A stretch of 56,100 nt of DNA from Acidobacteriaceae bacterium. Lineage in GTDB: Bacteria; Acidobacteriota; Terriglobia; Terriglobales; Acidobacteriaceae. Location: positions 1,487-57,586 of the forward strand of contig PLHP01000403.1 in NCBI GenBank assembly GCA_003138955.1, read 5' to 3'. The position numbers were made by a program, and so were the translations under genes. The notes below the pieces were generated by a model. That model saw nothing but the letters and a program-made list of their open reading frames with translations, was not told the origin of the DNA and made no database searches. Below are positions 1 to 56,100 of the stretch, piece after piece (the first letter of the stretch is position 1; the number at the start of each line of letters is the position of its first letter).

Positions 1-108
1 AATCTTGAGGTGCACCACAGGGAATTCCGCAGCCATTCGGGAGACGACACAGAGGAAAACTTGATCACGCTGTGCACGGCATGCCACGGTGGAGTCCATC
101 GCCGCTAA
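1..108 (+). CDS. HNH endonuclease family protein, C-terminal end (5' truncated by window)
   Basis: Frame 1 reads NLEVHHREFRSHSGDDTEENLITLCTACHGGVHRR*, the HNH signature (VHH..HSG.D..EN..TLC..CH). Confidence 0.8.
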   Translation, partial: NLEVHHREFRSHSGDDTEENLITLCTACHGGVHRR

Positions 109-391
109 GGCCTCACCTGACAGTAGCGACACAGCGCCAGACACAGCGATGGCAGTCAGTTTCCAGGCATAGGTTTCCAGGTGGAAATACGGAAAAGTCC
201 CCCACTGGAAAAGAAAGCACCGGTCGCTTTCAGGAAGGACTCCTTACGCATCCAGCAGGCAAAGAAGCCCGGCACGCGGAGATGACTGGGCACCGCCCGA
301 ACTCCGGCGCGCTCGCGAACAGAGAAGAATCGCTCGGCCAGTGAAGTTGTGTCGACGTCGAATGCATTCTGAAGCCGTAGCTTTGCGGCGT

Positions 392-877
392 TTATCGCTT
401 GTAGCCGATCTTGCGCAAGAGATCGTGCCGCCAAGCAATATCAGGTTCGCTCTCTATACCTTTGGGTGAGCTACCATCGATGACCCCGAGCACACCGCGG
501 CCTTGTTCGCTCTCAGCAACGATGATCTCGACCGAGTTGGCCGTGGCGCAGAATATAGAACATACTTCGGGTACGTTGCGGATCGCGTTCAGGACATTGA
601 TGGGGTATGCATTCTGAAGCACCAAGACAAACGTATGACCGCAGGCCAATGCCTGGGCATTCCGGACGGCTGTATCTCGAAGCGTCTGGTCATTTCCCTC
701 TGACCGGGTCAGGCACGCTCCCGAGCTTTCGTTGAAGGCCAGACCAAACTTGGCTTGAGGCACGGTCGTCGCGACTGCTTCGTAGAGGTCTTCGACAGTC
801 TTGATGAAGTGGGATTGGCCAACGATGATGTTGGCATCGGCCGGAAACTCCATGCGAACTGCCTTCATCGGTAGCAT
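392..877 (-). CDS. Adenosine-specific kinase family protein (PF04008-like)
   Basis: Motifs NIIVGQSHFIKTVEDLYEA, FVLVLQNAYPINVLNAIRNVPEVCSIFCATAN, VIVAESEQGRGVLGVIDG; start trimmed to an internal Met. Confidence 0.85.
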   Translation of the reverse strand: MLPMKAVRMEFPADANIIVGQSHFIKTVEDLYEAVATTVPQAKFGLAFNESSGACLTRSEGNDQTLRDTAVRNAQALACGHTFVLVLQNAYPINVLNAIRNVPEVCSIFCATANSVEIIVAESEQGRGVLGVIDGSSPKGIESEPDIAWRHDLLRKIGYKR

Positions 878-908
878 TTCGTCCTCCGTCTGTCTATGAG
901 CATACCTC

Positions 909-1145
909 TCACGCGCTGCGCTTGCGTTCCGTACGTGTGCCACCTTCGGCATAGAGGAACTTCATCATGCGACGTTCGAGTTCCAGGTCTTCCAATTTTT
1001 CTTGTGGGCGGAAGTGCGGCTCCCAGAGACGGCCGCCTCGCACATTGATCAGCTTGGTCTTCACGACCCCGCCCATCTTGGCAGCTCCGGCCTTGGATTC
1101 CACCTCGAGGACTTTGTAAATCTGTCCTTCGATGCGGATAATCAT
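909..1145 (-). CDS. Small protein equivalent to EF-P domain I (KOW-like) only
   Basis: MIIRIEGQIYKVLEVES..GGVVKTKLINVRGGRLWEPHFRPQEKLEDLELERRMMKFLYAEG aligns by eye with the EF-P N-terminal domain, then stops. Confidence 0.7.
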   Translation of the reverse strand: MIIRIEGQIYKVLEVESKAGAAKMGGVVKTKLINVRGGRLWEPHFRPQEKLEDLELERRMMKFLYAEGGTRTERKRSA

Positions 1146-1251
1146 TCCCTCGCGTCACTCTGATGCGGTGACCATGGCCGACACTGCACAGCTTGCGCTC
1201 TCATGGCGGCATTGACAACCAACACGACGGGGCCTAAGAAGGTTCTGTGGA

Positions 1252-1755
1252 GTGACGAAGATGCCACCAGCCGTCGCCAGGAAGCTCGGTATCAATCTCC
1301 GCTCGCGAAAAGAAGGAGAGTTGTTCAAATGGTTCCTGGCCTGCCTGCTCTTCGGCAAGCCGATCCAGCAGGAGATCGCCGAACGCGCTTACGCTCAGCT
1401 TGTGTCGGCGGGTTTGCGGAGCCCGGAGGCGGTTCTGTGCGCAGGGTGGGACGAATTGGTCCGGTTGCTGGATGAAGCTCACTACGTGCGATACGACTTT
1501 TCCACTGCGACTAAGCTGCTGGAGGTCTGCCAGGAACTGAAACAGCGCTCCGGCACGATGACAAATCTGATCGCGCAGGCGAGCTCAGCTCGAGAACTTG
1601 CTGCCTGCCTGCAGGAGTTCAAGCACATTGGCCCGGTCACGGCACGGATTTTCACGCGAGAGATCGGGCCGCTCTGGTATGGCGCACATCCTTCCTCGCG
1701 CAAGCGGGCGCGGCCGACACGCGATCATGCCGTGGGAAAATCGCGCCGCCGCTGA
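1252..1755 (+). CDS. HhH-GPD / endonuclease III-like DNA glycosylase family protein
   Basis: Helical protein with LLFGKPIQQEIAERAYAQL and HhH-like FKHIGPVTARIFTRE. Confidence 0.6.
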   Translation: MTKMPPAVARKLGINLRSRKEGELFKWFLACLLFGKPIQQEIAERAYAQLVSAGLRSPEAVLCAGWDELVRLLDEAHYVRYDFSTATKLLEVCQELKQRSGTMTNLIAQASSARELAACLQEFKHIGPVTARIFTREIGPLWYGAHPSSRKRARPTRDHAVGKSRRR

Positions 1756-1994
1756 GCCGCAATTGTAACGGCAGAGCGGGTCGCCACTATCACACGGTCG
1801 ATGACGCCGGTCACTGCGGGCCGGATTTGCAAGCGGGTAGCCACCGGTTGTCCCCACGTCGCGCAGAGTTCCTCCCCTGCTTTGGTTCAGCCCGAACTAG
1901 CAGGTGACGTGGAGAATGGCGTTGGTGTTCTTCGGTTGCTCGATCCGCCTAGATCAGCAGAAAGGTCAAGCGCAAGCGCAGAATCAGGTGCCCC

Positions 1995-3131
1995 ATGCCT
2001 GATTTCCTTACGCTAGCCTACGCCGCATACGAAAGGGGCTTCCCTGTAGTACCTGTCATGACGGGTGAGAAGACGGGTACCCAGGATCGATGGAACAAAT
2101 TTCCGCATAGGACGAAGTCCGAGATCGCGCTGACCGCTCACGACTTTCCCTGTGCGAACATAGGCATCGTCAGTAAGCGTAGCCTCGGAAACCTTTTGCT
2201 CTTCGACGATGACAGCGGAGCCATCGCTTTGATGGAAGTAGGTACGGGCGAGAAGGTATCAGGCGTTACGCTCACAGTTCTTTCACGTCCCGACACTGAC
2301 CCTACAAAGCGACATGCATATCTGCTCCAGACTGAATACTCGCTCCTACGACTCGGTAACAAGACCGTAAGCGTAAAGGATTCGACGAAGTGGAAACAAG
2401 GAAAGTCGGCAATGATTCATCCCGAGCGGTACGCGATACGCGGGATAGGCGGCGCAGCGTACGTAGTAGGTGCGGGGAGTGTTCGCGACGATGGTCAGGT
2501 CTATAGGTACGAAGACGAGTCATTGGTTCCGATTCCGATTTCTCCGAAGCAAGTAGACTGGCTTGCGGATGAGTTTAAGAAGTCCCGCTCAGCAGTAGCA
2601 AAGGCGGCGCGACAGACACAGACCGAGAAGAAAGAGGGCGATCTTCCTTTTTCCAGCGGGGAGACTTACGACGCGCTGCGGGCATACATCTGTCGACTGG
2701 CCTCATGGGGGATGGATCACAAAGATATTGAAGCCGCCCTGCACCCGTACGCGGTCGCCTACTGTGAGAACGGCGCGGAGTATGTGCGCGTTCACCGTCT
2801 TCAACTTCATAAGATGGTGTCCAAGAAAAAGGTAATTCCGCCGTCAGTAAAGAGACACATTACGCAGCCGAAGAAAACGAGCACGATGATCGAGAAGAAG
2901 ATCACTCGGGTGCTCTCACTTGAAGAGGTGATCGAGAACTGTTTGAACGGGTTCTCTAAAATCTCTTCGGGGGAGTTGTACGAGAAGATCACGGCGGCGT
3001 GTACGGTGTCGGGCAACACCTTCGGACGCGCTCAACGTATGTCCGTAAGCAGAGTGATGCGTCGAACTGGTTGGACAGCGGGCAAGAAAGGTCTTAGAAG
3101 AGGTGAGTGTTTATGGGTGAGAAACCTGTGA
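1995..3131 (+). CDS. Bifunctional DNA primase/polymerase N-terminal domain (Prim-Pol) protein
   Basis: N-terminal PrimPol pattern: LLLFDDDSG, RHAYLLQ, GIGGAAYVVGAGSVRDDGQVYRY; C-terminal winged-helix-like region. Confidence 0.7.
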   Translation: MPDFLTLAYAAYERGFPVVPVMTGEKTGTQDRWNKFPHRTKSEIALTAHDFPCANIGIVSKRSLGNLLLFDDDSGAIALMEVGTGEKVSGVTLTVLSRPDTDPTKRHAYLLQTEYSLLRLGNKTVSVKDSTKWKQGKSAMIHPERYAIRGIGGAAYVVGAGSVRDDGQVYRYEDESLVPIPISPKQVDWLADEFKKSRSAVAKAARQTQTEKKEGDLPFSSGETYDALRAYICRLASWGMDHKDIEAALHPYAVAYCENGAEYVRVHRLQLHKMVSKKKVIPPSVKRHITQPKKTSTMIEKKITRVLSLEEVIENCLNGFSKISSGELYEKITAACTVSGNTFGRAQRMSVSRVMRRTGWTAGKKGLRRGECLWVRNL

Positions 3132-3429
3132 TGATACCGTTCGTTCGCGCCTACGGCGCTCACTCACAAACCAACACCAACCCCAAGGGGGGTTTCCGTA
3201 AGAGGGGGGAATATAAGGGAAGAGGAGTCAACCACCGATAACCAGTGGCATTGCAATGGCGAGTCGCGATAGTGCAGAACGTTCTGGTATGGGTGACAGG
3301 GTCGAAAATCCGGATCTCTCTCAGTTTGGATTGCTCACTCGAATCGGCGGGTATGAATGCGGGGACTCGCGGAAGATCCGGCCCCTGGCTGTCTCGGGCA
3401 ACGATCGCAGCGTAAGTGGCCGGATAAGC

Positions 3430-3921
3430 TTACGCACTCTTCCCTAACTGGAAGGCTTCCACGTTCACGTCATGGATGGCTTCCGGCAAGTTGTGCTTGA
3501 TGGCGGCAGTCCACTGTTCGTCGGAGAACGGCAGATGCCGGCTAAGCGCTCCCAACAGAGCCACGTTGATGCTGCGCTTATTGCGGAGCTTCTTTTCGTC
3601 CACTGTGGCGGGCTCGATGAGCACGCCGTCTTTGCGCAAAACGGCGGCGTTCACGGACACTTGGTCGGCCGAGATGACCACCAGGTAGTCTGCCTCGCCT
3701 TCGGGCACCATGGGGCTGAAAACTTGGGTGCCGAAGCGTACGTCGCTGGAAACCGAGCCGCCGCGCTGGCTCATGCCATGAAGCTCGCTCTTCTTAACGT
3801 CCAGACCGGCGCTGACGGCCACGTCGGCCACGATGTCGGTCGCGGTCAAGACCCCTTGACCGCCCAGCCCGGCCACGACGATGTTGGTAACCTTTTTGTC
3901 GGTCATAACTTTGTCGGTCAT
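3430..3921 (-). CDS. iorB: Indolepyruvate (aryl-pyruvate) ferredoxin oxidoreductase beta subunit
   Basis: NIVVAGLGGQGVLTATDIVADVA, KKSELHGMSQRGGSVSSDVRFG; start overlaps the iorA stop (ATGA). Confidence 0.85.
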   Translation of the reverse strand: MTDKVMTDKKVTNIVVAGLGGQGVLTATDIVADVAVSAGLDVKKSELHGMSQRGGSVSSDVRFGTQVFSPMVPEGEADYLVVISADQVSVNAAVLRKDGVLIEPATVDEKKLRNKRSINVALLGALSRHLPFSDEQWTAAIKHNLPEAIHDVNVEAFQLGKSA

Positions 3922-5501
3922 CCCACCTCGCACTTGTCCCATTCCTTGATGAAGCGCGTCGCCAGCAAGCAAGTGCGGCGCGCGATAATCACGGTGAGTT
4001 CTGTTTTTTCCATGGCTTCCCCAAGCAGTTGCTCGAAGGCTTTGGGGTCGGCCGTATGATCCAACACGTGGACGTTCTTCACGCCCATGGCGCGAACCAC
4101 GTCTTCGATGACGATCTTGTTGGTCTTGACATGATCCAGGTTGCGCCCGGTGCCGGGATGTTCCTGGAAGCCGGTCATGGCGGTAATCCCGTTATCCAAC
4201 ACCAGCATTACGTAACCGGTCGGCGGCGGGTTATAGATCATCTCCGCCAGGCCGGTAAGGCCGCTGTGCATGAAGGTGCTATCGCCGATCACGCCGACCA
4301 CGCGCTTCGCCTGTTCCGGAGGGAGGGAATGACGTAGGCCGAGACCCACGCCGAAAGAGGCACCCATGCAAAGAATCGTGTCCACGGCGTCGAAGGGCGG
4401 CATAACCCCCAGGGCGTAGCAGCCGATGTCGCCGGACACGATTGCCTTCAGATTGCTCAAGGCTTGGAACGCAACCCGGTGTCCGCAACCCGGACAGAGC
4501 GCGGGCGGCTTGCCCGGAGCCGGTTTCTCCTCGGGAGAGGCGTCCCGCGTCAGAATGCGGCGCATGCGGTTGACGTTCAACTCGCCGAAGCGATACTGCT
4601 CCAGCTTTTCCTCCACCGCGATGCCGGCGGCGCGTGCCCCTTCCACCAGATACGGATCGCCTTCTTCGACGACCACGCAACGCTCCACGCTGGCGGCGAA
4701 CTTGCGCATCAAATCCACCGGCAGCGGGTGGGTCAACCCGATCTTCAGAACGCTGGCGTCCGGCGCCGCCTCGCGCACGTGCTGGTAGGAGATGCCGGAG
4801 GTAATGATGCCGAGCTTCTTAGAGCCTTCGATGACCTTGTTCAGGTCGGAGGTTTCGTTCCACGCGGCGATCTCCTTCAAGTTGGCGCGCAGCCGGTGGT
4901 GGGCCGGGCGGGCATAGGCTGGTACCATAACGCGCTCGGCAACGTGGCGCACGTAGTTGCCTTGGCGCGGCGCCGGCACCGGAACCTGCCCCTGCTTCAC
5001 CAAGGTCTTGGAATGGCAAACCCGGGTGGTAAGGCGATACAGCACGGGTATCCGCCAACGCTCGGAAATCTCAATCGCGCGCAGCAGGAAGTCATAAGCC
5101 TCCTGCGAGTCGGCCGGTTCCAGCATGGGGACGCCGGCGGCCACGGCGTAGCGGCGGTTATCCTGCTCGTTCTGGCTGGACGCCATGCCGGGATCGTCGG
5201 CCGAAATCACCACCAACGCGCCTTCCACCGGCGTATAGGCAGCCGTAAACAACGGATCGGCGGCCACGTTCAGGCCGACGTGCTTCATGGTCACGATGGC
5301 GCGGGCGCCGGCGTAGGCCACGCCCACCCCAACTTCCAACGCCACTTTTTCGTTCGGCGCCCACTGCGCGTGTCCGCCCAGTTGTTCAAAATATTCCAGA
5401 ATTTCGGTGGAAGGCGTACCGGGATATCCGGTTCCTAGATTCACCTTCGCATCGAATGCCGCTGTCGCAACCGCTTCATCACCACTCAGAAACAACATCA
5501 C
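3918..5501 (-). CDS. iorA: Indolepyruvate (aryl-pyruvate) ferredoxin oxidoreductase alpha subunit, lacking the C-terminal ferredoxin domain
   Basis: GYPGTPSTEILEYF, CPGCGHRVAFQAL, TPP motif GDSTFMHSGLTGLAEMIYNPP...VLDNGITAMTGFQ; ends RRTCLLATRFIKEWDKCEVG*. Confidence 0.88.
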   Translation of the reverse strand: MMLFLSGDEAVATAAFDAKVNLGTGYPGTPSTEILEYFEQLGGHAQWAPNEKVALEVGVGVAYAGARAIVTMKHVGLNVAADPLFTAAYTPVEGALVVISADDPGMASSQNEQDNRRYAVAAGVPMLEPADSQEAYDFLLRAIEISERWRIPVLYRLTTRVCHSKTLVKQGQVPVPAPRQGNYVRHVAERVMVPAYARPAHHRLRANLKEIAAWNETSDLNKVIEGSKKLGIITSGISYQHVREAAPDASVLKIGLTHPLPVDLMRKFAASVERCVVVEEGDPYLVEGARAAGIAVEEKLEQYRFGELNVNRMRRILTRDASPEEKPAPGKPPALCPGCGHRVAFQALSNLKAIVSGDIGCYALGVMPPFDAVDTILCMGASFGVGLGLRHSLPPEQAKRVVGVIGDSTFMHSGLTGLAEMIYNPPPTGYVMLVLDNGITAMTGFQEHPGTGRNLDHVKTNKIVIEDVVRAMGVKNVHVLDHTADPKAFEQLLGEAMEKTELTVIIARRTCLLATRFIKEWDKCEVG

Positions 5502-5541
5502 GTTCTCCAGTCAAAAACGAAATCATTCTGAGGCCCCAGGT

Positions 5542-5952
5542 TCAGCCTCCAAGGAATTCTCCTGTGTATTCGATCGCCGACTCTTCTTGGCGCAGGACAC
5601 GCAGTACGCCTTCGGTCAGGGCCAACAATTCGTCTTCGCCCGGATACACCAGGGTGGGAGCGATCCACTCGACGTATGGGCGCACTTCCGCGATCAACCT
5701 CGTCGAGTACGCCATGCCCCCGGTAAGCAGAACGGCGTCTACGCAGCCCTGAAGCACCGCAGCCATGGCGCCCGTTTGCTGTCCAATCTGGTAAGCCATG
5801 GTATCGAACACCAGCTTCGCTTTGGCATCGCCCGCGTCCATCCACTCCTCGATCTTCACCTCCTTGGTGCCCAGATACGGTTGCCGTTTTGAGGCGGCAT
5901 GTCCGAACAGCGCATAACGGTCACTACTGCCAAAGACGCGCAAGGGGTACAA
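5542..5952 (-). pseudogene. buk: Butyrate kinase, C-terminal fragment
   Basis: PYLGTKEVKIEEWMDAGDAKAKLVFDTMAYQIGQQTGAMAAVLQGCVDAVLLTGGMAYSTRL...VYPGEDELLALTEGVLRVL matches the C-terminal part of butyrate kinase; N-terminal domain absent. Confidence 0.75.
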
Positions 5953-6011
5953 GCCAACTCTTATGCCCCACCCGGCTCCATGCCGCCGCCCACAGATGCT
6001 CAGCAGCCGGC

Positions 6012-6461
6012 CTACTTTGCTTGCAGGGATTCGATGTACTTGGTAAGGTTTACCACGCGTTGCTGCACCTCACTCTCGTGTCCACTACTCACACTCCAAA
6101 ACAACGTTCCCCACACCGGCATCTCCTTGGATCCGTGCGCGGGAAGCTCGGATTCGTTGCGGATGGAGGCCGCAACTTTCAGCGAGGGATATTTCCCTCC
6201 GTTGTTCTTGCTCAGCAGGGTAAGGTCGGTGGGAGGAATCTTCAGCGCGCTGGCCGCGGGCCCTCCACCTTTGCCGTCCGTTCCATGGCAAACGGCACAG
6301 TATGCCGTGTACATACCCTTGCCGGGTACAGCTGACATAGGCTTGACGGGGACATGCTTTATGGTTTTCTCTGTTTGGCCCTGTGTTTGGTCCTGTGCGG
6401 CGACCGTGCAGGTGAATACGATCAAGGCAGTAAACATCACAATCATTTTCTTCATGGACAT
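6012..6461 (-). CDS. Secreted c-type cytochrome
   Basis: Signal peptide MSMKKMIVMFTALIVFTCTVAAQ, heme motif CAVCH, distal Met region KEMPVWG. Confidence 0.85.
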   Translation of the reverse strand: MSMKKMIVMFTALIVFTCTVAAQDQTQGQTEKTIKHVPVKPMSAVPGKGMYTAYCAVCHGTDGKGGGPAASALKIPPTDLTLLSKNNGGKYPSLKVAASIRNESELPAHGSKEMPVWGTLFWSVSSGHESEVQQRVVNLTKYIESLQAK

Positions 6462-6690
6462 CGCATTTTCTCCTTTCAAACCCAAGGCTCTGCTCTTGAA
6501 ACTCTAAGTGGGAATTCCCTTTTTGACCCTAAGAACGGCTGTTATTGTCCCCTCAATCCCTGTTCGCGTCAATGTGAAACGATTTTGGTGACGTCAAGCT
6601 GCTTGTATAAATACGGAGAGGGTGCGGGTTTTCCACTCCAGATTGAATCTCTGGAAGATGGAGTAGATGATGCGGTCCACACTTTCTAGT

Positions 6691-7242
6691 TCACAAAGCA
6701 AACCATGGGACGGGTCCGTCGCTGCACTTCCACAAAGCAGCGTCGATCACGTTGGTGGGGCGCAGTTTTCGCCGTAGGTGCCGGGGAAAGGCGTAGAACG
6801 GCAGCAGTTCCGGCAAGTTGCGTTCCAGGCGCCGCACCATCGCCCCATACTTCCGGTGCCAACGTGCCCGGAACCTCCGAAACGCCTGTTCCGCCTGGAC
6901 GCGGCTCTCAGCCAAGTAAATTGCCTGGGCACCCGTCTTCGCTTCGCCGTCGTCGCGCTTTCCGAATTTTCTCCAGAATATTCCGCATCTTGTGCACCCA
7001 GCAGCGCTGATGACGCACCCGCGGATAGACGGTCGGAATCGCCGCTGCCAAACCACCAGGGCAGCCATCGGTAACGATCGGGCCCAAGTGTTTGCTCTCC
7101 AGTGCGCGCCGGTACAGATCCTGCGAAGGTGCTGAGGCTGAGAGGTATTCCAGCAGTTGGATGAAGGTCCGCCACATGCCGGCGACGCTTTTCCACGACC
7201 CGTGGTTCGTCGTGGTTCACACACCCGGAGATGTTGGCCCAT
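6691..7242 (-). pseudogene. Decayed IS256-family (mutator-type) transposase
   Basis: Fragments in different frames: GPIVTDGCPGGLAAAIPTVYPRVRHQRCWVHKMRNILEKI and RRFRARWHRKYGAMVRRLERNLPELLPFYAFP..LRPTNVID. Confidence 0.8.
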
Positions 7243-7429
7243 ACCTTTCGCGGCTGCACGCTTGGTTTACTATTGGGGCTAGAAGACAATCGAAAAGCCT
7301 TTGAACGCTACAAGGCAATACGACAGCGAGAGCGGGCGTACGTATAAGCGGCTCCTGCTGCAAAACTGGCACCGAAGAGTTATCGGCGCGAATCTGGCTC
7401 CGAATATATCGAATTTCCAGGAGTTGATT

Positions 7430-9163
7430 ATGACGGTTAGCCATATTGAAACGGCGGGTGTGCATCAGCGTGAGGGGCTAAAAGCTTTTCTGGCTGCGCG
7501 CGAGTTTTTGTTGACGCACCGCGAACACTACCAGACCGCTTACCGCGATTTTCGCTGGCCTCAGCTCGATAAGTTCAACTGGGCGCTCGATTACTTCGAC
7601 ACCTTCGCGCGTGGCAACAATAAGCCGGCGCTTTGGATCGTGGACGAAAACGGTCCCGAGGTGAAGCTGAGCTTCGCCGAGATGTCACGGCGCTCCAACC
7701 AGGTTGCGAACTTTTTGCGCCAGCAGGGAGTTTGCCGCGGTGACCGCCTTATCGTCCAGCTTCCCAACCTGGTCGCGATTTGGGAGATCATGCTGGCGGC
7801 TCTCAAACTTGGCGCCATTGTCATCCCCGCTGCCACGCTGCTTACCGTCGCCGATTTGCGCGACCGCCTTGATCGCGGCAAAGCCCGCCACGTGATCACC
7901 CTCTCTGGCCTGACCGAAAAATTTGCCAGCCTGGGCGGCGATTACACTCGCATACTCGTCGGCGCAGCGGAAGAAGGCTGGGTGCCCTACGCACGAGCCT
8001 ACGAACAAAGCCCCGACTTCACTCCGGACGGCGAAACCAATGCGACCGATCCGTTCATGCTCTATTTCACTTCGGGCACGACCGCTCTGCCCAAGCTAGT
8101 GCTGCATACTCACCAAAGCTATCCCGTCGGCCACCTCGCCACCATGTACTGGATTGGCATCCGCCCCGCTGATGTCCACTTGAACATCAGCACTCCCGGA
8201 TGGGCCAAGCACGCCTGGAGCAGCTTCTTCGCGCCGTGGGACGCAGGCGCCACCATCTTCGTGCACAACTACGATCGCTTCAGCGCCAAGCGGACCCTCG
8301 AGGTAGTCGCCCGCTGTGGCGTCACCACGATGTGCGCGCCACCGACCGTTTGGCGTCTGTTCATCCTCGAGGATTTGAAGTCATTCCCGGTGCAGCTGAA
8401 AGAGCTGGCAAGCGCCGGCGAACCGCTCAACCCGGAAGTTATCGAGCGGGTGCGAGCGGCTTGGAATATCACCATCCGCGACGGCTTTGGCCAGACCGAA
8501 AACGTCCTCCTGCTGGGTAATTTTCCAGGACAGACCGTCAAGCCCGGCGCCGTGGGCAAGCCCTCGCCCGGGCACCGCGTCGTTCTGCTCGATGCTGAGG
8601 GCAAGGAGTCCGATGACGGCGAGATCTCGGTCGTGGCCGATCCCAAGCCCATCAGCCTGATGGTCGGCTACGTGGACGATGAAGAGCGCACCGCACAATG
8701 CTTTGCCGGAGGTTACTATCGCACCGGCGATGTGGCTCACCGCGATGCCGATGGTTACTTCACCTACATCGGCCGCGCAGACGACGTCTTCAAGAGCTCG
8801 GATTATCGCCTCAGCCCGTTCGAACTGGAGAGCGCACTGATCGAGTGTGCCTGCGTCGCCGAAGCTGCGGTTGTGCCCAGCCCGGACGCCATCCGCTGGA
8901 ATGTGCCCAAGGCTTTCATCACCTTGAGGCCCGGCTTTCAGCCGTCGGCTGATCTGGCACGGGAGATTTTCAAATTCATCCGCGCGCGTCTCGGTCCCTA
9001 CAAGCGCATCCGCCGGATCGAATTTTCCGAGCTGCCCAAGACCATTTCCGGCAAGATTCGGCGCGTGCAGTTGCGCCGCATCGAATCGCAGCCGGGCGAA
9101 GGCCGCCGTCCTGACGAGTATTGGGAAGATGATTTCCCCGATCTAAAGGACGCGACAAAATAA
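7430..9163 (+). CDS. AMP-forming acyl-CoA synthetase (medium-chain/aryl type)
   Basis: LYFTSGTTALPKLVLHTH, DGFGQTENVLLLGN, YYRTGDVAHRDADGYFTYIGRADDVFKSSDYRLSPFELES, PKTISGKIRR. Confidence 0.9.
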   Translation: MTVSHIETAGVHQREGLKAFLAAREFLLTHREHYQTAYRDFRWPQLDKFNWALDYFDTFARGNNKPALWIVDENGPEVKLSFAEMSRRSNQVANFLRQQGVCRGDRLIVQLPNLVAIWEIMLAALKLGAIVIPAATLLTVADLRDRLDRGKARHVITLSGLTEKFASLGGDYTRILVGAAEEGWVPYARAYEQSPDFTPDGETNATDPFMLYFTSGTTALPKLVLHTHQSYPVGHLATMYWIGIRPADVHLNISTPGWAKHAWSSFFAPWDAGATIFVHNYDRFSAKRTLEVVARCGVTTMCAPPTVWRLFILEDLKSFPVQLKELASAGEPLNPEVIERVRAAWNITIRDGFGQTENVLLLGNFPGQTVKPGAVGKPSPGHRVVLLDAEGKESDDGEISVVADPKPISLMVGYVDDEERTAQCFAGGYYRTGDVAHRDADGYFTYIGRADDVFKSSDYRLSPFELESALIECACVAEAAVVPSPDAIRWNVPKAFITLRPGFQPSADLAREIFKFIRARLGPYKRIRRIEFSELPKTISGKIRRVQLRRIESQPGEGRRPDEYWEDDFPDLKDATK

Positions 9164-9373
9164 ACTGGGGCGCGCCGAAAAGGGCGCCGCTTTCCTGGAC
9201 CATACGAACTCCCCGCTTGTTCTAGACAGCCTTCTCCCATCCCAGCCTTTCGGCTGAGAGTACGACCGCGCGACCCATCGAGCAGGCGTTTTCCCATGTG
9301 AAATCCTGAACGGCAGAGGTATAGTTATGCATTCAAGCTGGTCTGCCCGCGCGGCGGGACCGGAGATTCGTCC

Positions 9374-10996
9374 ATGCTCGGAACGATGATGCGGTATCCG
9401 CTTACCCTGAATAGCCTGCTGGAGCGTGTGGGCCAGCTGTTTCCTTCCGTTGAAGTCGTGGCCCGCATTCCCGGGAAATCGGTGCTTCGCACTAGTTACG
9501 GCGAAGCCCACCGCCGGGCCCGTGCCCTGGCCGAGATGCTGCAGAAAGCCGGCCTCAGGCGCGGTGACCGCGTCGCCACGCTCATGTGGAACCAGCATGT
9601 CCATTTGGAAGCCTACCTCGGCGTTCCCGCTGCCGGGGGTGTTTTGCACACGCTGAACCTTCGTTTGGCCCCCCAGGAACTGGCTTACATCGTGAACCAC
9701 GCGCAAGACCGCGTCCTGATCGTGGACGACGTTCTGCTGTCGCTCTACGAGAGTTTCGCCGCCCAGGTAAAGCTGGAGCGCGTCCTAGTGGTCCGGCTGA
9801 GCGGGGCTCCGGTCCCCGCAGGCTGCGAGGACTACGAGGAATTCATTCGCGAGGCGAGCGGGGACTTCCAGTATCCCGACCTGGACGAGAACGAGGCGGC
9901 GGGCATGTGCTACACCTCGGGCACAACCGGCACGCCCAAGGGAGTGGTGTATTCCCATCGGGCGCTGGTCCTGCACGCGATGAACTTTGCTCTTCCCGAT
10001 GTCTGCTGCATTTCCCAGCAGGACGTGGTCATGGCGCTGGCCCCGATGTTTCACGTGAATGCCCACGGCGTGCCTCTGACCGCCGTGATGACCGGAGCCA
10101 AGCTGGTGTTTCCGGGACGCTATCTCGATCCGGAAAGCGTGCTCGAATTGTTCGAATCGGAGCAGGTCACCTTTGCCTCCGCGGTGCCGACGGTCTGGCT
10201 GGGAATCCTGCAGGCGCTGGAGAGTCAGCCCGGCCGCTGGAAGCTAGCTCCCGGCATGCACGGCATGGCGGGCGGGTCCGCCCTTCCCGAAAGTTTGCTG
10301 CGAGGATTGGATCGCCAGGGCATTCCGATGACGCACTGCTGGGGCATGACCGAAACCACCCCGATTGTCACTGCCAGCAACCTCAAGTCTTACATGCGAG
10401 ATTGGCCGGAGGACCGGCGCTACGAGATGCGGGCGAGGCAGGGACGGCCATCACCCTTCATGGAAATCCGCACCATGGCTGGCGACGATTCTGCGCCCTG
10501 GGACGGCGCCACCCCGGGCGAACTGCAGGTCAAAGGCCCCTGGGTGGCGGCCAGCTACTACAACATGCCGCAAGGGGGAGAGCGCTGGAGCTCGGACGGC
10601 TGGCTCCGCACCGGGGACGTCGCCAACATTGACCCGGAAGGCTACGTCAAGATCGTGGATCGCATCAAGGACTTGATCAAGTCGGGGGGGGAATGGATCA
10701 GTTCCGTGGATTTGGAGAACGCGATTGTGGCGCATCCCGACGTACGCGAGGCTGCGGTCATCGCAGTTTCCCATCCCAAGTGGCAGGAGCGCCCGCTGGC
10801 GGTCGTTGTCCCCCGGGAAGGAGCGCAGCTCAACACTTCCACTCTGCGCGCCTTCCTAGCACCGAAGTTTGCTAGCTGGCAGTTGCCCGATGCGTTTGTG
10901 TTCGTCGAGCAACTCCCGCACACTTCCACGGGAAAGCTGCTCAAGGCTGCGTTGCGCAAGCAATATCGCGACTGGGTTTGGGAGAAAATCTCGTAG
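9374..10996 (+). CDS. AMP-forming fatty-acyl-CoA ligase (AlkK-like)
   Basis: CYTSGTTGTPKGVVYSHRA, MTHCWGMTETTP, WLRTGDVANIDPEGYVKIVDRIKDLIKSGGEWISSVDLE, PHTSTGKLLK. Confidence 0.9.
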   Translation: MLGTMMRYPLTLNSLLERVGQLFPSVEVVARIPGKSVLRTSYGEAHRRARALAEMLQKAGLRRGDRVATLMWNQHVHLEAYLGVPAAGGVLHTLNLRLAPQELAYIVNHAQDRVLIVDDVLLSLYESFAAQVKLERVLVVRLSGAPVPAGCEDYEEFIREASGDFQYPDLDENEAAGMCYTSGTTGTPKGVVYSHRALVLHAMNFALPDVCCISQQDVVMALAPMFHVNAHGVPLTAVMTGAKLVFPGRYLDPESVLELFESEQVTFASAVPTVWLGILQALESQPGRWKLAPGMHGMAGGSALPESLLRGLDRQGIPMTHCWGMTETTPIVTASNLKSYMRDWPEDRRYEMRARQGRPSPFMEIRTMAGDDSAPWDGATPGELQVKGPWVAASYYNMPQGGERWSSDGWLRTGDVANIDPEGYVKIVDRIKDLIKSGGEWISSVDLENAIVAHPDVREAAVIAVSHPKWQERPLAVVVPREGAQLNTSTLRAFLAPKFASWQLPDAFVFVEQLPHTSTGKLLKAALRKQYRDWVWEKIS

Positions 10997-11091
10997 CCCC
11001 GACTCAGTGAAACTGGCAGACAGGGGGCGGAAAGCGGGAAGAATTTGGGAATGCGCCGAGCAAGTGTGATGCAGTATCCCACGGAAACCTC

Positions 11092-12063
11092 ATGGCCACG
11101 GTGACTCGCGAACTGGGCAGTCGACTTCTTAGTACTATGAAGCTCATGCGGGAGCTGGAGCACCGCATCGAGAACCTCTACCGCCAGGGCAAGATCGTGG
11201 GAGGAGTGTTCATCGGGCGGGGGCAGGAGGCGATTTCTGCCGGCAGCGCCATTCAGACCTTGCCGGAAGATGTCGTCTGCCCCAGCCATCGCGACCTCGC
11301 CGCTTTTCTCCTTCGCGGCCTGCCACCCTGGATGGTCGTTGCCAATTACCTGGGCCGAAAGGACGGCCCGACACGGGGTCGTGACGGCAACACCCACCTG
11401 GGCGCACTTCCGCTGGGCATCATTTCTTTTATCAGCTCGATGGCCGCGATCGTTCCGGTGGCCAACGGAGTCGCCTTTTCCTTTCAGTACCGCAAACAGC
11501 CGAACGTCGTGCTGTGCTATTTCGGGGACGGGGCGACGAGCCGGGGCGAGTGGCATGAGGCCATGAACTTCGGGGCCGTCTTCAAGTTGCCCATCGTGTA
11601 CCTCTGTGTCAACAACCAGTACGCGTACTCGACACCGGTGAGCCGCCAGATGGCGGTCGAGCACATCACCGACCGCGCCCAGGGCTACGGGATTCCCTGC
11701 CAGCTGGTGGACGGCAACGATGTTCTCGGCGTCTATGAAGCCGCGCAGAAAGCCATCGCGCGGGCGCGGAAGGGAGAGGGCCCGACGCTGCTGGAGTGCG
11801 TAACCTTCCGCATGAGCGGGCACTCGGCCCACGACCAAGCCGAATACGTACCCAAGGAGCTGTTTGAGAAGTGGCAAAAGAAAGATCCGATTCTGCGGTT
11901 CGAAAAGCACCTGCTGGAGCACAACGTGCTTTCCCGTCAAGACATTGACGACGTCTACTCCAAAGTGCAAGCCGAAGTGGAATCGGCCGTGACCCGTGCC
12001 GAACAGTCTCCGTATCCGGATCCGTCAGGGCTGCTTGAGGGCGTTTACGCGTCAGCAGAATAA
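11092..12063 (+). CDS. 2-oxoacid dehydrogenase E1 component alpha subunit
   Basis: CYFGDGATSRGEWHEAMNFGAVFKLPIVYLCVNNQYAYSTPVSRQ (TPP motif); MSGHSAHDQAEYVP. Confidence 0.9.
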   Translation: MATVTRELGSRLLSTMKLMRELEHRIENLYRQGKIVGGVFIGRGQEAISAGSAIQTLPEDVVCPSHRDLAAFLLRGLPPWMVVANYLGRKDGPTRGRDGNTHLGALPLGIISFISSMAAIVPVANGVAFSFQYRKQPNVVLCYFGDGATSRGEWHEAMNFGAVFKLPIVYLCVNNQYAYSTPVSRQMAVEHITDRAQGYGIPCQLVDGNDVLGVYEAAQKAIARARKGEGPTLLECVTFRMSGHSAHDQAEYVPKELFEKWQKKDPILRFEKHLLEHNVLSRQDIDDVYSKVQAEVESAVTRAEQSPYPDPSGLLEGVYASAE

Positions 12064-12118
12064 ATAAAGGATCATTCACCACCGATGACAGAAAGGAAGG
12101 GAAGGGGGCGACCAGTTC

Positions 12119-13099
12119 ATGCCAGTGATGACCTATATCGAGGCGATTCGCAAGGGGATCTGGGAGGAAATGGAACGCGATGACCGAGTCTTCATGATTG
12201 GCGAAGACATCGGGGCGCACGGCGGCGCCTTCAAGCTCTCAGCCGGCATGCAGGAACACTTTGGTCCCAACCGGATCGTGGACACCCCGCTGGCGGAAAA
12301 TGCCTTCGTGGGAGCTGCGATTGGCGCCGCGCTCATGGGCCTGCGGCCGATCGTCGAGATGCAGTTTGCCGACTTCATTTCCACCTGCTACGACCTGATC
12401 GTCAACTATGCCGCCAAAGCCCGCTACCGCTGGGCCGCCGGGGTTCCCATCGTCATACGCGGACCTTCGGGAGGTGGTGTCCGTGGCGGTCCCTTCCACT
12501 CGAACAACCCGGAGATCGCTTTCGTCCATACGCCGGGACTGAAGGTCGTCGTGCCCGCGACTGCCTACGACGCTAAAGGGCTGATCAAGGCGGCGATTCG
12601 CGACCCTGATCCGGTGCTGTACTTTGAGCACAAACTGCTGTATCGGCGAATCAAAGAGGATGTGCCGGCGGGGGACTACGTCGTGCCGCTTGGTCAGGCC
12701 CGCGTGGCTCGTGCCGGAACCGATATTTCCGTCATCACTTACGGAGCCATGGTGTACGTCGCCTTGGAAGCGGCGGAGAAGCTGGCCCAAGAAGGCGACG
12801 GCGTTGATGTGGAAGTAATTGACCTGCGCTGCCTGGTACCGCTCGACAGCGAAGCCGTACTGGCCAGCGTCCGAAAAACCAGCCGCGTGATTTTGCTGCA
12901 CGAAGATACGCGCACGGCGGGCTTCGCCGGAGAACTCGCCGCCCAGATCGCCTCCGACGCCTTCGATTGCCTGGACGCGCCCGTCCTGCGCGTCACCGCG
13001 CCTGATTGCCCCGTTCCCTACAGCCCGCCGCTGGAGGACGCGTTCCTGCCCCACGCCTCCGACGTCATAGCCGCCGTCCGACGCTCGATGGCGTACTAG
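12119..13099 (+). CDS. 2-oxoacid dehydrogenase E1 component beta subunit
   Basis: MTYIEAIRKGIWEEMERDDRVFMIGEDIGAHGGAFK; GPSGGGVRGGPFHSNNPEIAFVHTPGLKVVVPAT; VIDLRCLVPLDSEAV. Confidence 0.92.
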   Translation: MPVMTYIEAIRKGIWEEMERDDRVFMIGEDIGAHGGAFKLSAGMQEHFGPNRIVDTPLAENAFVGAAIGAALMGLRPIVEMQFADFISTCYDLIVNYAAKARYRWAAGVPIVIRGPSGGGVRGGPFHSNNPEIAFVHTPGLKVVVPATAYDAKGLIKAAIRDPDPVLYFEHKLLYRRIKEDVPAGDYVVPLGQARVARAGTDISVITYGAMVYVALEAAEKLAQEGDGVDVEVIDLRCLVPLDSEAVLASVRKTSRVILLHEDTRTAGFAGELAAQIASDAFDCLDAPVLRVTAPDCPVPYSPPLEDAFLPHASDVIAAVRRSMAY

Positions 13100-13184
13100 C
13101 GGCTATCTCCATCGTCCCGCGCTCTCCCGCAGATGGGAGGCGACACGTGTGAAGGCAGGTAATCGTTCCACCTCCGCGACGAGT

Positions 13185-14312
13185 TCACGGACGAACGGGA
13201 GAAGCATCGTCTCTTGATTCTATCAATTCGGGCCGGGTGGGCCGGGCGTGGGTTCCGGAATTTGGTGACGCCGCCGCAGCAGGTTTCTGTTTTGTGGTTG
13301 CTCCGGCGTTGTAATAGCACAGTTCTCCCGGGACGCACGGCGCAACACTCTCGCGAAGGGCCTGCGCATACGCCTGGATGGCTTCTTCGAGGGCCCCGTT
13401 TCGTGTTTTCTCCACGACCGCCCGAACCAGCCTCACACTGACCAGCTTGCGCAAGGAGGACGCTTCGCGGCCGACAATCTTCACTGCGGAAATGCCCATA
13501 CGGTGGAAGGCGGGGATGGCGCAAAGGCCGCACGGCACCAGCGGCAGCGCGGTCTGCGGCCGGGCCGAGCAGGCGTAATTGGTGAGCCCGTCAATGCGAC
13601 GATGAAAATCCTGCAGGAGGGTGTTTACCTCCTCCTCTTCTCCCGAAGCCCAGGGTGCGCCGGAAAGCTTGAAAGACTGCGAGTCCATCCGCGCCAGTCC
13701 CACGCAAAAGGCACCCACGGAACGGTGGTGGGTCGTGAGGCAGAACCCCTCTTCGAAAATGCAACCGTCGTTCAGGATGAACACCTCGAGTTCGACCTGA
13801 GAGCCGATTTCGCCGGCGATGCGCCCGATCTCTGCCAGCGTAAGGCTGCGAGGCAGAATGACACGGCGCACTCCGAGAGACTGGAAGAAACGGACGGCAG
13901 CCACATTCAACGACGCGGCGATGGAACTGAGATGCAGAGCGCAGGGCAAGTCCTGTTTCGCCAGTTCCAGGATCAAGGCCGGATCGGAGACGATCAGCCC
14001 ATCCACGCTGGCTTCCTCGACATAGCGGCGGGCGAGCTCAAGCACCAGTGGCAGTTGGCTGGCGGTATAGGTCTGAGCGTTCAAGGTCACAAACACGGGC
14101 ACCGAACGGCCGTGAGCCTGTTGGACGACCCGGGCAAGATCCGAGAAGGTGCGCAGGTTCCCGCCAGCCGGGCTGCGGCGGTTCAGCCAGATGGCGCCGC
14201 TGTAACGGGCCACCCACTCATCCGCTACCACGCCGCAGTAAAGTTCCTCCGCCCCGCTGGCCAGGAGCATCTCGGTTTCCTCCGGTGAATTCAAGGGTGC
14301 CAGAATTTTCAT
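13185..14312 (-). CDS. U32 family protein, UbiU/RlhA-like (putative Fe-S hydroxylase)
   Basis: MKILAPLNSPEETEMLLASGAEELYCGV; ELEVFILNDGCIFEEGFC (CX6C); PCGLCAIPAFHRMGISAVKIVGRE. Confidence 0.8.
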   Translation of the reverse strand: MKILAPLNSPEETEMLLASGAEELYCGVVADEWVARYSGAIWLNRRSPAGGNLRTFSDLARVVQQAHGRSVPVFVTLNAQTYTASQLPLVLELARRYVEEASVDGLIVSDPALILELAKQDLPCALHLSSIAASLNVAAVRFFQSLGVRRVILPRSLTLAEIGRIAGEIGSQVELEVFILNDGCIFEEGFCLTTHHRSVGAFCVGLARMDSQSFKLSGAPWASGEEEEVNTLLQDFHRRIDGLTNYACSARPQTALPLVPCGLCAIPAFHRMGISAVKIVGREASSLRKLVSVRLVRAVVEKTRNGALEEAIQAYAQALRESVAPCVPGELCYYNAGATTKQKPAAAASPNSGTHARPTRPELIESRDDASPVRP

Positions 14313-14319
14313 CTTGCGC

Positions 14320-15246
14320 TCACATGGGCAAGTCCGGCTGGTAGATCACCCGGCTCACCCCTCGGGCCTCTGCTCCCAGCAGGAAGCCCTCGAGCACCTC
14401 GGTATCGGGGCAGTAGAAAAAAGTGTTTCCGCGCTGATAAAACGCCGTGCCGTCGGTGGGTAGGGTAGTACCGACGAAGCGGTGCTCCGTAAGGTAGAGC
14501 CGACACTCGTGCTGACACCGCTGCATGGGCCGAAATCGCGCACTCTCCTCGAGATGGAGCGCGCCGATCATGCATTGCCGTCCCGTAGTCACGAAACCAT
14601 AGGGGAAGTAAAACGCCACCTGAAACGGGAGCCGGCGCAGATCCGAGGTCGAGTCTTGAAGCAAGATGTCCAGTTCTACCGTCTCGACACCATAGCGGCG
14701 TAGCAGGCGCTGCAGCGATGGCATCTCGAGTCCGTCCGGCTGCATGGAAGCGCGGATGCCCTCCGGGGCATCCGGTGCGTTGTATAAGGGCGTGACGCGC
14801 GGATCCCGCATCGTTTTATTCAAGAGGCGTCCACGAACCGGCCGCAACGCGTCAAACTCTTCGTGCAGCACCTGTAATGTGCCCCAGTCGTTGAATACCA
14901 CTTCCGCGCCGTTGGCCTGAGCGGCGAGCCAGGCAAAAAGAGGCCGGAGTTTATCCAAGCCAGCGTCGGTGACCGGAGGCGTCAGGAAGGTGATCGCCAA
15001 GCCGCGCTCCCGAAGCTCGCGGCACACTTTGGAGAAGCTCTCGCGCGCCGGGATCAGGTACTGGCAAAATTCGTTGCCCAGGTAGGCACGTTGCGGGCGA
15101 ACCGGCCCAGCCACCCGTTGGACCACATCCGCCGCTGCGGCTTGCAAATCGCTCAGCGGAAGTTCAGAGCTTCGGGGCGGGCGCGAAAAAAAGTCGTCGC
15201 AGTGTTCCAGGGAGCTTCCGTCCGCAACGTGAATGGCCCACTCCAT
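14320..15246 (-). CDS. U32 family protein, UbiV-like (putative Fe-S partner)
   Basis: AYLGNEFCQYLIPARESFSKVCRELRERGLAITFLTP; GRQCMIGALHLEESARFRPMQRCQHECRLY, i.e. one N-terminal Cys plus CX18CX3C, resembling the four-Cys layout of UbiV. Confidence 0.65.
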   Translation of the reverse strand: MEWAIHVADGSSLEHCDDFFSRPPRSSELPLSDLQAAAADVVQRVAGPVRPQRAYLGNEFCQYLIPARESFSKVCRELRERGLAITFLTPPVTDAGLDKLRPLFAWLAAQANGAEVVFNDWGTLQVLHEEFDALRPVRGRLLNKTMRDPRVTPLYNAPDAPEGIRASMQPDGLEMPSLQRLLRRYGVETVELDILLQDSTSDLRRLPFQVAFYFPYGFVTTGRQCMIGALHLEESARFRPMQRCQHECRLYLTEHRFVGTTLPTDGTAFYQRGNTFFYCPDTEVLEGFLLGAEARGVSRVIYQPDLPM

Positions 15247-15505
15247 AAGCGGGTGCCCGTGTGGTCAGTTCCTTTCCGGTCTCGCCTGACTCTGGCCGAA
15301 CCGACCGATTGTACTCCTACAGAACAGGCCCGGCGCAATTGCTGATTCCAAGTCCCACGGCAGTGACGTCACGAAATGTAGAATCCGAATTAAATTCGAG
15401 CGCGGCTAACTGACGAAAGATCGACATCTCGTCAGCGAACGCGTGACGGTGGTTTTACAAGGCGGGGCGAGATAGGTTCTAGTTCTTGCCGCCGTCCAGA
15501 AACGG

Positions 15506-16636
15506 CTAGGGCACCGCTCCCGGCGGCAGAGCGCGCAACTGACTGGAGCTTGGGTCGCCGGGAAGCTCGATGCTGTGTATGCGTTTCAAACTCTGCGCAT
15601 CGTAAACATTCACGAACGGGCCGGCCGACGACGGCAGGTACACTTTCTTGCCATCGCGCGTGAGGTTAACGACGTAGGTGGTCCCTTCCGTATCGCGCAC
15701 CTCAGCAATTTTGCGTTGCGTCAGGTCCACTACCACCAGTTGGTTCATGACCAGGTATGCACGCTTGCGGTCGGGTGAGACTACCGAAGAATACAAAGGA
15801 ATGGGCGGGCCCAGTTCCATGAAGTCCAACTTTCCCGTGTCCACGTCCATGTTGACCAGGCCGAGCACGAGATTGTGCGTAAACGGGTTGGTGGCGAAAG
15901 AGGGCATGCTCACGATTCCGCTCTGCTCGTACTGACTAAAGAAGGGAAGAGTGTCCATTGGGCTCTGATCGGGCAGCAGGCCGGTCTGCAGGGGTACCGT
16001 TTCCACGACATGCCGCTGCGCCAGATCAATGAAGTAGACATTTCGTCCCCAGGCGATCAGCCGGTTCGGGTCCGCCGGCACGAACAGGCTGACCACGCCG
16101 TCGGGCGCGTCCATGATCTTCTTCTTTGCGTGCGTGTTCAGGTCCACGGACCAGATCTCCGGCGGCAGCGCCACATATTCATCGGGAAGTTGCTTGACGG
16201 GACGAATATGGGCAAACAGGCGGTCTCCCTTGCGGCTCACTGCCAGGCCGAAAATGTTGATCTTGACGCCCGGCTGCGCCAGATCAATCACTTCTTCCAC
16301 TTTCCGGTCGGGTACATTCACGACCTCGATCTTGGCGCGGCCATCGGTGGTCAGGAAGACGTGTTTGCCGTCGGGAGAAGGGATGATCTCCTTCGGGGAA
16401 CGCCCCTTGGTGGGAATCTGGGCGACGATTTCATCGCGGCTCGTATCAATGACCAGGAGCCCGGCGGGGTGAATGCCGAGGACGAAGTAGTCGTGATCCT
16501 GGCTCCAGCCTAGGGAGGTGGCCAGCAGCAGGAGGCCCAGCGCGATTGCAAGATGCGCGCGAGGACTGAGCCGAAGGCGCGGGCTTCGAAGAATGACGCG
16601 TGTGGTCCAAAACATGATCGCCCACCGGCCTTTCAT
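15506..16636 (-). CDS. qhpB: Quinohemoprotein amine dehydrogenase beta subunit (beta-propeller), copy 1
   Basis: Signal region then YFVLGIHPAGLLVIDTSRDEIVAQI..., PLYSSVVSPDRKRAYLVMNQLVVVDL; immediately downstream of the gamma subunit. Confidence 0.85.
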   Translation of the reverse strand: MKGRWAIMFWTTRVILRSPRLRLSPRAHLAIALGLLLLATSLGWSQDHDYFVLGIHPAGLLVIDTSRDEIVAQIPTKGRSPKEIIPSPDGKHVFLTTDGRAKIEVVNVPDRKVEEVIDLAQPGVKINIFGLAVSRKGDRLFAHIRPVKQLPDEYVALPPEIWSVDLNTHAKKKIMDAPDGVVSLFVPADPNRLIAWGRNVYFIDLAQRHVVETVPLQTGLLPDQSPMDTLPFFSQYEQSGIVSMPSFATNPFTHNLVLGLVNMDVDTGKLDFMELGPPIPLYSSVVSPDRKRAYLVMNQLVVVDLTQRKIAEVRDTEGTTYVVNLTRDGKKVYLPSSAGPFVNVYDAQSLKRIHSIELPGDPSSSQLRALPPGAVP

Positions 16637-16992
16637 TGGTTGTCCGTCGGCACCAGATCCAGTTTGCGCCAGTCCCGCGACGCCGAGGCGCACTTGTCCG
16701 ACCATTCCAGGAAGCTCGTCAGCTGATCAGGTAACTGGGCCGGCCACCAGCACTCGTCGTAGCAGCCGTAGAGATCGGATTCCATGGGCTGGCACAGGCC
16801 CGTCATCTGGCCGGAACTGTCGGTCTCCCACCCGGGATCGAAGATGAGCGCGCAGCCCAATGGGAGTTGGGGCGCCTGCTGTAGCGCCCGCACGTCGGGC
16901 TTGCTCTCCGCCCGGGAGCCGCTGTCGGCTTGCTGGTGTGCCGCCGCCTCGATCTTTCTGGCTTTCTTATTGAGTGGCTTCAAGTGTTTCAT
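16633..16992 (-). CDS. qhpC: Quinohemoprotein amine dehydrogenase gamma subunit (CTQ and thioether peptide)
   Basis: LGCALIFDPGWETDSSGQMTGLCQPMESDLYGCYDECWWPAQLPD; spacings C+9 E, C+6 D, C+8 D and C+6 W fit the known Cys-Glu/Asp thioethers and CTQ. Confidence 0.95.
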   Translation of the reverse strand: MKHLKPLNKKARKIEAAAHQQADSGSRAESKPDVRALQQAPQLPLGCALIFDPGWETDSSGQMTGLCQPMESDLYGCYDECWWPAQLPDQLTSFLEWSDKCASASRDWRKLDLVPTDNQ

Positions 16993-17009
16993 ATGAAATT
17001 TGCTCCGTG

Positions 17010-18605
17010 TTACGGTATTAGTGGGTCTCTCATCTTGGGGATGCTCACCAGCAGGTAGGCACGTGCCTTCATCGCTTTGGCGTCATCCCCCGGTTTGTAT
17101 TCGGCAGTTACATAGACGTCGCCAATGTTATCGGCACTGCGGTAACGTTTCGGATTCGGTCCCTCGGTCGCGGGAGTAAATAATCCGTTCTGATCGATGG
17201 AGCCGACAAACTCCCGATCCTTGTCGTCGTAGGCGTTGTAAAACTCTTCGATTGCCCAGTTCGGCTTGACGACGCCTATCTCGAGATCGTCGTCGTTGCC
17301 GGGAACGCCATCCGGACCGCGGTTGTACGCGTGCGCTTCAAACTGGACGTACTGCTTCGAATAGTGAAGCCCGCCCGTTCGCGCCATTATCCGATCCGGC
17401 AGCACGCGAATGTAGTCCACCTTGTCGTACACGCAGAGCAAATCCTTGGCTGTGGCCGGGCCCACTTGTACCACCCGTCGGCCATTTTTCGCATCCGCCG
17501 CGACCGTGGCCTCCATCGTAATCCGATCGGTTGTGGCGGCGGTGATCTTCTCGATCTTCAGGCCATCGCCCAGGCTCAGATCGCCGGGTTTCACGTTGGC
17601 CGGAAGGTCGGCCCCGTAGATGCGCAGCTCGATGTTCTTGGCGCCAGACTGTACGGCCTTCGGAAACACGGCGACGAGGCGGGGCTGCCCGTCCCGGCGG
17701 TGGAGAGTTTCCTCGCCTGCGATTCCCTGCCGTTCGGCGCCCAGCCATCGGCCGCGCAGCGTCGCGCCGTCGGCGGAAAGATGATAGATTTCCCGTCCCT
17801 TTGCCCCATCCTTCCACTGGGCATTGCCTCTCCAGGAAACCGCTCCATACCATTGTCCGGTACCGGTGCGCGTCGTGCTGGTGCCGTCGGCGAACTCCAG
17901 AGCAGCCTGAGTCTGCCGCGAGCCGTCGGCCGCCACGCTCATCTTGATCTGTCCCACGTAATCGCCCTTGCCCGCCTGATACCCTCGAACAACCCAAGCG
18001 GCTTCGCCGGGAGCAGTCTGGTTCTTTTCCCGCTGCCATTCCGGAGTTTCCAGCGGGAACTGCTGGGCCAGGTAGGCGAGCGCTTCATCGCACGTTGCCA
18101 TCCAATCCATGTAGCGATGTTGATAAACGATGGTGGGGATGATGGCCAGCAGGAAGCTTTTCAGCTTGAGCCATTCCTCTTTGGTCCGACGCTGGGCTGC
18201 AATCCTAGCGTAGCTGTGGCAGGTCCCGCAGGCCGTCCGGACCGCTTCGTTGGGAATCTGCTCCTGTTCTCCGCGTTGCTCCAGTTCGCGTTGCTCCAGG
18301 GCATAGCTAATCTTGTCCACCTCCGAAGCGGTCAGGCCTTGCTGATCCCCCAGGTACTGCACGATGGCCCGCGCTTCCGCCGGAGTCAGGCGGACCTTGT
18401 GCAGTTGCACCATGCGCCGCACGGTTTCCTCCCAACCCTCCGGTGTCTTGCGCTGGTAGGAGATGCGGCTCATGCGCTGCTGGGAATCCAGGGTGTGACA
18501 GCCGCCACACTTGTCTTGCACAAGTTGGCTCTTTACGGGGATGCCCTCAGCCCACAGCATTGCGCCGAGAGCGGCAGTCGTCAGCGTTATCATCAGGAGT
18601 CGCAT
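17010..18605 (-). CDS. qhpA: Quinohemoprotein amine dehydrogenase alpha subunit (diheme)
   Basis: Signal peptide; two heme motifs CGGCH and CGTCH; followed by beta-domain-rich C-terminal part; adjacent to gamma and beta. Confidence 0.92.
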   Translation of the reverse strand: MRLLMITLTTAALGAMLWAEGIPVKSQLVQDKCGGCHTLDSQQRMSRISYQRKTPEGWEETVRRMVQLHKVRLTPAEARAIVQYLGDQQGLTASEVDKISYALEQRELEQRGEQEQIPNEAVRTACGTCHSYARIAAQRRTKEEWLKLKSFLLAIIPTIVYQHRYMDWMATCDEALAYLAQQFPLETPEWQREKNQTAPGEAAWVVRGYQAGKGDYVGQIKMSVAADGSRQTQAALEFADGTSTTRTGTGQWYGAVSWRGNAQWKDGAKGREIYHLSADGATLRGRWLGAERQGIAGEETLHRRDGQPRLVAVFPKAVQSGAKNIELRIYGADLPANVKPGDLSLGDGLKIEKITAATTDRITMEATVAADAKNGRRVVQVGPATAKDLLCVYDKVDYIRVLPDRIMARTGGLHYSKQYVQFEAHAYNRGPDGVPGNDDDLEIGVVKPNWAIEEFYNAYDDKDREFVGSIDQNGLFTPATEGPNPKRYRSADNIGDVYVTAEYKPGDDAKAMKARAYLLVSIPKMRDPLIP

Positions 18606-18642
18606 GTTTGATCGTCCGCCTTGAGCGAAAATAAGCAGTTTT

Positions 18643-20115
18643 TCAGTTCGGCAGGCTCACCCACACGCTCTTCACTTGCGTGTAACTCTCGAGCGCGTGC
18701 ACGCCCAGTTCGCGGCCGAATCCGCTCATCTTATAGCCGCCGAAAGGCGAGAGACTGCTGATCACGTTGTAGGTGTTCACCCAGACCGTTCCGGCTTTGA
18801 GCTTGCGAGCCATGGCATGGGCTCTGCCAACATCACGCGTCCACACCGCCGCCGCCAGCCCATAAAAGGTGTTGTTGGCGCGGGGCACAACTTCGTCCAT
18901 GTCTTTGAACCGGATGACCGAAAGCACCGGTCCAAAGATCTCCTCGCGCGCGATCTTCATGGAGTCGTTAACCCCGTCAAAGATGGTCGGATTGACGAAG
19001 TAGCCGCGCTTGGTGGGCTGGTCGCCTCCCGTTCGCAGCGTGGCTCCCTCGGCTTTGCCGGTCTTGATATAGCTCAGCACCTTGTTCAGGTGGTCCTCGG
19101 AAATCAAGGCCCCGATCTGGGTCGAAGGATCCATGGGGTCACCGACTTTCATCTTGCCGGCCTGTCCCACCAGTTTGTCCATGAACTGGTCGTACACCGA
19201 CTCCTGCAAGAACAGGCGCGATCCAGCACAGCAGACTTCACCCTGGTTCCAGAAGATGCCCATTAAGGAACCGGCGACGGCCGCGTCCAGGTCGGCGTCG
19301 GCGAAGACGATGTTGGGCGACTTGCCGCCCAGTTCGAGCGAGACCCGCTTCAGCGTCCCGGCCGCCTCGCGCATGATGGTTTGGCCGGTGATGTACTCGC
19401 CGGTGAAGGCGATCTTGTCCACGTCCGGATGGGTCACCAGAGCGGCTCCGGCGGTGGGCCCAAATCCCGGCAGCACGTTCACAACACCAGCAGGGATGCC
19501 CGCTTCCAGGCAGAGCTCGCCTAACCGCAACGCGGTTAGAGGTGTTTGTTCCGCGGGCTTCAGCACCACGGTGTTTCCGGTGGCCAGCGCCGCACCCAGT
19601 TTCCAGGCGGCCAGCAGCATGGGGAAGTTCCAGGCCACGATCAGGCCAACGACGCCGAGCGGTTCCCGCAGCGTGTAGTTGAGAAACGGCCCGGGGACAG
19701 GAATGGTTTCTCCGTGCACCTTGTTGGCCCAGCCGGCATAATATTCGATGCAGTCGGCGACCAGGGGAATGTCAATATTGCGCGCGTCGGAGATGGGTTT
19801 GCCGTTGTCCATCGTTTCCAGCTCGGCCAGATCATCGCGATGTTCCATGATCAGGTCGGCGAGCTTTGAGATGACCTTGCCCCGGTCGGTGGCGCTCATC
19901 TTGCTCCACGGCCCGTCCTCGAAAGCCTTGCGCGCTGCTTTGACCGCGAGATCCACGTCGGCCTTGTCGGCCTCGGCAACGGACGTGATGACTTCGCCGG
20001 TCGCAGGATTGAGGGTATCGAAACGCTTGCCCGAAACAGCCTCGCGCCATTGGCCGTCAATAAGAAGCTGGGTCGGACCGCTGTAGGTGGCGATGGGTCT
20101 GATTGCGGTTGCCAT
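18643..20115 (-). CDS. NAD-dependent aldehyde dehydrogenase (candidate arylacetaldehyde dehydrogenase)
   Basis: VSLELGGKSPNIVFADADLD, NQGEVCCAGSRLF, EEIFGPVLSVIRF, PFGGYKMSGFGRELG. Confidence 0.93.
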   Translation of the reverse strand: MATAIRPIATYSGPTQLLIDGQWREAVSGKRFDTLNPATGEVITSVAEADKADVDLAVKAARKAFEDGPWSKMSATDRGKVISKLADLIMEHRDDLAELETMDNGKPISDARNIDIPLVADCIEYYAGWANKVHGETIPVPGPFLNYTLREPLGVVGLIVAWNFPMLLAAWKLGAALATGNTVVLKPAEQTPLTALRLGELCLEAGIPAGVVNVLPGFGPTAGAALVTHPDVDKIAFTGEYITGQTIMREAAGTLKRVSLELGGKSPNIVFADADLDAAVAGSLMGIFWNQGEVCCAGSRLFLQESVYDQFMDKLVGQAGKMKVGDPMDPSTQIGALISEDHLNKVLSYIKTGKAEGATLRTGGDQPTKRGYFVNPTIFDGVNDSMKIAREEIFGPVLSVIRFKDMDEVVPRANNTFYGLAAAVWTRDVGRAHAMARKLKAGTVWVNTYNVISSLSPFGGYKMSGFGRELGVHALESYTQVKSVWVSLPN

Positions 20116-20184
20116 TGGTACCTCCTATTTGGATTCTGCGAGTATAGAACTTGCGCTCCGCTACGGAAACAATCTCCGTCTCCA

Positions 20185-23100
20185 TCACCAGGAGATCTTC
20201 AATCCAAACTGAAGCTCCCGCGGAGAATAGGCCTGGGTTGACTTGCCAAAGGTGGAGAAGACTGGATTCGGGATCAGGCCGGCGACCCCCAAGTCCCCGT
20301 CCGGCAAGTACAGGTTGACCCGGTTGAAGGTGTTGAAAGCCTCCGCCCGGAACTGGATTTTTCCCTGCTCTCCGAGGAGCCGCGCTTTGAAGTTGCGTAC
20401 CAGGGAGAGGTCTGCGCCCTCATAGTTGGGACCACAGAATGTGTTGCGCCCCAGGGTCCCGTTGGTATTCGGCGCCGGTGTGGGGAAAGCCGAGGGCTGA
20501 AACAGTCCATTCACGTAAGCGTGCGGCGACTTGCAGCCGACGCTATTGCCAAAGGCCGGCGTGTCGGGGCGATCATAGGCGTTGCCGGTGGGAGGCGCTT
20601 GCGCTGCCCCACCGCCGTCTCCGTTGTAATCGAGGACCGAGTTAAAAACGGTGAAAGGCCGGCCGGATTCGTAAGAAAAAATTGTGTTGATCTGCCAGCC
20701 GCCGGCCAGGGCGCGAACGACCGGACCATGCTTGGACATCTGGCCGACTTCCCAGACCCCGTTGGCGGTCAGGCGATGGCGGATGTCGAAGCTGGAACGT
20801 CCATAGTCCAAGCGGGGTTTCGAAGCATCCATGGTGCCGTTGTAGCCGGTCCCCGCGCCAATGAAGTCCCCGGCATTGGCGTCGTCCTGGATGTCGAGCA
20901 CCTTGCCGTAGGTATAGCTGGTTTGCAGGAGGTAGCCGTGGCTGAACTGTTTCTTCAACTGCACCGAACCGCCGTTGTAGTTGGAAGACCCGGTCGTGGT
21001 GAGGTAATCCAAGGTTGACAGATTCGGTTCTGCCAAAAGACAGTTCGGAGCATTTCCTAAAATGCACGGCACAGCGGGCGGGAGCCCGCCGGTCACGCGG
21101 TTGGGATTATTCGTAAAACTGAGGCGGTGTCCCTGGTTTCCGGAGTAACTTAACTCGAGCATCCAGCTACTGGCCAGTTCGTACTGCAGAGTGAGGTGCC
21201 ACTGCTCGACGTAGGGAGTTTTCAAGTGCTGGTCAATGGCCATCACTTCCGCGGAAAGGCAGCCGTTTGGCCGGGTTGGATCCAGCATGCCACTCGCGTT
21301 AAGCCCTCCCCCATAAGGCACCCCTCCGACGGCCGGAGGAAGTACGGGAGGATTTTGGAAAACATTCGCGACCGTGTAATCGGGCATGGGGCAATTTGTC
21401 AGTCCGGGCACGGCCAAGGCGAAAGCGCTATAGGGAGGAGTGAAGCGGGCGGGCTCGCTTAGGAGGTCGTTGTGGAGGCGGTCATAGTTGATCGCCCAGG
21501 CGCCACGCACGGAGAACTTCCCGTTGCCCATTGGGTCCCAGGCCAGTCCCAGGAGAGGGGCATAATTCCGATAATTCGGTTGGTAGAGCTGGCCCTGCTT
21601 GCCGAGTGTAGCGCCGGCCAGTTGCTCCTGGAGCGTGTTTCCCGATCCTAAGGTCATGCCCGCCTGTTTGCCGTCGGTTTCCTGGATTACTCCAAAGTAC
21701 TCCCACCGCAGTCCAGCGTTGATGGTCAGGTTCTTGCGAGGCTTCCAGTCATCCTGGAAGAACCAGGCAAAGTCACGCCGGCGGAAGTGGCGCTGATCGT
21801 TAGGACTCGACATGATGCTGAGCCCTGTTGTGGGATCGATTTGCGCTTCGTAAGCGAAAGGGCTATCTGTGACGAAGGCTGCCAGGTTTGTGAAAACGTA
21901 GGCACCGCGCCCGGCGGCATCAAACGTGCTGGCCTCCAGATCATGGTTGTATTCCACGCCCATCTTTATGCCGTGCCGTCCACGGGTGACTAAGAAGTTG
22001 TCCTTGAAGTTGAAAGCGTTATTGGTAAAGTCAATGGGGACAAACCAGTCGGAACCGAAACCCAGGGTCAAGTCGTTGAGGAAGAAATTGGGAACGTTGC
22101 TGGGGAAGGCATTGGTAGAAGCTCGATTGCGCAGGTAGCCGAAGCGGAAATCGTTCAAAAGGTTTTGGCCAAAAAGGTGGGTGTAGCCGACGGCCAGGTT
22201 GCCAATGAAACCATCGCCCGGACGCCGGAAGCCGCGCATGATGCGTCCTAATCCCCCGTAGGTGGTAAGTTCGCCGGCGCCGTTGCTTCGGGGATAGTCT
22301 CCTACCCAACGCACGAAAACTTTGTCGTTGACACGAAAATCATGGTCGATTTTCGCGTCGTACTGGTCGGTCGTGTTGTGATTGATGGCTTGGCCGGCTC
22401 CGATGCCGATATCGGGAACGCCTCCAGGCTGGATGCCCACGTTCACGCCCGTGCCCGGCAGGATGTACGAAGGGCCGGGAAAGTTCTGGAACAAGTAGTT
22501 GGCAACGCTGTTGGGAAAATTGGCGGCCACATAGCTCCGCAGTTGCGGCGTTTCCACCTGCACATCGCGAGTGGTCCCGCGTGCCTCACGGAAGCCTTCG
22601 TAGGCTAGGAACCAGAATGTTTTGTCCTTGCGGATGGGGCCGCCCACAGTAAATCCGAACTGGTTTTGGTTAACCACGGAAGGCGTGGCGAGGTCGAAAT
22701 AATTGCGGGCATTGAGCGCCGTATTGCGGGCAAACTCCCACATTGAACCGTGGATGTTGTTAGTGCCGGACTTGGTGGCCACGTTGATGTCCGCCCCGAA
22801 ATTCCGTCCGAACTCGCGGGGGAAATCGTTGGTGGAAACCTGGAACTCCTGGACCGCGTCGAGGATGGGCGCAACCGCGGGAATTCCACCGAGCCCATTA
22901 TCGTTGTTGGGCACGCCGTCCAGCATGAAATTGGCGGAGCGAATGTTCTTCCCGTACGAGATGAAACCCATGTCATAGACCGAGTTGTTGTAGTAGGTGG
23001 GCATGAGAATACGGGTGGGCGCTGTGCCCGGCTCCAGCACCGGCAACTGGTAAATGTTGCGGTTCACCAGCGGCAGCTCCTCGACCTGCTTCTCCTCGAC

Positions 23101-23529
23101 GATATTCGTCGTGCTCGCCTCCTCGGTATTGACGAGCACCGGCCTGTCTTCAACTTCGACCGTCTCTTTCACCATGCCCACGCTTAGCGTCAGATCCACG
23201 CGCGAGGCTTCTCCCACGTGCAGCGTCACGTTGCTGGTGACGGTCGTCTTGAACCCCGCTTTTTCCGCGCGGACTTCATAGATCGCGGCCGCCAGGTCGG
23301 AGATGCGATACAGGCCGTCAGCGGTGGTGACATCGGACCGGGTCTGGTTGGTGGCGAGGTTGCGCAGGGTCACGGTGGCGCCCTCGATGGAGGCGCCTCC
23401 CTGGTCCCGCACGCCGCCCACCAGCGTGGCGCTGGTCAGTTGGGCGTAGCTGGCGCCGGTGAAGACGAGAACGGCGATGATTAGCCCAGCACAAAAACGG
23501 CGGCAATCAGAGCGCAGTTGCGGTTTCAT
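20185..23529 (-). CDS. CarboxypepD_reg / TonB-dependent receptor-type outer-membrane protein (Oar-like)
   Basis: Signal peptide; GGVRDQGGASIEGATVTLRNLATNQTRSDVTTADGLYRISDL; plug and long beta-barrel; terminal LQFGLKISW. Confidence 0.9.
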   Translation of the reverse strand: MKPQLRSDCRRFCAGLIIAVLVFTGASYAQLTSATLVGGVRDQGGASIEGATVTLRNLATNQTRSDVTTADGLYRISDLAAAIYEVRAEKAGFKTTVTSNVTLHVGEASRVDLTLSVGMVKETVEVEDRPVLVNTEEASTTNIVEEKQVEELPLVNRNIYQLPVLEPGTAPTRILMPTYYNNSVYDMGFISYGKNIRSANFMLDGVPNNDNGLGGIPAVAPILDAVQEFQVSTNDFPREFGRNFGADINVATKSGTNNIHGSMWEFARNTALNARNYFDLATPSVVNQNQFGFTVGGPIRKDKTFWFLAYEGFREARGTTRDVQVETPQLRSYVAANFPNSVANYLFQNFPGPSYILPGTGVNVGIQPGGVPDIGIGAGQAINHNTTDQYDAKIDHDFRVNDKVFVRWVGDYPRSNGAGELTTYGGLGRIMRGFRRPGDGFIGNLAVGYTHLFGQNLLNDFRFGYLRNRASTNAFPSNVPNFFLNDLTLGFGSDWFVPIDFTNNAFNFKDNFLVTRGRHGIKMGVEYNHDLEASTFDAAGRGAYVFTNLAAFVTDSPFAYEAQIDPTTGLSIMSSPNDQRHFRRRDFAWFFQDDWKPRKNLTINAGLRWEYFGVIQETDGKQAGMTLGSGNTLQEQLAGATLGKQGQLYQPNYRNYAPLLGLAWDPMGNGKFSVRGAWAINYDRLHNDLLSEPARFTPPYSAFALAVPGLTNCPMPDYTVANVFQNPPVLPPAVGGVPYGGGLNASGMLDPTRPNGCLSAEVMAIDQHLKTPYVEQWHLTLQYELASSWMLELSYSGNQGHRLSFTNNPNRVTGGLPPAVPCILGNAPNCLLAEPNLSTLDYLTTTGSSNYNGGSVQLKKQFSHGYLLQTSYTYGKVLDIQDDANAGDFIGAGTGYNGTMDASKPRLDYGRSSFDIRHRLTANGVWEVGQMSKHGPVVRALAGGWQINTIFSYESGRPFTVFNSVLDYNGDGGGAAQAPPTGNAYDRPDTPAFGNSVGCKSPHAYVNGLFQPSAFPTPAPNTNGTLGRNTFCGPNYEGADLSLVRNFKARLLGEQGKIQFRAEAFNTFNRVNLYLPDGDLGVAGLIPNPVFSTFGKSTQAYSPRELQFGLKISW

Positions 23530-23819
23530 CCCCTGCTCCTCTCCCGGAAACGATGCTATGAGTCCGGTTTAATTTCTTTGCCTATCCAAGAGAGGCGGGC
23601 TGAGCGACCGCGGTCCGCGCTGCTTCGCACGGAAAACTCGCGCTGCGGCCGTCCCCGCTATCTATTACATTTTCTTCACGCCAGCGTGATCGGGCGTAAT
23701 GCTATAATCGTTTCCCGCTGTTGTCAAGGTCATTTATCACGGTCCATACGGCTTGGAATTTGTGGTAAAGTTGCCGGCCAGTTCGTGATTCTTGTGACAG
23801 CGCGCGCACGAACGCAGCC

Positions 23820-24716
23820 ATGAACGCACGTAGAGCCATCTTCGAAATCTACCTTGACTACGTGCAGTACTACGGCGGCTCCATCCGCTTGCGGAGCCTG
23901 CTCGCTCTGGGCCAAGAACTGGGACTGACCACGACCGCGCTGCGCGCCGCCCTGTGCCGGCTCTGCCGCCAGGGATGGCTGCAGGCTTCGTCTCGGCGAA
24001 AACAGAGCTTTTATGCGTTGACGGAAATGGGCCTGGAACGCGTCGAAGAAGCGGCGCCCAGAATTTTTTCTCCCCATGTGGAAAAGTGGGACGGCCAATG
24101 GACGATGCTGACCTACTCTCTGCCGGAGAAGCTTCGCCCCCATCGCGACCGGCTGCGGCGTGAGTTGACTTGGTTGGGCTTCGGTCCGCTTCTGCCTTCG
24201 GTCTGGATTAGTCCGCGTCCCGTCGTCGAATTGACTCTGCGCCACCTGGGTCAGCGCCAGTTAGACGGTTTCGTGCATTTATTCCGAGCTCGCCACGTGA
24301 ATTCTCTGGCTTATGACGAACTGGCGGAAAAGTGCTGGAACCTGAAAACCGTGCAGAAGCAGTACGTGAAGTTCACCCGGCACTGGGAGCCGGAGTGGCA
24401 GAAGTTTCAGGCCCGTTTCAACGCCGGCGATCCGCCGAACGAGAGCGTCTGCTTCGCTAGCAAGATGCGCCTGCTACACGAATACGGGAAGTTTTTGCAC
24501 ATTGATCCCGGCTTGCCCTCTGAACTTTTGCCGGCGGGCTGGCCCGGGACAACCGCCTGGCGAGTGTTCCGTGAATGTCACCTCCTGCTGGCGGAAAGGG
24601 CACTGAACTTTTTCGACCGGCACTTCGAGGGACCGCCGGAGACGCAACCGCAGCAGAACGAAGGCCGCCAGAAAGCTCTGCACAACGTGTATGAAAGCTC
24701 TGCACAACGTGTATGA
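23820..24716 (+). CDS. PaaX-like transcriptional regulator
   Basis: IFEIYLDYVQYYGGSIRLRSLLALGQELGLTTTALRAALCRLCRQGWL; FGPLLPSVWISPR. Confidence 0.88.
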   Translation: MNARRAIFEIYLDYVQYYGGSIRLRSLLALGQELGLTTTALRAALCRLCRQGWLQASSRRKQSFYALTEMGLERVEEAAPRIFSPHVEKWDGQWTMLTYSLPEKLRPHRDRLRRELTWLGFGPLLPSVWISPRPVVELTLRHLGQRQLDGFVHLFRARHVNSLAYDELAEKCWNLKTVQKQYVKFTRHWEPEWQKFQARFNAGDPPNESVCFASKMRLLHEYGKFLHIDPGLPSELLPAGWPGTTAWRVFRECHLLLAERALNFFDRHFEGPPETQPQQNEGRQKALHNVYESSAQRV

Positions 24717-24737
24717 AAGCTCTGCACAACGTGTATG
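24672..24737. repeat. Three perfect tandem copies of a 22-bp repeat (AAAGCTCTGCACAACGTGTATG)
   Basis: Copies at 24672-24693, 24694-24715 and 24716-24737, read directly. Confidence 0.98.
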
Positions 24738-24757
24738 GAACTGGCGCAACTTACCCT

Positions 24758-25534
24758 ATGGAGGCTAGCGACGTGCAACTCGAGACCATGCGCTGTGAAG
24801 TCAAAGGCCCGGTCGCTCATGTCACCTTGAACCGCCCGGATGTCTTGAACGCGATGAACGTGCAATGGGCCCATGATTTTCTGGCCATCGCGGAAAACCT
24901 GCAACGGAATGTGCAAGTGACACTCGTGGTCATCCGCGGCGGCGGCCGCGCGTTTTCCAGCGGCATTGACCTGAAGGTACTTTCCCGCCGCGAGTTCTCA
25001 ATGGAGTGGTTCCGGGTTTACGAACGGGGTCTGCGGGCCATGGAGACCATGGATAAGGTGGTCATCTCCGCCATCCACGGCTATTGCATCGGCGGCGGAC
25101 TGCAGGTCGCCCTGGCCAGTGACATCCGGATTGTCGCCGAGGGCACAAAGTTCGGACTCACCGCCGTCAAAGAGTGCCTGGTTCCCGGCATGGGAACCTA
25201 CCGTCTGGCCCGCTTCATCGGCCCGGGACGCGCCAAGCGCATTATCCTTTCCGGAGAGTTCATTGATGCCCAGGAAGCGAATGCCATGGGATTGATTGAT
25301 TACCTGGTGCCGCAAGCGGACTTCGACAAGCGCGTGGCGGAAATCACCCAGGTCTATCTGAATGCCGCGTCCGAGGGACAGCGTCAGGCCAAACGCTTGG
25401 TGAACTTGGCCTTCGACCTGGAGTGGGCTGAGTTTCTCGAGAAATACATCGAGGCCCAGGCCGCGGCCTTGGCCTCAGAACAACATGAGGAGGCGATGGC
25501 AGCATTTCGCGAAAAGCGCGAGCCACGATTTTGA
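24758..25534 (+). CDS. Enoyl-CoA hydratase/isomerase family protein
   Basis: VAHVTLNRPDVLNAMN, GGGRAFSSGIDLK, ISAIHGYCIGGGLQVALASDIRI; upstream in-frame Met at 24713 lies inside the tandem repeat. Confidence 0.88.
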   Translation: MEASDVQLETMRCEVKGPVAHVTLNRPDVLNAMNVQWAHDFLAIAENLQRNVQVTLVVIRGGGRAFSSGIDLKVLSRREFSMEWFRVYERGLRAMETMDKVVISAIHGYCIGGGLQVALASDIRIVAEGTKFGLTAVKECLVPGMGTYRLARFIGPGRAKRIILSGEFIDAQEANAMGLIDYLVPQADFDKRVAEITQVYLNAASEGQRQAKRLVNLAFDLEWAEFLEKYIEAQAAALASEQHEEAMAAFREKREPRF

Positions 25535-25614
25535 GGGGGAGAAGTCCGGAAAACACGGGAATCGAAGGCCTAGCGGGAAACCAGACAAGGTGTGCCGGCC
25601 GCCGCGTGTTCCAA

Positions 25615-25818
25615 TCACGCGTTCGCCAAGCCGAATCCCGCCTCCAGCGCTCGCCGGTTGATTTCCTGCGTCCCTTCGTGGCCTTGCTCGTCGCACCAGA
25701 GCAACGCTGGACGCGCCGCGTCGCGCGCGTGCCGGTCCACAACGTCGGTTGCGAAGTTGAAGCGCTCCGGCAAATTCCAGCGGAAGTTGTTGTACAGCTC
25801 AAGGTATGGGTCGCTCAC
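25615..25818 (-). pseudogene. N-terminal 67-aa fragment of an AMP-forming acyl-CoA synthetase
   Basis: MSDPYLELYNNFRWNLPERFNFATDVVDRHARDAARPALLWCDEQG...TQEINRRALEAGFGLANA* is the usual N-terminus, then stops. Confidence 0.6.
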
Positions 25819-25824
25819 ATGGCC

Positions 25825-27537
25825 TCACGCAGTTTCGATCTTTGCCGCGGCCTCCAATCCCAGTTCTTCCGTGGACACCTGCCGCATCTTGAATTTCTGG
25901 ATCTTCCCGGTGACTGTCATCGGGAACGAATCCACGACTTTCACGCACCGGGGAATCTTGTAGGCCGCGATCTTGCCCTCGCAGTACTTGCGGATGTCCT
26001 CCGGGGAGAGTTTTGCGCTGGCTTCCAGCTTTACCCACGCCACAACCTGCTCGCCATATTTCCCGTCGGGCACGCCGATCACCTGCACGTCGCTGACGCC
26101 GGGACAAGTGTACAGAAACTCTTCGATCTCGCGCGGGTAGATGTTCTCGCCACCGCGGATGATCACATCCTTGGCCCGGCCCGTGATCTTGCAGTAGCCA
26201 TTGACGTCCATGGTGGCGAGGTCGCCGCTGTGCAGCCAGCCGCCGCGATCAATAGCCTTCTGGGTCGCTTCCAGGTTCTTGTAGTATCCCTTCATCACCA
26301 AATATCCACGCGTGCACAGCTCGCCCGGAGTCCCGCGGGGCACGATCTCCCCGCTGATGACGTCCACGATCTTGACTTCCGTATGCGGTAGGGGCTTGCC
26401 TACGGTGGTCACGCGCAGCTCCAGCGGGTCGTCCACCGTGGTTTGCGTGATCACCGGAGAAGACTCCGTCAACCCGTAGGCAATGGTCATTTCTTTCAGG
26501 TGCATCAACTGCACCACGCGCTTCATCACCTCAATGGGACAGGGTGAACCGGCCATGATGCCCGTGCGCAGCGTGCTCAGGTCGAAGCGCGCAAACTGCG
26601 GATGGTCCAGTTCGGCAATGAACATGGTGGGCACGCCGTGCAGCGCGGTACAGCGTTCGGCCTCGACCGCCGCAAGCGTCGCGAGCGGATCGAAGAAGGC
26701 CGCAGGAATGACCATGGTGGCGCCACTCACCACGCAACCCATATTGCCCAACACCATGCCGAAGCAGTGGTAGAAAGGCACGGGGATGCACAGCCGGTCC
26801 CGGTGGGTGAGCTTCATGGCTGCGGCGATCAGCAGCCCGTTGTTGACGATATTGTGATGGCTGAGCGTGGCGCCTTTTGGGAATCCTGTGGTGCCGGATG
26901 TGTACTGGATGCTGATGGGATCGTCGAATGACAGCGAGGCCTCGCGCTGCCGCAGTTCCTCCTCCGGCACGCTGCGGCCCATTTCGCGCAGCTCGTCCCA
27001 AGCGAACATCCCAACCTGCCTACCCTCCCCGATAAAAACAAGGTTCTTGAGATGGGGCAAAGGGGCCGAGCGCAGTTCGCCCGGTCTGGCTGTCGCCAGC
27101 TCCGGACAGAGACCATGCACGATAGCAACGTAGTCAGCATCGCGGAACCCCTGGCTCATGAGGAGGGTGCTGCACTCGGACTGGCGTAACACGTACTCCA
27201 GTTCGAAAGCGCGGTTGGCAGGGTTGATGTTGACGAGAATGGCGCCAATCTTGGCGGCGGCAAACTGCGTGACCACCCATTCGGCACAGTTCGTCGTCCA
27301 GATCCCGATCCGGTCTTCCTTCTGAATGCCCAGCTGCAGCAGGCCTCGCGCCAACAGTTCCACTTCTTCCAGGAACTGCCGATAGGTATAGCGACGCATT
27401 TGGTGCCGGACCACCAGTGCGTCCCGATCGGGATAGGAGCGGGCGGAAACATCGAGCACCTCTCCGATCGAACGGCCGAGCAGCGGGATGTCTCCCGTGC
27501 CGTGGGCGTAGCTGCGTTCTCTGGTCACTTCCGCCAT
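25825..27537 (-). CDS. AMP-forming fatty-acyl-CoA synthetase
   Basis: QYTSGTTGFPKGATLSHHN, AYGLTESSPVI, GWLHSGDLATMDVNGYCKITGRAKDVIIRGGENIYPREIEEFL, MTVTGKIQKFKMR. Confidence 0.93.
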   Translation of the reverse strand: MAEVTRERSYAHGTGDIPLLGRSIGEVLDVSARSYPDRDALVVRHQMRRYTYRQFLEEVELLARGLLQLGIQKEDRIGIWTTNCAEWVVTQFAAAKIGAILVNINPANRAFELEYVLRQSECSTLLMSQGFRDADYVAIVHGLCPELATARPGELRSAPLPHLKNLVFIGEGRQVGMFAWDELREMGRSVPEEELRQREASLSFDDPISIQYTSGTTGFPKGATLSHHNIVNNGLLIAAAMKLTHRDRLCIPVPFYHCFGMVLGNMGCVVSGATMVIPAAFFDPLATLAAVEAERCTALHGVPTMFIAELDHPQFARFDLSTLRTGIMAGSPCPIEVMKRVVQLMHLKEMTIAYGLTESSPVITQTTVDDPLELRVTTVGKPLPHTEVKIVDVISGEIVPRGTPGELCTRGYLVMKGYYKNLEATQKAIDRGGWLHSGDLATMDVNGYCKITGRAKDVIIRGGENIYPREIEEFLYTCPGVSDVQVIGVPDGKYGEQVVAWVKLEASAKLSPEDIRKYCEGKIAAYKIPRCVKVVDSFPMTVTGKIQKFKMRQVSTEELGLEAAAKIETA

Positions 27538-27563
27538 GCATCTCTCCCATCTTCAGCCTTGCT

Positions 27564-28325
27564 TCAGGCTTCGAAATGAGCGGCTGCTTCTTCCATGGGC
27601 GTTGCTTGCGCAATCAAAAATTCTACGATTTCTTCGTGCCGTGCCTGCGGCTTCTCTTCCAGGATCCGAGCCACGCGGGCAGTGATGTGGGCAGCGGCAA
27701 AACTGTGCCCTTGTAAGTTGAAGCTTTGCGGGCGTCCTGGCAGCGGGCATGGACTGGGATGGGCGCGGAACGGCACGGCCTCGTCAGGGCAATAGAAGTG
27801 CTCGTCCCAGGCACACCGCTGGTCTCCCGCGACTGCGATCACGTTGGCGAAACTGGCCGGGAACCACTCTCGCTCCTCGTCCCCCGCAGCCGCCACCAGA
27901 ACCATGCCGCGCCCGATGGCTTCATTACAGGCGTCCTGCAATACCTCCCGGTGCTCCGCCCGCTCCGTTCCCAGGCTGATGTTCACCGCGTGCATACCGT
28001 GCTCGAGCGCCCAGCGAATCGCCGCCGCCACGACTGCAGCCTGTGTCCGCAATTCCCGGTCAAAAACTCTCACGGCGTACAGTTCAACTTCTGGCGCCTT
28101 GGCGCGGATCACGCCGGCAACGGCCGTCCCGTGACCCAGCAGGTCGCGAAAATCCGGATCGAACTCCAGGCTGCCATCTCCGTGCCGGCGGACGTGAACC
28201 CCGCCTGCGACCTCGCGCACGTGCGAGTGAAGGGCGTTGATCCCGCTGTCCAGGACTGCAACTCGCACGCCCTGGCCGCCCTTGTTCGGCGGGCCAATTC
28301 CGGCTGACCGGTCCCGATGGTTCAC
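27564..28325 (-). CDS. qhpE: Subtilisin-like protease, QhpE-like (leader removal from gamma subunit)
   Basis: VRVAVLDSGIN, DLLGHGTAVAGVI, SFAAAHITARVARIL; no signal peptide; ATGA overlap with the qhpF stop. Confidence 0.85.
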   Translation of the reverse strand: MNHRDRSAGIGPPNKGGQGVRVAVLDSGINALHSHVREVAGGVHVRRHGDGSLEFDPDFRDLLGHGTAVAGVIRAKAPEVELYAVRVFDRELRTQAAVVAAAIRWALEHGMHAVNISLGTERAEHREVLQDACNEAIGRGMVLVAAAGDEEREWFPASFANVIAVAGDQRCAWDEHFYCPDEAVPFRAHPSPCPLPGRPQSFNLQGHSFAAAHITARVARILEEKPQARHEEIVEFLIAQATPMEEAAAHFEA

Positions 28326-30142
28326 GACGCCACCGCCTCCACGCCGGGAACGGTTTGTCGCACGCGAGCCGCGCGCTGTAGCGCCTGGTACAAACCCTCC
28401 ACCTCCGCCAAGCGCTCGTGCGTTCCTACCTGCACGACTTCGCCTCGATCAAGCACTAGGATCTCATCGGCATCTCGCACCGAAGACAACCGGTGGGTGA
28501 TGACCAGCGTCGTGCGTCCCTTGAGACACTCCTCCAGCGCCAGCCAGATCCGCGATTCTGTCAGCACATCTAAAGTGGCGGTGGCCTCGTCGAAGATCCA
28601 TAATCTGGCGTCCCGCAGCACCGCCCGCGCAATCGCGATCCGCTGGCGCTGGCCGGTCGAGAGCTTAAGGCCACGTTCCCCGACCACCGTCTCCATGCCA
28701 TGGGGGGTGGAAAGAATAAATTCTTCCAGGTCTGCCTTGCGTGCCGCTTCCCACACCTGCTCGCGGGTGGCACCCCAGTGGGCGTAGCGGATGTTCTCCT
28801 CGATGCTGGTGTGGAACAGAAAGGGCTCGGAACTGACCACCGCAATTTGCCCCCGCAACGAACGCACCTGCAGATCGCGCAGGTCATGTCCGTCGAAATA
28901 CACCGCTCCTTGCTGCGGATCGTAGAAGCGCAACAGCAGGTCCACGAGCGTGGATTTGCCCGCTCCGCTCGGCCCGACGATTGCCAGGCGGCATCCCGGC
29001 GACAGGTTGAAACTGACTCCACGCACCACCGGGATTCCCGGCCGGTAGGCAAAGGTGACGTCGCGGAACTCCACCGCGCCCCTCGTGGCGCCCAGCGATA
29101 CCGCGCCCTCCCGCTCCCGCACTTCCGGCGCAAGATCGAGAAACTCAAAAACACGATCCAGCGAAACCCGGGCGCGCTGCAGGCTAAGGTAGAGTCCAAT
29201 CACGTTTTGCAGCGGGCTCAGCAGGCGTGCCTGGTAGGCAGCGAACGCCACCAGCGCTCCCAGGCTCATGCTCCCAACGATCACCTGGTGGCCCCCATAG
29301 AGCAACAGAACCAGCGTGCTCAAGCTCATAAATATGGTGGGCAGCCCGCCGGCATACGCGGAGACCACCTGGTACCGCAGCACGCTCGCGATGTACCCCT
29401 GGTTTTTCTGTGTCAGCTTCTCCGCCTCGGCATCCTCCGCGCCCACGGTAGTGATCCACTTCATGCCATGCAGCGATTCCAGCACTGTACTGCTCAAATC
29501 GGCATTGTGCTCCCGCACCACGCGCGCCTGCTGTGCGATCCGCCGCCGGTACGGCACCAGTACCCAAAAACTGAAAGGCACCAGCACAAAGCCCAGAAGG
29601 AACAGTTTCCAGTTGAGATAGACCAGCACCATAACCGCGACCAGCAGGGTCAGGACACTCAGCGCCAGACTGAACAAGGCATCGGTCGCGACCAACTGGA
29701 TCTCCGCGACGTCGCTGTTCAGTCGGGAAACAATCTCGCCCGTCCGGGTTTGGGCATAGAAGCGCGGCGACAGTGTTTGCAGGTGGCGAAAGACAAATAC
29801 CCGCATCTCCATCAGGATGCGGGATGAAACCGCAGTGTACAGGTAGCGGGTGACGGCGCCGGTGACGAAACTCAGCACCACCAGCGCAGCCAGCACCAGC
29901 GTCGCGACCAGCAGCAGGTGCGGCTTCCGCCCCACCAGCACATCGTCAATCAGGAACTTGGCGCCGAGCGGGTACACCAGGCCGAGCAAAGTGGAGAGCA
30001 GGGTCAGACCGAAAACCAGCGCAAGCTTGCCGGCGTGTGGACGTACGAAAGGGAAGACCCGGCGCAACTGTCCCAGCCCTGCAACCGGCGCGCCCGCACC
30101 GTTCCGGTCGCTCCCTTCCTGCCTAGACTCGGTGCTCATCAT
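28322..30142 (-). CDS. qhpF: ABC transporter (fused TMD-NBD), QhpF-like
   Basis: Walker A VGPSGAGKST, signature LSTGQRQRIAIARAVL, Walker B LWIFDEATATLD; position next to qhpE. Confidence 0.88.
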   Translation of the reverse strand: MMSTESRQEGSDRNGAGAPVAGLGQLRRVFPFVRPHAGKLALVFGLTLLSTLLGLVYPLGAKFLIDDVLVGRKPHLLLVATLVLAALVVLSFVTGAVTRYLYTAVSSRILMEMRVFVFRHLQTLSPRFYAQTRTGEIVSRLNSDVAEIQLVATDALFSLALSVLTLLVAVMVLVYLNWKLFLLGFVLVPFSFWVLVPYRRRIAQQARVVREHNADLSSTVLESLHGMKWITTVGAEDAEAEKLTQKNQGYIASVLRYQVVSAYAGGLPTIFMSLSTLVLLLYGGHQVIVGSMSLGALVAFAAYQARLLSPLQNVIGLYLSLQRARVSLDRVFEFLDLAPEVREREGAVSLGATRGAVEFRDVTFAYRPGIPVVRGVSFNLSPGCRLAIVGPSGAGKSTLVDLLLRFYDPQQGAVYFDGHDLRDLQVRSLRGQIAVVSSEPFLFHTSIEENIRYAHWGATREQVWEAARKADLEEFILSTPHGMETVVGERGLKLSTGQRQRIAIARAVLRDARLWIFDEATATLDVLTESRIWLALEECLKGRTTLVITHRLSSVRDADEILVLDRGEVVQVGTHERLAEVEGLYQALQRAARVRQTVPGVEAVAS

Positions 30143-30148
30143 GGCCCG

Positions 30149-31276
30149 TCATCGAACTGCATCCTGGGGTACGACGCGCAGCGCGGTTACGCTACCGTCC
30201 CCGGAGAGTTCTATTTTCTTGATCTGCTTCAGGGTCTGCGTGTCGTAGATGTCCATAAAAGGTCCGGCCCCGGAGACGTACAGCTTCCTCCCATCGCGGG
30301 AGATGTTAGTTACATATTTCGTCTGATCCAAGTCAACGACATTCGTCACACGGCGGCTCTCCAGATCCACGGCCACTAGCTGGTTCATGACCGCATAAGC
30401 CCGTTTGCGATCCGGAGACACCACGGCAGAATACAGCGGAACGGCTGGTCCCAGATCGACCAGGTCAGTCTTGCCCGTTTCCACATCAATGTTCACCAGC
30501 CCCATCAAGCTTTTCCCGTTCAGGGGATTCGTCGTGTAGTAGGGGATGGAAAAAATTCCGCTTTGCTCGTACTGGGTAAACAGCGGAAGGCTGTTGAGCG
30601 GGCCATGGGAAGGGTCCGGTGTAATCAGAGGAAACTGATCGATAATCCGGCCCTGCGCGATATCAATAAAATAAAGATCGCGCCCCCAGCCCAGCAGTCG
30701 CTTTCCGTCCCCCAGTGCGATCAGCGAGGCAACTCCTTCGGGCACCTCCGCAATCTTGCGCGACTTGCGGGTACTCAAGTCGTAGGCTAGGATCTGCGGC
30801 GGCTCCGCCTGGTATTCGTCTGCCAGCAATCGCACCGGCTTGACGTGCACATACAGCACCTTGTCGTCTGTGCTCAAGGCCGTGCCGTAAATCACGAACT
30901 TGTATCCGGGAGGAGCCAGTCGGATGACGTCTTCCGCCTTGCGGTTGACGAGGTCCACGATTTCGATCTGGCTGCGTCCCTCGGTAGTGACATAAAGATG
31001 CCTGCCGTCCCGGGAACAGTCGATTTCCTTTGGAGCGCGTCCGCGCAGGGAAATCTCGCCAACCACTTCATCACGGCTGGTATCCAACACGATCAGCGCA
31101 TGCGGATGGATGCCCATCACCATGTACTCGTGTCTGGCCGCCTGCGCCCACAACGGCGCGGCCGCCGGCAGAAACAACAAGCCGATCGCCAGCAGGCAAA
31201 ACCAGCCCGTCTTTGACTGCCACCGTATTCTCCGAGTTTCAACATCGCCAATCAGAATTCGCATTATTGCCCTCAT
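30149..31276 (-). CDS. Quinohemoprotein amine dehydrogenase beta-subunit paralogue, copy 2
   Basis: HEYMVMGIHPHALIVLDTSRDEVVGEISLRGRAPKEID..., PLYSAVVSPDRKRAYAVMNQLVAVDL; clearly paralogous to 15506-16636. Confidence 0.85.
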   Translation of the reverse strand: MRAIMRILIGDVETRRIRWQSKTGWFCLLAIGLLFLPAAAPLWAQAARHEYMVMGIHPHALIVLDTSRDEVVGEISLRGRAPKEIDCSRDGRHLYVTTEGRSQIEIVDLVNRKAEDVIRLAPPGYKFVIYGTALSTDDKVLYVHVKPVRLLADEYQAEPPQILAYDLSTRKSRKIAEVPEGVASLIALGDGKRLLGWGRDLYFIDIAQGRIIDQFPLITPDPSHGPLNSLPLFTQYEQSGIFSIPYYTTNPLNGKSLMGLVNIDVETGKTDLVDLGPAVPLYSAVVSPDRKRAYAVMNQLVAVDLESRRVTNVVDLDQTKYVTNISRDGRKLYVSGAGPFMDIYDTQTLKQIKKIELSGDGSVTALRVVPQDAVR

Positions 31277-32883
31277 CTCTGTCTCTCAATCACTTTTTCA
31301 AAGAAAGCGGGATTCCTTTCCATGATTTCTCCGTAGCATTCCAGACCCGAATCAATCCAGGTGCGGATCCATTCGCAGTAGTGCGGATTGCCGTGGTAGA
31401 GGTCGCCGTACCGGGTGTGCGCTTCGTGATGACAACCGCCCGAGCAGATGTGTCGCACCCAGCAGGTCTGGCAGGGCGCCTTATGGCTCAGATGAGCGCT
31501 TTCCAGAAACTCTGCCTGCTTCTCCACATCCAGCCCGTCGTACACGGAACCCAGGCGGTGTTCCGGCGATTCCAGGAAGCGATGACATAAATAAAGATCG
31601 CCCTTGGCGCCCACGCCCAGCAAACCCAGTCCGGCTCCGCAGGGATAAGTCTTCACGATCCCGGCGTGCAACTCGGAAAGCAAATTGGAAAGGTTGGAGA
31701 ACCCGAGATACTCGTTCCTGGCCGCCTTCTCCACATACAGCCGGGAGAGCTGCCGAAACGCGCCCATGATCTCCCACAGTTCTTCCGCGGTCAGGGCGTA
31801 GTCGTCGCGGTCGGCGGAAGTCACCGGCGCGAAACCAACTTCGTGGAAGCCCATCTCCTTCAAGTGCCAGAAGCACTCCTCCACGGCCGTAACGCCGTGC
31901 GTCAGTGTGGCGCGGGCCGCTACGCGGCGCGTCTTGTGGTTGCGCAGCAAGTTGAGCACCCGGGGATGGATCATGTCGTAGGAGCCGAGTCCGCTTTTAT
32001 ACGTGCGCCGCAGATCATGATACTTCTTCGGCCCGTCGATGCTGACGGCGACTCCGATCTCGCGATCGCTCAGGAATTCGATCACTTCCGGCGTCAGGTA
32101 GGTGGCGTTCGTGGTCATGCTGAATTCCACTCGCTTGCCCGCCTTGCGTCCTGCCTCGTTCGCATAAACCACCAGGCGGCGGATCAGCGCCAGATTCATC
32201 AAAGGTTCTCCGCCGAAAAACACCAGCGTCACGCTGTCGCTGTCTCCGGAGTTTTGCAGAAGAAAATCGACGCTGCGGCGCGCCGTCGCTTCGTCCATCA
32301 TCTGGCGCGGCACTCCGTAGTCGCCTTGCGCCGCGAAGCAGTAACTGCATCCCAGGTTGCAGTCGTTCGCCACATTGAGCACGAGGCTCTTCTGGGGGAA
32401 GGGCAATGACGGGAGCTTCGGCGGCGTGGAACTGGCCGCGTCTTCCCGCACACCACGAAGCCGGATCGCACCCATCCGGCCGAGTTCCGACAAGCCCCCC
32501 CGGATCTCTTCGCGGGAATGTTCGCGTTCGAATGCGGAATACAACTTGGGGAAGGCGACGGGAGGGTTTCCGGTCGCTTGCTCGCCTGCGGTCGCAAGCG
32601 GTGGACCTTCCATTCCGCTGCGGAGGAACTTCAGGATCGTTGCTCCCAGTTCGTCCACGGCAAAGATGCCCATGGTCGCAACCACCATCACGTACTCGCG
32701 GCCGCTGACCGAAAATTGCCGGACTTCGCCGAGCTGTACACTGGGTTCGGTGACCGCTTCCTCTTGCGACCGCGCTGGCTGCGCGGCCGGGGGGTGAACG
32801 CCCGCTTGCGGCATCAGCCGCGAAAGCGGGAAGAAATTCTGTGCGCTACCATCCTGGAACGTTCCCATGGTCGCCACCTGCAC
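31273..32883 (-). CDS. qhpD: Radical SAM/SPASM maturase QhpD
   Basis: CNLGCSYCFAAQGDYG (CX3CX2C), GGEPLMN, C-terminal CQTCWVRHICSGGCHHEAH; ATGA overlap with beta copy 2. Confidence 0.9.
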   Translation of the reverse strand: MQVATMGTFQDGSAQNFFPLSRLMPQAGVHPPAAQPARSQEEAVTEPSVQLGEVRQFSVSGREYVMVVATMGIFAVDELGATILKFLRSGMEGPPLATAGEQATGNPPVAFPKLYSAFEREHSREEIRGGLSELGRMGAIRLRGVREDAASSTPPKLPSLPFPQKSLVLNVANDCNLGCSYCFAAQGDYGVPRQMMDEATARRSVDFLLQNSGDSDSVTLVFFGGEPLMNLALIRRLVVYANEAGRKAGKRVEFSMTTNATYLTPEVIEFLSDREIGVAVSIDGPKKYHDLRRTYKSGLGSYDMIHPRVLNLLRNHKTRRVAARATLTHGVTAVEECFWHLKEMGFHEVGFAPVTSADRDDYALTAEELWEIMGAFRQLSRLYVEKAARNEYLGFSNLSNLLSELHAGIVKTYPCGAGLGLLGVGAKGDLYLCHRFLESPEHRLGSVYDGLDVEKQAEFLESAHLSHKAPCQTCWVRHICSGGCHHEAHTRYGDLYHGNPHYCEWIRTWIDSGLECYGEIMERNPAFFEKVIERQR

Positions 32884-33157
32884 GATCTATGCAAACTCCC
32901 GCTGGGCCAAGGCGAATCCCAGTATTACCCGCACGCAAGAATCGCCTGTCCCATGTCGGGTGCTCGCAAGTGTAGCCGCGACCGGACGAATTGTCACCAC
33001 CAGAAGTCGGGTTCCGGGTGTAAAATTCCTGGCCCCGCTACGGCGCCGTGAGGCCCCGGCTACGGGTTCCTCAGGAACCCGCACACAAGAAGCACGCTCG
33101 TCGCTGCACCGGGAAGAGAGACCGTAAGAAGGAGGCCATCACGGCAACACAGACTGT

Positions 33158-33460
33158 GTGGACGCCCGCTACATACACAGAGTGAAATTCGAACGCGAGG
33201 GAACTCTGGCGGTGGTCACGCTCAAACGTCCCAGCCGGCGCAACGCGCTCTACCTCGATCTCATGTACGAGTTGACGGACTGTCTCTCAGCGATCGGCCG
33301 CGATCGGGAGATTCATGCCGTCATCCTAGCCGCTGCGGGAAGCGTCTTCTGCTCGGGACACGACCGCTGGATGCCTTGGAAGCGGTGTCCCTACCCAAGA
33401 CGCACCAGAAGCGCCGCAAGACGCGCACGCCGGCAGGTCAGCGGGGAGACGCTGCACTGA
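33158..33460 (+). pseudogene. Truncated enoyl-CoA hydratase (N-terminal ~70 residues)
   Basis: VKFEREGTLAVVTLKRPSRRNALYLDLMYELTDCLSAIGRDREIHAVILAAAGSVFCSGHD then unrelated sequence and stop. Confidence 0.7.
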
Positions 33461-34475
33461 CCGGCACCGGGACTCTCTTATGTCCGGAGAGTTCTTCCCC
33501 GGTCTGCAGGATGTCGTCGCGGGCGTAGTCGTCGAAGAAGGCCCAATCCCCCTGTCTCGATCGGATGCCGGGAAGGACTGCCTCCACTAACGCGTTGCCG
33601 GATTTCCCATCGGCCTGGGCCCGGCTGACGGCCGCCCGCAAATCCGCCAAATATTGCCGGAACGTGGAAACGTCCCCCGCGGTGGCGACCTCGCCGTGAC
33701 CCGGCACGAACGTGGACGAGCCGTGCTCGGACTGAAGGGCGGCAAGAGTGCGAACCCAGGATTCGGTCGTGGCGTCGATCAGGTTCGGGAAGTGGTTCTT
33801 CCACAGCAGATCGCCGCAGAACACTACCCTCGCATCAGGCACAAAGACGACAGAATCGCCGCCGGTGTGGCCAGGGTAGTATCGAACCTCAAGGGTTCGA
33901 GTCCCCAGATAAAGATCGATTCGGTCGTCATATACCACATCCGGCAAAGTCAGCGATTGCACCCGGGCCTTGATCTCCGGGGGTATGGGATCGGTCCAGA
34001 ACTTCAAGTTCTCGCTGCGCATCCAGGCGCGCACGTTGCGGTGGGCCACGATGGTAGCGCCCGCGCTGGCAAAGACGTCATTTCCGTTCACGTGGTCGAT
34101 GTGGTAGTGGGTATTGACCACAAAACGGATCGGCAGCGGTGTGATCTTGCGAATCTCTGCCAGAAGTTCCTTGGCTGCTTCCGGATCCTGGAAGGTGTCG
34201 ATGACCGCTACCCCATTATCCCCCACGACAAACCCGGAATTACCAAAGGCCTTCCCGGCATCGCTGGCAATGACCGCCCACACCCCATCGCCGACTTTGC
34301 GGAGCGTGAAGTCTGGAGCACTTGCGGCGGCACTGAAGCACGGCAGCGCAACGAGGACGAGAAACAGCAAGACCAACGACCGGTGTCTCATGGTTGAATT
34401 CCTGCCCCAGACAGGATACGCCAGCGAAGCGCGCGGCAACAGCATTACGGCGCGTGAAATTCTGGGACAACGCAT
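33438..34475 (-). CDS. Metallo-beta-lactamase-fold hydrolase (quinoprotein-associated type)
   Basis: FVVNTHYHIDHVNGNDVF, YYPGHTGGDSVVFVPD, FCGDLLWKNHFPN; next to qhp genes; true start probably further downstream, near MRHRSLVLLFLVLVALPCF. Confidence 0.8.
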   Translation of the reverse strand: MRCPRISRAVMLLPRASLAYPVWGRNSTMRHRSLVLLFLVLVALPCFSAAASAPDFTLRKVGDGVWAVIASDAGKAFGNSGFVVGDNGVAVIDTFQDPEAAKELLAEIRKITPLPIRFVVNTHYHIDHVNGNDVFASAGATIVAHRNVRAWMRSENLKFWTDPIPPEIKARVQSLTLPDVVYDDRIDLYLGTRTLEVRYYPGHTGGDSVVFVPDARVVFCGDLLWKNHFPNLIDATTESWVRTLAALQSEHGSSTFVPGHGEVATAGDVSTFRQYLADLRAAVSRAQADGKSGNALVEAVLPGIRSRQGDWAFFDDYARDDILQTGEELSGHKRVPVPVSAASPR

Positions 34476-34740
34476 CGAAGAACATCAACGCCGGTCTGGC
34501 GAAAGATCCTGAGCTGCAAGCCCAGATGGCGTCCCCTATGGGGAAAGTGTACGGGAGTCTCGGGCCATACGCGCGCGCAATCGTTGCTACAGGGGGCTGC
34601 CGAGGTTCGCCAGCGTGTCCTCGGCCCCAACGACCCTGAGACGCTACAGTCAGAAACTGACTTGGCGTGGATCTTACGGCTGCAGGGCCATTCCGTCCAA
34701 ACTGAGACGTTGCTTCGACAGACGCTCGCCAAGCAGTAGT
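34436..34740 (+). pseudogene. Frameshifted TPR-repeat protein remnant
   Basis: NINAGLAKDPELQAQMASPMGKVYGSLGPYARA followed in another frame by LLQGAAEVRQRVLGPNDPETLQSETDLAWILRLQGHSVQTETLLRQTLAKQ*. Confidence 0.65.
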
Positions 34741-34926
34741 TCGTGATCCTTACCTGTGCCCCCCACAAACCACAGGCCCAGAGAAAAGCAGATGCCGTCG
34801 CCGTTTACGTGCCGACAAGGATGTCAGAGAGGGATGCAGTCTGTGATTCGGCCTTGGATGTGAAATAGAAGAACGGCCAGCGCATCTTCGGAAGCACGCT
34901 CTCCCGCCATCAAATCACAAGCGGAT

Positions 34927-34940
34927 GTGATTGCAATCAC
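34927..34940. promoter_or_regulatory. CRP/FNR-family-like palindromic site (TGTGATTGCAATCACT)
   Basis: GTGATTGCAATCAC is a perfect 14-bp palindrome resembling TGTGA-N6-TCACA / TTGAT-N4-ATCAA. Confidence 0.6.
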
Positions 34941-34980
34941 TTCCTCGATGCCCCAAACCAAGGTACCCTGGCACATTGTT

Positions 34981-34998
34981 TTCGAACGATCGTTCGAA
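34981..34998. promoter_or_regulatory. Perfect 18-bp palindrome, TetR-type operator candidate
   Basis: TTCGAACGATCGTTCGAA, 21 bp upstream of the had ATG. Confidence 0.6.
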
Positions 34999-35019
34999 TT
35001 GTGGGTGAGGAGGCTTCCG

Positions 35020-36135
35020 ATGACGACATCCCAGCCCGCGCCAAGCGCATGCCCCGCCACGAGCAAGGGCCTGAGGTTGGTTGCTAAAGGCCAGTTCGAC
35101 TGGGCCGAAACGGCTCCGGGAGAACTCTCACCTAACGAAGTGATAATCCAGGTAGTGGGCTGCGGCGTTTGCCACACTGACATTGGATTTGCTTACGAGG
35201 GCATTCCCACCCGCCACGCGCTGCCGTTGATCCTGGGACATGAAATCGCTGGCCGTGTCGTGCTAGTTGGGGAGCAGGGTGGAAACTGGATCGGGCGCTG
35301 CGTTATTGTGCCTGCCGTAATTCCCTGCGGCGATTGCGATGCCTGCCGCAGCGGGCGTCCGACCATCTGCCGCAAACAGTTCATGCCGGGCAATGATGCC
35401 GATGGAGGATTTGCGACCTACGTACGGGTACCGGCACGTGGCCTGTGCCCGGTACCCGAAGAACTTCCCAAGGGACTCACCCTGGCGATGCTGTCGGTCG
35501 TCGCGGACGCAGTCACGACTCCGTATGAGGCAATTCGCCGTTCCGGTCTTAAGGCCGACGAAGTCGCGGTGTTTGTCGGAGTCGGTGGCATCGGGGGGTT
35601 CGGAGTGCAAATTGCCGCTGCGCTTGGCGCAGCAGTCGTGGCAATCGACGTTGACGCGGACCGGCTGGAGCTTGCCGCGACGCACGGTGCCGCACTGGCA
35701 CTGAACGCCTGCGAGTGCGCAGATGTGAAGTCGGCCGTGCGGTCTTTCGCCAGGCAGAGTGGCCGGGGCGGGATCGGCCTCAAGATCTTCGAAACCAGCG
35801 GGACGACCGCCGGTCAGCAGACTGCGTTCAGCCTGCTCGATCCGGGTGCTCACCTGGCGATCGTTGGATATACCGCGCAGAAAGTTGAAGTGCGTCTGTC
35901 CAATTTGATGGCCTTCGATGCCACCGCTCGCGGAAATTGGGGATGCCCTCCCGCTCAGTACCCGGACGCGCTGGCCATGGTGCTCGAAGGGAAAATTCAC
36001 ATTCAGCCTTTTGTCGAGATGCACCCACTCGAGGAGGCCCCGCAAGTTCTCGATGCGGTCCATCATCACCAACTCCGTAAGCGAGCGGTACTGGTGCCGC
36101 AGCCGCGGGGCATACAACAAGGAACAAAGCCATGA
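35020..36135 (+). CDS. had: 6-hydroxycyclohex-1-ene-1-carbonyl-CoA dehydrogenase
   Basis: Zn-alcohol dehydrogenase fold GCGVCHTDIGFAYEGIPTRHALPLILGHEIAGRV, CGDCDACRSGRPTICRKQFMPGNDADGGFATYV; operon with oah/dch/bcr. Confidence 0.9.
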   Translation: MTTSQPAPSACPATSKGLRLVAKGQFDWAETAPGELSPNEVIIQVVGCGVCHTDIGFAYEGIPTRHALPLILGHEIAGRVVLVGEQGGNWIGRCVIVPAVIPCGDCDACRSGRPTICRKQFMPGNDADGGFATYVRVPARGLCPVPEELPKGLTLAMLSVVADAVTTPYEAIRRSGLKADEVAVFVGVGGIGGFGVQIAAALGAAVVAIDVDADRLELAATHGAALALNACECADVKSAVRSFARQSGRGGIGLKIFETSGTTAGQQTAFSLLDPGAHLAIVGYTAQKVEVRLSNLMAFDATARGNWGCPPAQYPDALAMVLEGKIHIQPFVEMHPLEEAPQVLDAVHHHQLRKRAVLVPQPRGIQQGTKP

Positions 36136-37238
36136 AAGATCACAACCTGGTGGAACCGCTTTCCCCCGCCGAAATCCTGTTGGAGCGCAGGCCCGCACAC
36201 GATCGCGACGGCGCGAGCGTGAAAGGGCTGCACAATGTGTGGATCACTCTGAACAATCCGCGCGAGCTGAACAGCTACACCACGACGTCGATCAAGGAAG
36301 TTATCCTCGCGTTACGCGAAGCCAGCAACGATCGCGCAGCGGTTGCTGTCGTACTCACGGGCGCGGGCACGCAGGCCTTCTGCACTGGCGGTAACACGCG
36401 CGAGTATGCGGAGATTTATGCCGGGGCCCCCGGCGAGTACCGGCAATACATGCGCTTGTTCAACGATATGGTCAGCGCCGTCCTGAGTTGCGACAAGCCG
36501 GTGATCTGCCGCGTGAACGGCATGCGCGTCGGCGGCGGGCAAGAAATTGGAATGGCCTGCGACTTCTCCGTGGCCAGCGACCTTGCCATATTCGGTCAGG
36601 CCGGACCGAGGCACGGTTCAGCCCCCGATGGCGGCAGCACTGACTTCCTGCCGCTCTTCGTGGGCATAGAGCACGCCATGCTCAGCGCCACGCTATGCGA
36701 GCCGTGGAGCGCGCACTGCTTCTATCGTCTGGGGGGGCTTACGCAGATTGTTCCGGCACTCAAGGTTGACGGCAAATATATGTCCAACCCGCTGGTCGTG
36801 ACCGATCGGGAGTACGACGAGTTTGGTCGCATGGTTTTCGGAGACTGGAAAACGGGAGAAGGCCGAGAGGCGGGGAAAGCTCTGATGTCCAGAGGCATCA
36901 TTGATCTTTCATTGCTGGATAAAGCGGTCGAGGGACTCTGCACGAAGCTGCTGCATACCATGCCTGATTGCCTGACAAAGACTGTCGAGAGTGTGAGGAA
37001 ACACAAACTGGAACATTGGGACCGCAACCGCGAAACCAACCGCGCCTGGCTGGCGCTGAACATGATGACGGAGGCCAATGCCGGTTTTCGGGCTTTCCAC
37101 TACGGCACCCGGCAGCAACGCGAGGTGGACTTCGTCCGGTTGCGTCAGCGTCTAGCAGAGGGCCTGCGCTGGAGCGAGGCGTTGATCGCCGAAATTGCGC
37201 CCTGGGTAGTTCCGGAAACGACAAAGGCAGGACGATGA
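36132..37238 (+). CDS. oah: 6-oxocyclohex-1-ene-1-carbonyl-CoA hydrolase
   Basis: Crotonase fold with VWITLNNPRELNSYTT, FCTGGNTREYAEIYAGAPGEYRQYMRLFNDMVSA, RHGSAPDGGSTDFLPLFVG. Confidence 0.93.
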   Translation: MKDHNLVEPLSPAEILLERRPAHDRDGASVKGLHNVWITLNNPRELNSYTTTSIKEVILALREASNDRAAVAVVLTGAGTQAFCTGGNTREYAEIYAGAPGEYRQYMRLFNDMVSAVLSCDKPVICRVNGMRVGGGQEIGMACDFSVASDLAIFGQAGPRHGSAPDGGSTDFLPLFVGIEHAMLSATLCEPWSAHCFYRLGGLTQIVPALKVDGKYMSNPLVVTDREYDEFGRMVFGDWKTGEGREAGKALMSRGIIDLSLLDKAVEGLCTKLLHTMPDCLTKTVESVRKHKLEHWDRNRETNRAWLALNMMTEANAGFRAFHYGTRQQREVDFVRLRQRLAEGLRWSEALIAEIAPWVVPETTKAGR

Positions 37239-38017
37239 GCAACCTGAAACTCTCCTTCGAACACGATGGCCAAGTCGCCCGCGTCGCATTGGCTGCGCCC
37301 AAGGCCAACATCGTCGACCAGGCAATGATGGCAGCTTTGGCCGCGGCCTTCGACGACCTGAAGAATCGGCCACACATCAGGGTGATGATTCTTACCGCGG
37401 AAGGCCCGCATTTCAGTTTTGGCGCCAGCGTACAGGAGCACCTGCCCGAGTATGTCAGGACCATGTTGCCGCAGTTCAGCCGACTACTTGGGCAAATGCT
37501 CGAACTGCCGGCGGTCACCCTTGCGGCCGTGCGCGGGCAGTGCCTGGGCGGAGGGTTTGAGCTGGCCCTGGCTTGCGACTTCATCGTCGCGGAAGAAGGC
37601 GCCGGGTTCGCTTGTCCCGAAATCAAGCTGGCAGTTTTCCCGCCCGCGGCGGCTGTGCTACTGCCGGCCCGAATTGGCGTGAGTCGCGCCGCGGAACTCG
37701 TGTTGACCGGAGCTGCATGGAGCGCCGCCCAAGCTGCGGGAGCAGGATTGGTCGTGCAAACCGCGCTCCAAGGACAGCTGGAAGCGACGGTCGAAACCTG
37801 GATCCGCGATCACTTTCTGGCCCGTTCGCCGGTCGCGCTGCGCTATGGCGTACGCGCTGCCCGCCTCCCGCTGCAGCGGGCACGGCAGGAGGACTTGCCG
37901 CAATTGGAGCGCATGTACCTTGACGAGCTCATGGCGGAGTCCGACGCCGTGGAAGGACTGCGCGCCTTTATGGAAAAACGTGAGCCGCAATGGGAGAAGA
38001 GAGGAGAAATCGCGTGA
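37235..38017 (+). CDS. dch: Cyclohexa-1,5-diene-1-carbonyl-CoA hydratase
   Basis: Crotonase fold VARVALAAPKANIVDQAMM, FSFGASVQEHLPEYVRTMLPQFSRL, VRGQCLGGGFELALACDFI. Confidence 0.9.
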   Translation: MSNLKLSFEHDGQVARVALAAPKANIVDQAMMAALAAAFDDLKNRPHIRVMILTAEGPHFSFGASVQEHLPEYVRTMLPQFSRLLGQMLELPAVTLAAVRGQCLGGGFELALACDFIVAEEGAGFACPEIKLAVFPPAAAVLLPARIGVSRAAELVLTGAAWSAAQAAGAGLVVQTALQGQLEATVETWIRDHFLARSPVALRYGVRAARLPLQRARQEDLPQLERMYLDELMAESDAVEGLRAFMEKREPQWEKRGEIA

Positions 38018-39183
38018 ACCCTGAACTCGAGCAAATCCTCAGCCGCGCCCAGACCTTGTACGAAGACGTTGACTACAAGGCAGTTGCGGAATGGAAATCG
38101 TGCGCGCCCGGGCGCAGAGCAATCGGGTATATGCCCATTTATGTCCCACGAGAACTGATTCATGCGGCTGGAATGTTGCCGGTCGGCATCTTCGGCGGAG
38201 GCGACCGGCTGGAAATCATCCGCGGCGACGCCTACTTTCAAAGCTACATCTGCCACATTCCTCGCAGCACGATCGAGCTGGCAATATCGGGACGGCTCGA
38301 TATGCTGGACGGCATGTTGTTCCCTTCGATCTGCGATGTCATCCGCAATCTGAGCGGCATGTGGACGATGCTCTTTCCCGGACGCTACGTGCGCTATGTC
38401 GATCTTCCCCAGAACTACGACGCCCGCGTTGGAGGTGAATTTTGGCGGCGGGAATTGACGGCGATGCGCGCGGACATGGCGCGTTTGGCGGGCGGAGAGA
38501 TCTCCGATCAAAATCTCCGCAACAGCATCCGGATCTACAACCAGAACCGCCGCGCGATCCGGGAGCTCTACCAGGCACGCAGTGAATCGCCGTGGCTCTT
38601 TCCCATCGCGCAGGTCTATGCCGTACTGCGCGCCGGCAGTGTGCTGCCGCCGGAGGAGCACACCACGATGGTGCGTCGCTATCTCGAGGTGGCCTCGCAG
38701 GGATCGACCCTTCCTGAGGATCGCAGCCGAGTCGTGCTGACGGGCATGTTCTGTGAACAGCCTCCGCTGGCGTTGCTGATCACCCTGGAACGCGCGGGCT
38801 GTTGGATCGTGGACGACGACCTGTTGCTGGGTTTCCGCTGGTTCACAGGCGAGGTACCCGAGGGGGGTGACGCGATCGAAAACCTGGCGCAAGCCTACCT
38901 GACGCAAAGCGTGGCGACGGCCTCGTGCTATGCGCCCGATGGGCAACGCGGCCGGTGGCTGGTCGATGCCGTGCGGCAGAATCACGCGGATGGCGTCATT
39001 TTTTGCGCTCCGAGTTTTTGCGATCCCGCGCTGCTCGAGCAACCCATGCTGGTCGCCGCCCTGGAGCGCGAACATATTCCCCACACCCAGTTCAAGTACT
39101 CCGAGGATACGGGACAATTCGCCGTCATTCGGGAACAGGCTGGCACCTTTTCGGATTCCATCCGGCTGTGGAGCGAGGCATGA
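38014..39183 (+). CDS. bcrC: Benzoyl-CoA reductase subunit C
   Basis: HgdB/BcrC-type: IGYMPIYVPRELIHAAGMLPVGIFGGGDRLEIIRGDAYFQSYICHIPRSTIELA; GTG start overlapping the dch stop. Confidence 0.93.
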   Translation: MNPELEQILSRAQTLYEDVDYKAVAEWKSCAPGRRAIGYMPIYVPRELIHAAGMLPVGIFGGGDRLEIIRGDAYFQSYICHIPRSTIELAISGRLDMLDGMLFPSICDVIRNLSGMWTMLFPGRYVRYVDLPQNYDARVGGEFWRRELTAMRADMARLAGGEISDQNLRNSIRIYNQNRRAIRELYQARSESPWLFPIAQVYAVLRAGSVLPPEEHTTMVRRYLEVASQGSTLPEDRSRVVLTGMFCEQPPLALLITLERAGCWIVDDDLLLGFRWFTGEVPEGGDAIENLAQAYLTQSVATASCYAPDGQRGRWLVDAVRQNHADGVIFCAPSFCDPALLEQPMLVAALEREHIPHTQFKYSEDTGQFAVIREQAGTFSDSIRLWSEA

Positions 39184-40478
39184 CCAAAGACAATGTGCAG
39201 GAATCGACCGTGCAGAAAGAGCGGAGCATGGTCCTGCAGAAGCAACTCATAGGCGACTACTACGATTCTCTGGGACGGGCGCACGAAGAGGGAAAGCGAG
39301 TCGTCTCCACGTTTGTTCCCGGCAATTTGACCGAACTGCTGCGGTCCTTCGATCTGCTTCCGATCCTGCCGGAGATCAACGCGCTGCAGTCCGGCATGCG
39401 CAAGCTTTCCGCCAACTTCATTGCGGAAGCGGAGAAGCACGGGCACAGCGAGGATGTCTGCACATATGTGAAATGCGATATCGGTATGCTGAAGTTGGGC
39501 AACGTAGGTCCCACCGGCGTAAAACTCCCCAATCCCGACCTGCTGCTGCTCTCCTACACGGGATGCTTCACGTTTCTCAAGTGGTTCGAACTTCTGCGCC
39601 AGGAGTATCAATGCCCGGTGGCCATGCTGCACGTGCCGTACCTGGCCAACGGACGCATTGAACCCCACCATGTCGACTACGTGGTGCAGCAGTTGCGCAC
39701 CGAGGTGATCCCGAAACTGGAGCAAGTCAGCGGCCGGCGCTACGATGAGGCTCGACTTTCCGAGATGCTGGCTCTTTCCGCCAAGGCAGAAGACGATTTC
39801 GTGTGGGTGCTGGAGAGCGCGAAAAACGAGCCCTCGCCGATTGATGCGTACTTCGGCGGCGTGTACTACATCGGCCCGATATTCACCGCCTTCCGAGGCA
39901 CGAGTGAGGGTGTCGAGTATTACCGCGTGCTGCGCGAAGAGATTGCGGAACGGATCAAGTTGGGACTTGGTCCTGTCACTCCCGAGGGCACGATGGAGCG
40001 CCAGCGTTATCGCCTAGTGGTGGAAGGCCCGCCCAACTGGACGAGCTTCCGCGAGTTCTGGAAGATGTTCTACGACGAAGGCGCTGTCATAGTTGCCAGC
40101 AGCTATACCAAAGTGGGTGGACTCTACGATCGCGGTTTCCGCCACGACCCCAACCGTCCGCTCGAAAGCCTGGCGGAATACTGCCTGGGCTGCTACACCA
40201 ACCTCGGGCTGCCGGCGCGCGTCGATCTGCTGGAGCGCTACATCCGCGAATACCGCGCCGATGGCTTCATGATCAACAGCGTCAAGAGTTGCAATTCGTT
40301 CAGTGTCGGCCAATTGCTGATGCTGCGGCAACTCGAGCAGCGGACGGGTGTGCCCGGCGGATTCATCGAGAGCGATCTCGTGGATCCACGATATTTTTCG
40401 CCGGCAAACATAAAGAACCGCATTGAGAGCTACCTGCAGATGCTCGAACAAAGGCGAACAGCAGGGGTGACGGCATGA
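39180..40478 (+). CDS. bcrB: Benzoyl-CoA reductase subunit B
   Basis: BcrB-type: GPTGVKLPNPDLLLLSYTGCFTFLKWFELLRQEY, YRADGFMINSVKSCNSFSVGQLLM; ATGA overlap with bcrC. Confidence 0.93.
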   Translation: MTKDNVQESTVQKERSMVLQKQLIGDYYDSLGRAHEEGKRVVSTFVPGNLTELLRSFDLLPILPEINALQSGMRKLSANFIAEAEKHGHSEDVCTYVKCDIGMLKLGNVGPTGVKLPNPDLLLLSYTGCFTFLKWFELLRQEYQCPVAMLHVPYLANGRIEPHHVDYVVQQLRTEVIPKLEQVSGRRYDEARLSEMLALSAKAEDDFVWVLESAKNEPSPIDAYFGGVYYIGPIFTAFRGTSEGVEYYRVLREEIAERIKLGLGPVTPEGTMERQRYRLVVEGPPNWTSFREFWKMFYDEGAVIVASSYTKVGGLYDRGFRHDPNRPLESLAEYCLGCYTNLGLPARVDLLERYIREYRADGFMINSVKSCNSFSVGQLLMLRQLEQRTGVPGGFIESDLVDPRYFSPANIKNRIESYLQMLEQRRTAGVTA

Positions 40479-41812
40479 GCGTGGTGGAGGTTCTGCTCGG
40501 TATCGATTTGGGCTCGACCACAACCAAGGCCGTCGCGCTTGATCGAACCGGCCGGGTCATTGGCCGCGGCATCACCAACACCCGCAGCAACTATGAAGTC
40601 GCTTCCCAGATCGTTCGCGACGAAGCGCTCGTGCAATCAAGATTTGAACTGGTGCGGCATGCCATGGAAGCCGATCCCGAACTCTCAGGAATTGAAAGTA
40701 AGTTTATTGGATCTCTGGTGCGCAATTTCCGCCAGCGGCAACATCTGGAACAGTTGGAGGGCTTGGAGTCGGCGCTGCACCATGGTGCCGATGCGCCCCG
40801 TTACGCGCCCAACCGGGAGGCAGTCAACGAAATACTCAATCGTATCTGCCAGGCGATGCGGGCGCGCGTTCCCGGCCACTTCAGCGAATTGGCGGTGCGG
40901 AAAAGCGATTTCTTCCGCGATCTGGCCGCAGCCGACTACATGCAGGCCGCGGAACAGTTCAGCGATGCGAAACACGCTTCCTTCGACGTCCTGTGTGGCC
41001 TGTTCGACGCCGCCATCCTGGAGGTCGAGAATGCGGCAGCTGACCGAGCATTTGAACGGCACGCAGGGCCGGCACTGGAGCAGACGCTGGCCGCCGCACC
41101 GGCGGACATCCACGAACGGGAAGCAAGACTGCGTGCTGCCGTTGAGTCGGTGAGATCGCTCGAGCTCCGGGTGCTTGGAATGGTCGGCACGGGCTATGGC
41201 CGGCAACGGCTTCCCTTCCCGAAAGAACAGATCCGCAGCGAGATCCTCTGCCACGGCCTGGGCGCCCATGCCATGTTCGCCGGTACGCGCACGGTGCTCG
41301 ACATTGGTGGCCAGGACACCAAGGCGATTCAGGTTGATGGCACCGGCATCGTCACCAGTTTCCAAATGAATGACCGGTGTGCGGCTGGATGTGGCCGCTA
41401 CTTGGGTTATATCGCCGACGAAATGAACCTCGGCCTGCATGAACTCGGCAGGCTGGCACAGGAGAGCACTTGCAGCGTAAAGATCAACAGCACGTGCACG
41501 GTCTTTGCCGGAGCCGAGCTGCGGGATCGCCTATCGCTGGGGCAGAAGGTGCCGGATATCCTGGCGGGTCTGCACAGGGCGATCATGTTGCGGGCGATGT
41601 CGCTACTGGCGCGTTCCGGAGGAATTTCCGACGAATTCACGTTTACCGGGGGAGTGGCCCGTAACCCCGCTGCGGTTTCCGCCCTGCAAGGCCTGGTCCA
41701 ACAAAACTATGGCGTGCGAACACTCAATATCTCTCCCGAGTCCATCTACACCGGGGCCCTGGGGGCGGCGTTATTCGCGCAGCGCGCTGCCGAAGGAAGG
41801 AATGCGGCATGA
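40475..41812 (+). CDS. bcrA: Benzoyl-CoA reductase subunit A (ATPase/activator type)
   Basis: BadF/BcrA ATPase: LGIDLGSTTTKAVALD, DIGGQDTKAIQVD, NDRCAAGCGRYLGYIADEM, FTGGVARNPAAV. Confidence 0.93.
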   Translation: MSVVEVLLGIDLGSTTTKAVALDRTGRVIGRGITNTRSNYEVASQIVRDEALVQSRFELVRHAMEADPELSGIESKFIGSLVRNFRQRQHLEQLEGLESALHHGADAPRYAPNREAVNEILNRICQAMRARVPGHFSELAVRKSDFFRDLAAADYMQAAEQFSDAKHASFDVLCGLFDAAILEVENAAADRAFERHAGPALEQTLAAAPADIHEREARLRAAVESVRSLELRVLGMVGTGYGRQRLPFPKEQIRSEILCHGLGAHAMFAGTRTVLDIGGQDTKAIQVDGTGIVTSFQMNDRCAAGCGRYLGYIADEMNLGLHELGRLAQESTCSVKINSTCTVFAGAELRDRLSLGQKVPDILAGLHRAIMLRAMSLLARSGGISDEFTFTGGVARNPAAVSALQGLVQQNYGVRTLNISPESIYTGALGAALFAQRAAEGRNAA

Positions 41813-42660
41813 AGGCTGGAGAGAGCATCCTCGCCGCGGGCGTCGACGTGGGCTCGAGTGCCGTCAAGTTCGCGCTGGTGCAGGATGGTGGAGACGGGGA
41901 CGTGAGCGTGCTCGCTCTGCACAACGAGCGCATCCGCCGCCGCGAACTACGGAAGGTGATTCGCGAAGGCTATGAGGTGTCTCTGGAAGCGGCTGGAGTG
42001 CGCCAGAACGAGATCGCTTACACCGCGAGCACCGGTGAAGGCGAGTTGGTGGATTTCCGCCGTGGTCACTTCTACGGAATGACGACGCACGCGCGAGGAG
42101 CGGTATTCCTGATGCCCGGCACCGGCGCTGTGATCGACATCGGGGCCCTGCACGCCCGTGCCATGCGGGTTGACGAGCGCAGCCGCGTAATGGCGTACCG
42201 CATGACCAGCCAGTGCGCCTCCGGTTCAGGACAGTTTCTCGAGAACGTTGCCCGCTACCTTGGCATCATGCTGGAGGACGTCGGACCTTTGTCTTGCGAA
42301 GCAAAGAATCCGGAATCGGTCAGCAGCATCTGCGCGGTGCTGGCGGAGACCGACGTCATCAACATGGTGAGCCGTGGCATTTCGCGCAGCGATATCCTTA
42401 AGGGAATTCACCTGTCGATGGCAGGGCGTTACACGAAGCTTCTGCGCTCGATCGGTGCGGCCGGGGACGTGGCGATCACCGGCGGACTGGCCGCTGATAT
42501 TGGGCTGTGCAGTGCATTGGAAGAGAAGATCGCCGAAGAAAAGCTTGCCATGCGCGTGCGTACTCACCCAGACTCGATTTACGCTGGAGCGATCGGGGCC
42601 GCACTTTGGGGTGCGTACCGCCATCGTGTACTGGCGCGGCGCACCGAGGTGGTGGCGTGA
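41809..42660 (+). CDS. bcrD: Benzoyl-CoA reductase subunit D (ATPase/activator type)
   Basis: GVDVGSSAVKFALVQ, GTGAVIDIGALHARAMRVD, TSQCASGSGQFLENVARYLGI, AITGGLAADIGL. Confidence 0.93.
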   Translation: MKAGESILAAGVDVGSSAVKFALVQDGGDGDVSVLALHNERIRRRELRKVIREGYEVSLEAAGVRQNEIAYTASTGEGELVDFRRGHFYGMTTHARGAVFLMPGTGAVIDIGALHARAMRVDERSRVMAYRMTSQCASGSGQFLENVARYLGIMLEDVGPLSCEAKNPESVSSICAVLAETDVINMVSRGISRSDILKGIHLSMAGRYTKLLRSIGAAGDVAITGGLAADIGLCSALEEKIAEEKLAMRVRTHPDSIYAGAIGAALWGAYRHRVLARRTEVVA

Positions 42661-43379
42661 AGCGCGCTCTCGAAAACAAGATTGCCGTCGTGACCGGTGG
42701 ATCCGGCGCAATCGGGTCCGCCATCATTGCCTGCTTGGAGCGACAAGGAGCGTGCGCGGTGTCGCTGGATGTGGCGCGTCCGGCGGCGGAGACTGCGCCC
42801 TTCCAGGATTGTGATGTGCAGAAGGACAATTCAGTGGCTTCGGCCATCGCAAAAGTGCAGCATACTTACGGGCGCCTGGATCTGGTCGTACACGCGGCCG
42901 GAGTCTCCCGCGAAGCGGTTGTATGGAAGCTTGCTGTGGAAGACTGGGATTTTGTGCACAGCGTAAACTTGCGCGGGGCCTTCCTTTTGCTGCGCCATGC
43001 AATCCCGGTGATGCGAGCCGGCGAAGGCGGACGGATCGTACTCATCGGGTCCATCAATGGTTCGCGCGGAAAGTTCGGCACCTCAGCTTATTCGGCAAGC
43101 AAGGCTGGTTTGATCGCCCTGGCCAGGACAGTTGCGCGCGAGGTTGCCCGCCTGGGGATTCTTATCAACGTCGTCGAGCCGGGATGGGTGCGCACACCGC
43201 TCACCGACAGCCAGCCACAGGCGGTCCGCGACGCAGCCTTGGCGGAAAATCTGGTGGGAAAATACGTCGAACCTGAGGATGTGGCCGCCGCTGTCACGTT
43301 TCTTTGTGGACCCGGCGCGCAGCAGATCACCGGGCAGATCCTTCGCGTCGATGGGGGACAGTCGCTTGGCAGTGTTTGA
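42657..43379 (+). CDS. Short-chain dehydrogenase/reductase
   Basis: GTG start overlapping bcrD; AVVTGGSGAIGSAI, HAAGVSRE, YSASKAGL, GQILRVDGGQSLGSV. Confidence 0.92.
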   Translation: MKRALENKIAVVTGGSGAIGSAIIACLERQGACAVSLDVARPAAETAPFQDCDVQKDNSVASAIAKVQHTYGRLDLVVHAAGVSREAVVWKLAVEDWDFVHSVNLRGAFLLLRHAIPVMRAGEGGRIVLIGSINGSRGKFGTSAYSASKAGLIALARTVAREVARLGILINVVEPGWVRTPLTDSQPQAVRDAALAENLVGKYVEPEDVAAAVTFLCGPGAQQITGQILRVDGGQSLGSV

Positions 43380-43393
43380 GAGAGGAGACTTAT

Positions 43394-43897
43394 ATGACTA
43401 CCAACCCTCTGGAAGAACCGGGAATCTTGGAAACGGACAGTATCCTGGTGCGCCTTATGAACGAGCGCGACCTGGAGGCGGTCGTTACGATTGACGCAGC
43501 AGGCAGCGGCCGGCGGCGTCCCCGCTATTTCGAACTGATGTTGGAACGGGCGGTGAAACAAGCGGTGCTGCAAGTCTCGCTGGTTGCAGAAGTGGATGGG
43601 CGCGTCGTCGGATTCGCCATCGCATCGCTGTACTATGGCGAGTACGGAGTCAGCGAGCCCACTGCCTCGCTGGACGCCATTGGCGTGGCCCCGGCAAACC
43701 GCAGGCAGCAGGTAGGCAAAGCCTTACTGCGGCAGTTGCGGCTGAATCTATCCGCTCTCCGGGTGACGACGCTGCGCACCGAAGTATCGTGGGATGATTT
43801 TGATCTTCTCGCTTTCTTCAAGAAAGAAGGATTTTCCCCGGTGCTCCGTCTCTGCCTGGATTGTGCGCTCGACCCCACACGCTCGAGTGACGAGTGA
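43394..43897 (+). CDS. GNAT-family N-acetyltransferase
   Basis: VRLMNERDLEAVVTID, LDAIGVAPANRRQQVGKALLRQL, DFDLLAFFKKEGFSP. Confidence 0.85.
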   Translation: MTTNPLEEPGILETDSILVRLMNERDLEAVVTIDAAGSGRRRPRYFELMLERAVKQAVLQVSLVAEVDGRVVGFAIASLYYGEYGVSEPTASLDAIGVAPANRRQQVGKALLRQLRLNLSALRVTTLRTEVSWDDFDLLAFFKKEGFSPVLRLCLDCALDPTRSSDE

Positions 43898-43918
43898 CGC
43901 GTATGTAAGGAGGATCGT

Positions 43919-44665
43919 ATGTCAGAAGCGACTGATGGCTCTGTACGTTGTCCCCGCTGCGGTCACCTGGGCGGCGCGGCGGACAAGTTCTGCGCCGAGT
44001 GCGGGCGTTTTCTCCGCGACGCTTCGATTGACCAGCGGCTTCTTTTGGCCATGGTGCACGAACGAGAGGGACGGGGGCGCGAGGCACAGCAGGAGCTCCA
44101 GCACTTGCTCGACGCCGAACCCGATCACGTCCTGGGCAACCACCAGCTCGGAAACCTTCTGTTCCACGAAGGTCTGCTGGACCTGGCTATCGAACACTAT
44201 CGCCGAGCGGTGACGGCTTCGACGAACTTTGTGTTAGCCTATTACGACCTCGGGGTCGCCTACTACCACCGCGGCAACATGCCGGAGGCGGCTGCCGCCT
44301 TCCGCCGCTGTCTCGACATCAATCCCAACTACAACGCCGCTCACTACCGGCTGGCGCTGGCGCTGTTTCACCAGGGACAGCTCACAAAGGCCCACGAGCA
44401 CTTTGAGCTTTCGGCGACCCTCACTCCCGAATACGTGATGGCCCACTATCACCTGGGCGTGATTCACGAGCGCGAAGGCGCGACCGAGATCGCTCGCCGG
44501 GAATTCGAACGGAGCCTGGAAGAGGGAGTTCACGAACTCAGCAGTCTGTTCCACCTTGCGCTGATCCGTCGTGCGCAGGGTGACAATGCCGGAGCAGAAG
44601 AGCTTTTGAGGCGAGCGGGGGAGTTTGGCAAGTTGCGCCCGACGGCATCGGAAGCCCGCACGTAA
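43919..44665 (+). CDS. Zinc-ribbon plus TPR-repeat protein
   Basis: CPRCGHLGGAADKFCAECGRFL then repeated TPR units (LAYYDLGVAYYHRGNMPEAAAAFRRCLDINPNYNAAHYRLALALFHQGQ). Confidence 0.88.
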   Translation: MSEATDGSVRCPRCGHLGGAADKFCAECGRFLRDASIDQRLLLAMVHEREGRGREAQQELQHLLDAEPDHVLGNHQLGNLLFHEGLLDLAIEHYRRAVTASTNFVLAYYDLGVAYYHRGNMPEAAAAFRRCLDINPNYNAAHYRLALALFHQGQLTKAHEHFELSATLTPEYVMAHYHLGVIHEREGATEIARREFERSLEEGVHELSSLFHLALIRRAQGDNAGAEELLRRAGEFGKLRPTASEART

Positions 44666-44680
44666 ACGGGAGAATGCGGC

Positions 44681-45928
44681 ATGGAAACCTCGGTGAAAAA
44701 CGGCCTCATCTTCGACTGGGCGCGCGCGGGCCCGCGGACTACTTCCTGGCCAGCGCACGTCATGCTCGACGATGAGACGCTGCGCGACGGTCTGCAGAGC
44801 CCCTCCGTTACCGATCCGCCAGCGGCGGCGAAAGTCGAGATTCTCCATTTCATGGAGAATCTCGGAATTGAAACCCTGGATGTCGGGCTGCCCGGAGCGG
44901 GCGCACGCCAGCGCGAAGCTGTACTCGCACTCTGCCGCGAGATCTCCAGCCAGCGAATGCGCATTCGCCCCAACTGCGCCGCCCGCACCATGGTGGTGGA
45001 CATTCGTCCCATCGCGGAGGCCTCGCAACTAACGGGCGTGCCGATTGAGGCTGCTTTGTTTATCGGCAGCAGTCCCATCCGGCAGTACGCGGAGGAATGG
45101 ACCCTCGATCAAATCCTGCGCCACACTCGGGAAGCGATCCGCTTTGCCGTAAAGGAAGGCCTAGACGTGATGTACGTGACAGAGGACACCGTACGATCTT
45201 CGCCAGCGCACCTGCGTATCTTGTTTGCCGAAGCGATCGAGGCTGGGGCCAAGCGGCTGTGTCTCTGCGACACTTGTGGCGCTGCGACTCCGGAGGCGGT
45301 CTGGAACCTGGTGTCCTGGGTTAAGGAGTTCCTGGCGGAGACTGGGGCCGACCTCGGCATCGACTGGCACGGTCACCGCGATCGTGGCCTCGATTTGGCG
45401 AACACGCTGGCCGCCATTGAGGCGGGGGCATCGCGCGTGCACGGCACCGCACTCGGAATCGGCGAGCGCGTGGGAAACACGCCGATGGAACAGTTGCTGA
45501 TTAATCTCAACCTGCTCGGCATGAGGCACGACGACCTCAGTTCTCTGCAGAGGTATGTGGACTCGGTTTCGGCCGCGGCCTCCGTTCCAGTTCCAGTGAA
45601 TGCCCCGGTAATCGGACGCGATGCCTTCCGCACCGCCACCGGCGTCCACGCGGCGGCCATCATCAAGGCCCAGAAGAAGGGCGATCGCTGGCTGACCGAC
45701 TTCGTTTATTCAGGAGTCCCGGCAAGCCTGATCGGACGAAAGCAGGAAATCGAGATCGGGCCCATGTCGGGCAGTTCGAACGTTATCTTCTATCTATCGC
45801 AGCGGGGAATCGTGGCGAGCCCTGAACTCATACAGGCCGTCCTGCTGGCTGCCAAAGAATCCAACCGCATTCTGCAGGAACCGGAAATCCGTGCCATAGT
45901 GCGGCGCTTGGAAAGTGTGACTTCGTAG
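44681..45928 (+). CDS. HMGL/DRE-TIM family protein (2-isopropylmalate synthase-like, no regulatory domain)
   Basis: LDDETLRDGLQSPSVTD, DWHGHRDRGLDLANTLAAIEAGASRVHGTALGIGERVGNTPMEQLLINL. Confidence 0.88.
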   Translation: METSVKNGLIFDWARAGPRTTSWPAHVMLDDETLRDGLQSPSVTDPPAAAKVEILHFMENLGIETLDVGLPGAGARQREAVLALCREISSQRMRIRPNCAARTMVVDIRPIAEASQLTGVPIEAALFIGSSPIRQYAEEWTLDQILRHTREAIRFAVKEGLDVMYVTEDTVRSSPAHLRILFAEAIEAGAKRLCLCDTCGAATPEAVWNLVSWVKEFLAETGADLGIDWHGHRDRGLDLANTLAAIEAGASRVHGTALGIGERVGNTPMEQLLINLNLLGMRHDDLSSLQRYVDSVSAAASVPVPVNAPVIGRDAFRTATGVHAAAIIKAQKKGDRWLTDFVYSGVPASLIGRKQEIEIGPMSGSSNVIFYLSQRGIVASPELIQAVLLAAKESNRILQEPEIRAIVRRLESVTS

Positions 45929-46052
45929 CTTTTGGGATGCAACGTTAGCAGGGCTGACAATCCGTTCTGGACTCGTGCCGCGAGTTCTTGTTTTGGCTAG
46001 AAAGCTCGTGAATAATCCAGGCTAGGCGGTAGCAGCTGGAAGCCGAATCACG

Positions 46053-46544
46053 GTGAAGAAAGAACTCATAGAACTGCGCGTTAACGGCCTTACCCACGAG
46101 CTCGCCATCGAGCCGAGCGCGCTGCTGCTCGACGTGTTGCGCCGCGATCTCGACCTCACCGGCTCGAAGCGCGGCTGCGACGACTCCTCCTGCGGCGCCT
46201 GCACGGTGCTCGTGGACGGCACGCCGATGCTCGCCTGCACGCTGCTCGCGTTCAGTTGCGAGGGGCAGGAGATCACTACCGTCGAAGGCATCAGTGAGCA
46301 CGGTAGCCTGGCCGCCATCCAGAAGGCGTACGGAGATTGGGGCGGCGCGCAATGTGGATACTGCACACCGGGTTTCATGATCACGGTGAAGCATCTGCTC
46401 ACGGTGAATCCGGATCCGACCGAGGAAGAGATTCGCAGTGCGTTGAGCGGCAATCTCTGCCGCTGCACCGGCTACACGCAGATGTACGCGGCGATCAAGG
46501 CAGCGATTGAGGCGGAGAAAAAAGGAATGGCAACGCTGAAATGA
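46053..46544 (+). CDS. hcrC: 4-hydroxybenzoyl-CoA reductase gamma subunit (2 x [2Fe-2S])
   Basis: CDDSSCGACTVLVDG, GGAQCGYCTPGFM, LSGNLCRCTGYTQM; GTG start. Confidence 0.88.
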   Translation: MKKELIELRVNGLTHELAIEPSALLLDVLRRDLDLTGSKRGCDDSSCGACTVLVDGTPMLACTLLAFSCEGQEITTVEGISEHGSLAAIQKAYGDWGGAQCGYCTPGFMITVKHLLTVNPDPTEEEIRSALSGNLCRCTGYTQMYAAIKAAIEAEKKGMATLK

Positions 46545-46563
46545 CAGTCCCTCACACAAACCA

Positions 46564-49146
46564 ATGACCAACGACTACTCCATCATCGGCAAATCCATCG
46601 CCATGATTGACGCCGCCGGAAAGACGACCGGCAGCGGCAAGTACACCGATGATCTTTCCCTCCCCGGCATGCTCTATGGAAAGATTCTGCATTCACCGCA
46701 CCCGCATGCTCGCATCAAGAGCATTGACACCAGCCGGGCCGAGCGGCTCGACGGTGTAGTCGCGGTGATCACCGGCAAGGACGCTCCCAACCCATTCGGC
46801 ATCCTCCCCGTCGGCCACGACGAGCACGCGCTGGCGCTCGAGAAGGTTCGCTACGTTGGCGACAACGTGGCCTGCGTGGCTGCGGTCTCCGAAGCCATTG
46901 CCGAGAAGGCGCTCGAAATGATTGCTGTGGATTATGAGCTTCTGCCCGCCTACTTCGACCCTGAAGAGTCGATGAAGACCGAGACCAATCTCATCCACGA
47001 CAACAAGCCGAACAACCTGGAGAAAGACTACCACCACGTCTTTGGCGATCCGGAGAAGGCCTTTGCTGAAGCCGACTACATCGCCGAAGGCCGCTTCCTC
47101 GCCAATGAAGTCTCCCATGCGGCCATGGAGCCGCACTGCACGCTGGCTTCATTCGAACTCGATCCGCACACCGGCACACTCGGTCGCCTGACGGTCTGGT
47201 CCTCCACTCAGGTTCCCTATTACCTGCAACACAAGCTGGCGCTGGTGCTCGAGATGCCGATGTCGCAGATCCGCGTGATCAAGCCCCTGGTGGGCGGCGG
47301 CTTCGGCGGAAAAAGTGAAGTGATCCCAATCGAAATCATTGCCGGCATCGCCGCTCGCGCGGCGCAGAAGCCGGTGAAGATCACCTATACCCGAGAAGAA
47401 GTTTTTTGGGCGCACCGCGGACGCCCGCGCACCATCGTGGACCTCAAGACCGCGGTGAAAAACGACGGCATCATCACGGCCGTGAAGGCGCGCGTCGTGC
47501 AGGATGGTGGCGCCTACTGCTCCTACGGCGTGGTCACCATTCTTTATTCCGGCGCGCTGCTGGGCGCGCTCTACGATATTCCCAACATCCAGTACGACGG
47601 CTATCGCGTGCTCACCAATAAGCCGGCCTGTGGCGCCATGCGCGGACACGGCACGGTCAACGTCCGCTTCGCTTTCGAATCACAGCTCGACGAAATTGCG
47701 GCCAAGCTCAAGATGGACCCGGCTGAGATCCGGCGCCGCAATTTGCTCAAACCTCCCTGCATTACGATCAACGGTCTGCGCGTACAAAGCTACGGCCTCC
47801 CGGAATGCATTGACCAGATCGTGACGCGCTCGCGCTGGAACGAGCGCAAGGGGAAGCTGCCGCGAGGTCGCGGTCTCGGCATTGCATGCAGCCATTACGT
47901 GAGCGGAGCGGCGAACTCGATCATCCGCTCTGACATGCCGCACTCGACCGTCAACATCAAGATTGACCGCGACGGCGGTGTCGTCATCTACACGGGCGCG
48001 TCCGATATCGGCCAGGGTTCCGACACAATGGTCGCGCAAGTGGCCGCCGAAACGCTGGGCTGCACGCTCTCACGCGTGAAGGTGGTCGCCGCCGACACCG
48101 ATCTTACGCCGATTGACATCGGCTCCTACTCCAGCCGTGTCACCTTCATGAATGGCAATGCAACCTTGCGCGCTGCCCAGGAGGTCAAGAAGCAGATCGC
48201 CGCCGCCGCAGCAAAGAAGATGAACTGTGTTCCCGAGGAGATTCTCTTCCGCAACGACCGGCTCACGTGTGGTGACGGGTCTTTGACCCGCCCAAGCTTG
48301 ACACGTCCAGGCGGAGCGGAGATCCGCAGCGAATCGGCCACCGTCTCCGGCCGCGTCGAGGGCCAGATCCTCCGCGGCTCACTCCAGCAAAAACGCAAGG
48401 AGGAAGGCCCGAAAGATTCGATGACGTTCGAGGAAGCGGTGGTCGCCGCCATCGACTTTCACGGCGCGCTCAGCGGCACCGGCTCGTATGCGCCTCCGCC
48501 GGAGGCCCGCGGCGGCAAGCACAAAGGCGCCGGCGTTGGACCCTCCCCGGCCTACTCCTACTCGGCCCAAGTCGCGGAGGTCAGCGTAGACGAAGACACC
48601 GGCCAAGTCACCGTCCACAAGGTCTGGGCGGCGCACGATTGCGGGCGAGCCCTCAACCCGGTCTCGGTCGAAGGCCAGGTGATCGGCTCGGTGTGGATGG
48701 GGATGGGCCAGGCACTTACCGAAGAGATGATCTGGAAAGACGGGCTGCTCATGAACCCCGGGCTGCTCGAATACCGCAGCCCGTCATCAGTCGAGTCGCC
48801 GGAAGTTGAAGCGATCATCGTCGAAAGCATCGATCCCGAAGGTCCGTTCGGTGCGAAGGAGGCCAGCGAAGGCTCGCTCGCGGCCACCATCCCCGCGATT
48901 GCAAATGCGATCTACGATGCGGTTGGTATCCGTCTGCGCGAGTCGCCATTCACTCCAGAGCGCGTGCTGGCCGCGCTGCGCGCGAAGAGAAGCGCCAAGC
49001 CGCTGAACTTGACAGAAGGCGTGGACCCTACTGCCCCGACAAAATTTCGTGAACACGGTGGAGAGTTGTGTTTCAAGGGCAAAGGCCCAAAGCGGCATGA
49101 ATTCGATCCCGCGCGTCAACCGGCGCACCCGGGAGGTGCTGATTGA
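46564..49146 (+). CDS. hcrA: 4-hydroxybenzoyl-CoA reductase alpha subunit (molybdopterin)
   Basis: Xanthine oxidase-family large subunit: GSGKYTDDLSLPGMLYGKILHSPHPHARI, VGGGFGGKSE, GASDIGQGSDTMVAQV, GPFGAKEASEGS. Confidence 0.88.
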   Translation: MTNDYSIIGKSIAMIDAAGKTTGSGKYTDDLSLPGMLYGKILHSPHPHARIKSIDTSRAERLDGVVAVITGKDAPNPFGILPVGHDEHALALEKVRYVGDNVACVAAVSEAIAEKALEMIAVDYELLPAYFDPEESMKTETNLIHDNKPNNLEKDYHHVFGDPEKAFAEADYIAEGRFLANEVSHAAMEPHCTLASFELDPHTGTLGRLTVWSSTQVPYYLQHKLALVLEMPMSQIRVIKPLVGGGFGGKSEVIPIEIIAGIAARAAQKPVKITYTREEVFWAHRGRPRTIVDLKTAVKNDGIITAVKARVVQDGGAYCSYGVVTILYSGALLGALYDIPNIQYDGYRVLTNKPACGAMRGHGTVNVRFAFESQLDEIAAKLKMDPAEIRRRNLLKPPCITINGLRVQSYGLPECIDQIVTRSRWNERKGKLPRGRGLGIACSHYVSGAANSIIRSDMPHSTVNIKIDRDGGVVIYTGASDIGQGSDTMVAQVAAETLGCTLSRVKVVAADTDLTPIDIGSYSSRVTFMNGNATLRAAQEVKKQIAAAAAKKMNCVPEEILFRNDRLTCGDGSLTRPSLTRPGGAEIRSESATVSGRVEGQILRGSLQQKRKEEGPKDSMTFEEAVVAAIDFHGALSGTGSYAPPPEARGGKHKGAGVGPSPAYSYSAQVAEVSVDEDTGQVTVHKVWAAHDCGRALNPVSVEGQVIGSVWMGMGQALTEEMIWKDGLLMNPGLLEYRSPSSVESPEVEAIIVESIDPEGPFGAKEASEGSLAATIPAIANAIYDAVGIRLRESPFTPERVLAALRAKRSAKPLNLTEGVDPTAPTKFREHGGELCFKGKGPKRHEFDPARQPAHPGGAD

Positions 49147-50144
49147 GCCTCCCCGGGTTCAAACTTCTGCGTCCGCGCACCACCGCGGAAGCGATCGCAC
49201 TTCTGGCCCAGCATGCCGGTAACATCCGCATCCTGGCCGGCGGTACCGACCTGCTACCCTCGATGCAACAAAAGCTGTTCGCGCCGCAATACCTGCTCGA
49301 CCTCCGGCGCATCGCGGAACTGAAAGGCATTCGCCGGCAACGCGACGGCGCGGTTGATATCGGCGCCGTCGAGATCGGCGCCCTGACGGCACTCACCGAC
49401 ATCGAGCACTCCGATCTATTGCGTCGGCATTTTTCCGTGCTTCCCGACGCCGCAAAGACAATAGCTTCCCCGGTGTTGCGTAACATGGGCACAATCGGAG
49501 GGAACATCTGTCTCGACACGCGCTGCCTCTGGTACAACCAGTCGTTGCAGTGGCGAAAATCCTGCGGCTTCTGCATTAAGAAAGATGGCGATCTCTGCCA
49601 CGTCGCGCCCGGCGGCACGAAGTGCTGGGCGGCTTTTTCGGGCGACACTCCAGCGGCGCTGCTCTGCCTCGACGCGGAAATCGAGATTGCCAGTGCCGCC
49701 GGGATTCGCCGCGTCAAACTCGCTGAGTTCTACACAGGGCTCGGCGACAACTACCGGAAGCTGGCGGCCGACGAACTGCTGACTCGCGTGTTCCTGCCTG
49801 CATCCTCGGCCGGCCATCGCGGCGTCTACCGCAAGCTGCGCGTCCGCGGCTCGATTGACTACCCACTCGCCGGAGTCGCTGTGGTTCTGAAGCAGTCCAA
49901 CGGACACATCGAAGACGTGCGCGTTGCACTGACCGCCGTGAATCCTGCGCCCGTGCTGGTGAAAGGTGCCACCGAACTCCTGGCAGGGAGGCGCATGACG
50001 GAAGAGTGGGCTGAAGCCGCCGGTGTGCTCGCGGCCCAGACTGCGAAACCGTTGACCACCTCGGCCCTGACCCCCGAGTATCGTCGCGAGATGATCCGTG
50101 TGTTCACGAAACACGCCGTTTTTTCCCTCGCTACTGAAACCTGA
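49143..50144 (+). CDS. hcrB: 4-hydroxybenzoyl-CoA reductase beta subunit (FAD plus extra Fe-S loop)
   Basis: ILAGGTDLLPSM, MGTIGGNICLDTRCLWYNQSLQWRKSCGFCIKKDGDLCHVAPGGTKCWAAFSGD (Cys loop specific to HcrB-type); TTG start overlapping the hcrA stop. Confidence 0.9.
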   Translation: MSLPGFKLLRPRTTAEAIALLAQHAGNIRILAGGTDLLPSMQQKLFAPQYLLDLRRIAELKGIRRQRDGAVDIGAVEIGALTALTDIEHSDLLRRHFSVLPDAAKTIASPVLRNMGTIGGNICLDTRCLWYNQSLQWRKSCGFCIKKDGDLCHVAPGGTKCWAAFSGDTPAALLCLDAEIEIASAAGIRRVKLAEFYTGLGDNYRKLAADELLTRVFLPASSAGHRGVYRKLRVRGSIDYPLAGVAVVLKQSNGHIEDVRVALTAVNPAPVLVKGATELLAGRRMTEEWAEAAGVLAAQTAKPLTTSALTPEYRREMIRVFTKHAVFSLATET

Positions 50145-50239
50145 TTGCTGGCCACTCCTTTTTCTCGCCCAAGCAACAGCTATTCGAGTTCCGTGCCGAT
50201 TGAGAAAAGCCGCCAGGCGAGCCGCCTCGGCCCAAACGC

Positions 50240-51847
50240 TTATCTGTTGACTGCCGTGCGCAGTTTAAAGCGCTGGAGCTTTCCAGTGGCTGTCTTGGGA
50301 AATTCGGGAAAAAATTCTACCGCGTGTGGACGCTTGAAGACAGGCAAACGACTAACCACAAAATCCTGTAGTTCGCGGGAGAGCTCAGGTGTGCCAGAAA
50401 CTCCATCGCGCAACACGATGCATGCGACCGGCTTTGTTAGCCCGTCCTGGTCTGCTCGGGCGACGACCGCGGCTTCTTGCACCGCGGGATGCTCGATCAA
50501 GACGCCTTCTATCTCGATTGGACTGATCCACATGCCGCTGACCTTCAGCATGTCATCGGACCGTCCGGCGTACCAGAAATATCCGTCTTCATCCTGGTAA
50601 TACTTGTCGCCGGTTCGGATCCAATGTCCTTCAATCGTGTCCTTAGTCTTTTCGTGCTGGTTCCAGTAATAAGCACAAACAGAGTCAGCTCTAACCAACA
50701 GATTGCCCGTCTCCCCTTGCGCCACCGTACGGTTATTGTCGTCCGCGATTCTGGCTTCGAATCCGGGGATTATCGTGCCGCTGGAGCCAGGGCGCACAGC
50801 TCCCGGACGATTGGAGATCATCATGTGCAGCGCCTCGGTTGAGCCGATCGCATCCAGAATTTCGACTCCGAAGCGCTCTTTGAACCGATGGAATACCGTT
50901 GCCGGCAACGCTTCTCCGGCGGAAATCGCATGGCGCACGGAGGAGAGATCAAATTCTCGCCCGTCCAGCGGGGGATTTGAGAGAAGCTTGGCGTAGTTCG
51001 ATGGAACTGAAAAAAATAGGGTCGGGCGGTGGCGTTCGATGACTTCGAAGACGTTCTGCGGTTTCGGTGGACCGGGCAGCAGGATGCTGGTGGCGCCTAC
51101 GGCCAGTGGGAAGTAGAGTCCATTCCCCAGCCCGTAGGCAAAGAAAAGTTTGGCGACGCTGAAGCAGCGATCATTCTCCGAGATGTTGAGGATCCCCTTG
51201 GCATAGCGCTCTGCACTCACCACCATGTCATGTTGAAGATGAACGCAAGCCTTAGGCTGACCCGTACTCCCGGAAGAGTAGAGCCAGAAGGCGGCATCGT
51301 CTTTGCTGGTCGGTTCTGGATCAAGTGCGGAAGAACTCTTCTGGGTTAGTTCCTCAAAGGGGACGACGCCCGCCAGCGACCCAGCGCCGACCACAATGAT
51401 GGTCTCGAGATAGCGCAACCGATGCTTGGGAATAGCCTGGACGTGAAAGAGCAATGACTGACTGACGATGGCCACGCGCGCTCGCGAGTTGTTCAGCAGG
51501 TACGTATAGTCGGCGGGTTTCAGCAGAGTATTGACAGGTACCGGGATCGCTCCGATCTTGATCGCACCGAAAAAGCTGACGGCAAACTCTGGCGTATCAA
51601 GGAGCAGCAAGAAAACGCGATCTTCGATGCGCACACCAAGACTTCTGAGTCCATTGCCCAACTGGTTCACGCGCCCAAAAAGTTGGCGGTAGCTGACGTG
51701 AATATCCCCGCACTCAATAGCCACCTTCGCCCCGCGGCCCTCTGGAATATGGCGGTCTATGAAGTACGCGGCGGCATTGAATTCGTCCGGAAGTACTATC
51801 GGAGGAGCCGAGGTCATGGCAAAGTCAGATTCTTCAGCCAGAGACAA
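50240..51847 (-). CDS. Benzoate/4-hydroxybenzoate-CoA ligase family protein
   Basis: FNAAAYFIDRHIPEGRGAKVAIECG, WLYSSGSTGQPKACVHLQHDM, AIGSTEALHMMISNRPGAVRPGSSG, KVSGMWISPIEIEGVL. Confidence 0.92.
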   Translation of the reverse strand: MSLAEESDFAMTSAPPIVLPDEFNAAAYFIDRHIPEGRGAKVAIECGDIHVSYRQLFGRVNQLGNGLRSLGVRIEDRVFLLLLDTPEFAVSFFGAIKIGAIPVPVNTLLKPADYTYLLNNSRARVAIVSQSLLFHVQAIPKHRLRYLETIIVVGAGSLAGVVPFEELTQKSSSALDPEPTSKDDAAFWLYSSGSTGQPKACVHLQHDMVVSAERYAKGILNISENDRCFSVAKLFFAYGLGNGLYFPLAVGATSILLPGPPKPQNVFEVIERHRPTLFFSVPSNYAKLLSNPPLDGREFDLSSVRHAISAGEALPATVFHRFKERFGVEILDAIGSTEALHMMISNRPGAVRPGSSGTIIPGFEARIADDNNRTVAQGETGNLLVRADSVCAYYWNQHEKTKDTIEGHWIRTGDKYYQDEDGYFWYAGRSDDMLKVSGMWISPIEIEGVLIEHPAVQEAAVVARADQDGLTKPVACIVLRDGVSGTPELSRELQDFVVSRLPVFKRPHAVEFFPEFPKTATGKLQRFKLRTAVNR

Positions 51848-51949
51848 TCTATACAGGTTCTCCGCGAGGGCCGCTACATCTCGCAGTTTATCCTCAGCGG
51901 TCTGCTACAACTCCGCCGGGGCTCGGCAGATACTATCACGGCTGCGCAC

Positions 51950-52110
51950 GAGAAAACGTCGCGTCTACGATCATAGTCCCCAAGACCTTGGTATCTTTCA
52001 GTTCCTCGGGCGAATCCCGTCAGAAGGTCACGATCAACCAGCACCAGATCCGCCTGCATGCCCGGTGCGAGAGACCCGATCCAGTCCTGCTCAGCACCGA
52101 AATATGTTTC
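51950..52110 (-). pseudogene. Frameshifted C-terminal remnant of a YtcJ-type amidohydrolase
   Basis: FGAEQDWIGSLAPGMQADLVLVDRDLLTG then, in a shifted frame, DSPEELKDTKVLGTMIVDATFSRAQ. Confidence 0.7.
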
Positions 52111-52653
52111 GGTCTACGGCTCGCCTATCCTGCCGGTGATGGGAGCGCCGCAATCCTTCGCAGCTTACTTGAAGGGCGGAAGCTGGTCCGGGAGCGCCGA
52201 GTCAGTTTTTTGGAGAGCGCAAGAAAGAAATTCGATTTTAGAACACATGCCATCGACGCCATGTTGCTGTATACGCAGCGCCGTTTTATCACGCCCAATC
52301 GGAGCGCAGCATGACGCCCCCCTGAAACCGTCAGCGCGCAAAGCCACGGCTGCGCCGATGTTGCCCGACGTCCTTGGCAAGGACCAGGTGCTCCTTAAGC
52401 GTGGTTTGGTATTCTCGGAGCCGGCCGGCTCAGGTTCGCTCGACATCAACGACGCCCGCTGAATCAGCGCTGAGGCAATGCTTCTCACGACCCAAAACTT
52501 GAGCAAAACTTGGGCAAAGAATCGACACCGAATAGGGTCAAAATCTTCCGTAACCGCACACCACTCGCAGGCGTGCCCGCGACCAAGAAGAGCATACTTG
52601 GCCTACTGAGAGCCTCGAGTACGAACCCCAGTAAACATGCGGCTTTCAAAGAG

Positions 52654-53551
52654 TTAGCCGACAAAACTGTCCGCTCGCGTGCGAGTCGTTTTATGCCGTG
52701 TTATTACGTCTTTTCTTGAGCTAATGGGCAGAGTTGCACACTGTGCCGCTCCCGAAGAGATGCCGACCAGCAGACCCTCTTCGAGCGGCATCCGCCGCGC
52801 CATGTCAATGGACTCGTCGTTGGTAACGGTGATGACCTCGTCGATGTAATCCCGGCGCAGAATGCTTGGAATAAAACCGCCGCCTAGCCCCTGAATCTTG
52901 TGCGGCCCCGGTGGTCCGCCGGAGAGGACTGCGCTATCTGCCGGCTCCACTGCCACCGCTTTGAACGACGGCTTCTTCGGCTTGATGTATTCGGAGACGC
53001 CGGTGATGGTTCCGCCGGTGCCGACGCCGGAGATCAGAAAATCGACGCGCCCGTCGGTGTCTTCCCAAATCTCGGGACCGGTAGTTTCGAAGTGAATCTT
53101 CGGATTGGCCGGGTTGTCAAATTGCTGGAGCATGTAGGAATTTGGAGTGCTGGCAATCAGTTCCTCGGCTTTCAGAATCGCTCCCTTCATTCCCCGGGGA
53201 CCCGGCGTAAGAACGATCTCGGCGCCCAAAGCAAGCAGCAGCACACGCCGCTCCAGGCTCATGGTCTCGGGCATGGTGAGGATGAGCTTGTAGCCTTTCA
53301 CGGCGGCTACAAAGGCGAGAGCGATTCCGGTGTTGCCGCTGGTGGGCTCGATCAGAACGGTTTTCCCGGGCTGAATCCGTCCGGCACTCTCGGCATCGGC
53401 GATCATGCTGACACCGATGCGGTCTTTTACGCCAGGGGATTCTGGCTTTCCAGCTTCGCCACCACGTCGGCAACCGCTCCCTTCGTAACCCGGTTCAGAC
53501 GCACCAGCGGCGTGTGGCCAATCAGTTCCGTTACATCCTTTGCAATCCTCA
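52654..53551 (-). pseudogene. cysK: Decayed cysteine synthase A
   Basis: [41 protein letters not shown] then, frameshifted, [48 protein letters not shown]...[16 protein letters not shown] with aberrant C-terminus. Confidence 0.88.
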
Positions 53552-53749
53552 TAGATTTTCGATTCTCGGAATTGCGAATCGATTCTTTCGATTCGCGGAG
53601 TCGGCAGCGAATCGCATCTCAGACTTCCCGCCGCCGGTTAACACCACTAACTCTACTATTTTACTTGTATATATTGCTGGGACACAAATTACACGTCCAT
53701 ATAGCCAACCCAGGCCCAGATCTCCGGATTCCGATTCGAAAATTCTAGT

Positions 53750-53814
53750 GGAGCGCCGGGCGGCCCCGCCCGGCCGCTGGGCTGCCCAAGGACGGGCGAG
53801 ACGCCCGTCGCTCC
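53750..53814. repeat. Multi-hairpin palindromic (REP-like) element
   Basis: Outer stem GGAGC/GCTCC enclosing perfect hairpins CCGGGCGG-CC-CCGCCCGG (53756-53773) and GACGGGCG-AGA-CGCCCGTC (53791-53809). Confidence 0.85.
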
Positions 53815-53847
53815 GCCGTCACGTTGCAAGCGGTATAATTACTCGCG

Positions 53848-55901
53848 TGATTCCCTCTCTTCTTGAACGCCAGATCGAGAAGCGTCCCGACAAGGTGCGG
53901 CTGCAAGGGCGCATTTTGTTTCTCACCGAAGACCCGGAGTTGATCAAGAAGCAGCTGGCGGGTTGGGATCTGCCGTGGGATACAAAGAACCCCGCCAACA
54001 ATCCCAAACTCCGCGACGACATTTCGACGGACGAGATTACTCCCGCGCACTACTGTTTCTACTTTGATCGGACGCTCGGCGAGATTCCCTACGTTGGCTT
54101 GAGGTGCGGCGAATCGCTGCCGATTGGGCGCGGCGATGTGAAGAAAGGCGGCTTCGTGTGCTCGGTGAGCGGCAAGCGTCGCGGCAAAGGCTCGAGTCGC
54201 GAGCAGTCGCCTTATGCCGAGATGTGCGCCGGAATTCAAGTTGCGATTGGCGAGAATATTGAGCGCATCTACAAGCAGAACTGCCAGAACCTCGGGTTGC
54301 TGACGTCGACCAGCTTTTCTCTGATCGACCGGATTCGCGCCGGAGAAGAAATCGCTCTCAGTGAATTCACCGCCGGGGAAGACGAGATCACGAAACAGGT
54401 CATCGAGTATGGGGGCCTGTTTCCCTTCAACGTTGCGCGCATGCAGAAGAAAGTTTTTCTGCCGCCGATCGCGGGCAAGAATGTCCAACCCACGCACCCG
54501 ATGACTCTGGCGGAGAAGATATTTGCTCGGCATATGGTCACACCCGACGGCACGGTCGGCGTTGCAGCGGTCAGGCCGGGCGACACCGGCTTCACCCGCG
54601 TCGATCTGCGGTTCAGTCATGAGTATGTCACGCCGATGGCATCCATTTTCTACGAGCAATACGTCGGCAAGGATGTTCCGGTGAACGATGCCTCGAGCAT
54701 CCGCTTCTTCCGCGACCATCTCACCTTCCTCGACGAAGTGATCTCTGAAGAAAAGAAAAAAATGGGGCTGCTCGACTTGGCCACGCAGCTCAAGCTGAAG
54801 CAGGAGGATTTCGCGAAGCAACAGGGAATCAAACTGCACGGCGAGCTTACCGACCGCAAAGGTTCGGAAGGCATCTGCCACTCGGTGATGCTGGAGACCT
54901 ATGCGCTGCCGGGGCAGGTGAACGTTGGCTCCGATTCGCACACGCCGCACGTCGGCGCCATCGGATGCATCGCCTTCGGCATCGGGACGACCGACGTATT
55001 CAACTCGTGGATTACGAAAGACGTTCGCGTCAAGGTGCCGGAGTCGGTCAAGATCGTCATTCGGGGCAAACGGCATGCGAACGTCACGGCGAAAGATTTC
55101 ATCCTGAAGATTCTTTCGCTCGATTACGTCCGTAGCGGCAAGGCGTTGGCGAAAGTGATGGAGTATGCAGGCGAGGCGGTGGAGGCGCTGTCGGTGGACG
55201 AGCGCGCCACCATGACGAATATGGCGGCCGAAATAGGAGGCTTTACCGGCATCGTGGCTCCGGATGAAAAGGTGGTCGCGTTTCTGATGGAACGCCGGGG
55301 TCTGCGACGCGCCGAAATCGAGAAGATGATCGCAGGCCTCGAGAGCGATCCGAACGCCGAATACGCCCAGGTGATCGAACTCGACGCGGCCCAGATCGCG
55401 CCCATGGTCGCGACTCCGGGCGATCCGGGCAACGGCAAGTACATTCGCGAACTTAACACTCCCGTGCCGATTGAAATCGCATACGGCGGAACCTGTACGG
55501 CGGGGAAGAACGAAGACATGGACATGTACGCGTCCGTTCTCGCCGACGCTTTAAAGCAAGGGAAACGAGTTTCGAAGAATGTCGCGTTCTGGATCCAATT
55601 CGGCTCCCAGGAAACGCGCGAGTACTCGAAGCGCAAAGGTTATCTTGAAATCTTCGAGCAGGCGGGCGCGCACGTGATCGAGCCCAGTTGTGGCGCGTGC
55701 ATCAATGCGGGGCCGGGAGTATCGACGCGTCCCGATCAGGTCGTCATCAGCGCGCAGAACCGAAATTTTCCCGGACGCAGTGGGCCCGGGCAGTTGTATC
55801 TGGCGTCGCCGCTGACCGTCGCAGCGAGCGCGGTGGCTGGTTACATCGTCGAGTACGAACCCTCGAACGCGAAAATATCCCCGCTTAGCCTTGTGCCCTA
55901 A
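53848..55901 (+). CDS. Aconitase family protein with swivel domain at the N-terminus
   Basis: DDISTDEITPAHY and GKRRGKGSSREQ (swivel) precede NVGSDSHTPHVGAIGCIAFGIGT and PSCGACINAGPGVSTR (catalytic); start uncertain. Confidence 0.88.
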
Positions 55902-56048
55902 TCCTCCCCCCGCCATCGATCTGAGTCGGGTTCCATCCTGAATCTCTCGATGCCCTCCCTCCGTTACATTTAGCAGGCCTCGATACCGACGGAGGGGAAG
56001 TGTGAGTGCGAAGATCAGCTTCCTTATAATGAAGTTCTGGGGAGAAGC

Positions 56049-56100
56049 ATGATCCGTCCGGACTACAAAGAGTTTGTCCGATTGTCACGCGGCGCCACGC
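56049..56100 (+). CDS. trpE: Anthranilate synthase component I, N-terminus (truncated by window end)
   Basis: MIRPDYKEFVRLSRGAT resembles the TrpE N-terminus; only 17 residues visible. Confidence 0.5.
   Translation, partial: MIRPDYKEFVRLSRGAT

Follow-up and report, generated by a model that had tools for sequence, protein, structure and literature searches.

A U32 protein pair that probably replaces the flavoprotein QhpG in the maturation of QHNDH

Two adjacent U32-type genes in a qhp cluster of an Acidobacteriaceae bacterium probably represent a hitherto undescribed route for the O2-free hydroxylation of a protein tryptophan, a proposal that stems from their position in the cluster and from their replacement of QhpG across several phyla. 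The genes lie in a 56,100-nucleotide stretch of DNA (GenBank assembly GCA_003138955.1, contig PLHP01000403.1, positions 1,487 to 57,586 of the forward strand), the whole of which we refer to as the window. We consider it likely that the pair is an O2-independent CTQ tryptophan hydroxylase, probably prephenate-dependent, that is dedicated to QHNDH maturation and takes the place of QhpG. Its dedication to QHNDH and its replacement of QhpG are well supported by the comparative sequence data described below. A search of one literature collection returned no paper linking U32 proteins with CTQ.

All of the qhp genes in the window are on the minus strand. A single-strand run begins with qhpA (17010..18605), which encodes the alpha subunit with its haem-binding domain (TIGR03908, 461 bits, above cut-off), and 17 bp separate it from the end of qhpC (16633..16992), which encodes a 119-residue gamma subunit precursor (NF037958, 140.6 bits, cut-off 50). 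The codons of the predicted CTQ pair of this precursor, C77 to W83 (16744..16764), correspond to Cys37 and Trp43, the CTQ residues of the mature P. putida gamma subunit (PMC7876137). Next comes the first copy of a qhpB-like beta-propeller subunit (15506..16705; TIGR03907, 157.5 bits), whose called start overlaps qhpC, so that translation probably begins at a more internal position. The UbiV-like gene (14320..15246) starts 259 bp beyond qhpB, and the UbiU-like gene (13185..14312) follows after 7 bp. At a distance of 9 kb from this run are the subtilisin-like leader protease QhpE (27564..28325; NF049966, 188 bits, above the cut-off of 165), the ABC exporter QhpF (28322..30142; ABC_membrane and ABC_tran domains), which adjoins QhpE as in other qhp clusters, a second qhpB-like beta propeller (30149..31276; TIGR03907, 190 bits), and the radical-SAM thioether maturase QhpD (31273..32883; TIGR03906, 521 bits, above the cut-off of 453). 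The window contains two qhpB genes, both of which score below the TIGR03907 cut-off of 223. The earlier note, which had listed all three subunits with QhpD, QhpE and QhpF and had placed two same-strand U32-type genes downstream of qhpA-qhpC-qhpB, is borne out on these points, with alpha, gamma, QhpD and QhpE exceeding curated cut-offs.

The window shares its three subunits, QhpD, QhpE, QhpF, the CTQ cysteine and tryptophan of the gamma subunit and the cluster logic with the QhpG-type maturation systems of Paracoccus denitrificans and Pseudomonas putida (PMC7876137), and differs in having two U32 genes and no QhpG in cluster or genome, and in a maturation that is predicted to be O2-independent. 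A QhpG profile matched none of the ORFs in the window even at an E value of 10, which agrees with the earlier reading that no FAD monooxygenase-like ORF is present there. Across the genome, a QhpG protein query likewise found no homologue (best E 0.24), and the profile scored 41 bits at best, compared with 564–699 bits for QhpG-positive controls. QhpG is also missing from the closest relative, L071 (6.0 Mb), whose UbiU-like protein is 95% identical and whose best score is 33 bits, and from a near-complete F-183 genome (L084/G405) searched with the QhpG profile. Some hydroxylase must nevertheless be required in such clusters, because all 29 gamma subunits from pair-carrying loci, like the 31 other sequences of the 60 aligned, keep both CTQ residues, Cys and Trp, without exception, and because the enzyme of a Paracoccus qhpG mutant is quinone-less and inactive (PMC7876137).

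The pair occurs where QhpG is missing. In a survey of 1,070 genomes from three phylum-level groups, 47 encode QHNDH above the family cut-off, and of these 27 have a QhpG-like flavoprotein, 24 have the U32 pair, four have both and none has neither. The pair is present in 20/20 QHNDH genomes without QhpG and in 4/27 with a QhpG-like protein (Fisher P = 1e-9, kinship ignored). Within Acidobacteriota, the UbiV-like gene or pair is confined to 8 of 396 genomes, all of them among the 29 that are QHNDH-positive (hypergeometric P = 3e-10, kinship ignored), so that co-occurrence with qhp genes in related genomes, as anticipated earlier, is very strong. Two of the groups show the order gamma-(beta)-UbiV-UbiU-QhpF-QhpE in the majority of their complete clusters, and in the third the pair again turns up within qhp clusters; the pair in the window is one of this recurrent set. 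The plasmid collection held no qhp-type UbiU. The mutual exclusion of QhpG and the pair for which the earlier note proposed a survey is not strict, as QhpG and a pair unlinked to qhp coexist in four Acidobacteriota genomes (G041, G116, G191 and G253), and a single region of G397, a relative of the organism studied here, encodes both the pair and a QhpG-like flavoprotein. Several apparent exceptions of other kinds were rejected. Among loci that seemed to lack both systems, QhpG turned up on a different contig in G188 (L165) and in G376 (L159, where it adjoins alpha), and G352, G225, G241 and G187 proved to encode a short, divergent flavoprotein next to qhpE; G405, which seemed to have UbiV without UbiU, has a qhp-type UbiU elsewhere on its chromosome.

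As the assembly is 85% complete, a true QhpG could reside in the remaining 15% of the genome, with the pair serving as an auxiliary low-oxygen backup, an arrangement for which G397 and the four genomes with both systems offer some precedent. We find this very improbable, given that QhpG is almost always a member of the qhp cluster and that this cluster is assembled in our genome, that L071 and L084/G405 are also without QhpG, and that all 20 QhpG-free QHNDH genomes have the pair; even if true, it would leave the role of the pair unchanged. A second possibility, somewhat less improbable but still unlikely, is that the pair is dedicated to QHNDH at a different step, such as the supply of electrons or Fe-S clusters to QhpD, an aid to cross-linking, or dihydroxy-Trp oxidation, with hydroxylation of the tryptophan left to some other enzyme, perhaps a flavoprotein that has escaped recognition. 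Where the genes occur and what they neighbour does not reveal the step, and QhpG itself is known to support QhpD through its binding to cross-linked QhpC (PMC7876137). Distant flavoproteins are also encoded in several pair-only genomes (G403, G259, G840 and G404; 120–220 bits to the QhpG profile), and the one in G259 could conceivably be a substitute, since it groups with a flavoprotein near the G397 cluster. Similar flavoproteins occur in QhpG-positive genomes, however, and our genome and L071 contain only the weak matches given above. Moreover, an extra step would not predict a pair that turns up exactly in the genomes without QhpG but not in 23/27 of those with it, and the characterised U32 relatives with such a cysteine pattern act in hydroxylations. 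Replacement of QhpG by the pair therefore remains the reading that we prefer, and as a proposal it has come through the genome search, the co-occurrence survey and the phylogeny described below.

The proteins themselves are consistent with a hydroxylase of the UbiU-UbiV kind. The UbiU-like protein (375 residues) contains a Peptidase_U32 domain (PF01136, E 6.5e-34), is homologous to E. coli UbiU (hhalign, 99.7%), and has an AF2 model (pLDDT 77) whose top match is the solved U32 structure 5D88 (E 2.5e-8). It is not a UbiU orthologue proper, as it scores 85 bits against the NCBIfam UbiU cut-off of 440 and is separated from E. coli UbiU by a branch with 100/99 support. The UbiV-like protein (308 residues) has no Pfam or NCBIfam match, and its AF2 model (pLDDT 82) matched only generic TIM barrels; sequence searches against solved structures gave no useful match for the pair. 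Because E. coli UbiV alone was too distant, we compared the UbiV-like protein with a canonical UbiV profile of seven sequences, and this profile-profile alignment (85%, E 6e-6) extends over only 95 columns, all in the N-terminal half, and pairs GNEFC with the GEAVC motif (C39) of canonical UbiV, which suggests that the two are only remotely related.

The motifs quoted from the sequence earlier were all found in the pair. The UbiU-like protein contains C184-X6-C191 and CGLCAIPAFHRMGISAVKIVGRE, and its C184, C191 and C203, kept in 30/30 clade members, match the canonical UbiU cluster ligands C169, C176 and C193, with the fourth ligand unaligned. In the UbiV-like protein, LGNEFC (C61) and C225-X18-C244-X3-C248 make up the UbiV CXnC..CX3C cluster motif, and each of these cysteines is conserved in 30-31/31 clade members. 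The pair conserves cysteines equivalent to those that bind the clusters of UbiU-UbiV, a system that hydroxylates a benzene ring repeatedly without O2 by means of two [4Fe-4S] clusters (PMC6747719, PMC10470549). Like UbiU-UbiV of O2-independent ubiquinone synthesis (PMC6747719), it consists of adjacent genes for a UbiU-type U32 domain and a UbiV-type four-Cys protein, and aromatic-ring hydroxylation is the predicted common reaction. It differs in its V-U rather than U-V gene order, in having no UbiT gene beside it in the window, in four additional cysteines of the UbiU-like protein (C261, C264, C326 and C332) that are invariant in 30 clade members and missing in canonical UbiU, and in its predicted substrate, a protein tryptophan and not a lipid ring.

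Gene trees place these proteins in a clade of their own. In both the UbiU tree (91/98) and the UbiV tree (97), the qhp-linked pairs and the unlinked pairs from QHNDH genomes fall together in a single clade, separate from all other U32 pairs. Among the latter are the unlinked pairs of anaerobes (most of L085-L134), which share the two-gene design and the UbiV Cys motif but have no qhp genes nearby. That the pair might instead perform housekeeping RNA or quinone hydroxylation and lie beside qhp by chance is suggested by its distant homology to UbiU, TrhP and RlhA, and with TrhP and RlhA, which carry out prephenate-dependent RNA hydroxylation (PMC6599085), it has in common the U32 superfamily, the CX6C motif and, as predicted, O2-independent hydroxylation with a link to prephenate. 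The trees and the survey speak strongly against this idea, which we reject as scarcely credible. E. coli UbiU, TrhP and RlhA are separated from the qhp clade by the 100/99 branch, so that the UbiU-like protein falls outside the clade of RNA hydroxylases to which the earlier note had looked for a refutation; contig C85 of the same genome carries further U32 genes, which cluster with TrhP and RlhA; and the pair, within its phylum, is found only in QHNDH genomes, with qhp linkage recurring in three phylum-level groups.

Taken together, these observations suggest a maturation pathway in which the UbiV-like and UbiU-like proteins would associate into a heterodimeric U32 hydroxylase with [4Fe-4S] clusters, devoted to QHNDH. 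In the cytoplasm, QhpD would introduce the thioether cross-links into the gamma precursor QhpC, and the U32 heterodimer, in place of the flavoprotein QhpG, would then add two hydroxyl groups to the CTQ residue Trp83 without O2, most likely at indole C7 and then C6. Prephenate would probably be the oxygen donor, in line with what has been proposed for UbiUV, RlhA and TrhP. QhpE would cut off the leader, QhpF would export the product, and the haems of the alpha subunit would complete the oxidation to CTQ. We infer, with reasonable though slightly lower confidence than for the role as a whole, that such an Fe-S heterodimer acts as a prephenate-dependent, O2-independent protein-Trp dihydroxylase that replaces QhpG in three or more phylum-level groups, obligate anaerobes among them.

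The oxygen argument is best made outside the organism studied here. Geobacter argillaceus, which belongs to the obligately anaerobic Geobacterales (PMC8516083), carries a full qhp cluster, pair included, but lacks QhpG, and in two relatives, G428 and G651, no haem-copper oxidase match exceeded the cut-off. QHNDHs have also been reported, according to a title cited in PMC11231019, to initiate the anaerobic breakdown of amines in Aromatoleum. For our own organism, the appeal to a strictly anaerobic lifestyle fails, since its genome encodes haem-copper oxidases; oxidase content is in any case uninformative as a marker of anaerobes in Acidobacteriota, where every genome has a match.

Although the characterised system depends on O2 for CTQ formation, obligate anaerobes also have QHNDH genes. 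If our proposal is true, replacement of QhpG by the pair would explain how CTQ can be assembled without O2, and it would extend the U32 oxidases from RNA and ubiquinone precursors to protein residues. It would also supply a defined protein substrate, easily read by mass spectrometry, for the question of oxygen transfer in this family, and QhpC as substrate could settle whether prephenate is the direct donor in U32 enzymes.

The replacement of the flavoprotein QhpG by the UbiV-like and UbiU-like U32 pair in QHNDH maturation is strongly supported, and the pattern recurs in three phylum-level groups. QH_gamma searches located QHNDH in 29 of 396 genomes of the window's phylum (Acidobacteriota), 9 of 297 from that of Geobacter argillaceus, and 9 of 377 (over cut-off) from that of the genome carrying locus L125. 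In the first group, 25 of the 29 encode a QhpG-like flavoprotein: 19 of these proteins lie in or near the qhp cluster and score at least 585 bits, those of G188 and G376 sit on other contigs, and four genomes have a short divergent type beside qhpE. The remaining four, the window's included, carry the pair within the qhp cluster. All nine genomes of the second group have the pair, and none has a QhpG scoring above 93 bits; six hold complete clusters (alpha-D-gamma-beta-UbiV-UbiU-F-E), while the pair accompanies QhpD, QhpF and QhpE in G484, QhpF in G607, and stands alone on a 3.1-kb contig in G408. The third group has the pair in seven genomes (six in-cluster, elsewhere in G713) and QhpG beside qhp genes in two. 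Across the 47 genomes, QhpG-like proteins occur in 27, the pair in 24, both in four and neither in none. The mutual exclusion for which the earlier note proposed a survey is not strict: the pair is present in 20 of 20 genomes without QhpG (Fisher P = 1e-9, which kinship makes too small), but four genomes have both.

The window lacks QhpG, as had been noticed from its sequence, and searches of the assembly found none elsewhere. None of its ORFs matches a QhpG profile at E 10, and in the assembly (423 contigs, 85% complete) a Pseudomonas QhpG query reaches E 0.24 at best and the profile 41 bits; the same profile, run alongside, gave 564–699 bits in four QhpG-positive Acidobacteriota. Profile searches likewise found no QhpG in the closest relative (locus L071, UbiU-like protein 95% identical) or in the near-complete F-183 genome (L084/G405). 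On the minus strand of the window, qhpA (alpha, 17010–18605) is followed by qhpC (gamma, 16633–16992), qhpB (beta, 15506–16705), the UbiV-like gene (14320–15246) and the UbiU-like gene (13185–14312), with gaps of 17 bp between qhpA and qhpC, 259 bp between qhpB and UbiV, and 7 bp within the pair; with their starts as called, qhpC and qhpB overlap. A second block on the same strand holds QhpD (31273–32883), another qhpB (30149–31276), QhpF (28322–30142) and QhpE (27564–28325). Alpha, gamma, QhpD and QhpE score over the curated cut-offs of their families, and both beta copies, two different propellers against a single gamma gene in the genome, fall under theirs. Upstream of QhpD lies a metallo-hydrolase (33438–34475) similar to the quinoprotein relay (SoxH-related) family.

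The pair does not fall in a housekeeping rRNA/tRNA-hydroxylating clade, a placement the earlier note had considered. In the UbiU tree, all qhp-linked pairs and the unlinked pairs of QHNDH genomes form one group (91/98) distinct from other pairs, and E. coli UbiU, TrhP and RlhA, together with the genome's U32 proteins on contig C85, lie across a 100/99 branch from it. The UbiV tree recovers the same group (support 97) apart from other pairs, although its root is uncertain because the E. coli branch is very long (4.6).

Co-occurrence with qhp genes among relatives was borne out: the UbiV-like gene is found in 8 of 396 genomes of the window's phylum, all eight QHNDH-positive (hypergeometric P = 3e-10). 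Four of these are pair-only with the pair linked to qhp, and in the other four (G041, G116, G191 and G253) QhpG occurs together with a pair not linked to qhp, so that unlinked pairs too travel with QHNDH. E. coli offers a parallel, as it keeps both O2-dependent UbiIHF and O2-independent UbiUV (PMC10470549). One genome, G397, combines the pair and a full qhp set with a flavoprotein resembling QhpG (341 bits), whose gene lies 3 kb downstream of qhpE; this is the one region (L192 and L158, contig C108) with both systems within ~25 kb of a contig. Some pair-only genomes encode distant flavoproteins (120–220 bits) away from qhp. In a tree of some of these, the majority group with paralogues also carried by QhpG-positive genomes, but that of G259 groups with G397's. 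The short (~340 aa) flavoprotein of qhp clusters without standard QhpG, found in four Acidobacteriota genomes and one Novosphingobium plasmid (L041:13765–14820, L042:13875–14903, L044:13824–14828, L045:5360–6376 and L038:11694–12983), is probably a second QhpG type.

The UbiU-like protein matches Peptidase_U32 (E 6.5e-34), and its predicted model (pLDDT 77) best matches the solved U32 structure 5D88 (E 2.5e-8). The UbiV-like protein has no match in family searches and its model (pLDDT 82) matches only generic TIM barrels; a profile of 26 relatives nevertheless matches one of seven canonical UbiV sequences (E 6e-6, 85%), placing its GNEFC on UbiV ligand C39. Its C61, C225, C244 and C248 are kept in 30–31 of 31 clade members. 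With canonical ligands taken from PMC6747719, C184, C191 and C203 of the UbiU-like protein (30/30) align with C169, C176 and C193. Its additional C261, C264, C326 and C332 (29–30 of 30), absent from canonical UbiU, suggest a relocated fourth ligand or an additional Fe-S cluster; they are also common in other unlinked pairs. As the cluster loop (185–208) of the UbiU-like model is of low confidence, we claim no cluster geometry.

The CTQ Cys and Trp are present in gamma subunits from pair-carrying loci (29/29) and others (31/31). QhpG of the known system acts in the cytoplasm, complexed with QhpC and QhpD, and uses O2 to hydroxylate Trp43 two times; QHNDH made without it is quinone-less and inactive (PMC7876137). 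UbiUV hydroxylate an aromatic ring without O2, even in air (PMC10470549), and a review gives prephenate as the reported oxygen source of anaerobic ubiquinone (PMC11574389). The pair would therefore most likely perform both CTQ-Trp hydroxylations in place of QhpG; we infer its reaction, hydroxylated positions and oxygen donor. A literature search, thin on subscription journals and preprints, returned no paper linking U32 to cysteine tryptophylquinone or quinohemoprotein.

A scan of GTDB representatives with two exact peptide motifs, and therefore skewed towards the window's own type, returned 64 UbiV-like loci, of which 14 (L071, L074–L084, L113 and L125) adjoin qhp genes. Two fragments from one further MAG (L072 and L073) are near-identical to the window's pair, with no qhp on their contigs. 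The rest are U32 pairs without qhp genes, mostly from anaerobic lineages; these pairs (L085–L112, L114–L124 and L126–L134), often in two copies, occur in bacteria and archaea including Thermodesulfobacteriota, Omnitrophota, Elusimicrobiota, Lentisphaerota, Asgard and Woesearchaeota. Genome G377 has two qhp loci (L039 and L040), one alpha-D-gamma-beta-ALDH and the other D-gamma-UbiV-UbiU-F-E with no alpha or beta seen, and a single pair and exporter may serve two QHNDHs there. A divergent gamma subfamily (L205–L210, ~60 bits to the QH_gamma model) has its own UbiV-UbiU pair and no recognisable adjoining alpha subunit.

Geobacter argillaceus is a member of the Geobacterales, which are obligate anaerobes (PMC8516083), and two of its relatives have no haem-copper oxidase over cut-off. 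The window's organism has reductive benzoyl-CoA pathway genes nearby, the catabolism that the earlier note saw as fitting the pair, but it encodes haem-copper oxidases and so is no strict anaerobe by gene content. The pair would suit low-oxygen growth of this organism.
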